Of a stretch of 64,000 nt of DNA, positions 1-64,000 are shown in pieces. The DNA is from Maritimibacter dapengensis (GTDB lineage Bacteria; Pseudomonadota; Alphaproteobacteria; Rhodobacterales; Rhodobacteraceae), in NCBI RefSeq assembly GCF_019218265.1, contig NZ_JAHUZE010000001.1:1-64000 (forward strand), given 5' to 3'. A program made the translations under genes and the position numbers. Position 1 is the first letter of the stretch. Each line of letters starts with the position of its first letter. Under the pieces are notes generated by a model, which saw only the letters and a list, made by a program, of their open reading frames with translations, was not told the origin of the DNA and searched no databases.

Positions 1-119
1 AACCCCGCAGGCCCGCCGCCGCTGCGCTATGTGAGGGCTACGCAGCGCCGGGCCTGCTCACCACCAAGGGGGTCAATATTGGATGCCGATAGGGGGTCAA
101 ACTTCAATGCCGATTGACA
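1..119. mobile_element. IS21-type insertion sequence, terminal fragment
   Basis: Two 23-base direct repeats (68-90 and 92-114) share the pattern GGGGGTCAA...ATGCCGAT, and the stretch ends in TGACA at 115-119. Repeated copies of such a motif running up to a CA dinucleotide are typical of IS21-family ends. A hairpin (arms CGCTGCG 20-26 and CGCAGCG 41-47) lies just inside. No istA or istB is visible, so either the transposase genes lie to the left of the window or only the end survives. The family call is made from memory of IS21 ends, not from a search. Confidence 0.6.
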
Positions 120-163
120 GGCGTGGTATGGTGGGTTCATAGCGGCGAGTGTACACTGAGATC

Positions 164-505
164 ATGAAACGCATTGTATCATCATTTCTCGGTTTAGGTT
201 CGATAACGCTGGGCATTTTTCTTTGGGCCGAGCTGGCTCATGCGGAGACGGTGTCAGTGAAGTATTGGGGCGATGTCGATCTTGCGAGTTATCATTGCGA
301 GGAGACGGCTTCTAGTTTCGTGCATCGTGTTTGTTTCGACGCCGACGCCAATCATGTCGTCGTGCTCTTGAGGAGCACATATTACGCCTACTGTGGTGTT
401 GACGATGATGTCGTAAGAGCTTGGTTGGGTGCGCCCAGCAAAGGTCGTTTCTACAACTCGGAAATTAAGAGTAGCTCAGTCAATGGCAGATACGCCTGTC
501 GGTGA
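164..505 (+). CDS. KTSC-domain protein with signal peptide
   Basis: A 113-residue protein starting at the ATG at 164; a GTG at 149 in frame would add five residues. The first 25 or so residues form a signal peptide (MKR, a hydrophobic stretch, then AHAET). The rest matches the KTSC domain: conserved Ser-Phe-Val near residue 47, the YYAYCGV segment, GRFYNSEIK and the final GRYACR with paired cysteines. KTSC domains occur in small phage- and plasmid-linked proteins, alone or fused to nucleases and lysyl-tRNA synthetase. Here it appears to be exported and disulfide-bonded. Its role is unknown. It lies between an IS end and an SRA-HNH nuclease, which fits an accessory origin. Confidence 0.7.
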   Translation: MKRIVSSFLGLGSITLGIFLWAELAHAETVSVKYWGDVDLASYHCEETASSFVHRVCFDADANHVVVLLRSTYYAYCGVDDDVVRAWLGAPSKGRFYNSEIKSSSVNGRYACR

Positions 506-539
506 TATAAAATAAGCTGCCATAACTAAGAGGCTTGCG

Positions 540-1406
540 ATGGCAATCGGAGCGTTACAGGGCGTATCGCAAGGTCAAGGCTTTGTTGATCGTCGGGAAT
601 TGTACGATTCTGGCGTTCATAGAGCGCTACAGGCAGGAATTGTCGGACGCGGCAAAGTTGGCGCGGAGTCCATTGTACTCTCTGGTGGTTATGTCGATGA
701 CGAGGACTATGGATCGGTAGTCATTTATACCGGTGAGGGTGGACGGGACCAAAATTCGGGAAGGCAGATCGCAAACCAGTCTTTTTCGAGAGGAAACCAA
801 GCTCTCGTCACGAGCTGCCTGGAAGGTACGCCGGTTCGCCTTGTTCGAAAGATGAACGTAGAAGGAAATGACGTTTCTGGTCCCAAGTACAGGTACGACG
901 GGCTATTCCACGTTGAAAGCTATTGGCAAGAAACAGGTCTAGATGGTCATCAAGTCTGCAGGTTTCGTCTTGTCGATGAGCGAGCTTACCAAGGCTATCT
1001 TGGTTCAAATAGCCCGACTGAGTTGAACCACTCCACGTCAGCTCGTCGAGTCGAGAGCGTTGTTCAAAGAGTTGTCCGCGATACGGCCTTGGGGAGACGT
1101 GTCAAAGAGCTGCACGACTACACTTGTCAGGTTTGCGGAGGCCGCCTCCATTGCGTGGGCGGGCCGTACGCTGAAGCGGCACACATCCGGCCTGTCGGTC
1201 GACCCCATAACGGGCCTGATGACCTGTCCAACCTTCTCTGCCTTTGCCCAAACCATCACGTGCTTCTTGACCGAGGAGCTTTGGTCATCGACCAAAATTG
1301 GAATGTTCAGCCTTTGGCAACGAAACTGAGAATGGTGGACCGCCACAAATTAGACCCGGCCCAAACTAGCTATCATTGGTCAATATGGCGCAATGAATCG
1401 GATTAG
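540..1406 (+). CDS. SRA (YDG)-HNH modification-dependent endonuclease, type IV-like
   Basis: A 288-residue two-domain protein behind an AGAGG ribosome site. Residues 1-150 are a YDG/SRA domain, with DSGVHRALQAGIVG, the VLSGGYVDDEDYG segment, YTGEGG at 63-68 and an NQALVTS stretch. SRA domains flip out and read 5-methyl- or 5-hydroxymethylcytosine. Residues 185-255 are an HNH nuclease with CQVCG at 196-200, AHIRP at 214-218 and CPNHH at 236-240, so zinc ligands and catalytic histidine are all present. SRA-HNH proteins of this size include known type IV restriction enzymes that cut cytosine-modified DNA. No partner methylase is next to it, as expected for a type IV enzyme. It looks intact. Confidence 0.85.
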   Translation: MAIGALQGVSQGQGFVDRRELYDSGVHRALQAGIVGRGKVGAESIVLSGGYVDDEDYGSVVIYTGEGGRDQNSGRQIANQSFSRGNQALVTSCLEGTPVRLVRKMNVEGNDVSGPKYRYDGLFHVESYWQETGLDGHQVCRFRLVDERAYQGYLGSNSPTELNHSTSARRVESVVQRVVRDTALGRRVKELHDYTCQVCGGRLHCVGGPYAEAAHIRPVGRPHNGPDDLSNLLCLCPNHHVLLDRGALVIDQNWNVQPLATKLRMVDRHKLDPAQTSYHWSIWRNESD

Positions 1407-1438
1407 GGACACTTTCTGCACGGATTGGCCTGGCTCCC

Positions 1439-2605
1439 TTACGAAAGTTGGTCCCTTTCTTCCAACATAGAGGGACTTTCCCTGCCGTTTTTGCTAACTG
1501 CTTTGGCCATTTGATTTAAGCAAGTTTCGGTCCGAGAGATTGCACCGCGATCCGATGCCATAATCAAAAACTTCAGGCCTTTTGAGCTTAGACCGCCCAG
1601 TTCTGAGAAGAGACAAATGGGAAGAATCCGGTTATCTCTGAATCGTCCGTCCGGACCTCCGTTCTTGTTTGGATGCTTCCAGGTTTGACCAACAACTTCC
1701 GCGTCTTGGGGTAATCCATCATCCACGATAAATCGCGTTTGTCGCGAGGCAATGCGTAGGTCTTCGTAGGGTACGGACCCATAAACCCGACCTTCACGGA
1801 CAATTACGCAATCTGGCATGAAGTGAAGGGTTTTCCCGTCGACCTTAATGCAGGGTGCCGTCACGTTGCATTGAAGGCTCGGGGGGTGATCATATCTTAC
1901 CTCTGTTGGATGTTTTTCAATTAGATGGCTTGCTCCAGAGTTCCTCTTCCATGCGACTAGATTGGTTATGTCTCCTGCCGCCTCTACATACCACAACCCA
2001 TCCGACTGCCCCAAGCGATCCAATGCATCCACGAGGTTCTGATAGTTTTCCTTCGCTACTCCATCCAAGTCGTATGCCAATACGACATTCAAACGAGCGC
2101 TGTCTGCACGTGAAGCAATAGCAAAGCCTACCGCGGTGAAGGCGAGTGCAATGAGTGCCGCGATCTCAGAATGCATTGCCGTTGCAAGGATGATTGCCAT
2201 GCCGACACCGACAACAAGAGTTGGGATCGAAAGACCTATCTTCCCACGAGCCTCATTAAGATCTGAAATCGTATTGTCGAGGGTTCCTGAGCTTAGCTCG
2301 TCAATTGGACTGGAGACTATCCGCCTCATGAGTACGCCGTCTGCGGTTTTGTAGGTCAATTCGCTGGACTGCGTATCAATCAGACCTTGGCTGAGTTTCG
2401 CATTGTTCCTTTGTGAACGCTTTCCGTCGATGCCCGATATAGTCTTTCGATAATAGACACCATTACTTCCTGCATGGACATAGTGACCACGAGGTCCTGT
2501 CCCGAAACGCAGGCCCTTCTTTCCTACTGAGATTCCAAGGCCTGACTTAGCCAAGTTGACGCGAAATGGTCCGAAGGAAATCGTATCTCGGTAATAGAGC
2601 GGCAT
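1439..2605 (-). CDS. DUF4236 domain membrane protein
   Basis: A 388-residue protein. Residues 1-57 are a DUF4236 domain, recognised by YYRDTISFGPFRVNLAKSG, GISVGKKGLRFGTGPRG and the YRKTIS end. Two adjacent hydrophobic segments (about 123-142 and 146-165) form a membrane hairpin. The remaining 220 residues are soluble and unrecognised. DUF4236 is common at the N terminus of bacterial proteins of unknown function, often on mobile DNA. The gene converges on the SRA-HNH gene and shares no operon with it. An AGGA ribosome site lies before the ATG. I cannot assign a function. Confidence 0.7.
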   Translation of the reverse strand: MPLYYRDTISFGPFRVNLAKSGLGISVGKKGLRFGTGPRGHYVHAGSNGVYYRKTISGIDGKRSQRNNAKLSQGLIDTQSSELTYKTADGVLMRRIVSSPIDELSSGTLDNTISDLNEARGKIGLSIPTLVVGVGMAIILATAMHSEIAALIALAFTAVGFAIASRADSARLNVVLAYDLDGVAKENYQNLVDALDRLGQSDGLWYVEAAGDITNLVAWKRNSGASHLIEKHPTEVRYDHPPSLQCNVTAPCIKVDGKTLHFMPDCVIVREGRVYGSVPYEDLRIASRQTRFIVDDGLPQDAEVVGQTWKHPNKNGGPDGRFRDNRILPICLFSELGGLSSKGLKFLIMASDRGAISRTETCLNQMAKAVSKNGRESPSMLEERDQLS

Positions 2606-2639
2606 TCATATTCCTAATGATCATTTGGAACTGCTTTCG

Positions 2640-2789
2640 TTAGATGACAAAAACAATAACAATAAACCCTGCACCTTTTTGAATTGCTTTCTTGAACCCC
2701 CGGTCCCCTCCGATGGTTTGCGCGCTTGAAAGGTGGCGACGCAAGGCGGTGCAGGCGAAGGCTCGCCCGCACCCAGAATTTTTCAGCAA
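2640..2789 (-). CDS. possible small membrane peptide
   Basis: A 49-codon reading frame starting at a TTG that overlaps the 3' end of the lipoprotein gene. The C-terminal half runs GGDRGFKKAIQKGAG and then into a hydrophobic FIVIVFVI end. The mix looks protein-like, but there is no ATG and no separate ribosome site. A longer frame on the same strand (2614-2814) also lacks support. Without comparison to other genomes it may be a non-coding 3' region. Confidence 0.25.
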   Translation of the reverse strand: MLKNSGCGRAFACTALRRHLSSAQTIGGDRGFKKAIQKGAGFIVIVFVI

Positions 2790-3115
2790 CCCTTGCGAGC
2801 TTCTTCGAGTTCAATCGCTTGTAGGTGCCCTTTGGTCACTGCGATCTGCGTTTCCTTGTCAGATCCCGACATGCTGGCAAGTGGAAGGCCGAGAAGGAAT
2901 ACGCCGAATGCGTCACCTGCAGCCGCGTCTTGTTGTTGGGCGCTTAGGTTGGCCAATGCTTGCCGATATTTCACTTTCGTCTGTGTAAGCTGGGAGCATG
3001 AATAGCCACGATACGCGTTTGTACCAATGTCGGCCGCAGCAATGTTTTCAGGTGCTTTGGCGCAGCTCACAAGAAATGTGCCGATCACAGCCATGCCTAT
3101 GATTGTTTTTGTCAT
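2783..3115 (-). CDS. small lipoprotein
   Basis: A 110-residue protein with a lipoprotein signal: positively charged start, hydrophobic stretch, and lipobox LVSC with Cys18 as the lipid-modified residue. The mature part has a conserved-looking YRGYSCSQL motif, a helical Gln/Ala-rich stretch (about 48-66) and a GDAFGVFLLGLPLAS segment followed by a helical end. Similar small lipoproteins of unknown function recur in Rhodobacteraceae. An AAAGGG ribosome site precedes the ATG. It probably sits on the inner leaflet of the outer membrane; no role can be assigned. Confidence 0.7.
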   Translation of the reverse strand: MTKTIIGMAVIGTFLVSCAKAPENIAAADIGTNAYRGYSCSQLTQTKVKYRQALANLSAQQQDAAAGDAFGVFLLGLPLASMSGSDKETQIAVTKGHLQAIELEEARKGC

Positions 3116-3291
3116 AACCCGTTTCCCTTTCTGATTGTTGTTTCCCTATATCGAATTGTTAATGCGGATTCCGCAAGTGTCGATCCATGGCTTTCAGGTA
3201 TGTGATGAACCTGAATTGATGAATTGCAGCAGAGATGTATGTCCCGACATTACTTGGCAGCATTTATTGCATAAGAGGTGGCTCGAAGCGG

Positions 3292-3409
3292 TCTGCCAAT
3301 AGACCTTGCTCATTTGTCAGCCCTCCGACCGTGGCGCAATTCCTGCCAGATGGATGGGTTTCTGCTTTTGGCAGAAGACCTGTCTCTGAATCTAAAATCT
3401 ATTGGCAGA
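3292..3409. promoter_or_regulatory. candidate crossover/res site of the adjacent serine recombinase
   Basis: A perfect 12-base inverted repeat, TCTGCCAATAGA (3292-3303) and TCTATTGGCAGA (3398-3409), frames the leader of the recombinase gene. Between the arms lie further copies of the GGCAGA/TCTGCC half-site, including CTGCCAGA near 3343 and the hairpin TTCTGC...GCAGAA at 3360-3376. Arrays of such half-sites immediately upstream of a resolvase gene are the usual layout of res sites, which also serve for autoregulation. This is inferred from pattern and position. Confidence 0.4.
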
Positions 3410-3421
3410 TAGGAGGTCAAA

Positions 3422-3967
3422 ATGCTGATTGGATATGCCAGAACTTCGACCCTTGAACAGAAAGCATCCATAGAGGCTCAGAGAGAGTCTCTCAGCGCCA
3501 TCGGGTGCGAAAGGGTGTGGGATGAGCAAGTGAGTTCAGTTGGGGCCAGAGAGGCGCTCACAGACGCTCTCAGCTTCACTCGGGAAGGCGACACCCTCGT
3601 GGTGACCAAACTCGATCGTCTAGCCCGTTCTGTTCGGCATCTGGGGGAGGTGGTGGACCACCTGGAGGCCAAGGGCGTCAATCTCAGGGTGCTTGATATT
3701 TCTCTAGATACATCGACGGCCACAGGGAAGCTCATGATGAACGTCTTGGGGTCAGTTGCCCAGTTCGAACGCGAGATGATGCTTGAGCGACAACGTGAGG
3801 GGATCGCCAAGGCAAAGGCGCAAGGTCGATACAAAGGAAGGAAGCCGACAGCGAGCGCCAAGAAGGCTGAGATTGATCTAATGATCTCTAAGGGGCACAC
3901 GAAGCGAGAGGTCGCAGCTGCGCTGGGCGTTTCCGAGAGGTCCGTCTATCGAGTTTGTTCTAGCTGA
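3422..3967 (+). CDS. serine recombinase (resolvase/invertase family)
   Basis: A 181-residue protein with the classical resolvase layout. The N-terminal catalytic domain has the nucleophile Ser9 in IGYARTST and the LVVTKLDRLARS motif carrying the active-site arginines. The long dimer helix contains GSVAQFEREMMLERQREGI. A C-terminal helix-turn-helix (about 150-178, HTKREVAAALGVSERSVYR) binds DNA. It catalyses two-strand exchange through a 5'-phosphoserine link, resolving cointegrates or inverting a segment. An AGGAGG ribosome site lies directly before the ATG. Length and motifs are complete, so it is probably active. It marks this region as mobile or plasmid-derived DNA. Confidence 0.9.
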   Translation: MLIGYARTSTLEQKASIEAQRESLSAIGCERVWDEQVSSVGAREALTDALSFTREGDTLVVTKLDRLARSVRHLGEVVDHLEAKGVNLRVLDISLDTSTATGKLMMNVLGSVAQFEREMMLERQREGIAKAKAQGRYKGRKPTASAKKAEIDLMISKGHTKREVAAALGVSERSVYRVCSS

Positions 3968-4435
3968 ACCTTGGAAGCTGAGAGCAAGACGGGGTTCTGC
4001 TCTCGGCCCGAACCTACCTCAACGTGCAACCCAGGATCACTGCGAATGCAGCTTACATCGCTGACGTTCGTCCCGGTGCCGCGAGGTTGGAAGATTTCGG
4101 GGTTGTTGGCCTCATACCATTTCTTGATGGTTCGCGTCGGGTTTGGGAGTGCAAGGCCTCGACGTATTCGCAAATCAAGGATTGCATAGCTTTCGGTGAA
4201 CTTCTCAGCGCCTTCTCCAGAAGTCGCAAATTCAAAAAGCCTGGCAGAATATGCATCATCTGGATCTTAGCTTCCAACGCGCCAAGTGACGATGAACTTT
4301 CCATCGCGAGCAATGACGTCGGCCTGCGAAGGCACGGTTCGAATCGGCTGCACATCAACTCATCGTGGACGACGTTGATTGGATAAACCGGCTCTATAGC
4401 GCCAAATTGCCTTACAACACAAGTCGTTGCAAACA
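3946..4435 (-). pseudogene. decayed gene with an in-frame stop and a frameshift
   Basis: The minus strand reads as one protein-like sequence over about 160 codons in two frames. Starting at 4435 it reads GAIEPVYPINVVHDE. Near 4350 the frame shifts and continues with TVPSQADVIARDGKFIVTW. It hits a TAA at 4267-4269, then continues in the same frame through FTESYAILDLRIRRG, IKKWYEANNPEIFQP and GRE to a TAG at 3946. It overlaps the recombinase 3' end by 22 bases. I do not recognise the family and find no good start. The next 190 bases (4436-4628) show no gene. Confidence 0.4.
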
Positions 4436-4628
4436 GTTCTAGTCAAGAATCAGGGACTACAGCGAACCATAAGCAATAGTGCTAGGTGCCGCCGTGCGGC
4501 ATCTCAAAACGGACATCCGAATGGTTGCGCAGTCATGGTTCCCTCAAGGCCAAGAATCGCAACTCTCAAGACATCCAACTCGCCCACTTTCAAACTGCAC
4601 GACAACACCAACTTTTTGCAGTACGCAA

Positions 4629-5462
4629 CTACAACCAAGATCGAATGACCAGCTCTTCGGTAGGACTGCGAAATTTTGCATTGCCAGCTAGAACACTGGC
4701 GCGGTCAACTACAGTATGTTGCCCAAAACCTGCATACAACTCAGAGATCGAAGCATGATTTGCATTGGTCACCATTATCATCGCGCCACGGTTTCTTGCT
4801 CTAACGACTGCATCACGTAGCCGAACTTGGTCATTCCAAGAGAATATCTTGTCGTTGTATTTTACAAACCCATTTAAGTTATGCTTGACTGTGTATGGCG
4901 GATCGACAAACACGAAATCGCCCGCACCCACTCTATCGATCGTTTCTTCAAAATCGCATTGGCGGATTTCTGCATCCCGTAAGACTCGGGCGGTCGCCGG
5001 AAAATCGTCGGTCTTGAGCACAACAGTAGTCTTTGTTCCTTTCGGAACATTGAACTCGTTTCTTTTATTGACTCGATAGAGTCCATTCCAACAGGTTCTA
5101 TTAAGATATAGGAACCAAACTGCTAACTTAGTGGGATCATCTGGCTTGGCACTTCGGACGCGATAATAGTGTTCCTTGCTATGCACAGTTTGGTGATAAG
5201 CAAGACCATCCCTGATTTTATCGGGCTCATCCCGAATTGACCTGTAGCAGCCGATCAGATCATCGTTAAGGTCTGACAAGAGTGCTCTACGAGGACGCAA
5301 GGCGAAGAACACGGCACCGCTCCCAAGGAAGGGCTCTACAAACCGCTCAAAGGAATCCGGCATCAGATCCAGATACTTTTCAGCAAACCATCTCTTGCCC
5401 CCTGCCCATTTCAGAAATGGTTGGACTTGATTGAGGCCATCTTTTCCGCGCGTACCAATCAT
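4629..5462 (-). CDS. D12-class N6-adenine DNA methyltransferase (Dam-like)
   Basis: This enzyme transfers a methyl group from S-adenosylmethionine to the N6 of adenine in DNA. D12-family marks are all present: PFLKWAGGKRWF near the N terminus, the SAM-binding RFVEPFLGSGAVFF, LSDLNDDLIG, WFLYLNRTCWNGLYRVN, and the catalytic DPPY at about residue 190. The chosen start (277 residues) is the ATG that overlaps the upstream gene's stop as TGATG, which implies translational coupling; an ATG at 5480 would add six residues. It is the last gene of a three-gene operon. Target sequence unknown. It could be an orphan methylase, but the tight coupling argues for a joint function with the two upstream proteins. 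Confidence 0.85.
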   Translation of the reverse strand: MIGTRGKDGLNQVQPFLKWAGGKRWFAEKYLDLMPDSFERFVEPFLGSGAVFFALRPRRALLSDLNDDLIGCYRSIRDEPDKIRDGLAYHQTVHSKEHYYRVRSAKPDDPTKLAVWFLYLNRTCWNGLYRVNKRNEFNVPKGTKTTVVLKTDDFPATARVLRDAEIRQCDFEETIDRVGAGDFVFVDPPYTVKHNLNGFVKYNDKIFSWNDQVRLRDAVVRARNRGAMIMVTNANHASISELYAGFGQHTVVDRASVLAGNAKFRSPTEELVIRSWL

Positions 5463-6811
5463 CACGAACAAAGGCCCCATAACCCAACTCGCTCGTGGCT
5501 GGACAATACTGAAACTTCTCGAGGGATCGAGGTCAGTATTCCCTGTGGACTCGCCAAAGATCCCGGGGCTGTTGCTTCCATCAAATCAATCTCTCGCAGC
5601 GATTCATCTACGTCTGCCCAAAGGTCCGACAAAGGGTCAGGGCAATGCCCTGGTTGCCACAGCCCGCGTACCTCCCCGATAGCTTCCCACCAAAACTTGA
5701 GCAATGATTTGTTAAGGTCGGCACTTGAAAGGAGTTGCTGTGTAGATCCTGAAGCCACACGCAAGAGAAGTACCGCTCTGGAAACAACAGAGAACACATC
5801 GGTCTGGCCACCGCTTGGCTTGGTTCGCGAGTTCAAAAAAATCTGGGGGTCCTGTGGCGACGTTTGTCGCAACAAGAAGCTCTCGATCCTGTCCGCAGAT
5901 ATCCCTGCCAGCCCTTGAGCAGACACAAGAGCGCGAACTAGCGCCAAGAAGTCAGTATCCATCGCGGTAGCATTGCGCCCCGTGCGTCCCTTAAATAAAC
6001 GCTCGACCGCTAATCTCAATATATGACGGTCAATCTGGTCAAAAGACGACGAAGCGCTTGGTTCTAGCGAAAACCAAAGGTCCTTCACAAACTCCAATGT
6101 GTCATCTATGTTTAACGTCCAGGTGCTCGGAACCCCATCAGGTCGGTAGCTGGAGGCATTGCGTGCCTCGCGATCCTCAATGGCTAGGTTCAGATCCATG
6201 CCCCATTGCATGAACCAGGCTTTTGCTTGTGGTGCTAGGACTGAAGCCCCACCTTGTGAATGAAACCAATCATCTAAAGTGCTTCCCTCAGGACGAACCA
6301 GCAAAGTGAAGAGATTACCTGATTGGGGAGCAAGTGCCCACGCTTCCAATACCAACCAAGTCATTATGTGGGTGCCTTGTTTCGTTGCAAGCTTCTTGGT
6401 TTGATTGGCACTTATGATCGCGTAGTGCTGTCGATTAAAGATCCCCACGCCTCGGCTCGCTAGCAAGGACATTGCTGCCCTAAGCTCGGCGTAGTAAGCA
6501 AGGTGCAGTGCACGGTGCGCATCTCCAGAAATTAGACTTGATATGCTACGTCCTAGATAGCTCCACCCATCATTTAGATGCAGAGGCGCACTAGCGGCAA
6601 TGTATTGCGCCAAGTTGCGGTGTTGTGTTGGGTTCGATGGTTGCGACCGCTTTAGCCTGGAAACGACGTCGCCGCGATAATAGTTTGTCGTCCCGAGCCA
6701 CAAAGAACGGGACAAGAAACGCTTAATACCAGCCGCAGTCACTTCCACGTCGGCCGCCAGAAGGGACCGAATAGTCATTGGGTCTGGATTGCGAAGTATC
6801 GACGCGTTCAT
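5462..6811 (-). CDS. unrecognised 449-residue protein with HEPN/YaaC-like helical segment
   Basis: A soluble, probably cytoplasmic protein of no family I can name. Residues 82-132 form an amphipathic helical pair (GDAHRALHLAYYAELRAA, then RGVGIFNRQHY) that resembles the HEPN/YaaC-type fold in proteins linked to RNA cleavage or defence. A THxxxW motif follows near 148-153. A canonical HEPN RNase motif (R, four to six residues, H) is not evident, so catalysis is uncertain. The C-terminal half (about 240-420) is helical and unrecognised. The ATG at 6811 is preceded in frame by GTG at 6814. Eighteen bases separate it from the DGQHR gene, and its stop overlaps the methylase start. This is the novel component of the operon. 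Confidence 0.6.
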   Translation of the reverse strand: MNASILRNPDPMTIRSLLAADVEVTAAGIKRFLSRSLWLGTTNYYRGDVVSRLKRSQPSNPTQHRNLAQYIAASAPLHLNDGWSYLGRSISSLISGDAHRALHLAYYAELRAAMSLLASRGVGIFNRQHYAIISANQTKKLATKQGTHIMTWLVLEAWALAPQSGNLFTLLVRPEGSTLDDWFHSQGGASVLAPQAKAWFMQWGMDLNLAIEDREARNASSYRPDGVPSTWTLNIDDTLEFVKDLWFSLEPSASSSFDQIDRHILRLAVERLFKGRTGRNATAMDTDFLALVRALVSAQGLAGISADRIESFLLRQTSPQDPQIFLNSRTKPSGGQTDVFSVVSRAVLLLRVASGSTQQLLSSADLNKSLLKFWWEAIGEVRGLWQPGHCPDPLSDLWADVDESLREIDLMEATAPGSLASPQGILTSIPREVSVLSSHERVGLWGLCS

Positions 6812-6832
6812 CACGGATGCAAAATGCGCTTG

Positions 6833-8374
6833 TTATATTCGTTTGAGGAGCTCTTGAGCAGTTTCACCAACTTCGCCTTCATGAGACAAAAGATGTTCAA
6901 GCAGTTGAACCCGCAGCTCTTTGTATCCGCTACTACCTCGGAAAACGAGCTTCTTTCGGCGAAGTTCATCGGAGATCGCGGGAGCTGCACTGGTGCGCCA
7001 ATCAAACGTACATAGCGCGGTGCAAATCTCTTGGACAAACCAAACGAAATCCTGCTTTTTTAAAGATTCAATTTCAGTTTCAACAGACCTCAGTGGATCA
7101 GCCTTTGATCTCTCATCAGGCCTCCACTGGTTTAGTCGTAATTTTGGTGCACGCAGATAGAACATGTCGTTCAAAACCTGGAGAAACCCTCTCACACCCT
7201 GATCTGTCGTGATTAATGAATGCGGGGAATAGAAGGCCAAGTCAAAGCCTGTTGGCACATCCTCAGGCCTTGGAGCGGGTTCGCCATCTATGCTAGGCGG
7301 GGTTCGAAGTGCTCTTGCCCAGTCTTCTTCGGACTCGGCCACCAATTTTCTGAATTGGTCCCAAGCATATACGAGGAATGCCGCCTGTTGTGCACGGCTC
7401 CACCCCAAGACCTCCTCACCTTTCTTTGAACGGCCACCAAAGAGGCCCCCGCTTAATCCGGAGCGACGGTCCCACGACCGAACAAAGCTGGCAGCAAGAG
7501 ACTTGATCCATGCGCTTTGGGTAACCCAGCGGTTCTTCCTTTCCCCAAGCATATTAATTCTGTCATACCAGGGACTTGTCGGAAGCGACCAAAGAAGTTC
7601 AGTGAGTTCTTGAGCACGAGTTTCGCGATAAACTACGTGTGTCTCGGCCTGCTCCAACCATTCTTCGCTTCTCAAGAGCGGATATAGGTCGAACGCCAAG
7701 CTCGGGTTTATTCGCTTTGGTTTGATGTTGATGGTCCAGAACAAGTAGGCCTGCCAACTAATGTCGAGCCCTACAAATGCGACGACAGGGAGTTCGAAAC
7801 CCTCCAAATCGTCAGCCTCATCAAATGCCCAAAGTCGGTGTTGTCCGTCAATCACCTCAAATGGCGGTAGCTGGGCAGGCCTCCACGTCTTCGTCCACTT
7901 TTTATAGGGTAAGCTAACTCTTGGTCCACACTCGCTTTCCTCCACGGTGACGACGTCTTGGGCAGCGACAGTGTTCCCAAATCTCTTGTGGCCTTTGCAC
8001 AGAACATTGAGCACTACCGCGGTGGGCAGCCAACCTGGTTTCCGTAAAGAGTGAAACTCAGCGGAGTCTCTCTTAGCCTGTCCCAAAGTTGACCAGGGGT
8101 ATCCATACTCAACGAAACGACTGATTTCTTCGGACCTTTCGGGATCGTGCTGACGCTGTATCCCAAGGTCTTCTGTCCGCGGCGAAGCGTCTTTTGCCTG
8201 ACGCCTTGATATACCAGACAGGCTTCTTAGCTCCCGCGCAGGAAGCGAGAAAAGGTAGAACTGCTTTTGAGGCTTTGCACGGTGCTCGCTCTCATCAAAA
8301 CTGACGTGATCCCAACCTTTCAACCATTGATGTACGGGTATGGCAGGAACTTGGCGGTGCTTTTCTGCTTTCAA
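6833..8374 (-). CDS. DGQHR-domain protein (DndB/DpdB-like)
   Basis: A 513-residue protein with the diagnostic motif VIDGQHRLWAFDE (DGQHR at 176-180), which names a family related to the ParB/Srx fold. Relatives include DndB, the regulator of phosphorothioate DNA modification, and DpdB of the 7-deazaguanine DNA-modification system. After the motif come LPVVAFVGLDISWQAYLFWTIN and KPKRINPSL, as in those families. The C-terminal half (about 230-510) is long and unassigned. It starts with TTG behind GAGGAAAG. It is the first gene of the operon with the unknown protein and the adenine methylase. No dndCDE or dpdA genes are in the window, so this is neither a standard Dnd nor Dpd locus. Confidence 0.8.
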   Translation of the reverse strand: MKAEKHRQVPAIPVHQWLKGWDHVSFDESEHRAKPQKQFYLFSLPARELRSLSGISRRQAKDASPRTEDLGIQRQHDPERSEEISRFVEYGYPWSTLGQAKRDSAEFHSLRKPGWLPTAVVLNVLCKGHKRFGNTVAAQDVVTVEESECGPRVSLPYKKWTKTWRPAQLPPFEVIDGQHRLWAFDEADDLEGFELPVVAFVGLDISWQAYLFWTINIKPKRINPSLAFDLYPLLRSEEWLEQAETHVVYRETRAQELTELLWSLPTSPWYDRINMLGERKNRWVTQSAWIKSLAASFVRSWDRRSGLSGGLFGGRSKKGEEVLGWSRAQQAAFLVYAWDQFRKLVAESEEDWARALRTPPSIDGEPAPRPEDVPTGFDLAFYSPHSLITTDQGVRGFLQVLNDMFYLRAPKLRLNQWRPDERSKADPLRSVETEIESLKKQDFVWFVQEICTALCTFDWRTSAAPAISDELRRKKLVFRGSSGYKELRVQLLEHLLSHEGEVGETAQELLKRI

Positions 8375-9031
8375 TTTCTTTCCTCAAGCTCTGCAGCGAT
8401 ATGAACACTCGGATAGTATCGCGCTGAGTTCAACTTTAAATTCAGATTTAGCTTTGTCTCAATTGGGAGGCCTAGACGAACGGCAGAGTTAGAGCTTAGC
8501 GCAGGAGTCTGAACGCTAAACAACAAGCTCCATCCTGTTCGCCGGTCCTGACGCTCTGTCCTGGGGATCTTTCAATAGAGCAACCAAACGCCCTTACCTC
8601 GCTTGCAAAGTTTACTGCCCGCTTTCATCCGCTAGTCAACAGTAATATGCCCAACCAAAGACGGCAATCTTTCAAACCAACTGCGCATTTTTCTCACGCA
8701 GCAAAGACCGGCGTCCCGCCGAAACTGATCCTAGTACCATCCTTGAGTTTGGGCACATTTTTCTTTGCCAGGCCAAGATTTCTGGAGTCGGCAATTGCGA
8801 TACCTCGACGCAACTTCCACCGGTGAGAGCACTTTGAGTACCTAACGTAGGTCATGGTTGTAGGCGCAAGGATTTAATGTCGTCTACAGCGGGGAGCCGT
8901 TTTCCGTTGAGACAGTAGGCAAAAGGTGTTGTGGGTGTGTGTGGTATTTTTGTGTGGGATGGCTTCGCGCGGCGAAAATAAAATAAAAAAAACAATTATT
9001 TAGGTGCAAATCTACGTTTCGTCGGAGGAGG
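8375..9031. other. intergenic stretch, likely holding the DGQHR operon promoter
   Basis: About 650 bases between two minus-strand genes. I see no long reading frame. It holds one 53-codon frame (8694-8855, listed separately), a G/T-rich run at about 8925-8962, and then an A-rich run at 8978-9003. The A-rich part reads as a T-rich tract just after the HNH-HIT gene on the minus strand. No clean hairpin terminator was found. Confidence 0.4.
8694..8855 (-). CDS. possible 53-residue protein upstream of the DGQHR operon
   Basis: An ATG-initiated frame, basic at its start (WKLRRG), with a coherent DSRNLGLAKKNVPKLKDGT and an SFGGTPVFAA end. It lies on the same strand as, and about 320 bases before, the DGQHR gene. 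There is no clear ribosome site. It could be a small partner or regulator of the operon, a fragment of a lost gene, or chance. I do not recognise it. Confidence 0.3.
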   Translation of the reverse strand: MTYVRYSKCSHRWKLRRGIAIADSRNLGLAKKNVPKLKDGTRISFGGTPVFAA

Positions 9032-10036
9032 TCAGTAGCTCTGCTTGTCGGTGATCACACCTCGCACGCCGCCCCTTGGGTTTTGAACGTCACCGCCTCG
9101 TCTTGGGATCAAATGCAGATGAACATGGAAAACCGTCTGGCCCGCTGACGCGCCCGCGTTGGCGCCTATGTTGAAGCCAGACACTGACCGGTCGAGGGTA
9201 CAGATTTCCTTTCGTTGTCTTTGTAGAAGGTCCTCAATGGCGTTCCGTTCCGGTTGGTAAAGATCAAAGTAGTTGGCAACATGGCGCTTTGGTAACACGA
9301 GCGTATGCAGCTCCGTGACTGGGTAAGCATCCCTAATCGCGTATGCTAGCTGGTTTTGGCCAACGATGCGGTCGGCTTCGATTTTGCAGAATAGGCATGA
9401 TTCGTCCCGTTCTTCATAGCTATTCAAGACGTCTCGAAAGTCCGTATCGTCATTGTCGCGCTTGTTTGTGTTGCAGGTGATACACAGCGCTTGGAAGTTG
9501 CTTAGGTCGTCGGGTCCGCCCTTTGCTCTCGGGATTATATGGTCGATGTGAAGCGCGGCTTGGTCTTCGTGAGCACCGCAAAGTTCGCAGCGGTACTTCG
9601 CTCGCTTGAGAACGGTGTATCGAATGGACCCTGGCACATAGCCGTCAGATGGTCTTCGATGATCATAGAGGACCGCTCCTCGCTGTTTGAGGAACTGAGC
9701 CACCTTCTGGTCACACAACGCGCTCAGTGCCTTTCTCTGTAGCTCTGAGAGGCCCTCTGAGTTTAGGCGATAGCCGATGATGCGATTGCCTCGCTTCATG
9801 GGTTCCACAATCCCATTCTGATGAAGGACCTTCCCAACCATATTCTTGGTTCGAATTGCGTAGTACTCAACCTGGGACAGGTCATGCACGAGCAACGCTC
9901 TTGAAACATCCTCGACGGAGACTTCGCCGCCTGCATCAAGAAGGACTTTGAGCATCACCGGCTGATAGATATGGCTCATCTTCATCCGGTTGCGGACGAA
10001 GTCTTCTAGTTGGCTTGCGGACAATCTCTCGGTCAT
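9032..10036 (-). CDS. HNH nuclease fused to a HIT-domain hydrolase
   Basis: A 334-residue, three-part protein. Residues 1-110 look like a winged-helix DNA-binding module. Residues 138-195 are an HNH nuclease: CELCG at 150-154, HIDHIIPRAKGG at 163-174 and the second CxxC at 185-188. Residues 212-312 are a HIT (histidine triad) domain with FCKI at its start and HVHLHLIPR at 304-312. HIT enzymes hydrolyse or transfer nucleotidyl groups on nucleoside phosphates. The combination suggests DNA cleavage linked to a nucleotide signal or to removal of a nucleotidyl adduct. It is transcribed in the same direction as the DGQHR operon but lies 650 bases upstream, so it may be a separate unit in the same island. 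Confidence 0.85.
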   Translation of the reverse strand: MTERLSASQLEDFVRNRMKMSHIYQPVMLKVLLDAGGEVSVEDVSRALLVHDLSQVEYYAIRTKNMVGKVLHQNGIVEPMKRGNRIIGYRLNSEGLSELQRKALSALCDQKVAQFLKQRGAVLYDHRRPSDGYVPGSIRYTVLKRAKYRCELCGAHEDQAALHIDHIIPRAKGGPDDLSNFQALCITCNTNKRDNDDTDFRDVLNSYEERDESCLFCKIEADRIVGQNQLAYAIRDAYPVTELHTLVLPKRHVANYFDLYQPERNAIEDLLQRQRKEICTLDRSVSGFNIGANAGASAGQTVFHVHLHLIPRRGGDVQNPRGGVRGVITDKQSY

Positions 10037-10147
10037 ACTTCACATGCTTGACCACGATTAAGCAGAATGCCAGCTTGAACCGACCAAACGAACCACGAAA
10101 ACCTCGATAGCTAACTATCTTCAGATGATAGCCCCAAAGACGCTACG

Positions 10148-10543
10148 ATGCTGTCTGACCTATTCGACTTCTTGCATTGGGTCCCTTCCTCTCCCGTCGT
10201 GGCTGCCGCAGAAGATTGGATGCCTGTTGCGCTGGGCACCGCCCCCAGCGTGGCCCCTGACTGGGTCGTCAAGAACAACGCAAGTCTCTTCATCGGCATT
10301 GTAGAAGGACTGGCGTCGGACCCTACCCGCGTCGAAGTGATCTTCTGGCAAGCACGAGTGGGTCACGCCATCGCGATGGATTGGTGCGAAGGTTTCATGC
10401 AAGCCGCACGCGTAGAGCCGAAAGAGCGGCTTGGGTCCACATTCAGGTCCACACGGCCACCTTGCAAGCCTCCTAATCATTTGTTATGTAAGAAAAAAAT
10501 TCATGAAACGACCCCTCTCCTGGGCACCATCGTTTTCCGTTAG
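10148..10543 (+). pseudogene. truncated UPF0149 (YecA/YgfB)-like remnant
   Basis: The frame has the spaced features of the UPF0149 family: a DFLHW...AAEDWMPVALG start, a middle VEVIFWQ segment, and AMDWCEGFMQAARVEPKERLG. After about residue 100 the family pattern stops and the sequence becomes random-looking (RSTRPPCKPP), with the usual C-terminal half and SEC-C zinc tail missing. I read it as a 3'-truncated gene at the island border. The family call is by eye and uncertain. Confidence 0.4.
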
Positions 10544-10754
10544 TTGCTTTGATTTTCGAGAGAAACGTGCCGGGTTTCTTCCGAATCTGAATGGTCATTT
10601 CCAATAGAGCATGCAGCAAGCGCCCAATTTCGCGTCGGCAGTTTGACTCGCAATTGCGAAAGGAGCGCTACGGTTTTCTTTTGCGGTGACCGATAGTTCG
10701 GAAACTACCTCTTTGATGATCATTGGGTTTCCCGGTCTGTTTCGGCCATTCCGG

Positions 10755-10790
10755 ATAGAAAGAGGGCGCCCTCGCGGTGGTCGGGCGCCC
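10755..10790 (-). terminator. intrinsic terminator of the DUF6473 gene
   Basis: Two copies of GGGCGCCC (10764-10771 and 10783-10790) form an 8-base stem with an 11-base loop. On the minus strand it is followed by CTCTTTCT. It lies about 25 bases after the stop of the minus-strand DUF6473 gene. Confidence 0.75.
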
Positions 10791-10813
10791 TGTAACTCGT
10801 CTTTCGGTCCGCC

Positions 10814-11641
10814 TCACACCATGGCGCGGAGCACCCTGTCCAGTGCCGAGGCAGCGCGGGCGTGGGCAACGGTGCCAAGCATTCCCCTCGCCGCTGGCTC
10901 CTCGAACTCATTGAACGCAAGGCCTTCCCGGCCGTCGGCGATTTCCTCCGGTGTGGCCACGACCTCGACGATGTGTTCGACGTATGGCCGAACGTCTTCG
11001 AGCATTTCGCGGTCGATGAAAAGCGGATCTGATCCGTGGGCGGTGTCCGTAACCGCCTCCTCCGGTGAATGGTCCGCAAGCCACAAAAGAACGATGCGCG
11101 AGTCGATCTTCGAAATCAGCGTCTTCATGCGCGCCACCCAGGCCTCGCGCAGCTCCTGTTCGACCATCGCGAACTTTTCCTCGGAATTTTCGCGCAGCAC
11201 CGACAGCAGATGGCGCGTGAAGTTGAGCTCCGTGAAATCGACATTTCGATATATCGTCTTGACGAGGTTGGATGCGCGCAGAAACCGGTCATTGCGACGC
11301 GGATGCACGGCATAGAACCGGTTTGACATATTCTGCGCACCCATGATCTGGACCACCGTGACTTCGGCTTTCGAGCAGATATCGACGACGGTCCTGTCAT
11401 GCGCAAAGACGTCGAGCCCGGCATTCACGGTCCCCAGATTGATCACCGGCATGTTGAGCGTGCTTTCGGTCAATGCCGGGAAAGGGGTCTCCACGAATTT
11501 TCCGTAGGTTTCGGTCGCGCCGATCATCGCGATGTACGGGGCCGTCAGTTTACGTTTCGGTCCCCGGAACAGAAGTTTCGATTTCCCGTAGCGACACGGG
11601 ACATAGTCAAGGGCACTTTCACCCAGGTTTTCATAGGCCAT
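10814..11641 (-). CDS. DUF6473 family protein
   Basis: About 275 residues, start taken at the ATG at 11641 behind GGAG; a GTG at 11650 would add three. The family is typical of Roseobacter genomes. Recognisable parts are the opening ALDYVPCRYG and GPKRKL, IAMIGATETYGKFVETPFP, VINLGTVNAGLDVF and a C-terminal HIVEVVATPEEIADGREG. The SGNH/sulfotransferase-like core may handle cell-surface glycans, but no function is established. It is single, with its own terminator, and divergent from the hydroxyacyl-CoA dehydrogenase gene. It marks the start of core genome after the island. Confidence 0.75.
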   Translation of the reverse strand: MAYENLGESALDYVPCRYGKSKLLFRGPKRKLTAPYIAMIGATETYGKFVETPFPALTESTLNMPVINLGTVNAGLDVFAHDRTVVDICSKAEVTVVQIMGAQNMSNRFYAVHPRRNDRFLRASNLVKTIYRNVDFTELNFTRHLLSVLRENSEEKFAMVEQELREAWVARMKTLISKIDSRIVLLWLADHSPEEAVTDTAHGSDPLFIDREMLEDVRPYVEHIVEVVATPEEIADGREGLAFNEFEEPAARGMLGTVAHARAASALDRVLRAMV

Positions 11642-11814
11642 ACCACCCACTCCATTTTTTCACCCGAACCCGAGACTGGCAGTATTTCGTTGCCAAAAGC
11701 CTAAGACCAAAAGGCGCGGGACCGAGCTTTTTGCCGGCAAGGTAAACGGCTTGCGGGGTTGCGCCTCGGCATGGCACGCGCCTAATGTCGCTTGGGTAAA
11801 TCGAGAGGCCGAAA

Positions 11815-12690
11815 ATGACGATCAAATCCGTGGGCGTGATCGGCGCCGGACAGATGGGTAACGGGATTGCCCATGTTCTTGCACTCGCGGGCTATGACGT
11901 GCTTCTCAACGACATCGAACAGGGCGCCCTCGATGCCGCCGTCGAGACGATCAAGGGAAATCTCGACCGGCAGGTCAGCCGCGACAAGATCACGGAACAG
12001 GAGCGCGATGAGGCACTTGGGCGGATCAGCACGACGTTAACGCTCACCGACCTCGGACCAACCGATCTTGTCATCGAAGCTGCGACTGAACGGGAAACGG
12101 TCAAGCAGGCCATTTTCGAGGATCTCGTTCCTCATCTGAAACCAAATACGATCCTGACCTCCAATACGTCGTCGATCTCGATCACACGGTTGGCGTCGCG
12201 CACCGATCGCCCTGAAAAGTTCATGGGGTTCCATTTCATGAACCCGGTCCCGGTGATGCAGCTCGTGGAACTGATCCGAGGGATCGCCACGGACCAGGAG
12301 ACGTTCGACGCCTGCCTCGCCGTCGTCGAGCGGATTGGGAAGACTGCGTCGAGTGCCGAGGATTTTCCCGCATTTATCGTCAATCGTATCCTCATGCCGA
12401 TGATCAACGAGGCGGTCTACACGCTTTATGAAGGCGTCGGGTCGGTCAAGTCGATCGACGAGGCGATGAAGCTTGGGGCCAACCACCCGATGGGACCTTT
12501 GGAACTGGCGGACTTCATCGGCCTGGACACCTGTCTTGCAATCATGAACGTGCTTCACGACGGCCTGGCCGACACGAAATACCGGCCATGTCCGTTGCTC
12601 ACGAAATATGTCGAGGCCGGATGGCTCGGACGCAAGACGGGGCGCGGGTTCTACGATTACAGCGGCGAGACACCGGTGCCGACGCGCTGA
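11815..12690 (+). CDS. 3-hydroxybutyryl-CoA dehydrogenase
   Basis: A 291-residue enzyme that interconverts 3-hydroxyacyl-CoA (usually 3-hydroxybutyryl-CoA) and the 3-keto form with NAD(H), in short-chain beta-oxidation or polyhydroxybutyrate metabolism. The N-terminal Rossmann site is [19 protein letters not shown]. The catalytic histidine and asparagine sit in [17 protein letters not shown], and the C-terminal dimer domain has [18 protein letters not shown]. Length is normal for the single-domain form. A GAGAGG ribosome site precedes the ATG. It stands alone and converges on the acyltransferase gene. Confidence 0.92.
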
Positions 12691-12699
12691 AACCGGCGC

Positions 12700-13662
12700 T
12701 TACTTCCCGAGTGACAGCGTGTGTTGGCGCAGCCAGGCGATGAAGCCGCGCGGGTCGGTGGACAGCTTTTCCATCTGTGCCGCTGACAGCGGTTCACCGA
12801 TCGTCGGGCTGTGCGGTTGATTGCAGGCCTTTACGATTTCGTGGATCAGCAGACCTTGGCGAAGTGTGGCCGACACCTTGTTCGCAATATTGTAAGCCCG
12901 CGTGTTGTGGCCGTGGAACCTGACGGGAATGACTGTCGCGCCGGTTTTGCGGATCAGTTGCGCCGTGAACAGGTTCCATTCCGCCTCGACGGGAGGGCCC
13001 CACCACGTTTCCGAAGTCGCGACCACGCCCGAAGGAAAAACGCCAATCACGCCGCCGTTCTTCAGCCGGTCGAGCGCGCGGGAGCGCATTTCCTTGCCTT
13101 TTTGTTGCGCGTCCGAATCGTGAGGAAACGGAACGGGAATGAGGAAGGAACTCGCCACCTCATCCAGACCGGTAAGCACGGATCGTGTCAGGATCTGGAA
13201 ATCCGGGCGCACACGCGCGATCATTTCTCCGAGGATCATCCCGTCGACCAATCCATGGGTATGGTTGGCGACGACCACGACCGGTCCATCCTTGGGTATG
13301 CGGGCGATCTGTTCGGCGGGGGTCATGATGTCGATCCCCATCGCCTTCATCGCGCCGGCCCAGAAGTCGATCCCCGTCGGCGCGCCGAGCTTCTCGAATT
13401 TGTTGATCATGCGGAAGACCTGAATCTTCCCGGTCGCCATCTCCATCCAGCGGATCAACCGGGCCTGCACCTTGTTGTCGAACGTATCGGCATAGGTCAG
13501 GTCGCGTTTCGAGTATGTGTGCCCGGTCGCGGGGGTTTCGGGCGTCCCGGCCGCATCGCGCGTGGGTCGGTCGGCGCGGTTTCCGGCGACCGGTGCCGGT
13601 GAGATTTTATCGATAGATTGGTCCAAACTGGACGCTCCCTGTGATTTCGACTCCCGCGACAA
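12700..13662 (-). CDS. lysophospholipid acyltransferase-like (PlsC family) protein
   Basis: A 320-residue protein of the 1-acylglycerol-3-phosphate acyltransferase superfamily, which moves an acyl chain to a lysolipid at the inner membrane. The NHxxxxD motif appears as VVVANHTHGLVDGMIL, and a second block reads GVFPSGVVAT near residue 215. About 70 N-terminal residues are charged and disordered. The start is uncertain: TTG at 13662, or a TTG at 13626 that has a better ribosome site (AGGGAG). The gene follows HPr by six bases, so it appears to be the last member of the ChvGI-PTS operon. The substrate could be ornithine lipid or phospholipid; the sequence does not decide. Confidence 0.75.
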   Translation of the reverse strand: MSRESKSQGASSLDQSIDKISPAPVAGNRADRPTRDAAGTPETPATGHTYSKRDLTYADTFDNKVQARLIRWMEMATGKIQVFRMINKFEKLGAPTGIDFWAGAMKAMGIDIMTPAEQIARIPKDGPVVVVANHTHGLVDGMILGEMIARVRPDFQILTRSVLTGLDEVASSFLIPVPFPHDSDAQQKGKEMRSRALDRLKNGGVIGVFPSGVVATSETWWGPPVEAEWNLFTAQLIRKTGATVIPVRFHGHNTRAYNIANKVSATLRQGLLIHEIVKACNQPHSPTIGEPLSAAQMEKLSTDPRGFIAWLRQHTLSLGK

Positions 13663-13668
13663 AGCGTT

Positions 13669-13947
13669 TTACATGCCTTCGCCGAATTTGTCAGCCACGA
13701 GTGCGTCGAGTGCCTCCATCAACTTTTCCGCTTCCTCGCCCGAGGTCTCGACCTCGATCTCCGTGCCTATGGAAGCGGCCAGCATGAGCAGGCCCATGAT
13801 CGAGTCGCCTTCCGCCTCGAGCCCATCCTTAGATACGCGTGCCCGTGCGTTATGGTTTTCCACGACATCGACAAATTTCGCGGACGCCCTTGCATGAAGG
13901 CCTTTCTCGTTCACGATTTTCATTCTGCGCGCAAGTGAGGTGGGCAT
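13669..13947 (-). CDS. ptsH: phosphocarrier protein HPr
   Basis: A 92-residue HPr. The phosphorylated histidine is His18 in KGLHARASAKF. The regulatory serine targeted by HPr kinase is Ser49 in EGDSIMGLLML. HPr relays phosphate from EI to EIIA proteins. With no sugar-specific EIIB/EIIC nearby it probably acts in a purely regulatory PTS. HPr kinase is encoded four genes upstream in the same operon, which supports control through Ser49. It lies 15 bases after the EIIA gene. EI (ptsI) is not in the window. Confidence 0.93.
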   Translation of the reverse strand: MPTSLARRMKIVNEKGLHARASAKFVDVVENHNARARVSKDGLEAEGDSIMGLLMLAASIGTEIEVETSGEEAEKLMEALDALVADKFGEGM

Positions 13948-13962
13948 GTTCAGGGTGTCCTC

Positions 13963-14355
13963 TCAGGTCGCCGCGCCGTCAATGGCGTCAATATACTTGC
14001 GCCCGGCGGCGAGGGCTGCACGGCTCGCGTCCTCGACGCTGCCGTGGCGGGATTTCGCCAGTTTCACGAGCATCGGAAGGTTCGCGCCATAGAGAATCTT
14101 GCGATTGCGGCCTGCGCAGGCGGGAAGCGAGAGGTTCGACGGGCTGCCGCCGAACATGTCCACCACGACGATGACGCCGTCCCCCGTGTCAACGGCATCG
14201 GCGGCGGCCATGATCTCGGCACGCTTGCGTGCGCGGTCGCAGTCTGCGGCGATCCTGATCGCGCGGACGCCATCCATCTTGCCCACGACATGTTCGACCG
14301 CCGAAAGATACTCTCCCGCCAGCCCGCCATGCGCTACGATCACGATCCCGATCAC
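13963..14355 (-). CDS. EIIA component of the mannose-type PTS family
   Basis: A 130-residue EIIA-Man-type protein. The phospho-accepting histidine is His9 in VIVAHGGLAGEYL. The family signature VVVDMFGGSPSN is at about 65-76. It accepts phosphate from HPr. No EIIB/C/D-Man genes are present, so it cannot transport and is expected to be a regulatory output of the PTS. In alphaproteobacteria this protein is regularly coded between rapZ and ptsH, as here (24 bases after rapZ, 15 before ptsH). Confidence 0.9.
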   Translation of the reverse strand: MIGIVIVAHGGLAGEYLSAVEHVVGKMDGVRAIRIAADCDRARKRAEIMAAADAVDTGDGVIVVVDMFGGSPSNLSLPACAGRNRKILYGANLPMLVKLAKSRHGSVEDASRAALAAGRKYIDAIDGAAT

Positions 14356-14379
14356 GCGATGAACCTCAGAACTTCGTTT

Positions 14380-15288
14380 TCATGTCCCTCGCCGGGCGCC
14401 CTGATCTGCAAGACGTTCCAGCTCCCGGTGCCTTATTGACACCTGCCAGCCTTTGTCTGCAAGGGCCTTCGCCAAGGTTTCCGTAAGGGCAACCGACCTG
14501 TGGCGCCCGCCAGTGCAGCCAAATCCGATAGCGAGGTGGGATTTTCCCTCCTCCCCATATGCAGGCAGGAGGAATTCAATCAAGTCACGGATCTTCACGA
14601 AAAACGGCTCATAGCGCGGGTCCTGCTCGATGTAGTCCGAGACCTCCTGGTCTTTTCCTGTCATGGCGCGCAGACCGGCATCCCAATGCGGATTACGCAG
14701 GAACCTGACATCGAGCACCATGTCGAGCCCCCGCGGCACGCCGCGCTTGTAGGAAAAACTCTGCACCGACACCGAAAGCCCCGCCGCGTCGTTGATGTCG
14801 TAGACGGATAACAACTCGGCCTTGAGATCGTGCGGCGACAGCTGCGACGTGTCGATGAGCATGTCCGCACGAACCTTGATAGGTTCGAGCAGGTCCATCT
14901 CGCGGGAAATGCCGGCCATCGGTGTTTCGTTCGGGGCGAGCGGGTGGCGCCGCCGCGTTTCGGAATAGCGGTTCACCAGCACTTCGGTGCTGCAATCTAT
15001 GTAGAGCACTTCGATCCGGTATTGGCGCGGCAGGTCCGCGCCCATGATCAGGTCCAGGACGGCGCCTGCCGAGAAGTCGCGGTTCCGCACGTCGATGCCG
15101 AGTGCGATGGGTCGGTCGGGTGGCGTTTCGCCCAAGAGGCGCGGGACGAGCGTTATCGGCAGGTTGTCGATGATTTCGAAGCCGACGTCCTCGAGGACGT
15201 GAAGCGCACTGGTCCGGCCTGCACCCGACGGCCCGGTCACGAGGAGGACGCGCGGTGCGTCGCCTGTCTTTGTCGTGGCGTCCGTCAT
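14380..15288 (-). CDS. rapZ: RNase adapter protein RapZ
   Basis: A 302-residue RapZ/YvcJ family protein. It has the P-loop VTGPSGAGRTSALHVLED near residue 17, FEIIDNLPITLVP, and a C-terminal domain with LAIGFGCTGGRHRSVAL and RHRELE. The family binds nucleotides and UDP-sugars or RNA. In E. coli it hands small RNAs to RNase E to set glucosamine-6-phosphate synthase levels; in alphaproteobacteria its target is less clear. It lies 36 bases after hprK in the ChvGI-PTS operon, the usual context. Confidence 0.93.
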   Translation of the reverse strand: MTDATTKTGDAPRVLLVTGPSGAGRTSALHVLEDVGFEIIDNLPITLVPRLLGETPPDRPIALGIDVRNRDFSAGAVLDLIMGADLPRQYRIEVLYIDCSTEVLVNRYSETRRRHPLAPNETPMAGISREMDLLEPIKVRADMLIDTSQLSPHDLKAELLSVYDINDAAGLSVSVQSFSYKRGVPRGLDMVLDVRFLRNPHWDAGLRAMTGKDQEVSDYIEQDPRYEPFFVKIRDLIEFLLPAYGEEGKSHLAIGFGCTGGRHRSVALTETLAKALADKGWQVSIRHRELERLADQGARRGT

Positions 15289-15324
15289 GGATCCGCTCGC
15301 AAGCTTTTCGGGTCTTGGTTGTCG

Positions 15325-15783
15325 TCAATCATCCGGCGAAACAGTGACACGACCACCCCGCAGATAACAGACAAGGAAGGCGGGGAAATGCGCGGTGTCA
15401 AGACAACCGAGGAGCGGAATGGGCTGTCCCAGCACAATTTTTTCGCGTGGGGAGGGCAGGCGCGCGGTCTCGCGCTGATCCATCTCCACAATCGCGGCGA
15501 GGGGCGCGTGGGTGACGTTCGGGACGCGCACGAGCCCAAGTCCCCGCGCCTCGATGATGCCTGCCATTCGGCCCGTGCCGAACAGATGGGGCCAGCCTTC
15601 CGGCCCCGGCCGGATATCGACCATGTCGTCGGCGATGAGCAATGCGCCGCGGGCGATGAGTTCGATGGCGAGCGCCGATTTGCCGCTACCGGATGAACCG
15701 GTCAGAAGCACGCCCTTGTTCTCGAAAGAGATCGCAGTCGCATGAATGGGTTTTGGCTCGGTCTCGTGGGCCGAAAGGCTCAC
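15325..15783 (-). CDS. hprK: HPr kinase/phosphorylase, short alphaproteobacterial form
   Basis: A 152-residue protein carrying only the C-terminal kinase domain of HprK. The Walker A site is GSSGSGKS at about 29-36, followed by IARGALLIADDMVDI. The N-terminal domain of Gram-positive HprK is absent, as is normal in this class. It phosphorylates HPr on a serine and can reverse the reaction. Its start overlaps the stop of chvG by four bases (15780-15783), so expression of the kinase is translationally tied to the sensor histidine kinase. Confidence 0.9.
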   Translation of the reverse strand: MSLSAHETEPKPIHATAISFENKGVLLTGSSGSGKSALAIELIARGALLIADDMVDIRPGPEGWPHLFGTGRMAGIIEARGLGLVRVPNVTHAPLAAIVEMDQRETARLPSPREKIVLGQPIPLLGCLDTAHFPAFLVCYLRGGRVTVSPDD

Positions 15784-17525
15784 ACCGGCAGACCGACGAC
15801 GAAACGGGCACCCAGCGGTTCGGATGTGAAATCCGCATCCGTGGGGCGAATGTTTTCGGCCCAGATTACGCCGCCATGGGCCTCGACGATCTGTTTCGAA
15901 ATCGCAAGCCCGAGGCCCGAGTTGTTGCCGAACTGCTGTTCGGGACGTTCCGAATAGAAGCGGTTGAAGATTTTCGTAAGAGCCTCTTCGGGGATCCCCG
16001 GTCCGGTATCTTCGACGACGACCAGAACGCGATTGTCCCGGTGCCGCGCCCAGACGCGGATCGCGTCGCCGTCTTCGCAGAATGACAGGGCATTGGTAAT
16101 CAGGTTCACGAAGACTTGCGCAAGGCGTGCTTCGAGGCCGCTGATGACAATCGGGTCGGGCGGTAGATCCGTGATGAAATCCACGCCTTTGCCCTGTGCT
16201 TCGTTGCCCAGATACTCGGTGAGGTTCCGGATCATCTTGAGCAGGTCGAAGGCTTCTTCTTCTTCCTTCACGAGTTCGGAATCGAGCCTCGAGGCGTTGG
16301 AGATGTCCGAGACGAGCCGGTCGAGGCGTCTCACGTCATGGTCGATCACGTCGAGAAGACGATCCCGCTGTTCTTCCTTGCGCGCCATGCGAAGCGTGCC
16401 GACGGCGGAGCGCAGGGATGCGAGCGGGTTCTTGATTTCATGGGCGACGTCCGCCGCGAATTGTTCGTTCGCGTCGATCCGGTCGTAGAGCGCCGAAACC
16501 ATGCCACGCAAGGCTTTTGAGAGGCGACCGATCTCATCCGGACGCCCCGAGAGATCCGGGATGCGCACGCGGCCGGTGTTCACCGCACCGGAGTTCTTGT
16601 CGCGCCCGATTTCTGCGGCGGCGGCGAGGTCGGCCAGCGGGTTCGCGATTGTGGAGGCCAGCACGAGGCTCAAACCGATGCTGACCAGAATGGCGATCAC
16701 GAACATCTGCAGCACCTGTTCGCGTTCCGCGCGGACTAGGAGATCGAGTTCCCCGCCGATGGTGGTCATCGCGACAGCGCCTTCGACATTGCCGTTCACG
16801 CTGATTGGTGTGACGACCGTGAAACGCGTTGCACCGTTGGTGTCCTGTCCGCCTTTGATGCGCGTGTTGCCCTGATAGACATCGGGCAGCAGTTCACGAG
16901 CGAGTTCGACACTGTCGACCGGTGTCGGTTCGGTATCGGATCGCGCCGCGACCAGTCCGGCGACGCCTTCCCAGATGCGCGACAGGAAGTCGGTGATGAT
17001 CGTGGAGCGTTCTTCGTAATCCAGCCCGAGCACGTCAGGGCGGGACAGGGCCGAAAGCCCTTCGGTGCCGCCCAGCACCTCGCCATCGGCATTGAAAATC
17101 GTGATTTCACCGCTGTCGTAGATCTGCGCTTGCGAGAGAACGGCCTCCACCAATGCGGGCGTGAGGCTGCCTGCAAGGCTGGATTCGTCGTCGGTCGCGG
17201 GGTCGCCGCCGCCCACGGTCTGCTGGACCTCGAAGATTTCCGCGACCAGCTCGGCCGTCGAGACCAGGGCGCGTTCCCTTTGCGCAACGAGACTGTCACG
17301 CACCGGGTTCAGGTAGAGCACCCCGGCCACGAGAACCACGAGGCCGAGGAGATTGAACGTGATGATCTTGCGCGCCAGTGGCGAACGGTTCACTGAAATG
17401 GACTTTTTCCGAGCGCGTCGGGCGCGTAGCTGAGCGTCCGCCGAAGACTCGGGATCAACCCAATCTTCGCCCAGCACAACATCCGTGCCATCATTGGACA
17501 TATCGGTGTCTCGCACCACGCTCAC
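15780..17525 (-). CDS. chvG: sensor histidine kinase ChvG
   Basis: A 581-residue membrane kinase. After a charged N-terminal tail come a first membrane helix (about 54-72, KIITFNLLGLVVLVAGVLYL), a periplasmic domain of roughly 190 residues, a second membrane helix, a HAMP segment, the HisKA box ADVAHEIKNPLASLRSA and a complete ATPase domain (NLITNALSF, DTGPGIPEE, NSGLGLAISKQI). In rhizobia ChvG (ExoS) senses acid or envelope stress and phosphorylates ChvI. The gene follows chvI by about 21 bases and overlaps hprK. Confidence 0.92.
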   Translation of the reverse strand: MSVVRDTDMSNDGTDVVLGEDWVDPESSADAQLRARRARKKSISVNRSPLARKIITFNLLGLVVLVAGVLYLNPVRDSLVAQRERALVSTAELVAEIFEVQQTVGGGDPATDDESSLAGSLTPALVEAVLSQAQIYDSGEITIFNADGEVLGGTEGLSALSRPDVLGLDYEERSTIITDFLSRIWEGVAGLVAARSDTEPTPVDSVELARELLPDVYQGNTRIKGGQDTNGATRFTVVTPISVNGNVEGAVAMTTIGGELDLLVRAEREQVLQMFVIAILVSIGLSLVLASTIANPLADLAAAAEIGRDKNSGAVNTGRVRIPDLSGRPDEIGRLSKALRGMVSALYDRIDANEQFAADVAHEIKNPLASLRSAVGTLRMARKEEQRDRLLDVIDHDVRRLDRLVSDISNASRLDSELVKEEEEAFDLLKMIRNLTEYLGNEAQGKGVDFITDLPPDPIVISGLEARLAQVFVNLITNALSFCEDGDAIRVWARHRDNRVLVVVEDTGPGIPEEALTKIFNRFYSERPEQQFGNNSGLGLAISKQIVEAHGGVIWAENIRPTDADFTSEPLGARFVVGLPV

Positions 17526-17546
17526 TCCGCTGGGACGCGCCCGTTC

Positions 17547-18248
17547 TTATTCTTCGTTATAACGGTATCCGATGCCGTACAGCGTCTCAATCGCCGAGAA
17601 TTCGTCGTCGACCGTGCGCATTTTCTTCCGCAGCCGCTTGATGTGGCTGTCGATGGTGCGGTCGTCGACGTAGACCTGGTCGTCATAGGCGACGTCCATG
17701 AGCTGATCGCGGCTCTTCACGAAGCCCGGACGTTGTGCAAGTGCCTGTAGTAGAAGAAATTCGGTGACTGTCAGGGACACGTCCTTGCCCTTCCACGTCA
17801 CGGCATGACGCAAGGGGTCCATCGACAGCTCGCCCCGGACCATGACTTTCGTCTCTTCGGTGTCGGGAACCACGACGCCCTCGATTGCATCCTGCCGGCG
17901 CAGAAGCGCGCGGATGCGTTCGACCAGAAGTCGCTGGGAAAACGGCTTTTTCACGTAATCGTCGGCGCCCATGCGCAGACCGAGCACCTCGTCGATCTCG
18001 TCGTCTTTCGAGGTCAGGAAGATCACCGGCATGTTGGTTTTCTGGCGCACCCGCTGAAGCAGGTCCATGCCGTCCATACGGGGCATCTTGATGTCGAACA
18101 CCGCCATGTCCGGCAGTTGTTTGTTGAACGCATCCAGCGCCTGCTGGCCGTCATTGTAAGTCTCTACCTCGAAACCCTCGGCCTCGAGAGTGATCGAGAC
18201 GGACGTCAGGATATTCCTGTCGTCGTCCACCAGTGCAATCCTCGACAT
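17547..18248 (-). CDS. chvI: response regulator ChvI
   Basis: A 233-residue OmpR-family regulator. The receiver domain has the acidic pocket VDDDRN, the phospho-acceptor Asp52 in [12 protein letters not shown], and LTSKDD and KKPFSQRLL. The C-terminal winged helix carries [13 protein letters not shown] and [15 protein letters not shown]. ChvI controls envelope, acid-response and metabolic genes in alphaproteobacteria. It is the first gene of the chvI-chvG-hprK-rapZ-EIIA-ptsH(-acyltransferase) operon, and is divergent from pckA. Confidence 0.94.
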
Positions 18249-18576
18249 GAGTAAGAGGTCCTTGTGCTGCTCGTTTCTGCCAATTTTTTTGCACTATAGA
18301 ATCCAAATCCCTTTGGAGAATCAACTCCCAAGTGCGAATCGGCCGCGTATATGAGGCTATTGAGCATCATAAACGGTTAATTTTGGCTGATTTGTGGCCA
18401 TGCTGAGGACAACGCGATCCTTGGTTGCGCAAACACCGGCGCTGTGACCGCTAACGCGACAATGCGCCCTAGTCCTTGCCGAAAGCACCGTGTTATAGCC
18501 GCTTCACGCGGTGTCTCTGGGCAACCGTGTGCCTGGTATTTTCAAGGAACCGGCGACGCCGGACGGGAGCGCGACA
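18249..18576. promoter_or_regulatory. divergent chvI / pckA promoter region with candidate operators
   Basis: This 328-base spacer carries promoters for both directions. TGTGACCGCTAACG (18443-18456) matches 12 of 14 positions of the CceR/LacI-type palindrome TGTTAnCGnTAACA, as I recall it, which controls gluconeogenic genes in Rhodobacteraceae. A perfect TCCAAA...TTTGGA repeat (18302-18317) lies on the chvI side and may be a regulator site. No gene is evident inside. Confidence 0.45.
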
Positions 18577-20175
<1,599 letters not shown>

Positions 20176-20177
20176 TC

Positions 20178-20741
20178 GTGACCTTGGTCGCCAATATCCT
20201 GAAGCGCCTCGCCTTCACCGGCGGGGCGTTCGCATTTATGGCCGGGGTCGCGATCGCACAGGAGGGTGACTTCGTGAAGCCGCCGCTCGAATTGATCGAA
20301 GCGGGCGTCTTCTGCCCCATCGAGTCCGCAGGGACCGAGGCGGCGCCCAACACCGAGCGCGGATATATCGACCTGATCGAGGGTGACGCACCCGCGGATT
20401 TCATCACCACGATCGTGCCCGGCGAGCTCGAAATGGCCTTCGGCATGCGCTACAAGCTCGAAGACGGGGCGGGGAGCGCCAACGTGCTGGTCACGACACT
20501 CCATCCGCCGTTCGGCAACCCGCCCGTGACGCGAGAGGAATGGGTGAACACGGTCTGGGACGACACGCCGTCTGTCACGCTGTTCCGTTTCGACGATGCC
20601 TATGAAATTCAACTTGGCGAATGGCGCATGGAACTTCGGCTCGGCGATGAAGTGGTCCTGAGGCAGACCTTCTTCGTGATCCCGCCCGAAGAGAGCCTCG
20701 TGCGGCTCGACAAATGCACCGGCCCCGCGATCATAAGCTGA
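20178..20741 (+). CDS. DUF3859 family secreted protein
   Basis: A 187-residue protein with a signal peptide (basic start, hydrophobic FTGGAFAFMAGVAIA, cleavage after AQ). The mature part matches DUF3859: GVFCPIE with its cysteine, LVTTLHPPFGNPP, and a final LVRLDKCTG cysteine probably bonded to the first. It starts with GTG two bases after the pckA stop and has no terminator between, so it is probably co-transcribed with pckA. Its periplasmic role is unknown. Confidence 0.75.
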   Translation: MTLVANILKRLAFTGGAFAFMAGVAIAQEGDFVKPPLELIEAGVFCPIESAGTEAAPNTERGYIDLIEGDAPADFITTIVPGELEMAFGMRYKLEDGAGSANVLVTTLHPPFGNPPVTREEWVNTVWDDTPSVTLFRFDDAYEIQLGEWRMELRLGDEVVLRQTFFVIPPEESLVRLDKCTGPAIIS

Positions 20742-20760
20742 GGTGCTGGCCCTCGCTGTC

Positions 20761-21528
20761 TCAGCCGAAAACGCCGCGCCGGATCAGGTTCAGACCGGCG
20801 ACCAGAAGAACCCAGAGCATCATCTGCCGGAACCGCGCCTGATCCATCCGGTCATGCGCCTTGCCACCGACCCACATGCCGATGAAAACTGGCAGGATGA
20901 GCCAGAGCGACCATGGCGCGGTCTCCCGGTCGAGGATGCCGGAGCGCAGATGCGCGGCCAATAGCATCACCGATCCCAGGAGGTAGATCACCCCCTGCGC
21001 ACGCATCGCCGCGCGTTTCTCGGTTCCGATGGCGGTGAGATACATGACCGTCGGCGGCCCCCATGTTCCGGAAAACCCGCTCATTAGCCCTGCAATGATG
21101 CCGATCACGACCTCGTAGAGCCGCCGCGCCCCGTCGAGGTGCAGAGTCCAGCCCGCGATCTGGGTAAGCGCGAAGGCGGTGACCGGCAGGCCGATCAGAA
21201 CGAACAGCACTGCTTCCGGCACGAAGGCCACGAGCTGTGCGGCGACCGCGAGCACGGCGAGAAGCGTGACGATATAGACCCGAAAACGGACCACCACGCC
21301 CCAGGCCTCGCGCCAGCCGCCGCCAAGACCTTGTACGAGGTTCGAGGCGAGCGTTGGCAGAATCAAACCGGCCAGCGCCCAGTCAGCGGGCAGAAAGCTC
21401 CCCGTCCCGGAAATCAGGATCATGGGCAGCGCAAAGCCCACCGCGCCTTTCACGAAACCCGCGAAGAGCGCGATGATGGTCGCCAGCGCCAGAAGCGCAA
21501 GCGGCATTTCTCCCATGATTCCAAGCAT
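20761..21528 (-). CDS. TauE/SafE family anion exporter
   Basis: An integral membrane protein of about 255 residues with seven to eight hydrophobic helices. TauE/SafE signatures include the N-terminal GFVKGAVGFALPMIL and the mid-protein GLMSGFSGTWGPP, the two inverted-repeat halves of the family. Members move sulfite, sulfoacetate or related organic anions across the inner membrane. The start is uncertain: I use the ATG at 21528, while an upstream frame to 21591 would add a hydrophilic leader. It is divergent from the acyl-CoA dehydrogenase gene. The substrate cannot be read from the sequence. Confidence 0.85.
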   Translation of the reverse strand: MLGIMGEMPLALLALATIIALFAGFVKGAVGFALPMILISGTGSFLPADWALAGLILPTLASNLVQGLGGGWREAWGVVVRFRVYIVTLLAVLAVAAQLVAFVPEAVLFVLIGLPVTAFALTQIAGWTLHLDGARRLYEVVIGIIAGLMSGFSGTWGPPTVMYLTAIGTEKRAAMRAQGVIYLLGSVMLLAAHLRSGILDRETAPWSLWLILPVFIGMWVGGKAHDRMDQARFRQMMLWVLLVAGLNLIRRGVFG

Positions 21529-21618
21529 ATTGCGCCATTCCAATGGTTTTCCGTGCCACCCTATCGCCACGCTGCGCGGATCGCAGCCCAATTCGAACGG
21601 GTTATATTAATAACGATT

Positions 21619-21659
21619 TTGCTGCATCTGCGAATTAATGTTGCGCTGCACCTGCAAAA
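21619..21659. promoter_or_regulatory. candidate TetR operator pair before the acyl-CoA dehydrogenase gene
   Basis: Two related motifs, TTGCTGCATCTGCGAA (21619-21634) and TTGCGCTGCACCTGCAAA (21641-21658), lie just before the dehydrogenase start. A related palindrome, TTGCTGCGGTGCAGCAT (23404-23420), lies before the TetR gene that follows it. The shared GCTGC core suggests one regulator controlling both. This is inference only. Confidence 0.35.
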
Positions 21660-21697
21660 TACCTATCACCAATGGGACAGATTTGAGGGAGAGACCG

Positions 21698-23371
21698 ATG
21701 CCCAAGGACGCCGCCATGACCACGCCCATTCTCGATGACCTGCTGAGCCTCACCAAGGACGCCATCGCGCCTGTCGAGGCGGTTCTGGCCAAGGCGACGG
21801 ATGCCGTGCGCGAGATGGTGACCGAGGGCGGCAAGGTCTCGCCCGCCAAGCTGGAGGACAACCAGTTCGCGGCGCACGCGCTCGCATGGCTCGCGACTTA
21901 TGCCGAGGCGCTGCGTCAGATGCAGTCCTGGGCCGAGAACCTGTCAGACGCGGGGACCTTCGGCGAGATGGAGCAATTACTGCTGCAGATCGCCTTCGGC
22001 GAATACCTCTGGCAGGTGCAGGGCGGCATCCCGATGAGCCAGAACGAAACCGCGAAGCTGATCGACATGGGCCTCGCGCCGCAGGACATCGGCGCGCTGA
22101 TGCAGCCCGCCGTGATGACACTCGTCACCGGGGGCAACACGCCTGCGGCCCGCGCCCGCCTCGTCGCACTGATGCAGGACAACGCCGGCCACGCGACCTT
22201 CGGCAAGACCGGCCTCGACGAAGACCTTGAGATGATCCGCGACCAGTTCCGCCGCTATGCCGACGAAAAGGTCACGCCCTTCGCACATGAGTGGCACCTC
22301 AAGGATGAGCTGATCCCGATGTCGGTGCTCGAGGAGCTATCGGAAATGGGCGTGTTCGGCCTGACGATCCCCGAAAACCTTGGCGGGCTCGGCATGTCCA
22401 AGGCGTCGATGGTCGTCGTGTCCGAAGAGCTGTCGCGCGGCTATATCGGCGTCGGCTCGCTCGGCACCCGGTCCGAGATCGCAGCAGAACTGATTCTTGC
22501 AGGTGGCACGGATGCGCAGAAATCGCATTGGTTGCCCAAGATCGCGGCAGGTGAAGTGCTTCCGACGGCCGTCTTCACCGAGCCCAATACTGGCTCCGAC
22601 CTCGGCTCGCTGCGCACCCGCGCGGTGAAGGACGGCGACACTTACACCGTCACCGGCAACAAGACCTGGATCACCCATGCCGCGCGCGCCAACGTCATGA
22701 CGCTCCTCGCCCGGACCGACCCGAACACCGACAATTACAAAGGTTTGTCGATGTTCATCGCCGAAAAGACGCCCGGCGACGACGAAAACCCGTTCCCGAC
22801 CGAAGGCATGACCGGGGGCGAAATCGAGGTGCTCGGCTATCGCGGCATGAAGGAATACGAGCTTGGCTTCGACGGGTTCAAGGTGCCTGCCGACAACCTG
22901 CTCGGCGGCGAAGAAGGGCAGGGGTTCAAGCAACTCATGCAGACCTTCGAGTCCGCCCGCATCCAGACCGCCGCCCGTGCCATCGGCGTGGCGCAATCGG
23001 CGCTCGAGGTGGGGATGCAATATGCCGAGGACCGCAAACAATTCGGCAAGTCGCTCATCAATTTTTCCCGAGTCGCGGGCAAGCTCGCCATGATGGCGGT
23101 CGAGATCATGGTGGCGCGCCAGCTCACCTATTTCTCGGCGTGGGAGAAGGATCACGACCGGCGTTGCGACCTCGAAGCGGGCATGGCCAAGCTGCTGGGC
23201 GCACGGGTCGCGTGGGCCTGTGCCGACAATGCGCTACAGATCCACGGTGGCAACGGTTTCGCGTTGGAATACCAGATCAGTCGCATCCTGTGCGACGCGC
23301 GGATTCTGAACATCTTCGAAGGTGCGGCCGAAATTCAGGCGCAGGTGATCGCGCGGCGACTTTTGGGCTAA
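21698..23371 (+). CDS. acyl-CoA dehydrogenase
   Basis: A 557-residue flavoprotein that oxidises an acyl-CoA to the 2-enoyl-CoA. The ATG at 21698 follows GAGGGAGAG. The first 150 residues are a helical extension seen in the long alphaproteobacterial subgroup. The conserved core follows: FGLTIPENLGGLGMSK, AVFTEPNTGSDLGS, NKTWITHAARA, QTFESARIQTAARAIGVAQ, DRKQFGKSL, and LQIHGGNGFALEY near the end. The partner TetR gene directly downstream suggests local control. Substrate chain type is not clear; relatives are often linked to branched or medium-chain acids. Confidence 0.93.
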   Translation: MPKDAAMTTPILDDLLSLTKDAIAPVEAVLAKATDAVREMVTEGGKVSPAKLEDNQFAAHALAWLATYAEALRQMQSWAENLSDAGTFGEMEQLLLQIAFGEYLWQVQGGIPMSQNETAKLIDMGLAPQDIGALMQPAVMTLVTGGNTPAARARLVALMQDNAGHATFGKTGLDEDLEMIRDQFRRYADEKVTPFAHEWHLKDELIPMSVLEELSEMGVFGLTIPENLGGLGMSKASMVVVSEELSRGYIGVGSLGTRSEIAAELILAGGTDAQKSHWLPKIAAGEVLPTAVFTEPNTGSDLGSLRTRAVKDGDTYTVTGNKTWITHAARANVMTLLARTDPNTDNYKGLSMFIAEKTPGDDENPFPTEGMTGGEIEVLGYRGMKEYELGFDGFKVPADNLLGGEEGQGFKQLMQTFESARIQTAARAIGVAQSALEVGMQYAEDRKQFGKSLINFSRVAGKLAMMAVEIMVARQLTYFSAWEKDHDRRCDLEAGMAKLLGARVAWACADNALQIHGGNGFALEYQISRILCDARILNIFEGAAEIQAQVIARRLLG

Positions 23372-23403
23372 CAGACCGAGGTTCAACAAAGCGTCACTTG
23401 TAA

Positions 23404-23420
23404 TTGCTGCGGTGCAGCAT
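23404..23420. promoter_or_regulatory. candidate autoregulatory operator of the TetR gene
   Basis: TTGCTGCGGTGCAGCAT, with inverted TGC/GCA halves, lies about 34 bases before the TetR start and resembles the motif pair at 21619-21658. Confidence 0.35.
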
Positions 23421-23453
23421 TACGCTGGGTCCAGTTTACAAAGGCCCTGCCAG

Positions 23454-24020
23454 ATGACGACGACCCTCACCAAGCCCCGCCTCAAAGTTGAAAACTGGAT
23501 CGCCGCCGGTTTCCGTGCGCTCATTTCGCATGGACCGGAAGCGTTGAAAGCCGAACCGCTGGCGCGCGATCTCGGGACCACCAAGGGAAGCTTCTACTGG
23601 CATTTCAAGGACGTGCCGGATTTCCGGTTCAAGATGCTGAGCCATTGGCTCGAACATGCGATGGTGGCGCTGCAATCCGCCATCGACGCGGGCGGCACTC
23701 CCACCGAGCGGCTTTACCGGCTCGCCGACGCGACCACCGCCGAGTCGGATGATTTCGGCGGGGCCGCCGCCGAACCTGCGATTCGGGCCTGGGCGCAGAG
23801 CGATCCGATGGTCGCGAAAGCGGTGGAAGAGATCGACAGACGGCGACTGGCCTATGTCGAACGCGTTCTGAAAGACCTCGACTTCACCAATCCCGATTTC
23901 GCCCGGATCATCTATGGCGCCTACATCGGGATGGGGACGCTCAGCGCCACCGACGGGCGCGACAACAAGGATGCGCTCTCGACCCTGATGGCCGCGATCC
24001 TCGCGCTTCAGGACGCCTAG
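23454..24020 (+). CDS. TetR family transcriptional regulator
   Basis: A 188-residue regulator. The helix-turn-helix at about 25-55 contains LARDLGTTKGSFYWHFKD, the TetR recognition pattern. The C-terminal half is a helical ligand-binding and dimer domain ending in IIYGAYIGMGTLSA. The ATG at 23454 is preferred over an upstream GTG because the HTH then sits at the usual distance. Its position directly after the acyl-CoA dehydrogenase gene suggests it senses an acyl-CoA or fatty-acid ligand and controls that gene. Confidence 0.85.
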   Translation: MTTTLTKPRLKVENWIAAGFRALISHGPEALKAEPLARDLGTTKGSFYWHFKDVPDFRFKMLSHWLEHAMVALQSAIDAGGTPTERLYRLADATTAESDDFGGAAAEPAIRAWAQSDPMVAKAVEEIDRRRLAYVERVLKDLDFTNPDFARIIYGAYIGMGTLSATDGRDNKDALSTLMAAILALQDA

Positions 24021-24026
24021 CCCCGT

Positions 24027-24677
24027 TCAGACGAAGGTCCGGGAGGTTTCGCGTGACGGATCCGCAAGATGCGGGACGGCGTTGAATTGCGTCAGCGACA
24101 GCGCGGCCCCGATCGGGTGCAGTTGATGCACCGAGGTGTTCATGATCGCGAGCGCCATGCGCGCCATCGACCCGATCTCGAGCCCCATTGCCACGCGAAT
24201 GCCCATGGAGATGAAGCCACCCGAGGTCACGATCAACGCGCGGCCTTCGCCGGCCGCGATCTCGTGCAACACCTCGTCGACCCGGTCTTCGAACGCCTGG
24301 AACGTCTCCAGGGCGTTCTCGATCTGACCGTCTCGCCAGGCGGTGAAGACCAGCGGTAGATGCTCAATGAATTCCTCGCGCCCGGTGGGCTGTTTGATCC
24401 CGAATTGGTCGTGCATTTTCTGTGCGAGATCGAAATAGGCGACTTCGTTCAGGCGCGCATCCTCGATGACCCGTTCGTGCCCCATACTCGCTGCGGTCTC
24501 GCGGTGGCGGCGCATGGTGCCGGAATAGACCCTCTCGAATGTTTCGCCTGAGGCGGTGAAATAATCGCCGAGCCACGCCGCCTGCTGATGGCCAAGGTCC
24601 GACAGGGCATCGTAACCGTGTTCGTCCTGCGCGGTATTGTTCGCCTGTCCGTGGCGCACGAGGGTCAGCTGGCTCAT
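24027..24677 (-). CDS. histidine phosphatase family protein
   Basis: A 216-residue phosphoglycerate-mutase-fold phosphatase. The catalytic signature LTLVRHGQAN is at the N terminus, with YSGTMRRHRETA supplying the second arginine and VTSGGFISMG in the usual position of the second histidine (Gly-Gly-Phe in place of the common Gly-His). The missing His at that site is notable and may alter activity. It follows a hairpin-rich repeat and converges on the TetR gene. The substrate is unknown. Confidence 0.8.
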   Translation of the reverse strand: MSQLTLVRHGQANNTAQDEHGYDALSDLGHQQAAWLGDYFTASGETFERVYSGTMRRHRETAASMGHERVIEDARLNEVAYFDLAQKMHDQFGIKQPTGREEFIEHLPLVFTAWRDGQIENALETFQAFEDRVDEVLHEIAAGEGRALIVTSGGFISMGIRVAMGLEIGSMARMALAIMNTSVHQLHPIGAALSLTQFNAVPHLADPSRETSRTFV

Positions 24678-24844
24678 GGGTGTCTCTCCGTTTGCCGAGG
24701 TTGCTAACCCTTTCAGGGATGGGAGGAAAGACATGTTTCGAACCGGGCAGGGCCCGGCTCGAAACATCGGGGGGGCCAGCCCCCCGGGTCGCATTTGCCA
24801 TGCAAATACGACTCCCCCCGAAGTACTTTTGGAACAATGAAGGT
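24678..24844. repeat. hairpin-rich intergenic repeat, copy 1
   Basis: This spacer holds a 15-base stem with one mismatch (24733-24747 with 24753-24767), the palindrome GGGGGGGCCAGCCCCCC (24769-24785), a smaller GTCGTATTTGC/GCAAATACGAC-type hairpin, and the block CCCCCGAAGTACTTTTGGAA running to the repeat edge at about 24842. The same block recurs near 39518-39544 and, inverted, at 39668-39714. It lies after a minus-strand response regulator gene and may end its transcript. Confidence 0.6.
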
Positions 24845-25546
24845 TCAGTTCCAGCTCACGTCCCCGAGAAAGATGTATCCCGCGCCGTAGATCGTCTTGA
24901 TCAGCTTGGGGTTCTTCGGGTCTTCGCCGAGTTTCGTGCGCAGGCGCGAGATGCGGACATCCATGGCGCGGTCGAAGCTTTCGCCCGCCGCGCCACCCAG
25001 GGTTTCCTGCATCTGCGTCCGGGTGATGAGCCGTTTCGGCGCGTCGAGGAACAGGCGCAGGACTTCGCCTTCGGCATGGGAGAACGGGGTTTCTTCGCCG
25101 TCGCTGTCTTCGAGCATGTAGCGGTCGAAATGCGCGGTCCACCCGGCGAAGCGGGCCGTCGACGCACCCGTGGTGGCCGCTTTCGGCTGTCGCAGGCGGG
25201 CGCGCACGCGGGCCACGACCTCGGCGGGTTCGAACGGTTTGATGATGTAATCGTCCGCCCCAAGCTCCAGCCCCGTCACCCGGTCCTGCACCTGCGCGCG
25301 GCCCGAGATGATGATGATCGCCGCTCCGCTTTCGAGCGCGAGGCGGTGAACGAGCGTCAAGCCGTCCCGATCCGGCAGGCCGAGGTCGACGAGGCAAACG
25401 TCGGGCGACAGCGAGCGCAGCGCGGCTTCGAATTCGGTCGCCCGACCGTAACCCACGGTGCGGAACCCTGCCTCTTCCAGCGCATCGGTGAGCATCTGCC
25501 GGATCGACGGTTCATCGTCGAGAATGGCGACGAGCGGTGCCTTCAT
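24845..25546 (-). CDS. OmpR-family response regulator
   Basis: A 233-residue regulator: receiver domain with ILDDEPSI, the phospho-acceptor Asp in CLVDLGLPDRDG, ISGRAQ and KPFEPAEV, then a winged-helix domain with KRLITRTQMQE and DVRISRLRTKLGEDPKN. It overlaps the stop of the hybrid kinase by four bases (ATGA), so the two are co-translated and very probably partners. It is likely to control the divergent acyl-CoA synthetase and transporter genes, inferred from position only. Confidence 0.92.
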   Translation of the reverse strand: MKAPLVAILDDEPSIRQMLTDALEEAGFRTVGYGRATEFEAALRSLSPDVCLVDLGLPDRDGLTLVHRLALESGAAIIIISGRAQVQDRVTGLELGADDYIIKPFEPAEVVARVRARLRQPKAATTGASTARFAGWTAHFDRYMLEDSDGEETPFSHAEGEVLRLFLDAPKRLITRTQMQETLGGAAGESFDRAMDVRISRLRTKLGEDPKNPKLIKTIYGAGYIFLGDVSWN

Positions 25547-27465
25547 GGGGCGACCTCGCTGGCGAGAAAGGCCGCGAGTTGCGCCTGTGTGAAAGGTTTG
25601 GAAAGCGTCGGCGCCACGCCACGGCGCGGATCGCCGGGCGGGAGCGAAGACATCAGAACCATGGGCGCGGCAAGCCCCCGGTCCCGCAAAGCCGCGATGA
25701 GCCGGTCACCGGTCCATTCGCCGCCGAGATTGATGTCGGACAGGACCAGCCCGATCCCGTCGATCCCGGCAAGGTCCAGCGCCTCTTCACCGCTCTCGGC
25801 TTCGATCACCTGATGCCCGAGCGCGATCAGCATGTCGCGGACATCGGCGCGGATCTCCGACTGGTCCTCGACGAGCAGCACGAGGCGCGGGGCCGGGCCG
25901 GTGGCAGGCTTCAGCGGAAGCCGCATCGTCACCTGCGCGCCCCGGTCGGTGTTGGCGAGCCGCACCTGGCCGCCCGCCGCTTTCGCCTGATCGTAGACCA
26001 TGGCGAGCCCAAGTCCTGATCCCTCGCCGCCCTTGGTGGTGTAGAACGCGTCCAGCCCGTGTTCGAGCGCGTCGGGCGAGAAACCCGGCCCGGTATCGCG
26101 AACCTCGAATTCAAGCCATGTCTCGGCAACGGGGCGCGCCGTCACGCGGATCTCACCCGAGCCGTCCAACGCATCGCGGGCGTTCAGGATCAGGTTCAGC
26201 AGCGCATCCTGTACCGCGCCGGTATCGAGCAGGACCGGCGTGGCGGGTGCGTCGCAGATGATCGAGAGCGTCACGCCGTCGGGCAGGCTCGGTCCGGCAA
26301 GCGTCTCGGTTTCCGCCAGAAGTCGGGCGACCTCGACCGGTTCAGCGCGCACGATCCGTGCGCCGGACAGCGTCGCAATCCGGTCCAGCAAGGCACCGCC
26401 ACGCCGCGCCGCCCCCGTCGTCGCGTCGATCAGGTTACGCGCCTCGGGCGGCAAATCCATCTGCATCAGCTTTGCCTGCATTCCGAGGATGATGGTCAAC
26501 AGGTTCGAGAAATCATGCGCCATACCGGAGGTGAGCTGTGCCGCCAGCTCGCGTTTGCGCGTCTGCATGAGCGCGGCCCGCGCCTGTGCCTCCTCGGTCA
26601 CGTCCATCGACAGAAAATAGACACCCGTCACCGCACCGTCCTCGCCCACATCAGGCGTGAAGGCCACGCGCACCCGTCGCCCGGATGCTTCATCGGCAAA
26701 CTCGAGCACGCTCGCCGCGCCGTCGAGCGCCAGCTTCAGGTTTCCCTCGATCGTGGCAAACACCGCGTCGCCCAGCACGTCGCGCGTGTTCAGGCCAACG
26801 ATGTTTCGCGGGCGACCGGGAAGGACGCTGCCCAATTGCCGGTTCGAGTAAGTGTAGGTCAGGTTCCGGTCGATCCGCGCGATATGGGCAGGCATCATCT
26901 CGGCCGTGACGCGGGCGCGGGCCTCCATCTCGGTCAATTGCCGCTTGGCTTCTTCGAGCGCGGCATTGGTCGCGGCGAGCTCCCGGTTGGCATGCGACAG
27001 GTCTTCGGAATGGGCGATGACCTGATCCGACAATTCCGCGGACCGGGCGCGCAGCAGCGCTTCCTGCCGTTTGATCGCCGTGATGTCGGTATAGACCGTG
27101 ACCCAGCCACCTTGCGGCAGGGGCGAGCCTTCGACCGAGATCATCCTGCCGTTCGACCGGGACCGTTCCATGTAATGCGGCTCGAACGCGCGCGCGGCCT
27201 CGACCCGGTCGCGCACGAAAACTTCAGGGTCGTCCACCGGGCCGTATTCGCCCGTCTCCACAAGGTAGCGGATCGTATCCTCGAAATCCGCGCCGCGGGT
27301 AACGAGCCGCTTGGGCAGATTGAACATTGTCTGAAACGTGCGGTTGCCCACGACGAAGCGAAGCTCGCTGTCGTAGATCGACAGAGCCTGCTGGATCAGG
27401 TTCAGTCCGGCTTGCGTCAACGCCGCGATGTCCGGCGTCGTCGTGATGTCGTCCGTGTCGCTCAC
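25543..27465 (-). CDS. PAS-domain hybrid histidine kinase with receiver domain
   Basis: A 640-residue cytoplasmic sensor starting at a GTG behind GGGAGG. Order: PAS domain (residues about 20-110, with FVVGNRTFQTMFNLP), a coiled coil, a second PAS (about 195-300), HisKA with the phospho-acceptor in SGMAHDFSNLLTIILG, an ATPase domain (NLILNARDAL, DTGPGF, GSGLGLAMV), and a C-terminal receiver (LVLLVEDQSEI, LVLSDINLGGEW). There is no membrane helix, so it senses an internal signal. It is divergent from the acyl-CoA synthetase and overlaps its response regulator. Confidence 0.9.
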   Translation of the reverse strand: MSDTDDITTTPDIAALTQAGLNLIQQALSIYDSELRFVVGNRTFQTMFNLPKRLVTRGADFEDTIRYLVETGEYGPVDDPEVFVRDRVEAARAFEPHYMERSRSNGRMISVEGSPLPQGGWVTVYTDITAIKRQEALLRARSAELSDQVIAHSEDLSHANRELAATNAALEEAKRQLTEMEARARVTAEMMPAHIARIDRNLTYTYSNRQLGSVLPGRPRNIVGLNTRDVLGDAVFATIEGNLKLALDGAASVLEFADEASGRRVRVAFTPDVGEDGAVTGVYFLSMDVTEEAQARAALMQTRKRELAAQLTSGMAHDFSNLLTIILGMQAKLMQMDLPPEARNLIDATTGAARRGGALLDRIATLSGARIVRAEPVEVARLLAETETLAGPSLPDGVTLSIICDAPATPVLLDTGAVQDALLNLILNARDALDGSGEIRVTARPVAETWLEFEVRDTGPGFSPDALEHGLDAFYTTKGGEGSGLGLAMVYDQAKAAGGQVRLANTDRGAQVTMRLPLKPATGPAPRLVLLVEDQSEIRADVRDMLIALGHQVIEAESGEEALDLAGIDGIGLVLSDINLGGEWTGDRLIAALRDRGLAAPMVLMSSLPPGDPRRGVAPTLSKPFTQAQLAAFLASEVAP

Positions 27466-27673
27466 GTGGTCCTCCCGCGCGACAGTCTTACGCCCGTGCG
27501 CGGGAATGGAAAGCCCGCGCTTTTCGCACGCGCAGCACCTGTAACATTTCGTTAGATTCCGGAAAAACTCCGGTAATGTTTGACCGCGAACGATTGTTGC
27601 CGAAGGATGGGCCTGCTGTGGCGGGTCATGTCCGGCAAGCGCGCCGGGGAGGGCGCGCGAGGGAGGAGACATT

Positions 27674-29650
27674 TTGGCAGACGTTCAAACCGCGAGCAGC
27701 GGTCTTGAATCCATTCCGGCTCTGCTCGAGCGGAATGTGCATTCGTTCGGAAACCGCCCGGCCTACCGGGAAAAGGAATTTGGTATCTGGCAAAGCTGGA
27801 CATGGGCCGAAGCCGCCGAGGAAATCGACGCATTGGCGATGGGGCTGATCGCGCTTGGGATCGAGCGCGGCGATCACGTCGCCATCATCGGGCGCAACCG
27901 CCCGGCGCATTACTGGTCGATGGTCGCAGCGCAGAAATGCGGGGCCGTGCCGGTGCCGCTTTATCAGGACGCCAACGCGGAAGAAATGGAATACGTGCTC
28001 GATCATTCGGGCGCGCGATTCGTCATCTGCGGAGATCAGGAACAGGTCGACAAGGTGATCGAGGCGCAGGAACGCGTCCACAAGATCGAGCATGTGCTCT
28101 ATGTCGACAAGCGCGGGATGCGCAAATACGACCACGGACACCTCAACTGGTATCACGACGTGCAGGACGAGGGGCGCGCGGGCCATCACCGTCTCGAAGG
28201 CGAGATGCAGGAACGCACCGCCGAACTGGACTACGAGTCCACCTGCGTGATGCTCTATACCTCCGGGACGACCGGCAAGCCCAAGGGCGTCGTCCTGTCC
28301 AACCGCAACGTGATCGAGAGCGCGAAGAACTCGTCCGAATTCGACAAGCTCGGGCCGGGCGAGGACGTGCTGGCCTATCTTCCGATGGCCTGGGTCGGGG
28401 ATTTCATCTTCTCGATCGGGCAGGCGTATTGGACCGGGTTCTGTGTGAACTGCCCGGAAAGCGAAGACACGATGATGACCGACCTGCGTGAGATCGGGCC
28501 GACCTATTTCTTCGCTCCGCCGCGCGTGTTCGAAGGGCTTCTCACCACGGTCATGATCCGCATGGAAGACGCGACGCGGATGAAGAAATGGCTCTTCGAC
28601 CGCTACATGGAACACGCCCGCAAGGTCGGGCCGGCGATCCTCGACGGCAAGCCGGTCTCGGGCGGCGACAAATTCAAATACTGGCTCGGAAACCTCTTCG
28701 TCTATGGCCCCCTAAAGAACACGCTCGGGTTCTCGCGGGTGCGCGTCGGCTACACGGCGGGCGAGGCGATCGGGCCGGAGATTTTCGATTTCTACCGCTC
28801 GCTGGGCATCAACCTGAAACAGTTGTACGGGCAGACCGAGGCGACCGTGTTCATCACCCAGCAGCCGGACGGCGAAGTGCGGCCCGACACGGTCGGCGTG
28901 CCGTCCCCCGGTGTGGAGCTGAGGATCGCGGAGAGCGGCGAAGTCTTCTACCGCTCGCCCGGTACATTCGTCGAATATTACAACAACCCCGACAGCACCG
29001 CCTCGACCAAGGATGCCGAGGGCTGGGTCGCGACCGGCGACGCCGGGTTTATCGAGGAAGATACCGGGCATCTGCGCATCATCGACCGTGCGAAGGACGT
29101 GGGCAAGATGGCCGACGGTTCGATGTTCGCGCCCAAGTATGTTGAGAACAAGCTCAAGTTCTATCCCAACATCCTCGAGGCCGTGGTGTTCGGATCGGGC
29201 CGCGACTTCTGCACGGCCGCGATCAACATCGACCTCAACGCGGTCGGCAACTGGGCCGAGCGCAACAACATCTCCTATGCCTCCTATCAGGAGCTGGCGG
29301 GCCACAAGCAGGTGCTCGACATGATCCAGAACCATGTCGAAGAGGTGAACGAAAGCGTGGCGCGCGACCCGATGCTGTCGGGCTGCCAGGTCCACCGCTT
29401 CCTCGTGCTGCACAAGGAGCTCGACGCCGACGACGGCGAGATGACCCGCACGCGCAAGGTCAAGCGCGGCGTGATTTCCGAGAAATTCGGAGACCTGATC
29501 GACGCGCTCTACTCCGGCAAAACCGAGCAATACACCGAAACCGAAGTGACCTACGAGGATGGGCGCAAGGGCAAGATCAAGGCGACGCTGGAAATCCGCG
29601 ACGCCAAGGTGGTGCAGACCGCCAAGCCGGAAGGGGTGGCCGCCGAATGA
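27674..29650 (+). CDS. AMP-dependent long-chain acyl-CoA synthetase
   Basis: A 658-residue ANL-superfamily ligase that adenylates a carboxylic acid and joins it to CoA. It starts with TTG, supported by a strong GGGAGGAG site. A GC-rich hairpin (27639-27658) sits just before that site. Motifs: MLYTSGTTGKPKGVVLSN, LKQLYGQTEATVF, GWVATGDAGF, IIDRAKDV and a lysine-bearing C terminus. It leads the divergent liv-type operon and its stop overlaps the next gene by four bases. Related enzymes next to liv-type transporters activate fatty or aromatic acids taken up from outside. Confidence 0.92.
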   Translation: MADVQTASSGLESIPALLERNVHSFGNRPAYREKEFGIWQSWTWAEAAEEIDALAMGLIALGIERGDHVAIIGRNRPAHYWSMVAAQKCGAVPVPLYQDANAEEMEYVLDHSGARFVICGDQEQVDKVIEAQERVHKIEHVLYVDKRGMRKYDHGHLNWYHDVQDEGRAGHHRLEGEMQERTAELDYESTCVMLYTSGTTGKPKGVVLSNRNVIESAKNSSEFDKLGPGEDVLAYLPMAWVGDFIFSIGQAYWTGFCVNCPESEDTMMTDLREIGPTYFFAPPRVFEGLLTTVMIRMEDATRMKKWLFDRYMEHARKVGPAILDGKPVSGGDKFKYWLGNLFVYGPLKNTLGFSRVRVGYTAGEAIGPEIFDFYRSLGINLKQLYGQTEATVFITQQPDGEVRPDTVGVPSPGVELRIAESGEVFYRSPGTFVEYYNNPDSTASTKDAEGWVATGDAGFIEEDTGHLRIIDRAKDVGKMADGSMFAPKYVENKLKFYPNILEAVVFGSGRDFCTAAINIDLNAVGNWAERNNISYASYQELAGHKQVLDMIQNHVEEVNESVARDPMLSGCQVHRFLVLHKELDADDGEMTRTRKVKRGVISEKFGDLIDALYSGKTEQYTETEVTYEDGRKGKIKATLEIRDAKVVQTAKPEGVAAE

Positions 29651-30468
29651 ACACGCAAACCGCAGAAAGCTTCGTGACCGAGGATGGCCGCACCATCGGC
29701 GGCGTGGTCATGGAGATGAAAAACATCACGCTTCGCTTCGGCGGCGTCGTAGCGATCAAGGACATATCCTTCGACATCCGTGAAGGAGAAATCCGCGCGA
29801 TCATCGGCCCGAACGGGGCTGGCAAATCCTCGATGCTGAACGTCATCTCGGGCTTCTACGTGCCCCAAGAAGGCGAGGTCTGGTTCAAGGGCGGTAAACG
29901 GCCGCAGATGAAGCCTTACCAGGTGGCCCAACAGGGTATTGCCCGGACGTTCCAGAACATCGCGCTTTTCGACGGGATGAGCGTGCTCGACAACATCATG
30001 ACCGGGCGTCTGACCAAGATGCACACCAACATGTTCCAGCAGGCACTCTGGTTCGGCAAGGCAGAGCGCGAGGAAAACCAGCACCGCGAACAGGTCGAAA
30101 AGGTCATCGACTTCCTCGAGATCCAGAATATCCGCAAGACGCCCGTGGGCCGGTTGCCCTATGGCCTCAAGAAGCGTGTCGAACTGGCCCGTGCGCTCGC
30201 CGCCGAGCCGAACCTTCTGCTCTTGGATGAGCCGATGGCGGGGATGAACGTCGAGGAGAAAGAGGACATGAGCCGCTTCATCCTCGATGTGAACGACGAA
30301 TTCGGCACCACCATCGCGCTCATCGAACACGATATGGGCGTCGTGATGGACCTGTCAGACCGCGTCGTGGTGATGGATTACGGCAAGAAGATCGGTGACG
30401 GCACACCGGATGAGGTGCGCAACAATCAGGCGGTGATCGACGCCTATCTGGGGGTGGCCCATGACTGA
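29647..30468 (+). CDS. LivG-type ABC transporter ATPase
   Basis: A 273-residue ATPase of the branched-chain amino-acid type transporter. Walker A is GPNGAGKSS, Walker B is LLLLDEPMAGM, the signature motif is LPYGLKKRVELARAL, and the switch histidine lies in ALIEHDMGVV. A GIARTFQNI block and a long helical segment rich in Glu/Lys/Gln around 120-155 fit LivG. It starts four bases before the acyl-CoA synthetase stop, so synthetase and transporter are made together. Confidence 0.93.
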   Translation: MNTQTAESFVTEDGRTIGGVVMEMKNITLRFGGVVAIKDISFDIREGEIRAIIGPNGAGKSSMLNVISGFYVPQEGEVWFKGGKRPQMKPYQVAQQGIARTFQNIALFDGMSVLDNIMTGRLTKMHTNMFQQALWFGKAEREENQHREQVEKVIDFLEIQNIRKTPVGRLPYGLKKRVELARALAAEPNLLLLDEPMAGMNVEEKEDMSRFILDVNDEFGTTIALIEHDMGVVMDLSDRVVVMDYGKKIGDGTPDEVRNNQAVIDAYLGVAHD

Positions 30469-30571
30469 CGCACCGCTCATCGCAGCCCCGGGCTGCTCTT
30501 CGCAAACATCAGGCGAGAAAAGCGCAATGCGCTTGCCGAGCCGCGCGGTGACAGGAGAAACCCATGCCTGA
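30461..30571 (+). CDS. possible 36-residue coupling peptide between livG-like and livH-like genes
   Basis: An ATG frame starts inside the end of the ATPase gene (ATGA-type overlap) and its TGA lies inside the start of the permease gene. The peptide (MTDAPLIAAPGCSS... ETHA) has no recognised domain. The double overlap suggests a leader for translational coupling, but it may be chance. Low confidence. Confidence 0.25.
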   Translation: MTDAPLIAAPGCSSQTSGEKSAMRLPSRAVTGETHA

Positions 30572-31550
30572 TCAGCTTCTTTTCGCGATGGAAGTCACCC
30601 TGAACGGTCTGATGGCCGGGGTGCTCTATGCGCTCGTGGCGCTGGGCTTCGTGCTCATCTTCAAGGCGTCGGGTATCTTCAACTACGCCCAAGGCGTCAT
30701 GGCGCTTTTCGCGGCGTTGACATTGGTGGGCATTCAGGACGGTCAGGTGCCGTTCAGCCACCTCATCAACGCGATCTTCGGCACCGACGTGCACCATTTC
30801 GGCTGGCACGTCCCCGCGCTCCTCGCGATCCTGCTGACCGCCGGGGTCATGGTGTTGTTTGCGTGGATCGTGGAACGCTACGTCCTGCGCCACCTCGTCA
30901 ACCAGCCTGACATCATCCTGTTCATGGCGACCATCGGGCTCGCTTATTTCATGGAGGGCTTCGGCGACCTCATGTGGGGCGCGGACATCAAGAAGCTCGA
31001 CGTGGGTCTGCCGCAGGGCATCAACATCCCGATCGACGAAACGACCTATGGCTGGTTCGGCTACGGGTTCTTCATCGACAACCTCGACATCACCGCGACG
31101 ATCGTGGCCGTGATCCTCGTCGTGGCACTGACGCTGTTCTCGCAATACTCGAAACAGGGCCGGGCGCTCCGCGCCGTGGCCGATGACCATCAGGCGGCGC
31201 TGTCGGTCGGCATTTCGCTGCGCTTCATCTGGGTGCTCGTCTGGTCCATCGCCGGATTCGTCGCCCTCGTCGCGGGCATCATGTGGGGGTCCAAATCGGG
31301 CGTGCAGTTCTCGCTGTCGCTGATCGCGCTGAAGGCGCTGCCGGTCCTCATGCTGGGCGGCTTCACTTCGATCCCGGGCGCCATCGTCGGCGGCCTGATT
31401 ATCGGGGTTGGGGAAAAGCTCTTCGAATTCACCATCGGCCCGCTCGTGGGCGGCGCGACCGAAAACTGGTTCGCCTACGTCCTCGCGCTTCTGTTCCTCG
31501 TCTTCCGGCCCCAGGGGCTGTTCGGCGAGAAGATCATCGAGAGGGTCTGA
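30564..31550 (+). CDS. LivH-type branched-chain ABC permease
   Basis: A 328-residue inner-membrane permease with about eight hydrophobic helices. LivH marks include GLMAGVLYALVALGFVLIFK at the N terminus, FNYAQGVMAL, FSQYSKQGRALRAVADDHQAA (the cytoplasmic coupling loop) and GGFTSIPGAIVGGLIIGVGE. It pairs with the LivM-type permease. Downstream spacing to the next plus-strand gene is unusually large (about 320 bases) and holds a minus-strand frame. Confidence 0.92.
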   Translation: MPDQLLFAMEVTLNGLMAGVLYALVALGFVLIFKASGIFNYAQGVMALFAALTLVGIQDGQVPFSHLINAIFGTDVHHFGWHVPALLAILLTAGVMVLFAWIVERYVLRHLVNQPDIILFMATIGLAYFMEGFGDLMWGADIKKLDVGLPQGINIPIDETTYGWFGYGFFIDNLDITATIVAVILVVALTLFSQYSKQGRALRAVADDHQAALSVGISLRFIWVLVWSIAGFVALVAGIMWGSKSGVQFSLSLIALKALPVLMLGGFTSIPGAIVGGLIIGVGEKLFEFTIGPLVGGATENWFAYVLALLFLVFRPQGLFGEKIIERV

Positions 31551-31557
31551 CGATGCG

Positions 31558-31785
31558 CTACGAGGTGAAGATCGACACGATCAGGCCCACCGCGCCGATC
31601 ACGAGGAACAGAGCGGCCCCGGCGACGAGCGGAATGCCCAGCCAGACCGACAGACCGGTGACCGCGAGCGCGGCCAGGACCACGATCACGGCGACGAATT
31701 CGACCGTGTCGCGAAAAACGCTGCGCATGACGCTTCGCGCGCCTGTGAGTAACTGCTCCGAAAAGCTCTTCGCGTCGTCGTTCAT
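31558..31785 (-). CDS. possible small two-helix membrane protein, antisense in the liv operon
   Basis: A 75-residue frame on the strand opposite to the operon. It has a charged N-terminal stretch (MNDDAKSFSEQLLTGARS), then two hydrophobic helices (VEFVAVIVVLAALAVTGLSV and LVAGAALFLVIGAVGLIV) joined by a short loop. The composition is that of a real membrane protein, not a mirror of an opposing gene, because no plus-strand gene covers it. A start three residues upstream is also possible. Function unknown. Confidence 0.5.
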   Translation of the reverse strand: MNDDAKSFSEQLLTGARSVMRSVFRDTVEFVAVIVVLAALAVTGLSVWLGIPLVAGAALFLVIGAVGLIVSIFTS

Positions 31786-31872
31786 GGCCGAATCCATCCC
31801 CTCGGTGGCAACGATCCCACAGAGCCTAGTCCCTGAAACGGGCAGCAATCGGGCACAAATGAGGAGCCTCGC

Positions 31873-32121
31873 ATGACCAAGGTCATCGCCATTCTCAATG
31901 TCGTCGCCTGGTCCGGGTTCTGGGCTTTCGGCTACCTCGCCCTGACCGCGGCGGCCCCAAATGGCACCGAAGCGCTGGTTGCGTCGCTGCTTGCCGCGGC
32001 GGGCGCAGGCGTGGGGATGTACTGCTGGTTCCAGCTTGTCCGCCATTCCGAGGCCATCGGATACGCCAGGCCCGCCAACCGCGTGCCGGCCCATCTCAAG
32101 ACCCAAGAGGAGCGTTCCTGA
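31873..32121 (+). CDS. small two-helix membrane protein in the liv operon
   Basis: An 82-residue protein with two hydrophobic helices (residues 4-28 and 35-55) and a basic C-terminal tail (ARPANRVPAHLK). GAGGAG precedes the ATG at a good distance. Its stop overlaps the next start as TGATG, so it is translationally coupled to the LivM-type permease. It may be an accessory or assembly factor of this transporter. I do not recognise a named family. Confidence 0.6.
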   Translation: MTKVIAILNVVAWSGFWAFGYLALTAAAPNGTEALVASLLAAAGAGVGMYCWFQLVRHSEAIGYARPANRVPAHLKTQEERS

Positions 32122-33197
32122 TGCTTTACCGTGAGGCCGGAGACTTCAAGACCTCCTACCGTGACGACAGTCAGACCTTTCCGATCCGCTTCGATCGGAT
32201 GGCCTATTACGTTGCCATCGCCATCGCGTTTCTCGTGGTGCCCTTCGTCATCAACGATTACTGGGCGAACGCCGTCCTGCTTCCGTTCCTGATTTACGCC
32301 ATCGCGGCGCTGGGCCTGAACGTGCTGACGGGTTATGCGGGGCAGGTGTCGCTCGGGACCGGCGGTTTCATGGCCGTGGGGGCCTATGCCTGCTACAAGC
32401 TGATGACGGCTTTCCCGGACATCAACATCTTCTTCCACGTCATCATATCCGGCGGGATCACCGCGCTTGTCGGTGTGCTGTTCGGCCTGCCAAGCCTGCG
32501 GATCAAGGGCTTCTATCTTGCCGTTGCCACGCTCGCCGCGCAGTTCTTCCTGGTCTGGCTCTTCAACCGGGTGCCGTGGTTCTACAACTACTCCGCCTCC
32601 GGGCAGATTTCGTCGCCCGAGCGCACGGTATTCGGGATCAAGGTGACCGGGCCGGAGACCGAAGCCTGGGCCACGTATCTGTTCTGCCTCGTCTTCGTCT
32701 TCCTCTCGGCCTGGGTCGTACGCAACCTGACGCGCGGATCGGCGGGACGGAAATGGATGGCGATCCGCGACATGGACATTGCCGCCGAAATCATCGGGGT
32801 GAACCCGCTCCGCGCAAAACTCTCGGCCTTCGCCGTGTCGTCCTTCTTCGTCGGTATCGCGGGGGCGCTGTTCTTCTCGGTCTATCTCGGCGCGGTCGAG
32901 GTGGGCGAGGCGTTCGGCATCCAGAAATCGTTCCTCGTGCTCTTCATGATCATCATCGGCGGCCTCGGCTCTGTCTTCGGCAGCTTCGCCGGCGCGGCCT
33001 TCATGGTCCTCATGCCCGTGCTCCTGAAAAACGTTCTCGTGGGCGGCCTCGGCTGGGCCACGGACCTCGCCGCGCATCTCGAATTCATGATCGTCGGTGG
33101 ACTGATCCTGTTCTTCCTGATCGTCGAACCGCACGGGCTGGCGGCACTCTGGAAGGTCGCGAAAGAGAAACTCAGACTTTGGCCCTTCCCGCATTAG
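32121..33197 (+). CDS. LivM-type branched-chain ABC permease
   Basis: A 358-residue permease with about nine to ten hydrophobic helices. LivM marks: ALGLNVLTGYAGQVSLGTGG, GLPSLRIKGFYLAVATLAAQ, GRKWMAIRDMDIAAEIIGVN and a late MIIIGGLGSVFGSFAGAAF. It completes the membrane channel with the LivH-type subunit. It is translationally coupled to the small upstream gene and is followed by a leader hairpin before the binding-protein gene. Confidence 0.92.
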   Translation: MLYREAGDFKTSYRDDSQTFPIRFDRMAYYVAIAIAFLVVPFVINDYWANAVLLPFLIYAIAALGLNVLTGYAGQVSLGTGGFMAVGAYACYKLMTAFPDINIFFHVIISGGITALVGVLFGLPSLRIKGFYLAVATLAAQFFLVWLFNRVPWFYNYSASGQISSPERTVFGIKVTGPETEAWATYLFCLVFVFLSAWVVRNLTRGSAGRKWMAIRDMDIAAEIIGVNPLRAKLSAFAVSSFFVGIAGALFFSVYLGAVEVGEAFGIQKSFLVLFMIIIGGLGSVFGSFAGAAFMVLMPVLLKNVLVGGLGWATDLAAHLEFMIVGGLILFFLIVEPHGLAALWKVAKEKLRLWPFPH

Positions 33198-33214
33198 GCG
33201 GGGCCCAACCAAAA

Positions 33215-33229
33215 CGGGGGAGAACCCCG
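33215..33229 (+). promoter_or_regulatory. hairpin in the livM-livK spacer
   Basis: CGGGG (33215-33219) and CCCCG (33225-33229) can pair around a short GAGAA loop, 40 bases before the substrate-binding protein gene. Such spacer hairpins often stabilise the downstream message or lower read-through, giving more binding protein than permease. Confidence 0.35.
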
Positions 33230-33269
33230 GGACCCAAACATCGGAACCAACAATGGGAGGAAACACCCG

Positions 33270-34553
33270 ATGAAAACCAAACTAGCAACCCTGGCCCTGG
33301 GTGCCGCGCTTGCAGCAACGCCCGCGCTGGCCGAGCTGACATTCACGTCGCTCAGCTACCGCACCGGGCCTTATGCCGCGAACGGCATTCCTTTTGCCGA
33401 CGGCTATGCCGATTACTTCACGCTTCTGAACGAGCGTGACGGCGGCATCGGCGGCGAGATGGTCGAGCTGATCGAATGCGAAACCGGCTACAACACCGAG
33501 AAGGGTGTGGAATGCTACGAGTCGACCAAAGGCTCGGGCGCTCTGGTCTATCAGCCGCTCTCGACCGGCATCACCTACCAGCTGATCCCGAAAGCGACCG
33601 CTGACGGCATCCCGGTCCACTCGATGGGCTATGGCCGGACCTCGGCCAAGAACGGCGAAGTGTTCAACTGGATCTTCAACTACCCGGCCAACTACTGGGA
33701 CGGGGCTTCGGTGGCGATCAAGCACCTGCTGGATGAAAACGGCGGTGATCTGTCCGGCAAGAAAGTCGCGCTGGTCTATCACAACTCCGCCTACGGCAAG
33801 GAGCCGATCCGCACGCTCGAAGAGCTCGCGGCGAAGCACGGCTATGAACTCAGCCTGCTGCCGGTCGACCACCCCGGTCAGGAGCAGAAGTCCCAGTGGC
33901 TTCAGATCCGCCGTGACCGCCCCGACTACGTGATCATGTGGGGCTGGGGCGTCATGAACCAGGTCGCGATTCAGGAAGCGGTGAACATCCGCTACCCGAT
34001 GGAGAACTTCATCGGCATCTGGTGGTCGGGCTCGGAAAATGACGTGCTGCCCGCAGGCGAAGGTGCCAACGGCTACAAGGCGCTGACTTTCCACAACCTT
34101 GGTGACGACTACCCGCTCTATGCCGACCTTCAGCAATACGTGGTCGACGCGGGCAAGGCTGCCGGTGCCGGGGACAACCTTGGAACCGCGCTCTACAACC
34201 GTGGTCTCTACGCGGCGATGCTCGCCGCTGAAGCCGCGAAAACCGCGCAGGAGATGCACAGCACCACGACGCTGACTCCGGCGCAGATGCGTGACGGCAT
34301 GGAAAACCTCGAAATCACCGAGGCGAAAATGTCCGATCTCGGCCTACCGAATTTCGGCCCCGAGTTCAGCGTCTCCTGTCAGAACCACGGTGGTGAAGGT
34401 TATGCCGCCGTCGCGCAATGGGATGCGGCAGCGGGCGAATGGAGCCTGATCACCGACTACGTGCAATCCGACCTCGACGTGATCACGCCACTGGTCGACG
34501 AGGACTCCAAGATGTTCGCGGACGAAAGCGGCATCGAACCGGGCTGCATGTAA
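33270..34553 (+). CDS. substrate-binding protein of the liv-type ABC transporter
   Basis: A 427-residue periplasmic binding protein with a signal peptide (MKTKLATLALGAALAATPALA). The family layout of two lobes is visible: VYHNSAYGKEPIRTLEELA and the substrate-cleft region MWGWGVMNQVAIQEA. No lipobox is present, so it is soluble in the periplasm. GGGAGG precedes the ATG. Longer than LivK of E. coli, it belongs to the LivK-like type that often binds aromatic or carboxylic acids, which fits the flanking CoA ligases. Confidence 0.88.
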   Translation: MKTKLATLALGAALAATPALAELTFTSLSYRTGPYAANGIPFADGYADYFTLLNERDGGIGGEMVELIECETGYNTEKGVECYESTKGSGALVYQPLSTGITYQLIPKATADGIPVHSMGYGRTSAKNGEVFNWIFNYPANYWDGASVAIKHLLDENGGDLSGKKVALVYHNSAYGKEPIRTLEELAAKHGYELSLLPVDHPGQEQKSQWLQIRRDRPDYVIMWGWGVMNQVAIQEAVNIRYPMENFIGIWWSGSENDVLPAGEGANGYKALTFHNLGDDYPLYADLQQYVVDAGKAAGAGDNLGTALYNRGLYAAMLAAEAAKTAQEMHSTTTLTPAQMRDGMENLEITEAKMSDLGLPNFGPEFSVSCQNHGGEGYAAVAQWDAAAGEWSLITDYVQSDLDVITPLVDEDSKMFADESGIEPGCM

Positions 34554-34560
34554 ACCCAAC

Positions 34561-34591
34561 GTCCGGCCCGGGCGTTGTGCTCGGGCCGGAC
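34561..34591 (+). terminator. stable hairpin in the livK-livF spacer
   Basis: GTCCGGCCCG (34561-34570) pairs perfectly with CGGGCCGGAC (34582-34591) around an 11-base loop, right after the binding-protein stop. There is no T-run, so it may be a partial terminator or an mRNA-stabilising element. Confidence 0.45.
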
Positions 34592-34614
34592 CCCAACGAA
34601 CGACGGAAACCGCC

Positions 34615-35442
34615 ATGCTGGATGCCACCCCCGACAAGACCGAAACGGTGCTCGAGGTCAACAACATCGAGGTGATCTACAACCACGTGATCCTCGTGCT
34701 CAAAGGCGTGAGCCTCCGCGTGCCCAAGGGCGGGATCACTGCGCTCCTGGGCGGCAACGGGGCGGGCAAGACGACAACGCTCAAGTCGATTTCGAACCTC
34801 CTGCGCTCCGAGCGCGGCGAAGTCACCAAAGGCTCGATCCTGTATCGCGGCGAACGGGTGCAACACCTGACGCCCGCCGATCTCGTGACCAAGGGCGTGG
34901 TGCAGGTGATGGAGGGTCGCCACTGTTTCGAGCACCTGACGGTCGAGGAAAACCTCCTCACCGGTGCGTACACCCGCAAGGCAAGCCGGGGCGACATCGA
35001 CGCCGACCTGAACATGGTCTACGATTATTTCCCGCGCCTGAAGGAGCGGCGGAAATCGCAGGCCGGATATACGTCTGGCGGCGAGCAGCAGATGGTGGCG
35101 ATCGGCCGGGCGCTCATGTCACGGCCCGAGACGATCCTGCTGGACGAGCCGTCCATGGGTCTTGCCCCGCAGCTCGTCGAACAGATTTTCGAGATCGTGA
35201 AGTCGCTGAACGAAGGCGAAGGCTACACCTTCCTGCTAGCCGAGCAGAATACCAACGTGGCGCTGCGGTTCGCGCATTACGGCTACATCCTCGAAAGCGG
35301 TCGCGTGGTGATGGACGGCCCGGCGAAAGAGCTGCGCGAAAACCCGGACGTGAAGGAATTCTACCTCGGCATGTCCGACGAAGGGCGCAAGTCGTTCCGC
35401 GATGTGCGGTCCTATCGCCGCCGGAAACGCTGGCTCGCCTGA
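34615..35442 (+). CDS. LivF-type ABC transporter ATPase
   Basis: A 275-residue ATPase. Walker A is LLGGNGAGKTT, signature YTSGGEQQMVAIGRALM, Walker B TILLDEPSMGL, and the switch region is LAEQNTNVAL. It is the second ATPase of the transporter. A stretch of about 25 residues after the D-loop of the family (KSFRDVRSYRRRKRWLA) forms a basic C-terminal tail. It is the last transporter gene on this strand before the divergent repeat protein. Confidence 0.92.
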   Translation: MLDATPDKTETVLEVNNIEVIYNHVILVLKGVSLRVPKGGITALLGGNGAGKTTTLKSISNLLRSERGEVTKGSILYRGERVQHLTPADLVTKGVVQVMEGRHCFEHLTVEENLLTGAYTRKASRGDIDADLNMVYDYFPRLKERRKSQAGYTSGGEQQMVAIGRALMSRPETILLDEPSMGLAPQLVEQIFEIVKSLNEGEGYTFLLAEQNTNVALRFAHYGYILESGRVVMDGPAKELRENPDVKEFYLGMSDEGRKSFRDVRSYRRRKRWLA

Positions 35443-35489
35443 TGGACCAGTCCAGCGCCAAAATAGTCAGGGCGAAGCCGGAAACCGGG

Positions 35490-36302
35490 CTACGCCATCT
35501 CCCGCTTCATCTCGTCGAGCCGGGCCAGCGCATCTTCGCGCGTCACCCGCACGTTCGGGCGGAACGACTGGCTTTCGGCGCGCATGCGGATGGTTTCCTC
35601 GGTGTCCGAGCCGGTTGCATAACGCACCGACCCCATCGACCATTTCTGATTCAACGCCTTGCCCCGCATCGCGTAGGACACCCACGCCTCGTCGTAGATC
35701 TTGCAGTTCTCCATGTTGACGAGGAAGAACCAGCGCATCCCGGTCGCCTCGAGCCGGACCTCGATATGATCGTAGAACGCGTGAACGTCGGCGGAGTTGT
35801 AGAAGGTGAAGTTCGAGAAATCGACGTCCATCACCTCGGCCCCGTCGTCAAAGCTGATCCGGCGCGACAACTCGGCCTCGGTGTAGCCCGAAGAAAGCGT
35901 CTTTTTCACCGTCCGCTTGCTGGGCAAAGCATCGATCCGCTCGAGCGCCGCGTCGTGGTCTGCAAACAGGTTGGGGTCGAAGGCTTCGGTCTTGGCCGTC
36001 CGCTCGAGCTGGCGGCGCGTTTCGTCCGAGACGTCATATCGCACGGTGCCCATCGAATGCGCGAGGTTCAGCGCCTTGCCGCGCTTGTGATGCGCGTACC
36101 ACGCATCCTCTTCGATGCGGAAACCCGAGAAGTTCAGGAGAAAGAACCAAAGCTCTTCGCCGCTCTCGGCGATCAGCTCTTCGATCCGGTCGTAAAAGGC
36201 GTTTACCTGGCCCGAGGTCTCGAACCGAAGGCCGGACATATCGACCTCGATCATCATACGTTCTGTGTCGAAGGACACGCGGGCATCAATATCCGCCGTC
36301 AT
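35490..36302 (-). CDS. tandem-duplicated protein of unknown function (STAS-like repeats)
   Basis: A 270-residue soluble protein made of two similar halves. Each has VD[MF]S..F, then an [AF]FYD.IE..[LI] helix, [LW]FFL[LV]N, a KRGKALN or MRGKALNQ turn, SMG[TS]VRY and [AT].E[AD]AL.R[LI]D at the end. The alternating strand/helix pattern suggests an STAS/SpoIIAA-like fold. The start at 36302 is chosen because upstream sequence is low in conservation. It sits between the transporter and a phenylacetate-CoA-ligase-like gene and is divergent from the latter, with a palindrome in between. I cannot assign a role. Confidence 0.65.
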   Translation of the reverse strand: MTADIDARVSFDTERMMIEVDMSGLRFETSGQVNAFYDRIEELIAESGEELWFFLLNFSGFRIEEDAWYAHHKRGKALNLAHSMGTVRYDVSDETRRQLERTAKTEAFDPNLFADHDAALERIDALPSKRTVKKTLSSGYTEAELSRRISFDDGAEVMDVDFSNFTFYNSADVHAFYDHIEVRLEATGMRWFFLVNMENCKIYDEAWVSYAMRGKALNQKWSMGSVRYATGSDTEETIRMRAESQSFRPNVRVTREDALARLDEMKREMA

Positions 36303-36361
36303 CGAAATTACTCCCGAATCACATCGCGCGCAGCTCACTTTACCACGCAGCGCAGCAGATA

Positions 36362-36381
36362 CAGTATGCAAACGTATACTG
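36362..36381. promoter_or_regulatory. candidate operator between divergent genes
   Basis: The 20-base near-palindrome CAGTATGCAAACGTATACTG has arms matching at 7 of 8 positions. It sits in the spacer shared by the repeat protein gene and the CoA-ligase gene, so one regulator could control both. Confidence 0.4.
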
Positions 36382-36438
36382 AAACCCTTTGCCTGACCCT
36401 GCGTCAATTTTTCCACCCCAGATAGACGGAGATCGCCC

Positions 36439-37659
36439 ATGGCTGACCCCTTCGACGCCCTTGAAAACCGCTCGGCAGATGAGCGCGCGGCGGACTTCGC
36501 GGCGCGGTTGCCCGAGCAGGTGGCGCGCGCGAAATCCCTGCCCGGATACACGGAAAGCCTAGGAAATATTGACCCGGCATCCGTCACCGGTATCGACGCG
36601 CTGGCGGCGCTCCCGGTGTTGCGCAAATCCGAGATCGGCAAGGCGCAGGCCGCCAGCGGGCCGCTTGGCGGATACGCTGCACAAGATGCGCAGGAATTCG
36701 CCCACATTTTCCAAAGTCCCGGCCCGATCTATGAACCGGGCGGGGTGGGGCATGACTGGTGGCGCATCGGACGGTTCCTTCATGCCGTTGGCATCGGTCG
36801 GGGCGACATCGTCCAGAACTGCTTTTCCTACCACCTGACGCCGGCCGGTATGATCTTCGAGAACGGCGCACGGGCGGTCGGCGCGACAACGATCCCCGCG
36901 GGCGTTGGGCAGACCGAATTACAGGTCAGGGCCGCCGCCGACATCGGTGCGACAGCTTACGCGGGCACGCCCGATTACCTGAAAGTCATTCTCGACCGCG
37001 CCGACGAAGACGGCGTGTCGCTCAAGATCACCAAGGCCGCGGTCGGCGGCGGCGCGCTGTTTCCGTCGCTCCGTCAGGAATACGCGGATCGCGGCATCAC
37101 CTGCCTGCAGAACTACGCCACGGCGGACCTCGGCAACATCGCGTATGAGAGCCAGGCGCAGGAAGGCATGATCGTGGACGAAGGCGTGATCGTGGAGATC
37201 GTGCGCCCCGGCACCGGCGACCCGGTCGCGCCGGGAGAGGTCGGCGAGGTCGTGGTGACGACGCTCAACCCCGATTACCCTCTCATCCGATTCGCCACCG
37301 GCGATTTGTCGGCGGTGATGGAGGGCACCTCGCCTTGCGGCCGAACGAACATGCGGATCAAGGGCTGGATGGGCCGTGCCGACCAGACCACCAAGATCAA
37401 GGGTATGTTCGTGCGCCCGGAACAGGTGGCCGATTTCGTGTCGCGTCACCCGGAAATCGCCCGCGCCCGCGTCATCGCCGAACGCGAAGGCGAGGCGGAC
37501 GTCATGCGCGTGCAGGTCGAGGCCGATGGTGGCGATAGCGGGACCTATCAGAAGACCGTGGTCGACGTGCTCAAGCTCAAGGGCGCGGTCGAGATCGTGG
37601 CTCCCGGAAGTCTGCCGAACGACGGCAAGGTGATCGAGGATACGCGCAGCTACGATTGA
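36439..37659 (+). CDS. phenylacetate-CoA ligase-like adenylating enzyme
   Basis: A 406-residue ANL-superfamily protein of the PaaK-like branch. Features: an N-terminal helical part, IFQSPGPIYEPGG and NCFSYHLTPAGMIFENGARAVG in place of the usual Ser/Thr/Gly loop, then TAYAGTPDYLKVIL, LQNYATADLGNIAYES, GEVVVTTLNPDYPLIRFATGDLS, and the late GRADQTTKIKGMFVRPEQ. The typical TSGTTG loop appears altered to IFQSPG; this may change activity or substrate. Related enzymes activate phenylacetate and other aryl acids with CoA. Its place at the end of the liv-type cluster suggests it acts on the imported acid. Confidence 0.8.
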   Translation: MADPFDALENRSADERAADFAARLPEQVARAKSLPGYTESLGNIDPASVTGIDALAALPVLRKSEIGKAQAASGPLGGYAAQDAQEFAHIFQSPGPIYEPGGVGHDWWRIGRFLHAVGIGRGDIVQNCFSYHLTPAGMIFENGARAVGATTIPAGVGQTELQVRAAADIGATAYAGTPDYLKVILDRADEDGVSLKITKAAVGGGALFPSLRQEYADRGITCLQNYATADLGNIAYESQAQEGMIVDEGVIVEIVRPGTGDPVAPGEVGEVVVTTLNPDYPLIRFATGDLSAVMEGTSPCGRTNMRIKGWMGRADQTTKIKGMFVRPEQVADFVSRHPEIARARVIAEREGEADVMRVQVEADGGDSGTYQKTVVDVLKLKGAVEIVAPGSLPNDGKVIEDTRSYD

Positions 37660-37685
37660 CCCATGGGCGGGGCGACGCCGGAACA

Positions 37686-37715
37686 TATCCCATATCAACC
37701 GGTTGATATTGGATA
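37686..37715. promoter_or_regulatory. 30-base near-perfect palindrome
   Basis: The core ATATCAACCGGTTGATAT (37692-37709) is a perfect palindrome; extending to 37686-37715 gives arms that match at 14 of 15 positions. It lies 26 bases after a stop and 55 before the pseudo-caspase start. There is no T-run, so an operator is more likely than a terminator. Confidence 0.55.
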
Positions 37716-37770
37716 ACCTCGCAGGGCGGGGCAGGTAATGGCCAAGCGACCTTTGACCATGGGAGGTTCC

Positions 37771-39411
37771 ATGACCCGCAACACACTCGCAACGCTGGCG
37801 ACCAGCTTCGCCGCGCTCATGATCGGCGCACAAACGGCATCCGCCGACGCAGCCCTGATCCTCGTCCAGAGCGATTATGCCGAACTCGATGACGTCTCCG
37901 GCGCGAACCAGGCCAGCGAACTGGCCCAGATCGCAGAAGACGCGGGGTTCGAGGTGACCGCCTCGCTCGACAGTGACGTGCGCGACGCGGCCGATGCGAT
38001 CGACGATTTCCGCCGCGACGCCGAAGACGGCGAACGCGTGATGATCCTTATTTCCGGCCACATCCTGTCGGACGGATCGAACACCTGGCTCCTGACCAAC
38101 GAAGCCGAAGACGTGAGCCGCTTCAACATCGGCTCGATGGCCGTGCCGCTTGGCCCGGTCATGGAAATTGCCTCCGACTTCCCCGGACAGGCGGTGCTGA
38201 TGATGGCCGGGTCCGGCGAAGACGCCGATACCGACGATCTTCTGCCGGTCGAAACGATCGACGCGGCGCAGGGCGTGAGCGTGTTCTCAGGCCGGATCGA
38301 CCGGCTCACCGACATGACCGAGGACATGCTTTTGGTTCCCGGCCTGTCGCTCGCCGAAATCGCGGAGGAAGCACCGCGCGGGGTTGAAGCGTCCGGCTTC
38401 ATCTCGCCCGCGACGGCGTTCCTGCCCGCAGGCGACGGCAGTTTCACCGTGATCGAGCGCACCGTCCAAGACCCGCAGGACGCGTTCTGGGTCGTCGCCC
38501 GGACGATGGACACGGCTGAAGGCTACGACCTTTATCTCGAATACTACCCCGACGGGCTCCATAACGGGGAAGCCCGCGCCGCGCTGCGACAGCTCGAATC
38601 GGATGCACAGAACGCTGACGAAATGGCGGAAGCCGCGCTGGAGCTGAACCGCGCCGCACGCCGTCAGGTTCAGCGCAACCTCTCGCTGCTTGGCCACAAC
38701 CCGCGTGGCATCGACGGTATTTTCGGCCCGGCGACCCGCTCGGCCATATCGGGCTGGCAGGGGGCGAACGGGTATGACCAAACCGGCTATCTCGACGCGC
38801 CCCAGCTTCGCCAGATGACCGAAGCCGCCGATGCGCGTGCCGCACAGCTGGAGGCGGAAGCCGAGGAGCGCCAACGCGAACAGGACCGACAGGACCGGGC
38901 TTATTGGAATCAGATCGGGCAGGGGCAGGACGAAGCCGGACTGCGCGCCTATCTGGAGCGCTACCCGGACGGGTTGTTCGCCGACGTCGCCGAAGCGCGT
39001 CTAGAACAGATCGAATCCGAGAAGATCGCCAACGCCCGTGCCGAGGAGCGCTTGTTCTGGAGTCGCGCGCGCGAAGAAGACCGCGCGACCAGCTACCGCG
39101 CCTATCTCGACCGCTACCCGGACGGTCTGTTCGTTGACAACGCTCGCGCGAGGCTTCAGGCGCTGCGCGATGACCGAAACCGCGATCAACTGATCGCACA
39201 GGCCCGCGACGAGGAACGCGAAGTGGCCGGCAATCCGGTCTCCCGCCTTCTGGTGGAAACCCGTCTGCGCACGCTTGGCTACGAATTGTCCGGTGTCGAT
39301 GGTGAGTTCGACGGCACCACCCGCCGCGCCATCCGCCGCTTCCAAAGATCGAGAGGGCTCGACGTGACCGGTTTCGTCACACAGGACACGATGGTCCGCC
39401 TCTTGGGCTGA
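37771..39411 (+). CDS. secreted caspase-like protein with peptidoglycan-binding domains
   Basis: A 546-residue exported protein (signal peptide to about Ala25), starting at the ATG behind GGGAGG. Residues 26-220 have the caspase-like order: a DVR..ADAIDDF helix and MILISGHI in the position of the catalytic histidine. In place of the catalytic cysteine segment there is only AVLMMAGSGED, so it is probably a pseudo-protease. Then a DAFWVV..AEGYDLYLEYYPDG block, a peptidoglycan-binding domain (HNPRGIDGIFGPATRSAI), a charged coiled coil, two more YL.RYPDGLF repeats, and a final peptidoglycan-binding domain (GVDGEFDGTTRRAIRRFQ). Likely periplasmic and cell-wall bound. Confidence 0.75.
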   Translation: MTRNTLATLATSFAALMIGAQTASADAALILVQSDYAELDDVSGANQASELAQIAEDAGFEVTASLDSDVRDAADAIDDFRRDAEDGERVMILISGHILSDGSNTWLLTNEAEDVSRFNIGSMAVPLGPVMEIASDFPGQAVLMMAGSGEDADTDDLLPVETIDAAQGVSVFSGRIDRLTDMTEDMLLVPGLSLAEIAEEAPRGVEASGFISPATAFLPAGDGSFTVIERTVQDPQDAFWVVARTMDTAEGYDLYLEYYPDGLHNGEARAALRQLESDAQNADEMAEAALELNRAARRQVQRNLSLLGHNPRGIDGIFGPATRSAISGWQGANGYDQTGYLDAPQLRQMTEAADARAAQLEAEAEERQREQDRQDRAYWNQIGQGQDEAGLRAYLERYPDGLFADVAEARLEQIESEKIANARAEERLFWSRAREEDRATSYRAYLDRYPDGLFVDNARARLQALRDDRNRDQLIAQARDEEREVAGNPVSRLLVETRLRTLGYELSGVDGEFDGTTRRAIRRFQRSRGLDVTGFVTQDTMVRLLG

Positions 39412-39429
39412 CCCCAGCAACCAAATTGT

Positions 39430-39456
39430 ACGCGCCCCACGGGGCGCGTGCTCTTT
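39430..39456 (+). terminator. intrinsic terminator of the pseudo-caspase gene
   Basis: ACGCGCCCC (39430-39438) pairs with GGGGCGCGT (39441-39449), followed by CTCTTTTG. It lies about 19 bases after the stop. Confidence 0.7.
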
Positions 39457-39475
39457 TGAGCGCTGACGCGCGAAA

Positions 39476-39546
39476 AAGGGGGCTAGCCCCCTCCGGTGAT
39501 CTGAAGATCACCGTTCACCCCCAAAGTATTTGTGGAACAATGAAGG
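39476..39546 (+). repeat. hairpin-rich intergenic repeat, copy 2
   Basis: The order is GGGGGCTAGCCCCC (39478-39491), a perfect inner hairpin GGTGATCT/AGATCACC (39495-39512), and CCCCCAAAGTATTTGTGGAA with the run-out CAATGAA to 39544. It is the same design as the repeat near 24.8 kb. Confidence 0.65.
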
Positions 39547-39667
39547 GGATGGAGCGATCCACCCCTCGCACTAGGGCGAGGGGCTTCATCGTTCGAGGCC
39601 ATCGGCTCTTCAGCCTGTGCCCTTCGGTTAGTCTGAACAATCATAATTAAGAAGGCGTTACCCCTGT

Positions 39668-39714
39668 TTCATTGTTCCGAAAATACTTCGGGGGGTTTGG
39701 GGGGCTGGCCCCCA
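39668..39714 (-). repeat. hairpin-rich intergenic repeat, copy 3 (inverted)
   Basis: TTCATTGTTCCGAAAATACT is followed by a G-run and the palindrome GGGGGGCTGGCCCCC at 39699-39713. It is the reverse complement of the repeat design at 39476-39546, without the inner hairpin. Confidence 0.65.
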
Positions 39715-39767
39715 ACTGGTCGGCGCGCGCCCCGCGCGCGGCGAAACCATGTTGGCCGATGCGCCAA

Positions 39768-39803
39768 AGGAAAAAGGCCGCCGGGTGGTCCCGACAGCCT
39801 TTC
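39768..39803 (-). terminator. intrinsic terminator of rpmJ
   Basis: On the minus strand an AAAGGC...GCCTTT stem with a GGGACCACCC centre is followed by TTTCC. It lies about 25 bases after the rpmJ stop. Confidence 0.65.
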
Positions 39804-39825
39804 CAATTCCGGTTTGCCTTTCGGC

Positions 39826-39951
39826 TCAGCCCTGGCGCGCCTTGAAGCGGCGTTGGGTCTTGTTGATCACGTAGACGCGGCCTTTGCGGCGCACGACACG
39901 GCAATCCCGATGCCGGTTCTTCAGCGAGCGGAGCGAGTTGCGGACTTTCAT
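39826..39951 (-). CDS. rpmJ: 50S ribosomal protein bL36
   Basis: A 41-residue basic protein ([14 protein letters not shown] ... RRFKARQG). It has the conserved [14 protein letters not shown] core but lacks the CxxC...CxxxxH zinc ribbon of the canonical form. This zinc-free type of L36 is standard in alphaproteobacteria. It lies on its own, with a terminator, upstream of nothing else on that strand until the tRNA. A GAAGGGCC ribosome site precedes the ATG. It binds 23S rRNA in the large subunit. Confidence 0.93.
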
Positions 39952-40015
39952 GGCCCTTCTCCTCATTCGCGGCGCTGGTCGCGCCTTTACGTTTTGCCCG
40001 TTTCCGAGCGGTTCA

Positions 40016-40090
40016 TGGTGGGCGATACTGGGATTGAACCAGTGACCCCTTCGATGTCAACGAAGTGCTCTACCGCTGAGCTAATCGCCC
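40016..40090 (-). tRNA. tRNA-Val (anticodon GAC)
   Basis: The minus strand folds as a full cloverleaf: acceptor stem GGGCGAT with ATCGCCC, D-loop AGCTCAGCGGTAGAGC, anticodon arm with loop TTGACAT (GAC), T-arm with GGTTCAATCCC, discriminator A, and an encoded CCA end. GAC reads valine codons GUC and GUU. Confidence 0.95.
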
Positions 40091-40237
40091 TGAATTTTCG
40101 TCTGGGCCGAAACCCAAACAATGAGACGCGGGAAAAACCCGCGCCGGTCGCGGTTCTATAAAAGGAGTCGAAGGCTCGCGCAAGGGGGTTTTGGCCGCCA
40201 TGTGCTTCGCGCTATGAATAGACAACAGGAGTCGTTC

Positions 40238-41098
40238 ATGAGCCCGTCGCACCGCGTTCACATGCCTACCTTGCGCACGACCTCGGTCGTGTTCGCAGCG
40301 CCCCATTCCGGGCGCGAATACAGTTGGGCATTCCTGCGCAAGTCGGTGCTGGATTCGAAATCGATCCGCTCGTCGGAAGACGCGTTCGTTGACGATCTCT
40401 TCGATGCCGTGCCTGAACAAGGCGCCCCTCTGATCGCGCTCGACGTACCGCGTGCTTTCGTCGACGTGAACCGAAGCCGCACGGAACTCGACCCAGCGCT
40501 CATACGTGGCGTCGAGAAGAAAGGGCACAATCCCCGTGTCGCATCCGGTCTCGGTGTCATACCACGCGTCGTGGCAGGCGGCAGACAGATCTATCGTGGC
40601 AAGATCACGATGGCCGAGGCCGAGGCGAGGCTCGACGCGCATTGGCAGCCTTACCACGATCGTCTCGCCTCGCTGATGGACGAATCGCATCAACTGTTCG
40701 GACAGGCCATTTTGATCGACTGTCACTCCATGCCGCACGAGGCGATCGACAGTCTCAGCCGTGGTCGTGGCATGAAGCCGGAAATCGTGCTGGGCGACCG
40801 TTTCGGCGCTTCTGCCGACAGCGATATCGTGGATGCGATCGAGGCGGCGTTCTCGGCGGAGGGTCTGAAGGTCGCGCGCAACACGCCGTTCGCGGGCGCC
40901 TATACCACGCAGACCTACGGTCGGCCCGCACGCGCGCGCCATGCCATCCAGATCGAGATCGATCGGGCGCTCTACATGAATGAACGTAATCTCGCGCCGA
41001 ATGGGAACTTCGCGGCGATGCGGGCGATCGTCACGCGTGTCAGCGAGCGTATCTGCGAACTCGGGCGGGCGCAGGATCTTCCGCTCGCGGCTGAGTAG
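40238..41098 (+). CDS. N-formylglutamate amidohydrolase family protein
   Basis: A 286-residue enzyme of the HutG-like N-formylglutamate amidohydrolase family. It cleaves the formyl group from N-formylglutamate in histidine breakdown. Family marks: VFAAPHSGREYS with a metal ligand near the N terminus, the early DAFVDDLFDA, LDVPRAFVDVNRSRTELDP, ILIDCHSMP, the GDRFGASAD segment and a final QIEIDRALYMNE. The ATG at 40238 follows CAGGAG. No other hut genes are near, so the true substrate may be another formylated amino acid. Confidence 0.85.
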   Translation: MSPSHRVHMPTLRTTSVVFAAPHSGREYSWAFLRKSVLDSKSIRSSEDAFVDDLFDAVPEQGAPLIALDVPRAFVDVNRSRTELDPALIRGVEKKGHNPRVASGLGVIPRVVAGGRQIYRGKITMAEAEARLDAHWQPYHDRLASLMDESHQLFGQAILIDCHSMPHEAIDSLSRGRGMKPEIVLGDRFGASADSDIVDAIEAAFSAEGLKVARNTPFAGAYTTQTYGRPARARHAIQIEIDRALYMNERNLAPNGNFAAMRAIVTRVSERICELGRAQDLPLAAE

Positions 41099-41241
41099 CG
41101 TCCGTGTCCCGCGGCGCAGAAGCGCAGAGCGTCTGACAGAGCCTTTGCTCGCTTGTCCAAGCGCCCTCACGGCCTGAACGATCGGCGTGAACCGCTACAG
41201 CAAAACGACGCTGCAAGACACAGATGGGTCTTGCGTCTAGG

Positions 41242-42495
41242 TCAGCGGATCGACCGGCCCTTCAGGATCGCGCCATCGCCGAACCGGGCGCGGATCGCGT
41301 CGGTTGCTTTCTCTGCCGCCCTGCGTTGCCCCGCCTGCGGGTCGAGCAGGTCACCAGCCGTGTCCGCCCCTTCGGCCGACGTGATCTCGGAAATGCCAAC
41401 ACCGATCAATCTGAAAGGTCCCCGATCCGCGACCCGGTCGAAGAGCGCGCGGGTCGTGCGATAGATGCGGTCGGCGCTCTGGGTCGTGTCGGGCAGGCTG
41501 GTGCGCTTGGTGATGAGCTTGAAGTCCGACTGCTTGAGCTTCAACGTCACGACACGCCCCGCCTTGTCCTTGGCCTTCGCCCGATCCGCGACCTTCTCGG
41601 ACAGGCGCCAGAGATGCCCGTCGAGCAGGTCCGGGTCGCCGGTATCCTCGAAGAACGTGGTTTCGTTCGAGATCGACTTCACCGGCGCGTTTGGGGAGAT
41701 CCGGCGGAAATCCTCGCCACGTGCAAGGTGCCAGAGGCGTTCGCCCATGCCGCCGAACCGCTCGGTGAGGGCGTCTTTTTCCCAGCGCATGAGGTCGGTG
41801 AAGGTGCGAATGCCGGCGCGGTCCAGGGTCGATTGGGCCGCCGCGCCCACGCCCCAGATCATGCGCACCGGCTTGTCGCGCAGGAAGTCGAGCGTCTCGG
41901 CCTTGCCGATCACCGAAAATCCGCGCGGCTTGTCGAGGTCCGAGGCGACCTTGGCGAGGAACTTGTTGTGGCTGAGGCCGATGGAGCCGGTCAGCCCCAA
42001 TTCGTCCTTCATGCGTTTCACCAACCGGGCAAGCATCACCGCGGGCGGATGGCCGTGGAGCTTTTCCGTCCCGGTCATGTCGAGAAACGCCTCGTCGAGC
42101 GACAGCGGTTCGACCGAAGGGGTCAACTCGTCCATCATCGCGCGGATCTGTTTGCTGACGGCGGCGTAATGCGCGCCCCGCGGCTTGATCACCACCGCTT
42201 CCGGGCAAAGCTCCAGCGCCTTGAACATGGGCATGGCCGAGCGCACCCCGCGGATGCGCGCGACGTAACAGGCGGTCGAGACCACACCGCGTTTCCCGCC
42301 GCCGATGATGACCGGTTTCTCGGCAAGCTCCGGGTTGTCGCGTTTCTCGACACTCGCATAGAACGCGTCGCAGTCCATATGCGCGATGGAGAGGTCGAAG
42401 AGTTCCGGATGGCTGGTCACGCGCGGCGAGCGGCAGGCGGGGCAACGCCGTCCGTCATCGAAGGTGGTCAGGCAATCTCGGCACAATGCGGGCAT
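41242..42495 (-). CDS. dinB: DNA polymerase IV
   Basis: A 417-residue Y-family translesion polymerase. The N terminus begins with a small zinc-ribbon-like CRDC...CPAC, then the catalytic IAHMDCDAFYASVEKRDNPEL, VSTACYVARIRGV, PSVEPLSLDEAFLDMTG with the second carboxylates, SIGLSHNKFLAKVASDLDKP, and a little-finger domain. The zinc-ribbon addition is not part of the basic E. coli protein. It converges on the amidohydrolase gene. It copies past damaged bases and is normally under SOS control; no LexA box was looked for in detail. Confidence 0.93.
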   Translation of the reverse strand: MPALCRDCLTTFDDGRRCPACRSPRVTSHPELFDLSIAHMDCDAFYASVEKRDNPELAEKPVIIGGGKRGVVSTACYVARIRGVRSAMPMFKALELCPEAVVIKPRGAHYAAVSKQIRAMMDELTPSVEPLSLDEAFLDMTGTEKLHGHPPAVMLARLVKRMKDELGLTGSIGLSHNKFLAKVASDLDKPRGFSVIGKAETLDFLRDKPVRMIWGVGAAAQSTLDRAGIRTFTDLMRWEKDALTERFGGMGERLWHLARGEDFRRISPNAPVKSISNETTFFEDTGDPDLLDGHLWRLSEKVADRAKAKDKAGRVVTLKLKQSDFKLITKRTSLPDTTQSADRIYRTTRALFDRVADRGPFRLIGVGISEITSAEGADTAGDLLDPQAGQRRAAEKATDAIRARFGDGAILKGRSIR

Positions 42496-42504
42496 GCCCG
42501 CATC

Positions 42505-43107
42505 CTACACCCTCGCGCGGGCGCGGGCGACGGCAATCATCACCAACCCGGCGAGCCAGAAGGCGAGGCAAAGCCCCACAGAATTCAGCGCCACCTGCTG
42601 CGGGGTGAACACGCCGAGGTCGATGAAGAAATACGGATAGATGCCGTCGAAGGCGCCTCGGATGAGAGCGTATGAGACGTAGAGCAGCGGCCAGATCAGC
42701 CAGATCACCGCAAGACGCCAGGGAAAGGCCACGTGACGCGCGAAGGCGAACCACCAGAGCGCGGTCAGAAGCGGCACGAAGGTATGGGTGGCGTGATCGG
42801 CGAAGAAGTCGAGGCCGGTCTTGGAATAATCCGCCAGAAGCGTGTGATAGACCACGCCAACGATCAGGATCCACAGGGTGAGCGCCGCGGTCCAGCCCGC
42901 AGGCGCACGGCCCCCGCTCGCCGCTATCGCCGTGAATGTCAGCGCGACGAGCAGGTTGGTCAGGATCGTGAAATACCGCGCCAGCACCCAGAACGTGAGG
43001 CCGAAACGCCCGTCGTTGATTTCGAGCGACACGATGAACTGCGCGATCAATCCGGCCCAGGCGAGCAGGGCGACGATCAGGGCGGCAAGGCGTGCGGTTC
43101 CGGTCAT
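42505..43107 (-). CDS. Pr6Pr family membrane protein
   Basis: A 200-residue protein with six to seven hydrophobic helices. It fits the Pr6Pr (FAR-17a/AIG1-like) membrane family: [25 protein letters not shown], a [16 protein letters not shown] segment with the buried histidine, and [15 protein letters not shown]. Members may be lipases or hydrolases of fatty-acid esters of hydroxy acids, or may have a structural role. The start at 43107 is the first ATG with a hydrophobic follow-on. It lies just upstream of dinB on the same strand and diverges from recO. Confidence 0.75.
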
Positions 43108-43179
43108 GCGTCGAGTGTGCCGGAAAAACGCTTTTTGACAAGTCCTTGCGTGACAGCAGCCGAGGTGGAAGATAGCGGG

Positions 43180-43896
43180 ATGGAGTGGCGGGACCAGGGC
43201 ACGCTTCTGAGCGTGCGGAAACATGGCGAGACCTCGGCGATCATCGAGGTCTTCACGGCCGAACATGGCCGACACGCCGGCGTCGTGCGCGGCGGTGTCA
43301 GCCGCAAGATCGCCCCGATCCTGCAACCCGGGGCACAGCTCGACCTGGCGTGGCGCGCGCGGCTGGAGGAACATATCGGGTCCTTCACCGTGGAGCCGGT
43401 GAAAAGCCGCGCCGTCGTGATGTCGGATCGCAAGGCATTGGCGGCGCTCAACGCGATCACCGCGCTTCTGGCCTTCGCGCTCCCGGAGCGTGAACCGCAT
43501 GCCAAACTCTATGCCCAGACCATCGCCATGCTCGACCTGCTCTCGACCAATGAGGCCTGGCCGGTGGGGTACTTGCAGTGGGAGCTAGCGCTCCTGGAGG
43601 ATCTCGGATACGGCCTCGACCTGTCGCAATGCGCCGTGACCGGCGACCGCGAAGACCTTGCTTTCGTGTCGCCGAAATCCGGTCGCGCAGTGAGCGCGGA
43701 AGGCGCAGGCGACTGGGCGGACAAACTCCTGCCGCTCCCCGAAGAGCTTTTGGGCGTCGTCACCGACGACCTTGTAGGGATCGGTGACGGGCTGCGCACC
43801 ACCGGGCATTTCCTGACCCACGGGCTGGCCCACGCGCTGGGCGACAAGCCGCTTCCCGAAGCCCGCGCCCGGCTCGTGGATCGGCTCACACGGTGA
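43180..43896 (+). CDS. recO: DNA repair protein RecO
   Basis: A 238-residue RecO. The OB-fold N terminus reads [35 protein letters not shown] and [12 protein letters not shown], and the helical C-terminal domain has [18 protein letters not shown]; the cysteine pair of the zinc site in other RecO proteins is reduced. RecO works with RecR to load RecA on SSB-coated DNA. GCGGG precedes the ATG. The gene is followed by a GC-rich hairpin region (43911-43926), possibly a terminator shared with the convergent DUF3775 gene. Confidence 0.9.
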
Positions 43897-43910
43897 CAGT
43901 CGCAGAAGGA

Positions 43911-43926
43911 GCGGGCTTGCGCCCGC
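43911..43926. terminator. candidate bidirectional terminator hairpin
   Basis: GCGGGC (43911-43916) and GCCCGC (43921-43926) form a perfect stem with a 4-base loop, and a second hairpin GGCC...GGCC lies 24 bases on. They sit between convergent recO and the DUF3775 gene. T-runs are weak. Confidence 0.35.
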
Positions 43927-43995
43927 ACAGGATTTGCGCGGTCCGGCCTTCGGCCAGCCCGCGCGGATCTTGCATATTTAGGGCACGATGAAAGA

Positions 43996-44316
43996 CTATT
44001 TCAGGTGTTCGTCTTCAAGGTCCTCGACGTCATAGCCGAGCGCCTCGAGCCCTGCTTCGAGGTAATCCGCCAGCATCGTCTCGCCCATCAGGTAATCCTC
44101 GGTCGGGGCCGTGGCTTCGGCCTTGGCGGTTTCGATGGCTTCCGACAGGTCTTCGGCATCGAAGGTTTCGCGCCCGATCCACATCACCGCGACGAGGCTG
44201 GCCTGTTCGTCGGTGTTGAGGTCGGCGATATAGCTGCGGATCACGGCCTCGGTCGCCGGCAGTTCACGCGCCTGAATCGCGATCCGGGCGATGCGGGAGG
44301 GGCTGATTTCGAGCAT
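43996..44316 (-). CDS. DUF3775 domain protein
   Basis: A 106-residue soluble, acidic protein. It follows the DUF3775 pattern: an N-terminal helical IARIAIQARE, a central ADLNTDEQASLVAVMWIGRE, and a C-terminal MLADYLEAGLEALGYDVEDLE. Function unknown. It is alone on the minus strand, between recO (convergent) and rmuC (61 bases upstream, same strand); a separate promoter is likely. Confidence 0.75.
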   Translation of the reverse strand: MLEISPSRIARIAIQARELPATEAVIRSYIADLNTDEQASLVAVMWIGRETFDAEDLSEAIETAKAEATAPTEDYLMGETMLADYLEAGLEALGYDVEDLEDEHLK

Positions 44317-44377
44317 GTTTCACCTTTTGCCTGTTCGACCCCATTGTGCGTCAGCGCTGGAAGAGGAGCAAGCGGGT

Positions 44378-45613
44378 TCAGGATTTGGGGAGGCGCACGA
44401 CCGAGGTCTCGTCGGCATCCGGCGCAAGTTCCTCGAAGTCGAAATTGTCGAGCCGCTTGGCACGGTTGCCGGCCTTCTCCGCCGAGATTTTGATGTCCGC
44501 GATATCCTTGGACGCCTGATGAAAGTGGCGGTCGAGGTTCTCGACCCGGTCGCCGAGCCGGTTCACGTCGGCAAACAGCATGTGGAGTTCCTTGCGGATC
44601 GCGCCCGCCTGTTCGCGCATCCGTGCATCCTTCAGAATCGCGCGCATCGTGTTGAGCGTGGCCATGCAGGTGGTGGGCGACACGATCCACACGTGGGCCT
44701 CGAACCCCTCGCGCACGAGCTCGGCGAAATTGGCGTGAAGTTCGGCATAGACCGCTTCGGACGGCAGGAACATGAGCGCGCCATCGGCGGTCTCGCCCTC
44801 GATGATGTATTTCTCGCTGATCGCCTTGATATGCGCGCGCACGGCAGTTTTCATCATCCGCGCAGCTTCGGCGACCTGCTGTTGGCTTTCGGCCCGGCGG
44901 AGCGCCTCGTAGGCTTCCAGCGGGAATTTGCTGTCGATCACGATGGGGCCGGGCGGGTTCGGCAGGTGGATCAGGCAATCGGCGCGTTTGCCGTTCGAGA
45001 GCGTCTGCTGAAACGCATAGCTGTCGGTGGGAAGCGCCTTGGACACGATGTCGTTGAGCTGGATTTCCCCGAAAGCCCCGCGTGTCTGCTTGTTCGAGAG
45101 AATGTCTTGCAGGCTCAGCACATCGCCCGACAGTTTCTCGATATTCGCCTGTGCGCGGTCGATGGTGGCGAGCCGTTCCTGAAGCTCGGTCAGGGATTTC
45201 GTCGTCTTCACGGTGGATCCTGTCAGCGTCTCGTTCATCCGCTCCTGAAGGTCCGAGAGCGACCGCGCCGATTTCATCGCATTGTCGTGCAGGCGCTCCT
45301 GCATCTCGCGTTGCACCTCTGCGAGCCGGTGTTCCATGCGCTGGATCACCTGCGTTTGCGCATTGGCCTGGCTGTCGGACACGGTGCGCAGACCACCTGA
45401 GAGCTGATCCTGCCCCTGGCCCAGCAATTGCACGGCGTTGGAGATACCGCCGAGTTGCTGGGCCAGGTCTGCGTTCGCGGCCGAAGAACGGCCGGTCCGC
45501 ACGAGGAGCACGATAAGGAGGATGACGAGCAGAAGGAGCACGCCGCCCGCGATGAGGCCGGCAAGGGTCACGGGGTCCGAGAGGTCGAGGATGATGTCGC
45601 CGATCTGGATCAT
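44378..45613 (-). CDS. rmuC: DNA recombination protein RmuC
   Basis: A 411-residue RmuC. An N-terminal hydrophobic helix (about residues 12-40) is followed by a long coiled coil (50-150) and the nuclease-like core: [42 protein letters not shown] and [18 protein letters not shown]. RmuC limits recombination at inverted repeats. The start at 45613 is the ATG that overlaps the mutL stop by four bases, placing rmuC in a repair operon with mutL. Confidence 0.9.
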
Positions 45614-47454
45614 GTGCGGCCGAAAAGCCTCTCGAAGTCGGACAGTTTGAGTTCCACGTAAGTGGGCCGCCCGTGGTTGCACTGGCCGGAATGGGGCGTC
45701 GCCTCCATTTCGCGCAGCAGCGCATTCATCTCCTCGGCGCGCATCCGTCGGCCCGAGCGGATCGAACCGTGACAGGCGACGCGCGACAGGACCGCTTCGA
45801 TTTTCTCCTGCACATGTTGCGTGGTGCCCAGATCGGCCACTTCATCGAGCACGTCTCGGATCATCGCTTCAGCGTTCACGGTGCCCAGAATAGCGGGAGT
45901 TTCACGCACCGCGATGGCCCCGCCGCCAAAGGCCTCGATCACGAGTCCCATTGCGGCCAATTGGTCGGACATGGCGAGCAGCGTCTGCGCGTCGCTTTCG
46001 GACAGGTCCACGATTTCGGGGATCAGGAGCGCCTGACGCGCAACGCCGTTTTCGGCCATCTGGCGTTTGAGCTTTTCGTAGTTCAGCCGTTCATGCGCGG
46101 CGTGGCCGTCGACGATGACCATGCCGGTTTCGGTCTGTGCGATGATGTAATTCTCGTGCACCTGAGCGCGGGCGGCCCCGAGCGGCAGATGTTCGGCCAC
46201 ACGCGCATCGTCGCGCTCCGGCTCGATCGGGTCGAACCGGGCCGACGGCGTTTCGGAAAAGCCCATCGCGCCTTGGGCCGGGGCCTGCGACTGGTAGCTG
46301 TGCTGGATCTGCGCGGACGAGGGCCTGTCCATCTGGTAGACGCGAGGTCCGGTCGGCTCTGGCCGCATCGCGCCCAGCGTGGCGTCGGCCACGGTCGACG
46401 ACGCCCGGTGTCCCGCTTCAGCGAGCGCATGGCGCAGGGACGATACGATCAGCCCGCGTACCAGCCCCGGTTCGCGGAACCTCACCTCGGATTTCGCCGG
46501 GTGCACGTTCACGTCCACCAGCTTCGGGTCGCAGGTTACGAAAAGCGCTGCCGCCGGATGGCGGTCGCGGCTGAGGAAATCGGCATAGGCCCCGCGCAGC
46601 GCACCGTAGAGCAGCTTATCGCGCACCGGGCGTCCGTTCACGAACAGGAACTGCGCCACCGCCGCACCGCGCGAATAGGTGGGCAGCGCGGCATAGCCCG
46701 TCAGCCGGAACCCTTCGCGCAGCGCGTCGATGGGAAGCGCGTTCTCGGCGAAATCGCGACCGAGGATCGTGCTCAGCCGGGCATGGAGCGCGTCGAACAG
46801 GTCGCCGTTCTCTGGCGGGCATTGGAACGTCACGCGGCCTTCACCGCCGCCGGACACGTCGCGAAGGGTGAAGCCGATATGGGGTTCTGCCATCGCCAGT
46901 CGCTTGACCACATCCGTGATCGCCTGCGCCTCGGCGCGGTCGGTGCGCAGGAACTTGAGCCGCGCGGGCGTGGCGTAGAACAAGTCGCGCAATTCCACGA
47001 CCGTGCCGCGCGACAGGGCGGCGGGCTTCACCGGGTCCATCTCCCCGCCCGCAACGCGAAGCTGCGCGGCGTCCCCCTCGGCGCGGGACGTTATGGTCAA
47101 CCGCCCGACCGCGCCGAGCGATGGCAATGCTTCGCCCCGGAAGCCGAAGGTGTGGATGTCGAGCAGGTCGGAACCGTCGATTTTCGACGTCGCATGGCGC
47201 GAGAGGGCCAGCGGTAAATCCGCGCCCTCGATCCCGCAGCCGTCGTCGGACACGCGGATGAGCGTCTTGCCACCGTCCGCATAGGCCACCTCGATACGGG
47301 TCGCGCCCGCGTCGATGGCGTTCTCCACCAGTTCCTTGACCGCAGAGGCGGGCCGCTCCACCACTTCACCGGCGGCGATCCTGTTGATCGCGGCATCGTC
47401 CAACTGCCGAATGACAGGTCGATGTGTGCTTATATTGGGGGCGGTGTCCGGCAT
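45610..47454 (-). CDS. mutL: DNA mismatch repair protein MutL
   Basis: A 614-residue MutL. The GHKL ATPase N terminus has [40 protein letters not shown] and [13 protein letters not shown]. The middle has a linker with low complexity, and the C-terminal dimer domain has [13 protein letters not shown] and [16 protein letters not shown](x)2E(x)4E endonuclease motif is approached only loosely ([13 protein letters not shown]). MutL couples MutS mismatch recognition to strand removal. It precedes rmuC with a four-base overlap. Confidence 0.93.
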
Positions 47455-47624
47455 GGCACCAGACCTAGCATGTCTGGGCCAGATTCGGAAAGCAGGAACA
47501 CGCCTGCATCACGTGTCCTTTGTATATAGATGGGCACAAGGTTTTTTCGTTCAAGACTGGTGCTTTTGCCCGGATTTCCGTCAGTTCGAACCCGTCGCAG
47601 ACGGCTCAAGCTGGGAAACACGAC

Positions 47625-48041
47625 ATGTCCGAAACCTCCGATAGCGATCCGCCAACCTGGTATCACGGCACCCGCGCCGAGCTTAAGCTTGGCGATCTTC
47701 TTGTCCCCGGCAAACCGTCGAATTTCGGTTCTGGGGCGGCGATGTCGTGGGTCTATTTCACCGCGACGCTGGATGCGGCGATCTGGGGCGCGGAACTTGC
47801 CCGAGGTGACGGGCGGCAGCGTATCTATGTCATTGAGCCGACCGGTCCTTTCGAGGATGACCCCAACCTGACCGACAAGAAATATCCCGGCAACGTCACC
47901 CGTTCCTACCGTTCGCGCCACGGGCTGCGCGTCGTGGGAGAGCTTGTCTCGTGGGATGGCCACACACCCGAGCAACTCCGGGCGATGCGCGAAGGATTGG
48001 CGATACTCGCGGCGGAAGGCCGCGATATCATCATCGACTAG
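47625..48041 (+). CDS. arr: rifampin ADP-ribosyltransferase
   Basis: A 138-residue Arr-family protein, which transfers ADP-ribose from NAD to a hydroxyl of rifampin and so inactivates it. It contains the family set: YHGTRAELKLGDLLVPG, SWVYFTATLDAAIWGAELA, YVIEPTGPFEDDPNLTDKKY and SYRSRHGLRVVGELVSW. The ATG at 47625 gives a length equal to known Arr proteins. No integron cassette site or transposon is beside it, so this looks like a resident chromosomal gene. It is divergent from mutL. Confidence 0.9.
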   Translation: MSETSDSDPPTWYHGTRAELKLGDLLVPGKPSNFGSGAAMSWVYFTATLDAAIWGAELARGDGRQRIYVIEPTGPFEDDPNLTDKKYPGNVTRSYRSRHGLRVVGELVSWDGHTPEQLRAMREGLAILAAEGRDIIID

Positions 48042-48051
48042 AAATGGGGCC

Positions 48052-49364
48052 TCATTCGACCGTCGGTTCCAGCCCGTCCGGCTTTCCAACCACGACGAAG
48101 CGCAGGTTCTCCGGCTGGAACAACTCCGCCGCCACCCGGTTCGCCTCTTCCAGTGTCACGGCGTTGACCTTGTCGTTGCGGGTCTTGGGATAGTCGATGG
48201 AATAGCCGTCCATCTGCATCCCGACCAGAAGGCTCGCGATCCGGTCGTTCCCATCGAAGCGAAGCGGGTAGGCGCCGGTGAGATAGAGCTTGGCCGAGGC
48301 CAGCTCCTCCTCCGTGATGCCCTCTTCGGCCATCTTGCGCCATTCGTCCTGCACGACCGTGACCGCTTCGCCCATCCGGGCATTCACCGTCGAAAAGCTG
48401 CCCATGAGCGCTTCGGTGTAATCGGAATCGACAAGGTAGGAGCCGATGCCATAGGTCAGCCCGCGCTTCTCGCGGACTTCGTCCATCAGGCGGCTCTCGA
48501 ACCCGGAGCCACCCATGACCGTGTTGAGGATATAGGCCGCGAAGAAATCGGGGTCGGTGATCTCCATTCCGGGCTGGCCGAGGCGCGCCACCGATTGCGG
48601 GGTGTCGAACTCGGTGACGCTGACGCCCGGTGCGGCGCCGAAATCCACTTCGTCCGGGAATGGCTTGCCCTCGTCCGGCAGGTCGCCCAGCACCCGGTCC
48701 ATCAGGTCGCCCAATTGCTCGGGCGTGATGTCTCCGACGGCCGCGACATAAACGCGGTCCTTGGCGATGGCGTTTTGCCAGGCCTCGATGATGTCGTCGC
48801 GGGTCAGCCCGGTCACGCTGTCGATCGTGCCGCCCAGATAGCTGCCATAGGGGTGGTCGCCATAGGCGGCTTCGGCCATCAGATCGCCCACGATGTCTTC
48901 TGGATCGGTCGCACGCGACCGCAGGTGGGCGAGCACCTGGCCACGCACCCGTTCCACCGCGTCTTCGGGGAATGTCGGCTCGCTCAAGGACGCCGCGATC
49001 AGCTCGGCGGACGGCGCCATGTTCTCGGTCAGGAACCGCGACGAGACGGTAAGCGTGTCCCCGTAGATATCGAACCCGATGGACGTGGCGAGGTTCTCCT
49101 TGGCTTCCGCGAAAGCGCGGCTGTCCATATCAGCTGAGCCTTCTTCCAGAAGCCCGGTCATCAGGTTCGTCGCACCGCGCTTGCCGGGTTCATCCAGCGA
49201 TGCGCCACCGCGAAACCGGATTTCCAGCGCGACAAAGGGGATGGAATGCTCTTCGACGAGCCATGCCGTCAGGCCGTCGGGCGAGGTCACTTCCTGAATG
49301 TCGACCTCGGCTCGCGCGGGCAGGGCGAAGACGATCAGCGCGAAAAGCGTCGGGATCAGGCGGT

Positions 49365-49368
<4 letters not shown>
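48052..49368 (-). CDS. M16 family peptidase-like protein, likely non-catalytic subunit
   Basis: A 438-residue exported protein with a signal peptide (MNRLIPTLFALIVFALPARAE). It has the M16 fold (ALEIRFRGGASLDEPGKRGATNLM and SGFESRLMDEVREKRGLTYG) but the zinc motif HxxEH is replaced by LLEEGSAD, so it cannot bind the metal. It overlaps the active M16 gene by four bases and should form a heterodimer with it, like the alpha/beta processing-peptidase pair. Confidence 0.88.
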
Positions 49369-50780
<1,412 letters not shown>

Positions 50781-50872
50781 GGAAAACCCTCCGTTCTCAC
50801 GAAGAGTTAGCGGATGAGCCGCTACCTGCAACCCTCATTGACGCGCGTGTGATCGGGTGAGACCGGGGTGTT

Positions 50873-51406
50873 TCAGTTGTCGAGCCGAAGCGGGTCAGGC
50901 GGTGCCGAGGACGTCGGGATCCCGGCGGCGCGCAGCCGATCCAGCTCGAGGTGCTGGTCCAGTTCCTGTTCGGCGTAGCTGTTGTAATAGACGTTCACGT
51001 TGAACAGCCGTTCCAGCAATCTGCCATTGTTCTTGCGGCGGTATTCCAGGTCTTCGGCTGCGACCGTCGCCCGGATGTCCGATCCAGCGCCATACCGACC
51101 GGCCTGCGCGAGAAGCGCACTTTCCGCTGCGGTCGCACCGCTGTTGGTCGCGGCCTCTTCGGTTCCGCCCAATGCGACGGCGGCGACAGCGAAAGGATTG
51201 ATATCCGCCCTGTTCGTGCCGCCGGGTGTCGGCGCGGGAAGCGATTCGTAGTCTTCGGGTGCCTCCAAAGGCTTCGTCGGCTTGATCGAAAACTCGTCAG
51301 GTGTGTCCGAGCGGATGTTCATCAACTGCGGGTCGCCTTCGGAACAGGCCGACAGCGCCAAGACACCCATCAGGGCCAATCCCGCTATGATCCGACTGGA
51401 TTGCAT
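50873..51406 (-). CDS. DUF3035 lipoprotein
   Basis: A 177-residue lipoprotein: charged start, hydrophobic stretch and lipobox LSAC with Cys21. The rest matches DUF3035: PDEFSIKPTKPLEAPEDYESLPAPTPGG, then a helical segment and EYRRKNNGRLLERLFNVNVYYNSY. A conserved protein of unknown role in Rhodobacteraceae, typically right after lspA, as here. The start at 51406 gives a normal signal; the in-frame start at 51463 would add a hydrophilic leader. Confidence 0.85.
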   Translation of the reverse strand: MQSSRIIAGLALMGVLALSACSEGDPQLMNIRSDTPDEFSIKPTKPLEAPEDYESLPAPTPGGTNRADINPFAVAAVALGGTEEAATNSGATAAESALLAQAGRYGAGSDIRATVAAEDLEYRRKNNGRLLERLFNVNVYYNSYAEQELDQHLELDRLRAAGIPTSSAPPDPLRLDN

Positions 51407-51472
51407 CCTTGCCTCCTGCACCCGTTTGGACACTTCTTTACCCCATGAACCACCCGGCGTCACGGGGGGAAT

Positions 51473-51940
51473 CTAGTCCTGTTGCGGCTTTGCAAACAGG
51501 ATAAGCCCGATTGCCCCCGCGAAGACCGCTATATCTGCCAGGTTGAACGAATAAGGGTTCTGAATGCCGCAGCAGGACATGTTGAGGAAATCCGCGACAG
51601 CGCCATAGATCAGACGGTCGATCACGTTGCCCAGCGCCCCCCCGACCAGCACCCCGGCAGAGATCAGCGCAAGTCCCTGCATCCGGTCGCGCCGGACCCA
51701 GTAGAGCACTGCCGCGATGATCACCACGGCCACCCCGATCAGGATCCAGCGCCGAGCATCGCCTGCATCCGAGAAGAGGCCGAAATTGATCCCCTCGTTC
51801 CACGCCATGCGCAGGTTGAGGATAGGCGGGATCACGTCGATAGCGCCGACTTCCTTCAGGTTCAGGTACTGCACCACGAGCCATTTCGTCGCCTGATCGA
51901 CGACGAAAACAATGGCCGCGGTGATCCAGAGCCCGCGCAT
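51473..51940 (-). CDS. lspA: lipoprotein signal peptidase
   Basis: A 155-residue inner-membrane aspartyl peptidase that cleaves prolipoproteins before the lipid-bearing cysteine. Four membrane helices fit the family. Catalytic aspartates are in GNVIDRLIYGAVADFL; FVVDQATKWLV and RMAWNEGINFGLF are conserved blocks. Its start overlaps the purH stop as TGATG. It precedes the DUF3035 lipoprotein gene. Confidence 0.93.
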   Translation of the reverse strand: MRGLWITAAIVFVVDQATKWLVVQYLNLKEVGAIDVIPPILNLRMAWNEGINFGLFSDAGDARRWILIGVAVVIIAAVLYWVRRDRMQGLALISAGVLVGGALGNVIDRLIYGAVADFLNMSCCGIQNPYSFNLADIAVFAGAIGLILFAKPQQD

Positions 51941-53529
51941 CAGTGACGGAAGTGGCGCATGCCGGTGAAGACCATGGCGAGCCCGGCTTCGTTCGCCGCC
52001 GCGATCACCTCGTCGTCACGCATCGAGCCGCCCGGTTGGATCACGCAGGTCGCGCCCGCCTGAGCGGCTTCGAGAAGCCCGTCGGGGAAGGGAAAGAACG
52101 CGTCCGAAGCCACGGCCGATCCGATCGCGGGCGATTGATCGAGCCCGATCTGATCCGCCATGCGCTGTGCTTTGGCCGCTGCAATCAGCGCGGAGTCGAG
52201 GCGGCTCATCTGACCGGCACCGACGCCAACCGTGGCTTTGTCCTTCACATAAACGATGGCGTTCGATTTCACGTGCTTCGCGACCTTCCAGGCGAACAGG
52301 AGGTCTTCCATCTGCGCGTCGGTCGGCGCTTTCTCGGTCACGACCCTGAGGTCATCCATCCCGATGAACCCGTTATCCTTGTTCTGGAACAGGTAGCCGC
52401 CCGCCACCTGCCGGATCGTCTGACCGCCTGCGCGGTTGTCAGGCAGACCGCCCGTGGTCAGCAGGCGCAGGTTCTTTTTCGCCGCGAAAATCTCTTTCGC
52501 CTCGTCCGATGCGCCGGGGGCGATCACGACCTCGGTGAAAATCTCGGTGATCGCCTTCGCGGTGTCCGCGTCGAGCGGCTGGTTCAGCGCAACGATGCCG
52601 CCAAAGGCGGATGTGCGGTCGCAGTCGAACGCCTTTTGGTAGGCATCGAGAAGACTATCGCCCCGTGCGACGCCGGACGGGTTCGCGTGCTTGATGATCG
52701 CAACCGCCGGACCGTCCTCGGGCCGGAATTCGGAAACGAGCTCGAATGCCGCATCTGTGTCGTTGATGTTGTTGTAGCTGAGCGCCTTGCCCTGATGGAC
52801 CTCGGCGGTCGCCACGCCCTCGCGCTCCGACCCATCGACATAGAACGCCGCGTCCTGATGCGGGTTCTCGCCGTAACGCATGGTCTGTTTCAACGCGCCC
52901 GCCACGACCCGGCGGCGCGGGTTGGCCTCACCAATGGCCTCGGCCATCCAGCCCGACACGGCGGCGTCATAGGCCCCGGTCCGGGCATAGGCGATCTGCG
53001 CGTGACGCTGGCGGAAGGCATGGCTCGTCTGCCCGTCATTGGCGTCCAGCTCGGCAAGCAGGGCGTCGTAATCCTCGACATCGACTATGGTCGTGACGAA
53101 CCCGTGGTTCTTGGCCGCCGCGCGGATCATCGCGGGGCCGCCGATGTCGATGTTCTCGATCATCTCGTCATAATCCGCACCACGCGCCAGCGCCGCCTCG
53201 AACGGATAGAGGTTCACGACCAGAAGGTCGATGCCGCCAATCCCGTGTTCCTCCATCGCCGCGATATGGTCGTCGTTGTCGCGCAGGGCGAGAAGCCCGC
53301 CATGCACCATCGGGTGCAGCGTCTTGACCCGCCCATCCATCATTTCCGGGAACTTCGTGACCTCGGAGACGTCCTTGACCGCTACGCCCGCATCCCGAAG
53401 CGCCTTCGCGGACCCGCCGGTCGACAGGATCTCGACCCCGCGACCCTCCAGCGCCTTGCCCAGATCGACCAGCCCGGTCTTGTCGGAAACGGAAATCAGC
53501 GCGCGGCGCACGGGGTGAAGGTCGGTCAT
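51940..53529 (-). CDS. purH: bifunctional AICAR transformylase/IMP cyclohydrolase
   Basis: A 529-residue enzyme for the last two steps of purine synthesis. The N-terminal MGS-like cyclohydrolase part has [30 protein letters not shown] and [13 protein letters not shown]. The C-terminal transformylase part has [48 protein letters not shown] and [11 protein letters not shown]. It lies 20 bases after the heparinase-like gene and is coupled to lspA. Confidence 0.95.
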
Positions 53530-53549
53530 GTCGGTTTAAGTCCCTTGGA

Positions 53550-55304
53550 TCAATCTGGCAGCTCGTCCGGCTCGTCCCTGACAAGGTCGCGCGTGCCAAT
53601 CGGCGTGTCCTGCGCCTTGGCCAAGGTCCAGCGGATGCGCGTCGCATACTCCATGGCGCGGCCAGATAGAACCACCTGTTTTGACGCACGGGGCTTGAGG
53701 CGTGTTTTTTCCAGATACACCGATGGCGTGAGGTGCAATTCCACCCGCCCTTCGAACCGGAACACCCAGATCTCCCCGGATCTCAGCGCCATCGACACGG
53801 CGGTCCCGCCCATGTCGAGCGTCGCGTCCACATCCGGGTGAAGATGGAACCGGATGTCGAACGGCACGCCGCGGTCGCCTTCACGTTCGAGCGCGCGCAC
53901 GAACCGCGCCTGTTCGGCCTCGCTCATGGCCGCCAGCGTGTCCTCGCCCGCCACCATGCGCCCATCCAGCGCCAGTTCGACCCGGCGCACATGGGTCAGC
54001 CCGTAACTCCCGACGTAACCGTTATGCCCGGCCACGATCCCGTTCATGGAATCATTGCCCGCTGCACGTGCCTCGACCTCCGAAGGTGGTTCGACAAGTT
54101 GGGCGCGCGGGCCTTCGACGGTCGGCTCCGGTGTGCCCAGGCGAGACGACGACATGCCGGTCAGCCCGAGCACCGAATGCGATGGTGTCGCGCGTCCGGC
54201 CTTGGCCCAGTCGTCGCCGAAATGTTCGCCCGACCCGCAGTTGACGACCAACGGGCGGCGACCCGATGTGATCTCGATGGCCAAGGTGGAGGCATGGGCG
54301 TTGTAGCTCGCCTTGCCAGTCGGCGGCTGGGCCGCGTCCATGACGACCGACGTGCGCCCCGAGGACAGCCGCGCATAGCCCATCGCCAGCCCTTTCGGCT
54401 GGGTGTTTCGCGTGCCGGATGCCGCGAGCGCCTGATCCAGACGTCCTTCGATCCCGCGCCCGCCACCGTGAAAACGTGCCAGACCGCCATCCGAATGGCG
54501 CAGCGCGCGCAGGGTCGGCGCGATTCGTTCGATCGCGGCGGTATGCGCGGGGTCGGGGCTGTGTCCGGCCTCGACCAGCGCGAGCGACGCCCAGTTCAGA
54601 AGCGTGAAGACCTCGAGCAATTCTTCCGGGTTGCGGGTCGGAATGCCCCCGTCCTCGTCGATCTGCGCATCGCACTCCTTGGCGAGCGCCCGTGTCGCCT
54701 TGCCCACGTAGTCTCCCATGCCTTCAAGCGCGAGCCCGGCATAGATCAACCCGGTCAGAGCCTCGAACCTCGGCAGACCGGGAGACGTCGCCTGCCAACG
54801 GCGGGACAGGAAGATGCTTTGCTGTCCGAGAAGCCGGAAGAACGCCTCCGACTCGTTTTTTTCCGCACCCGTCAGGATGAGCAGCGCATGGCTGATCCAG
54901 CGGATCAGACGCCGACCAGCCAGATCTGGCACCCATCCCGGCCCGTTCCCGCGCCCGTAACGCTCGATCCAGTCGAGCGTCCAGTATTGCGCACGCGCCC
55001 GTGCCTGCCTGTCTCCAAGCGCGGCGAGGTCGTCAATCCAGCCGAAGCCATGCAAGGCGGCCTCGAAGGCCGGGGTGGGCGGGGTCAGTTCCCAAAGGCT
55101 CGTGCCGGGCGCGGCCTGCACCAGATGACCCGCGAACAGGAAATTCCCCGCGACGAGCTGCTTGCCGCGTGCATAGCCGCCGATGGTGCGGGGTTCGGGC
55201 TGCGAGGTGAACCCGGTGGCCGGACGCGCGCGTGTGGCCCGCCGCGCATGCCAGCGGTTCAGAAAACGCGTGCCGCGTCCAAGGGTCGGATACTCCTGTG
55301 CCAC
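53550..55304 (-). CDS. heparinase II/III family protein
   Basis: A 584-residue protein starting at a GTG behind GAGGA. It has the helical N-terminal domain (WIDDLAALGDRQARARAQYWTLDWIERYG, then GLIYAGLALEGMGDYV) and a C-terminal beta domain with PLVVNCGSGEHFGDDW, the family's catalytic tail region. In alphaproteobacteria the gene is regularly beside purH. The enzymatic target is unknown, possibly an acidic polysaccharide of the envelope. No signal peptide is evident. Confidence 0.85.
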   Translation of the reverse strand: MAQEYPTLGRGTRFLNRWHARRATRARPATGFTSQPEPRTIGGYARGKQLVAGNFLFAGHLVQAAPGTSLWELTPPTPAFEAALHGFGWIDDLAALGDRQARARAQYWTLDWIERYGRGNGPGWVPDLAGRRLIRWISHALLILTGAEKNESEAFFRLLGQQSIFLSRRWQATSPGLPRFEALTGLIYAGLALEGMGDYVGKATRALAKECDAQIDEDGGIPTRNPEELLEVFTLLNWASLALVEAGHSPDPAHTAAIERIAPTLRALRHSDGGLARFHGGGRGIEGRLDQALAASGTRNTQPKGLAMGYARLSSGRTSVVMDAAQPPTGKASYNAHASTLAIEITSGRRPLVVNCGSGEHFGDDWAKAGRATPSHSVLGLTGMSSSRLGTPEPTVEGPRAQLVEPPSEVEARAAGNDSMNGIVAGHNGYVGSYGLTHVRRVELALDGRMVAGEDTLAAMSEAEQARFVRALEREGDRGVPFDIRFHLHPDVDATLDMGGTAVSMALRSGEIWVFRFEGRVELHLTPSVYLEKTRLKPRASKQVVLSGRAMEYATRIRWTLAKAQDTPIGTRDLVRDEPDELPD

Positions 55305-55395
55305 CTGTCCTCGTCTCAGTTTTCCGGGCCTCGGTTTCCGGGGCTGCCCCTTCGCGGGTCTCTGGCGCGCATCCTACAGAGCCGTCTCGGGGGTG

Positions 55396-56655
55396 TCATG
55401 CCTTAACCAGAACGCTGATGAAGAACCCGTCCATCCCGCCGATGTCAGACCAGTAATCCGGCCGCAAGCGAAGCCCCTCCGGCCCGATCCAGCCCGCGTC
55501 GATCCCGGGAATCGCAAGTGCGTCCAGGTCGACCGTCAGCCCGTCGTGGCGGCCCACGGCGTCGCGCACCTGCTCCTCGCCCTCGTCGATGAGCAGGCTA
55601 CATGTGCAATAGATAAGCCGCCCGCCGGGGTTCAGAAGCCCGAGCGCCCGGTCGATCAAATGCTCCTGCAATTCGAACAGGCCGGGGAAGTCCGAGCCGT
55701 CCTTGGCCTGCGGCAGGTCGGGATGCCGACGGATCGTCCCGGTGGCCGTGCAGGGCGCGTCGAGCAGAACCGCGTCGAACGGCCCACCTTCGTATTCAAG
55801 CGCATCGGCCACGACCAACCCGGCGGACAAGCCGCAGCGCGCGAGGTTCTCCTCCACCCGCGCCATGCGCCCCTCCGAGATGTCCAAAGCGGTCACCTCC
55901 GCTCCGGCGGCGGCGAGTTGCAGGGTCTTGCCCCCCGGTGCGGCGCACAGGTCCAGCACCCGCGCCCCGGCCTCCGGTGCGAGCACCTTGGCGGGGATCG
56001 CAGCGGCGGCATCCTGCACCCACCAGTCGCCCGACTCGAAGCCGGGCAGGCTTGAGACCTGTCCATAATCCGCCAGCCGCACCGACCCCGTGGGCGTCAG
56101 CATGCCGCCAAGCGCGTCGGCCACGGCTCCCGCGTCTGCCTTCACGCTGATATCGAGCGGCGCGCCCCGGTAATGCGCGGCTTCCATCGCCTCGACAGCC
56201 GGCTTGCCGTAATCGTCGGTGAGCGGCTTTCGCAGCCACTTCGGCAGCCGCGGCACCGGCAACCTCTCCCAGCCCTCGGGGTCGATCTGCCGCAAGACCG
56301 CGTTGACCAGCCCGGCCATCCCGGCCGTCTTCTTGTCGGCCCGCGCAAGGCTCACCGCCGAATTGACCACACCATGCGATGCCTCGCCCATCTCGCAGAT
56401 CTCGGCCACGCCAAGACGCAAGATGTTGAGAATGCGCGGCGGCGGGCGTTTGCGCAGATGCGGCCCCAGCGCCCGGTCGGCGCGGTCCATCACGCGCAAC
56501 GTCGTGGTGACGAGCCGTTGGGCGCGGGCACGATCGGGCGGGGCGAGACGTGCAAGGCGCTTGGGCGCGACCTCGGACAATAGCCGCTTGTCCTCGGTCA
56601 CCGCGCCGATCAAATCGAGCGCCACCTTGCGCAGAGCCGTCGGGTCACCCGCCAT
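55396..56655 (-). CDS. rsmB: 16S rRNA (cytosine) methyltransferase RsmB
   Basis: A 419-residue RNA m5C methyltransferase. The N-terminal NusB-like helical domain (residues 1-140) is followed by the RsmB/NOL1 catalytic domain: VQDAAAAIPAKVLAPEAG, LDLCAAPGGKTLQLAA (SAM site), LLDAPCTATGTIRRHPDL with the second catalytic cysteine, and IYCTCSLLIDEGE with the first. It makes m5C967 of 16S rRNA. The start at 56655 is supported by the usual MAGDPTALRKVALDL opening. It heads the minus-strand run rsmB, heparinase, purH, lspA. Confidence 0.9.
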   Translation of the reverse strand: MAGDPTALRKVALDLIGAVTEDKRLLSEVAPKRLARLAPPDRARAQRLVTTTLRVMDRADRALGPHLRKRPPPRILNILRLGVAEICEMGEASHGVVNSAVSLARADKKTAGMAGLVNAVLRQIDPEGWERLPVPRLPKWLRKPLTDDYGKPAVEAMEAAHYRGAPLDISVKADAGAVADALGGMLTPTGSVRLADYGQVSSLPGFESGDWWVQDAAAAIPAKVLAPEAGARVLDLCAAPGGKTLQLAAAGAEVTALDISEGRMARVEENLARCGLSAGLVVADALEYEGGPFDAVLLDAPCTATGTIRRHPDLPQAKDGSDFPGLFELQEHLIDRALGLLNPGGRLIYCTCSLLIDEGEEQVRDAVGRHDGLTVDLDALAIPGIDAGWIGPEGLRLRPDYWSDIGGMDGFFISVLVKA

Positions 56656-56720
56656 AGCCGATCCTTTGCCAATCCACCCGGCAGGGCCTATATCATGCTC
56701 AGCATCGAAGGAAGTCCGAG

Positions 56721-56918
56721 ATGAGCGACGAGACCCAGAAAGACCCGAAACCCGATCTGCCCCCCGCCGCGCTTCGTGCATTGGCCGAGGCTGAGGAACG
56801 CCGAAAGGCCGCTGAAGCGGCGGCCAGCGAATTGCCGAAGGAATACGGCGGGCGCGACGGGCCTGAACCCGTGCGCTACGGGGATTGGGAGAAAAAGGGC
56901 CTCGCCATCGACTTCTGA
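56721..56918 (+). CDS. DUF1674 (SdhAF4-type) protein
   Basis: A 65-residue acidic-charged protein. The C terminus is the DUF1674 signature: PKEYGGRDGPEPVRYGDWEKKGLAIDF. The family is homologous to succinate dehydrogenase assembly factor 4, which binds flavinated SdhA before assembly. The N-terminal half is a disordered Glu/Ala-rich stretch. It lies divergent to rsmB. Length and end are typical. Confidence 0.88.
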   Translation: MSDETQKDPKPDLPPAALRALAEAEERRKAAEAAASELPKEYGGRDGPEPVRYGDWEKKGLAIDF

Positions 56919-56936
56919 TCGCGGCGAAGTTCGCGC

Positions 56937-57302
56937 TTACGACCCGATGGGTTCCTGCCGGTGATGGGTCAGGAGCCATTCCCCGCCCATCTTCACATAG
57001 GTGCTGTCGCATTTGGCGACATAAATCGCCTCACCGTTCTGCCAGCCTTCGGCACGGTATGTCAGCCGCACCTTGTTTCCCAGCATCTCGCGGCTGCGGT
57101 CGAAGAACACGACCTTTTCCCAGCGCGGGGCGTTCTCGAGGGCGGCAAGGATCTGCGGCCCCTTGAGCGTCCCGGTCGGCTCGGGAAATTCCATCACCGC
57201 ATCCGGCACCATGTTCGCACGGTAGAAATCCGGCCCTTCGAGCCAGAAATTCTCTTCTTCGGCCCAGAAGCTCTCAGTCTTCATAACGTCATCTGTGTCC
57301 AT
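56937..57302 (-). CDS. NTF2-like / DUF4440-type protein
   Basis: A small soluble protein of about 121 residues of the SnoaL/NTF2-like fold (an N-terminal helix, then WLEGPDFYRANMVPDAVMEFPEPTG and ALENAPRWEKVVFFDR, KVRLTYRAEGWQNGEAIYVAKCDSTYVKMGGEWLLTHHRQ). A ligand or small enzyme role is possible. The start is uncertain: an ATG at 57302, a later ATG at 57284, or a TTG at 57320. It converges on the DUF1674 gene. Confidence 0.7.
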   Translation of the reverse strand: MDTDDVMKTESFWAEEENFWLEGPDFYRANMVPDAVMEFPEPTGTLKGPQILAALENAPRWEKVVFFDRSREMLGNKVRLTYRAEGWQNGEAIYVAKCDSTYVKMGGEWLLTHHRQEPIGS

Positions 57303-57420
57303 CATGGGATGGTAACGCAAATCGCCCCCGGAAGTTCAACGTTACGTCGGTCGCCCCGGCCTCTGGTCGTTCCGGATCACATGCCCTATCTGTTGTGAGC
57401 GCAAACAGGGGGAGAGACGG

Positions 57421-58362
57421 ATGGCTCCGATCATCTCGGTCAAGGACCTTACCAAGACCTACGAAAACGGCTTCGAAGCGCTGAAAGGCATCAACCTCGA
57501 CATCGAAGAGGGCGAGGTGCTCGCGCTGCTGGGCCCGAACGGTGCGGGCAAGACCACGCTGATCTCGATCATCTGCGGGATCGCGAACAAGTCGGGCGGG
57601 AGCGTGACCGTGGGCGGCCACGACATCACCCGCGATTTCCGCAAGGCGCGCGACATGATCGGGCTTGTGCCGCAGGAAATGGCAGTCGAGGTGTTCGAGA
57701 AAGTCATCGACACCGTGAAATTCTCGCGCGGCCTCTTCGGCAAGGGCAAAGACCCGGCGCATATCGAACGGGTCCTGCGCGACCTCACCCTGTGGGACAA
57801 GAAGGACAACCGCATCCGCGAATTGTCCGGTGGCATGAAGCGCCGCGTGATGATCGCCAAGGCATTGTCCCACGAACCCCGCGTTCTGTTCCTCGACGAA
57901 CCCACGGCGGGCGTCGACGTGGAGCTTCGCAAGGAGATGTGGGACGTGATGCGCGAACTGAAAAAATCGGGCGTCACGATCATTCTCACTACGCATTACA
58001 TCGAGGAAGCCGAGGCGATGGCGGACCGCGTCGGCGTGATCTCCAAGGGCGAGCTTCTGGTGGTCGAGGAAACCGACTCCCTCATGAAATCGCTGGGCAA
58101 GAAGGTGCTGGAAATCGAACTCGACAAACCGGTCGACGACGTGCCCCCGGCGCTTGCCCAGAAGGGTGTCACGCTCTCACCGACCGGCAAGCTCGTCTAT
58201 ACCTATGACACCGCAGCCGAGCAGACCGGGATCACCGACATTCTCGCGGACCTTAAAAAGGCCGGCTTGCGCCTTGCCGACCTGTCCACCAAACAATCGA
58301 GCCTCGAAGACATCTTCGTGGACCTCGTCGCGCAACAGAAGGCCGAGGAGGACGCGGCATGA
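57421..58362 (+). CDS. ABC-2 type exporter ATPase
   Basis: A 313-residue ATPase of the DrrA/NodI group. Walker A is [12 protein letters not shown], the Q-loop GLVPQE, the signature [15 protein letters not shown], Walker [15 protein letters not shown] and the switch [21 protein letters not shown]-terminal domain follows. GGGGGAG precedes the ATG. It is translationally coupled (ATGA) to the permease gene. Substrates of this pair are usually drugs, lipids or polysaccharides. Confidence 0.92.
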
Positions 58363-59120
58363 ATCTCACGGCAGTCGCCTCGATCTACAAATTCGAAATG
58401 GCCCGAACGTTCCGCTCGATCTTTCAGAGCGTGATTTCCCCGGTGGTTTCGACTTCGCTCTATTTCGTCGTGTTCGGCGCCGCGATCGGTAGCCGGATCG
58501 ACACGGTCGAGGGCATCCAGTACGGCGCGTTCATCGTGCCCGGCCTGATGATGCTCCAGATGCTCATGCAATCCGTGACCAACGCGGCGCTCGGCATCTA
58601 TTTCCCGAAGTTCATCGGCACGATCTACGAAGTGCAGTCTGCGCCGGTTTCGGTGATCGAGATCGTGATGGGCTATGTCGGGGCGGCGGCGACGAAGTCG
58701 ATGATGATCGGGTTGATCATCCTCGCCACGGCCTCGCTTTTCGTCGACCTCCAGATCCAGCACCCCTTGGCCATGCTGGCCTTCATGGTATTGACCTGTA
58801 TCAGCTTCGCGCTCTTCGGGTTCATCATCGGCATCTGGGCGGGGAATTTCGAGCAGTTGAACCTGATCCCGATGCTGGTGATCACGCCGCTCGTCTTCCT
58901 GGGCGGGGCGTTCTACTCGATCTCGATGCTGCCCGAAGCGTGGCAGACCATCGCGTTGTTCAACCCGGTCGTTTATCTCGTCTCCGGGTTCCGCTGGTCG
59001 TTCTTCTCGATGTCCGACGTGTCGGTGGGCCTGTCGCTCCTGGCCATCGCGGGGTTCCTGATCCTTTGCCTCGCCGTCATCACGTGGATCTTCAAGACCG
59101 GCTGGAAGCTTCGGTCCTGA
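58359..59120 (+). CDS. ABC-2 type exporter permease
   Basis: A 253-residue permease with six hydrophobic helices. It fits the ABC-2 family: [23 protein letters not shown] at the start, [32 protein letters not shown], and the late [45 protein letters not shown]. It starts four bases inside the ATPase gene. The pair forms a full exporter. Confidence 0.9.
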
Positions 59121-59214
59121 TCCGCATGAGCGAACCTGACGTCGCGGCCACATCGTTGCACAATTAGCCGTGTGGGCCTTGTGGCCCCCATGACCCGCCT
59201 CTACATCGGACAGC

Positions 59215-60012
59215 ATGAAACGCTGGATCCCCTTCATGACACCCGACCCGGTGGTCGCGGTCATCCGCCTGCATGGGCAGATTTCCACGGGCACGCGCGG
59301 GCAGCTCAACGACGTCGCCATGGCCCCGGCCATCGAGCGCGCCTTCCGCAAAGGCAGCCCCAAGGCCGTCGCGTTATCGATCAATTCGCCCGGCGGAAGC
59401 CCGGTGCAGTCCTCGCTCATCGCAGCCCGGATCAAGCGATTGTCGGAAGAGAAGGAAATCCCGGTCTTCGCCTTTGTCGAGGATGCCGCGGCCTCGGGCG
59501 GCTACTGGCTCGCCTGCGCGGCCGACACGATCTACGTCGACCGCTCGTCCATCGTCGGCTCCATCGGCGTCATCATGGCCAGCTTCGGCTTCGCGGATTT
59601 CATCGGCAAGCACGGGGTGGAGCGTCGGGTCTATACCTCGGGCGAGTCGAAATCGCAGCTCGACCCGTTCAAACCCGAAGACCCGAAGGACGTGGAGCAT
59701 ATCAAGGAGATCGGCGGCGACATCCATGACGCTTTCATCGAACACGTCAAAGCGGCGCGGGGCGACCGGCTCTCGGATGATCCCAAGCTCTTTTCCGGTC
59801 AGTTCTGGACCGGCACCAAGGGCATCGAACTAGGGCTCGCGGACGAGATCGGGCATCTGGTCCCTGTGATGAAAGAGAAATTCGGCAAGGACACGAAATT
59901 CGCGGTCTACGGGCCGAAGAAATCGCTGTTCCGTCGCTTCGGCGCGCAGATCGCGGAAGATGCGCTCACCACGCTGGATGAGCGCACCGCCTGGTCGCGG
60001 TTCGGGCTCTGA
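59215..60012 (+). CDS. S49 family peptidase (SohB/SppA-like)
   Basis: A 265-residue serine protease of the signal-peptide-peptidase family. It has ALSINSPGGSPVQSSLIAARI, FVEDAAASGGYWLACAADTIYVD and SSIVGSIGVIMAS, the last holding the residues around the nucleophile. No N-terminal membrane helix is present, unlike E. coli SppA, which is common in this group. It probably digests cleaved signal peptides or small hydrophobic fragments. It is followed by a small zinc-ribbon gene and an antiporter gene in a tight run. Confidence 0.85.
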   Translation: MKRWIPFMTPDPVVAVIRLHGQISTGTRGQLNDVAMAPAIERAFRKGSPKAVALSINSPGGSPVQSSLIAARIKRLSEEKEIPVFAFVEDAAASGGYWLACAADTIYVDRSSIVGSIGVIMASFGFADFIGKHGVERRVYTSGESKSQLDPFKPEDPKDVEHIKEIGGDIHDAFIEHVKAARGDRLSDDPKLFSGQFWTGTKGIELGLADEIGHLVPVMKEKFGKDTKFAVYGPKKSLFRRFGAQIAEDALTTLDERTAWSRFGL

Positions 60013-60015
60013 TCC

Positions 60016-60177
60016 ATGATCATCAAGATCATCTCGCTGTTTCTGATCGGTATGCTGGTGCTCGCCATTTTCGGGCGCCTGCGCATTCCCGGCGTGACCA
60101 AGCTGTCGAACCGGAAATGCCCGAAATGCGGCCGCCCCCGTCTGGGCAAGGGCCCTTGTGACTGCGGTCATTCATGA
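60016..60177 (+). CDS. small membrane protein with zinc ribbon
   Basis: A 53-residue protein. The N-terminal half (residues 2-20, IIKIISLFLIGMLVLAIFG) is one membrane helix. The C-terminal part has a basic stretch and a KCPKCGRPRLGKGPCDCGHS end with CxxC...CxC, a short zinc ribbon. It starts four bases after the S49 gene stop, and its TGA overlaps the antiporter start as ATGA. The tight coupling on both sides and the intact cysteines make it a likely real gene that automatic callers can miss for size. Function unknown. Confidence 0.75.
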   Translation: MIIKIISLFLIGMLVLAIFGRLRIPGVTKLSNRKCPKCGRPRLGKGPCDCGHS

Positions 60178-61166
60178 TCGTCGATCTGCTCTACGCCTCC
60201 CTCGGCCTCGTGATCCTGCTTCTGGCCGGTGACAGCCTCGTCAAAGGCGCGGTGAACCTCGCGCTCAGGCTGGGCATCCCGGCCCTGATCGTATCGCTCA
60301 CCGTGGTCGCGTTCGGCACCTCCGCACCCGAGCTTCTGATCTCGGTGCAAGCTGTGCTCGACGGCGTGCCGGGCCTCGCGCTGGGCAACGTCGTAGGGTC
60401 GAACACGGCAAACATCTTGCTCGTCCTCGGCATACCAGCGCTCCTGAAAGGGCTCGAGACGAAGAACTGCGATTCCAAACGCAACTACGTTCAGATGATG
60501 GCCGCCTCGGTCCTCTTCATCGCGCTCGCCTTCAGCGGCGCCTACGGCTGGTTGCAAGGTCTCATCCTGCTCGCCGGCCTCGCCTTCATGCTCATCTCCG
60601 CGTCCCGCGCCGCCATGTCCCATAGGCGCGAAATGGTCGCGATAGCCCAAGCCAAAGGCAAGGATATCGACGAAGCGGTTCTGGACGAACAGGAAGACCT
60701 CGAAGGCGTAGACCCGGACCTTCCGGGGTGGAAGATCGCGCTGTTCCTCGCCCTCGGGCTGGTCGGCCTGCCGCTTGGCGCGAGCCTCCTGGTGGACGCC
60801 TCGACCAATATCGCGCGAGATATCGGCGTGTCCGAAACCGTGATCGGGCTGACACTCGTTGCCGTGGGCACCTCGCTCCCGGAACTCGCGACCACCGTCA
60901 TGGCCGCTTACCGCCGTCAGGCCGACGTGGCGATCGGCAACGTGATCGGCTCGAACATGTTCAACCTGCTGGGCATCATCGGCATCGCCGCGCTGGTCGG
61001 CCCGATCCCGGTCGACCCTGAAATGCTTCGCTTCGACATGTGGGTGATGCTGGCGTCCTCCTTTCTCCTCGCCCCCTTCGTGTTCAAAGGCTGGCGCATG
61101 GGCCGCCGCTGGGGCCTTGCCTTCGCGGCGCTCTACGTCGCCTATGTCTGGGCGGTGCTGGCATGA
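60174..61166 (+). CDS. calcium/sodium antiporter (CaCA family)
   Basis: A 330-residue antiporter with about ten helices in two homologous halves. Each half carries the ion-binding repeat: VVAFGTSAPELLIS with LGNVVGSNTANILLVLG, and VAVGTSLPELATT with IGNVIGSNMFNLLGIIG. A charged cytoplasmic loop (about 155-185) lies between the halves. The family exchanges calcium for sodium or protons at the inner membrane. It is coupled to the small zinc-ribbon gene upstream and the SDR gene downstream (stop and start overlap). Confidence 0.92.
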   Translation: MIVDLLYASLGLVILLLAGDSLVKGAVNLALRLGIPALIVSLTVVAFGTSAPELLISVQAVLDGVPGLALGNVVGSNTANILLVLGIPALLKGLETKNCDSKRNYVQMMAASVLFIALAFSGAYGWLQGLILLAGLAFMLISASRAAMSHRREMVAIAQAKGKDIDEAVLDEQEDLEGVDPDLPGWKIALFLALGLVGLPLGASLLVDASTNIARDIGVSETVIGLTLVAVGTSLPELATTVMAAYRRQADVAIGNVIGSNMFNLLGIIGIAALVGPIPVDPEMLRFDMWVMLASSFLLAPFVFKGWRMGRRWGLAFAALYVAYVWAVLA

Positions 61167-61942
61167 GGGCGGCACTCGTCACCGGAGCCGGCGGTCGTCT
61201 CGGCCGCGCCATGGCGATCACGCTGGCCGAGAAGGGCCTCGACGTGGCCGTCCACTACGGCCATTCCGAAGACGGTGCCGAGGAAACCCGCACCGCCTGT
61301 GAGGCGCTGGGCGTGCGCGCCGTGACGCTACAAGCCGACCTGCTCGACCCGAAGGCGGTCGACGGGCTGATCGCCGCCGCAACGAAGGCGTTGGGCAAAC
61401 CGCTCGACCTCCTCGTCAACAACGCCTCGATCTTCGAATACGACACGCTCGACACGGCGACGGCGGAAAGCTGGGACCGCCACATCGGCTCGAACCTCCG
61501 CGCGCCCTTTTTCCTGACCCAGGCCTTCGCGGCGCAGGCCCCCGATCCGGCCACTGACGACCGGGGCGAACCCATCGCACAGGCGCTCGTCGTGAACATG
61601 ATCGACCAGCGGGTGAAAAAGCTCACCCCGCACTTCATGACATACACCATCGCCAAAATGGGCCTCTGGGCCTTCACCCAGACCGCGGCGCGTGCGCTTG
61701 CCCCGCGTGTCCGGGTCAACGCGATCGCCCCCGGACCGACACTTCAGGGCGCCCACCAGTCGGACAAGGACTTCGCCCATCAACGTCAGAACACCGTGCT
61801 CGAACGCGGCTCCGACCCGGACGATATCACGGGCGCGCTTTTGTATTTCATCTCCGCAAAAGCGGTTTCCGGTCAGATGATTGCGACCGATGGCGGTCAG
61901 CATCTCGGGTGGCAAACCCCCGAAATCCTCGATCGCGACTGA
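61163..61942 (+). CDS. SDR family oxidoreductase
   Basis: A 259-residue short-chain dehydrogenase/reductase. The cofactor site is ALVTGAGGRLGRAMA, the middle NNASIFEYD, and the catalytic pair is Tyr-xxx-Lys in YTIAKMGLW. The C-terminal AIAPGPTL and GQMIATDGGQHLGW are typical. The pattern resembles pteridine-reductase-like (FolM-type) SDRs. Its start overlaps the antiporter stop by four bases. Substrate uncertain. Confidence 0.85.
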   Translation: MRAALVTGAGGRLGRAMAITLAEKGLDVAVHYGHSEDGAEETRTACEALGVRAVTLQADLLDPKAVDGLIAAATKALGKPLDLLVNNASIFEYDTLDTATAESWDRHIGSNLRAPFFLTQAFAAQAPDPATDDRGEPIAQALVVNMIDQRVKKLTPHFMTYTIAKMGLWAFTQTAARALAPRVRVNAIAPGPTLQGAHQSDKDFAHQRQNTVLERGSDPDDITGALLYFISAKAVSGQMIATDGGQHLGWQTPEILDRD

Positions 61943-62254
61943 CCTGCATCAACCCAGTAGATGTGACGCAAGGTCGCGACTTGTGCACGGTGCTTGGGGC
62001 TTGCCGAAATCAAACATGAAAAATTGCGGATTATCAGTTATTTACAAAACATACATATTTTTAGGTAGCAAATTCAAATACTTAGATGTCCGCCTAAAAA
62101 TTAAGCAAGTTACGGGAATGCTTGTGAAACAAGGGATTTTCGCAAAAGCGGGCTTTTCTTCCACGAACTTATCCACAGATTCTGTGGAGTTGTTTTCACT
62201 TGTCGCCACCTCGGTATCATTGCAGCCAGAACGAAGAATCAGCGAGCAGACCTG
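61943..62254. promoter_or_regulatory. AT-rich uvrC leader with consensus DnaA box
   Basis: A 312-base spacer that is plainly more A/T-rich than its flanks. It holds TTATCCACA (62169-62177), the consensus DnaA box, inside the perfect palindrome CCACAGATTCTGTGG (62173-62187), and a near-match TTATTTACA (62038-62046). No gene is seen. It may carry the uvrC promoter, a DnaA-controlled promoter or a replication-related element. Confidence 0.4.
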
Positions 62255-64000
62255 ATGACCGACACCGATCCCAATGTTTCCACGGATACAAAACGCACAG
62301 GTCACGCCGTGATCGCGGAATATGTGCGCCAGTTGAACAATGCGCCGGGGGTCTACCGGATGCTCGACGGGCAGGGGCGGGTACTCTATGTCGGCAAAGC
62401 CAAGAGCCTGAAGAACCGCGTATCCAACTACGCCAACCGCTCGGGCCATTCCGCCCGGATCGCGCGGATGATCTCGCAGACGGCGTCGATGATGTTCCTC
62501 ACCACGAAGACCGAGACCGAGGCGCTCCTTCTCGAACAGAACCTTATCAAGCAGCTCAAGCCGCATTTCAACGTGCTCCTGCGCGATGACAAATCCTTCC
62601 CGAACATCCTCGTCACGAAAGACCACGCCTATCCCCAGATCCGCAAACATCGGGGCGCGAAGAAGACAAAGGGCGCCTATTACGGCCCCTTCGCCTCTGC
62701 CGATGCGGTGAACCGCACGCTGAACCAGTTGCAGAAGGTGTTTCTCCTGCGAAACTGCTCCGACAGCATGTTCGAAAGCCGCACGCGCCCCTGTCTGCTC
62801 TACCAGATCAAGCGCTGCGCCGGCCCCTGCGTGGGCAAGGTGAGCGAAGCCGATTATGCCGACCTCGTGAAGGACGCCGAACGGTTCCTGTCAGGCCGCA
62901 CGACCAAGGTGCAATCGGAACTGGCCGAAGAGATGCAGGCGGCCTCCGACGCGATGGAATTCGAACGCGCAGCGGCCCTGCGCGACCGGATCGCGGCGTT
63001 GACCAAGGTCCAAAGCTCCCAAGGCATCAACCCGCGCGGCGTGACCGAAGCGGACGTGATCGCTCTCCACATGGAGGGCGGGCAGGCCTGCGTGCAGGTC
63101 TTCTTCATCCGCGCCAACCAGAATTGGGGGAACAAGGATTTCTACCCCAAGACCGGCGCGGGCGCGGACGAGGCCGAAGTGCTGCGCGGCTTCATCGGCC
63201 AGTTCTACGACACCAAGGAACCGGCGCGGACGCTGCTCTTGTCACACGACATCGAGGAACGCGACCTCATGGCCGAAGCGTTGACGGAAAAGCTCGGGCG
63301 CAAGGTCGAGATCGCCGTGCCCCAACGGGGCGAGAAGATGGAACTCGTGTCCAACGCCGCCCGCAACGCCCGCGAGTCGCTCGGCCGGAAAATGGCCGAA
63401 AGCGCGACGCAGGCGAAACTGCTGTCAGGTCTGGCCGAAGCTTTCGACCTCGACGCCCCCCCGGCCCGGATCGAGGTCTACGACAACTCCCACATTCAGG
63501 GCGCACATGCGGTCGGCGCCATGATCGTGGCCGGCCCGGACGGCTACATGAAAAGTCAGTATCGGAAGTTCAACATCAAGGGCGACGGCCTGACCCCCGG
63601 CGACGATTTCGGGATGATGAAAGAGGTGCTGACACGTCGCTTCAAACGGCTTCTGAAAGAAGACCCGGATCGCGAGTCCGAAGCCTGGCCCGACCTCCTC
63701 CTGATCGACGGCGGGGCGGGGCAGGTGTCCGCGGTTCAGCAGATCATGGAGGATCTCGGCGTCGAGGACATCGCCATGATCGGCGTCGCGAAAGGCATAG
63801 ACCGCGACGCGGGCAAGGAGGAATTCCACCGCACCGGCAAACGCCCCATGGCGCTCCGGCGCAACGACCCCGTGCTCTACTTCATCCAGCGCCTGCGCGA
63901 CGAAGCCCACCGTTTCGCCATCGGCACCCACCGCGCGAAGCGGTCCAAGACGATTGCGGCCAACCCTCTCGACGATGTGCCCGGTGTCGGCGCAGGACGG
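62255..64000 (+). CDS. uvrC: UvrABC excinuclease subunit C (3' end outside window)
   Basis: The first 582 codons of UvrC, open to the window end. The GIY-YIG nuclease domain is at the N terminus ([28 protein letters not shown]), followed by [16 protein letters not shown], the UVR coiled coil (about 200-240) and the RNase-H-like UvrC domain with [18 protein letters not shown] and [15 protein letters not shown]. The last visible residues begin the helix-hairpin-helix part ([11 protein letters not shown]). UvrC cuts both sides of a lesion in nucleotide excision repair. The start at 62255 follows an AGCGAGC stretch and has no overlap with upstream genes. Confidence 0.95.

Follow-up and report, generated by a model that had tools for sequence, protein, structure and literature searches.

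The question raised by this locus is what three consecutive genes of Maritimibacter dapengensis do together. The genes occupy 4629-8374 on the minus strand of the window (the whole stretch of 64,000 nucleotides of DNA that was analyzed), and encode a DGQHR protein, a protein here called UNK and a D12 N6-adenine methylase in a cassette of 3.7 kb. The initial annotation had described three minus-strand genes, of which UNK follows the DGQHR gene after 18 bases and is then TGATG-coupled to the methylase gene, and an open reading frame check confirms this arrangement. The SRA-HNH gene (540-1406) and the HNH-HIT gene (10036-9032) placed by that annotation in the same island are likewise both present. 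The reading favored here, to which a probability of about 0.58 is assigned, is that of a restriction-modification-like cassette in which N6-methyladenine would mark self, and in which the DGQHR protein would sense unmarked DNA and switch on UNK.

The DGQHR gene (6833..8374, minus strand) begins at a TTG start preceded by a GAGGAAAG stretch and encodes a DndB-like protein of 513 amino acids, predicted to be a nucleotide-binding sensor. Its namesake motif, at exactly residues 176-180 as had been claimed (7835..7849, minus strand), is invariant in a 20-row alignment, and Arg180 is presumed to be a phosphate-motif arginine. The protein scores 77.4 bits against TIGR03187 (cut-off 58.85) and 29.9 bits against PF14072 (cut-off 29.1), which together with the motif place it in the DGQHR domain or DndB superfamily, but it falls far short of the cut-offs of TIGR04172 (DGQHR_dnd_1; 65.6 of 450 bits) and of the DpdB equivalog (27.7 of 300 bits). 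When the model of the protein was compared with known folds, the 13 best rows were all of ParB type (Z 5.2-7.4), with PadC (Z 7.4, rmsd 2.7 over 100 residues) and ParB with CDP (Z 6.9, rmsd 2.5 over 95 residues) superposing on the N-terminal domain; Srx came next (Z 4.8), and unrelated rows reached at most 3.9. A ParB/Srx fold is accordingly predicted for the N-terminal domain, from a model with a pLDDT of 81 and a pTM of 0.65 whose Z scores stay below 8. A Foldseek search of the PDB with the model returned nothing at E <= 0.001, and a PDB sequence search with the profile gave no match. ATP and GTP are bound by a DndB-like protein, according to passages of PMC12704722.

The middle gene (5462..6814, minus strand), which had been called unrecognized, encodes 450 amino acids from a GTG, or 449 from the following ATG, and its product is the presumed effector or a second restriction subunit. 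No Pfam, NCBIfam or PADLOC family matches UNK at E <= 1, and its sole PHROGs match covers 21 residues (E 0.21). The protein is confidently predicted to be all-helical. Foldseek searches of the PDB and of viral models with the UNK model found nothing at E <= 0.001, and the only match in a PDB sequence search with its profile, at E 1.9, was not relevant. The best row in the fold comparison is the ROQ domain of Roquin (Z 5.9, rmsd 4.7, 132 residues), a similarity of the predicted structure that lies within the range to be expected of helical proteins with a common arrangement. One of 21 relatives (L013) matched the PADLOC profile of SspH (5.7e-4 over 63 residues), which is taken as chance because SspH is FtsK-like, with a profile length of 1255, and no other member matched; eight Pfam and six NCBIfam families were each matched by one of the 21 relatives (best E 0.0031), and these matches too are taken as chance. 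A further relative (L002, of Mesorhizobium ORS3324) matched HEC-01B at 0.024.

The third gene (4629..5480, minus strand) encodes a D12 N6-adenine DNA methylase of Dam/DpnII type, with 283 amino acids in the longest open reading frame and 277 from the TGATG-coupled start, which is Met7 of that frame. The identification made by the initial annotation is supported by a score of 222.6 bits against TIGR00571 (dam), by the PADLOC MTase_II profile (2.9e-98) and by a DPPY motif at residues 193-196 (4893..4904, minus strand), and the gene falls within the Type II class of DNA adenine methylases. The nearest solved relatives are the DpnII methylase, which is the closest (7e-56), and the Dam methylase of E. 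coli. Both of these enzymes act on the site GATC. This specificity is not claimed for the methylase of the window, because the loop that follows its NVP-x-G differs from those of both DpnII and Dam. The cassette holds no recognizable restriction endonuclease: neither the DGQHR protein nor UNK matches a restriction endonuclease or other nuclease family, or an HNH domain, in Pfam, NCBIfam, PADLOC or PHROGs, and UNK shows no recognized nuclease motif either.

The three-gene set is more than a chance neighborhood, as other genomes carry the same genes in the same order. Comparison of 25 distinct loci (the window, L002-L008, L064, L065 and 15 IMG/VR contigs) found UNK, a DGQHR gene and an adenine methylase together in all 25, with the methylase overlapping UNK or lying no more than 70 bases away in every case. 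A reverse search with the DGQHR protein recovered UNK and a D12 methylase in 14 of 14 viral-contig loci. The unit is nonetheless rare, occurring in at least 2 of 398 genomes of the phylum, the window's own included; such genome counts are lower bounds because only part of the first-look candidates per genome was scored. The DGQHR gene is broken at two of the 25 loci, in two frames at L064 and in pieces 2.2 kb from UNK at L028, and UNK and the methylase remain open in both. This fits a DGQHR protein that activates UNK and is not its antitoxin, from two cases only.

Within this set the DGQHR protein and UNK co-evolve tightly, and the methylase less so. Over 21 of the 25 loci, evolutionary distances of the pair correlate with r = 0.96, as against 0.47 between the DGQHR protein and the methylase and 0.49 between UNK and the methylase; the comparison leaves out L003, where the DGQHR gene is cut at the contig edge, L028 with its DGQHR gene in pieces, and L064 and L065, since these have no D12 enzyme. 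The methylase is a short D12 enzyme at 14 loci, a long D12 enzyme at nine and an MT-A70 enzyme at two, and seven changes among these three types (the MT-A70 genes being convergent) can be placed on the UNK tree. At four loci (L014, L021, L064 and L065) the methylase lies on the opposite strand. Exchange is not free, however, because methylase distances track those of the pair with a correlation exceeding all of 2000 permutations.

What the pair does may be approached through the plasmid relatives of these methylases, taken as the best 30 of 2481, the best 20 of 183 and the best 20 of 66. Ten plasmid relatives of the MT-A70 enzymes were opened, and six of them, 71-78% identical and all proteobacterial, adjoin a BglII/BstYI-type restriction endonuclease; the other four are without such an enzyme. 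On pRiA4 the MT-A70 gene, whose product is 78% identical to that of L064 and 73% to that of L065, is convergent with the endonuclease gene, and in Acinetobacter TR3 an enzyme of the same family accompanies a D12 methylase. For this family, passages of PMC10287943 on A. baumannii A118 provide a comparison in which N6-methyladenine is found in RGATCY. Given the neighbors on six of ten plasmids, DGQHR and UNK seem to occupy the restriction slot in a cassette that is protected by methylation. Like a Type II restriction-modification system with a BglII/BstYI enzyme, the locus sets a stand-alone adenine methylase beside that slot, but the slot here holds two proteins that match no restriction endonuclease family.

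The same position beside the MT-A70 lineage could be read more literally, with the DGQHR protein and UNK as the two subunits of a new sequence-specific endonuclease that, like a Type II enzyme, would cleave DNA at unmethylated sites. Proteins of the ParB/Srx fold have been reported to nick DNA, and nuclease activity of this fold is mentioned in passages of PMC10853773 and PMC12839542. Such direct restriction is nevertheless unlikely, as neither protein matches a nuclease family and as eight of the 16 other DGQHR loci inspected have, directly upstream, a small neighbor with 3-5 hydrophobic segments (counted by hydropathy window), which does not resemble a nuclease subunit. It is very improbable that the unit is instead a regulatory or epigenetic one with no part in defense, in which the DGQHR protein holds methylation in check or adjusts it and UNK serves as an accessory factor. 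Although passages of PMC10853773 and PMC12704722 present DndB as a repressor of dnd genes that depends on ATP, the window's protein lies far below the DGQHR_dnd_1 and DpdB cut-offs, and methylases of unrelated families are swapped and can lie on either strand, so that neither a promoter nor a partner surface is shared throughout. That the mark is itself the trigger, with DGQHR and UNK acting in an N6-methyladenine-dependent, Type IV-like manner as SspE acts on its own PT mark, is highly doubtful. In its favor, SspE is PT-stimulated according to passages of PMC8092258, and the DGQHR model aligns with it, if weakly (Z 3.8); against it, this similarity is below that to plain ParB, there is no HNH domain to match, and the pairing of the MT-A70 lineage with BglII/BstYI enzymes elsewhere leads one to expect a protective role.

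The restriction-modification-like reading, whose cassette logic is moderately supported, may be set out as follows. The D12 enzyme, judging from its family, would place N6-methyladenine on the host's own sites. The DGQHR protein, as a ParB/Srx-fold nucleotide-binding sensor, would engage DNA with unmethylated sites, a role suggested only by its gene neighborhood, and would then activate its all-helical partner. UNK might damage the invader or, more likely, bring the infected cell to a halt as HEPN ribonucleases do, the most speculative of these steps. The variety of effector-like partners beside other DGQHR proteins, described below, also speaks for this reading. If this is true, a ParB-type nucleotide switch reads the host mark on DNA and fires a separate effector, so that sensor and effector take the part of the restriction enzyme, in place of a nuclease with its own specificity, and the long-standing problem of the role of DGQHR/DndB proteins in modification could be tested with a three-gene cassette of 3.7 kb.

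The composition of such a cassette is not without precedent. The initial annotation had suggested that the methylase marks self, with UNK as a possible effector or specificity factor; a self-marking methylase beside an attacking pair agrees with the interchangeable methylases and with the slot that BglII/BstYI enzymes take elsewhere. It had also proposed that the composition is new, which does not stand: Table 1 of a 2013 HEPN survey lists a family, MAE_28990, 'in operon with a ParB nuclease and DNA methylase genes' (PMC3710099), and a ParB-HEPN fusion, Saro_3948, is listed in the same source. These operons resemble the present one in joining a ParB-fold protein, a probably helical partner and a DNA methylase, a likeness drawn from one table line and the note of a fusion; MAE_28990 by its listing keeps the Rx4-6H motif, whereas UNK has Rx4Y and no Pfam match. 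Apart from the MAE_28990 line, the unit is absent from passages of PMC10853773, PMC12839542, PMC4619093, PMC8092258, PMC12704722, PMC10287943, PMC10734518 and PMC3710099. GmrSD, BrxU and SspE (ParB-fold DUF262 with HNH) share the ParB/Srx fold, a DGQ(Q/H)R motif and a link to an effector, in SspE also a link to a DNA modification, but their HNH (DUF1524) domain is replaced here by a separate helical partner, and the fold similarity is weak (Z 3.8 and 2.8). DndB and DpdB belong to the same superfamily but differ in their partners, which here are an N6-adenine methylase and UNK. There is also no sign that a Dnd or BREX system was overlooked, because DndC and PglZ are both without a match in the whole genome.

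UNK itself carries an RN-x-SSY motif (6146..6163, minus strand), of which R218, N219, S222 and Y223 are invariant in 25 of 25 loci. The motif follows the invariant histidines H79, H104 and H149, and this sequence pattern hints at a variant HEPN-like effector. The canonical Rx4-6H is absent, tyrosine replacing histidine in all 25 loci; some HEPN families that lack this histidine keep a conserved one upstream, according to passages of PMC3710099. When ten PF05168 (HEPN) proteins and a YaaC protein were set against the UNK profile, hmmsearch produced no match (lowest E 4.4); the hhalign probabilities lay at 0.1-0.4%, and in other sets the reversed controls scored no lower. For a subset of three proteins the alignment brought the YYA motifs into register at a score of 16.3 and a probability of 0.4%, while the three reversed controls of that subset reached 8.9-13.8 and those of other sets up to 20.3.

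Tentatively, and with the odds rather against it, DGQHR proteins could be a general sensor of a cell's own DNA marking that combines with different marks (phosphorothioate, or N6-methyladenine from unrelated methylases) and with different killers: UNK, the small hydrophobic membrane-type protein, a fused HEPN-like tail and perhaps a protein of about 300 amino acids with similar motifs. UNK would then found a superfamily of helical effectors (motifs YYA, T/S-H-x-x-x-W and RN-x-x-x-Y) triggered by loss of self-marking. Against the DGQHR protein always reading DNA marks speak L090-L092, three of the four loci with ~300-aa partners, near which no recognized modification gene is found. The strict pattern YY[AGS]...[TS]H..W...RN...Y is present in 23 of 23 UNK proteins tested and in two of the four ~300-aa partners compared (L063, L073, L074 and L076), and a loose pattern in all four; among 1224 distinct open frames, unrelated frames carried the strict pattern in no case and the loose one once, and 54000 shuffles gave none. 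As the pattern was written after inspection of L063 and the ~300-aa partners, it is a lead only, and hhalign of UNK with these partners lent it no confirmation (E 0.47, reversed control 0.49). The L063 partner has no relative beyond itself in plasmids or viral contigs, and scans of ~300-aa partners and of small hydrophobic ones gave no Pfam family above its cut-off. Each of the eight loci with the small hydrophobic protein has a DNA-modification or PT-restriction gene no more than 4 kb away. Among the matches listed, D12 enzymes 57%, 47% and 55% identical to that of the window occur at L079, L093 and L098, beside a pair of DGQHR and small hydrophobic proteins at the first two, and at the third beside a DGQHR protein of 761 amino acids (with nothing relevant in a PDB sequence search) that has a HEPN-like RQKYSH motif at its end.

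The three genes make up a real and coherent unit whose logic resembles that of restriction. Its three coupled minus-strand genes, as described in the initial annotation, are borne out: read from window position 8374 to 4629, they encode a DGQHR protein of 513 aa, a 450-aa protein that falls in no known family (UNK) and, third and coupled to UNK, a Dam-type D12 adenine methylase. The first two are separated by 18 bases, and the methylase start lies inside the 3' end of UNK, with a 19-base overlap by the longest open reading frame or as TGATG by Met7, the latter being the start originally named. That the cluster might belong to an overlooked Dnd or BREX system is ruled against by the tests made, by which it is neither. 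Because the window has a GC content of 51% over positions 1–10100 vs 63% over 10.7–64 kb, and because the low-GC part holds a small serine recombinase gene near the operon (3422–3967, plus strand), these first 10.1 kb look acquired; position 1 of the window is also the first of its contig (C1), and the left end of the island lies outside view. The island also carries an SRA-HNH protein (540–1406, plus strand), likely a modified-DNA nuclease, and a DUF4236 protein near the operon (1439–2605, minus strand) that is related to phrog_17982. A 334-aa protein (9032–10036, minus strand) fuses an HNH domain (residues 150–194) to a HIT-family domain (222–314), the latter matching PADLOC ThsC at 1.4e-8.

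The neighbourhood does recur across genomes. Searching GTDB contigs with UNK found five relatives, all with the three genes in the same order, and the plasmid records yielded one from Rhizobium tumorigenes and four from Zymomonas mobilis, with gene context examined for one of these four; a search of 50,697 phage records found none. Profile searches with UNK and DGQHR led to 15 distinct IMG/VR contigs among the matches listed, and DGQHR, UNK and a D12 methylase occur together in 15/15. Counting the window's own genome each time, UNK is present in at least 1/101 genomes of relatives, 1/292 of the order, 2/385 of the class and 2/398 of the phylum, which makes the unit rare and its occurrence scattered. 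Both new genomes from the genome searches (loci L064 and L065) retain DGQHR and UNK. The DGQHR profile matched at least 11 of 388 genomes: the window's, that of L064, and nine with different DGQHR proteins (frames of 327–763 aa, matched mostly around the motif). UNK was absent from the 9–15 kb examined around each of these nine, and DGQHR proteins of the window's subfamily were never seen without UNK in the GTDB, plasmid, phage, IMG/VR and genome searches.

DGQHR and UNK are kept as a pair, and on several occasions their methylase has been replaced by another with the same chemistry. An adenine methylase adjoins UNK in all 25 distinct loci compared, as a short D12 enzyme in 14 (266–319 aa), a long D12 enzyme in nine (376–402 aa) and an MT-A70 enzyme in two, L064 (PF05063, 2e-27) and L065 (75% identical to that of L064). 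In these two loci, and in L014 and L021, the methylase is convergent, on the strand opposite UNK. Over 21 loci, DGQHR and UNK distances correlate at 0.96, vs 0.47 and 0.49 for the methylase against DGQHR and UNK, respectively; all three values were unmatched in 2000 permutations, so the methylase too partly tracks the pair. Placing the three methylase types on the UNK tree takes seven changes vs 9.4 with shuffled labels, seven or fewer arising in 9/200 shuffles, and for the short D12 type the starred branches alone imply five or more changes. Close neighbours differ, as where L018 (short) falls among L007, L012 and L015 (long). We infer that N6-methyladenine on DNA is what the pair depends on.

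The MT-A70 enzyme of plasmid pRiA4 (L059), whose gene runs convergently with one for a BglII/BstYI-family restriction endonuclease, shares 78% identity with that of L064 and 73% with that of L065. Gene context was examined for 10 of the best 20 plasmid relatives (of 183 records). All six from Proteobacteria, 71–75% identical to the L064 enzyme by tblastn, adjoin a BglII/BstYI enzyme, four in convergent and two in same-strand orientation; on the plasmids examined from Deinococcus, Arthrobacter, Mycobacteroides and Kocuria (64–70% identical), this enzyme was not beside the MT-A70 gene. In L064 and L065, UNK and DGQHR are convergent with MT-A70 and occupy the restriction enzyme's place. This replacement is the strongest argument that DGQHR–UNK is the attacker in a pair whose other half protects by methylation. 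In A. baumannii A118, a restriction–modification cluster with a BglII/BstYI-family enzyme puts m6A in RGATCY (PMC10287943). DGQHR is split in L064 and lies in pieces 2.2 kb from UNK in locus L028, UNK and methylase being open within the sequence covered in both; these two cases, though few, point the way that an activating DGQHR and a protective methylase would predict. On a Comamonas plasmid (L083), an abortive-infection-family gene (3688–4503) directly follows the MT-A70 and BglII/BstYI pair. In pRiA4, the MT-A70 and BglII/BstYI genes, a gene for a VapC-type toxin and a DGQHR gene paired with that of a hydrophobic protein lie together within 5 kb (2252–7131).

The composition of ParB, HEPN and DNA methylase has a precedent, in one line from 2013. 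New within the searches made are the nameless 450-aa helical family, its tight co-evolution with DGQHR, the repeated methylase exchange and the restriction-slot replacement, and the unit offers a way to test what DGQHR proteins do.

The AlphaFold model of UNK is confident and almost all-helical (pLDDT 90.5, pTM 0.92), and had no match at E ≤ 0.001 among PDB and viral models. Invariant over the 25 loci are H79, W84, H104, Y107, Y108, R112, T148, H149, W153, D207, R218, N219, S222 and Y223. With a helix pair, a YYA motif, a histidine further on and RN-x-SSY in this order, UNK is reminiscent of HEPN domains. No connection was found between UNK and HEPN profiles, and fold comparison gave a Roquin row at Z 5.9, within noise; the Roquin region matched holds a HEPN fold. 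UNK has Y at the HEPN H position. A HEPN survey gives the residue after R as mostly N, D or H, and notes that certain families lacking the motif H retain a histidine upstream that could take its role (PMC3710099). A HEPN-like UNK is a working guess at about even odds.

The N-terminal 220 residues of the predicted DGQHR model (pLDDT 81, pTM 0.65) superpose on ParB-type proteins, the 13 best rows being ParB, Noc, KorB and PadC (Z 5.2–7.4, rmsd 2.4–5.2), with weaker rows for sulfiredoxin (Z 4.8), SspE (3.8) and BrxU (2.8). A DndB-like protein bound ATP and GTP, and nucleotide binding in the ParB-type fold requires the box-II arginine (PMC12704722). GmrS of the GmrSD system has the related motif DGQQR (PMC4619093).

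DGQHR proteins pair with different partners, some probably membrane-bound and often beside DNA-marking genes, since 16 DGQHR loci without UNK show hydrophobic, ~300-aa and fused types. Seven are on plasmids (from 16 non-UNK plasmid records, one reached via its methylase) and nine come from the 388-genome search. Directly upstream of DGQHR in 8/16 (L058, L059, L060, L062, L079, L068, L069 and L070) is a 157–212-aa protein with 3–5 hydrophobic segments. Modification or PT-restriction genes lie within 4 kb in all eight: Dnd/PT genes in L058, L062, L094 and L095, restriction–modification genes in L059 and L060, and D12 in L079 and L093 (L093–L095 are longer takes of L068–L070). Four loci have a 299–321-aa partner directly downstream of a 323–342-aa DGQHR protein (L063, 6737–7636; L073, 2226–3131; L074, 47–994; L076, 37–1002). 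No recognised modification gene is near three of these ~300-aa-partner loci (L090–L092), an argument against DNA marks being what DGQHR reads in every case. The four partners and UNK have the motifs YY[AS] and RN-x-x-NY in common. Neither partner type is present in L096, beside dndC/dndD homologues, or L097. This diversity fits DGQHR as a sensor with exchangeable effectors.

In L098 and L061 (Novosphingobium pNL1), 761–769-aa proteins have DGQHR followed by a tail ending RQKYSH or RQYTAH, the Rx4H of HEPN domains; the L061 protein is likely Saro_3948. A ParB-HEPN fusion of that name is listed in the HEPN survey (PMC3710099). The L098 DGQHR protein adjoins a D12 enzyme with 55% identity to that of the window. 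There, positions 6142–9310 hold the D12 methylase and then the 761-aa protein, with central DGQHR motif, Rx4H tail and an N-terminal QIDV...VECK stretch that is PD-(D/E)XK nuclease-like by eye. In pNL1, positions 5275–12636 hold two DGQHR genes, between or next to which a radical SAM protein and ATP-binding proteins are encoded.
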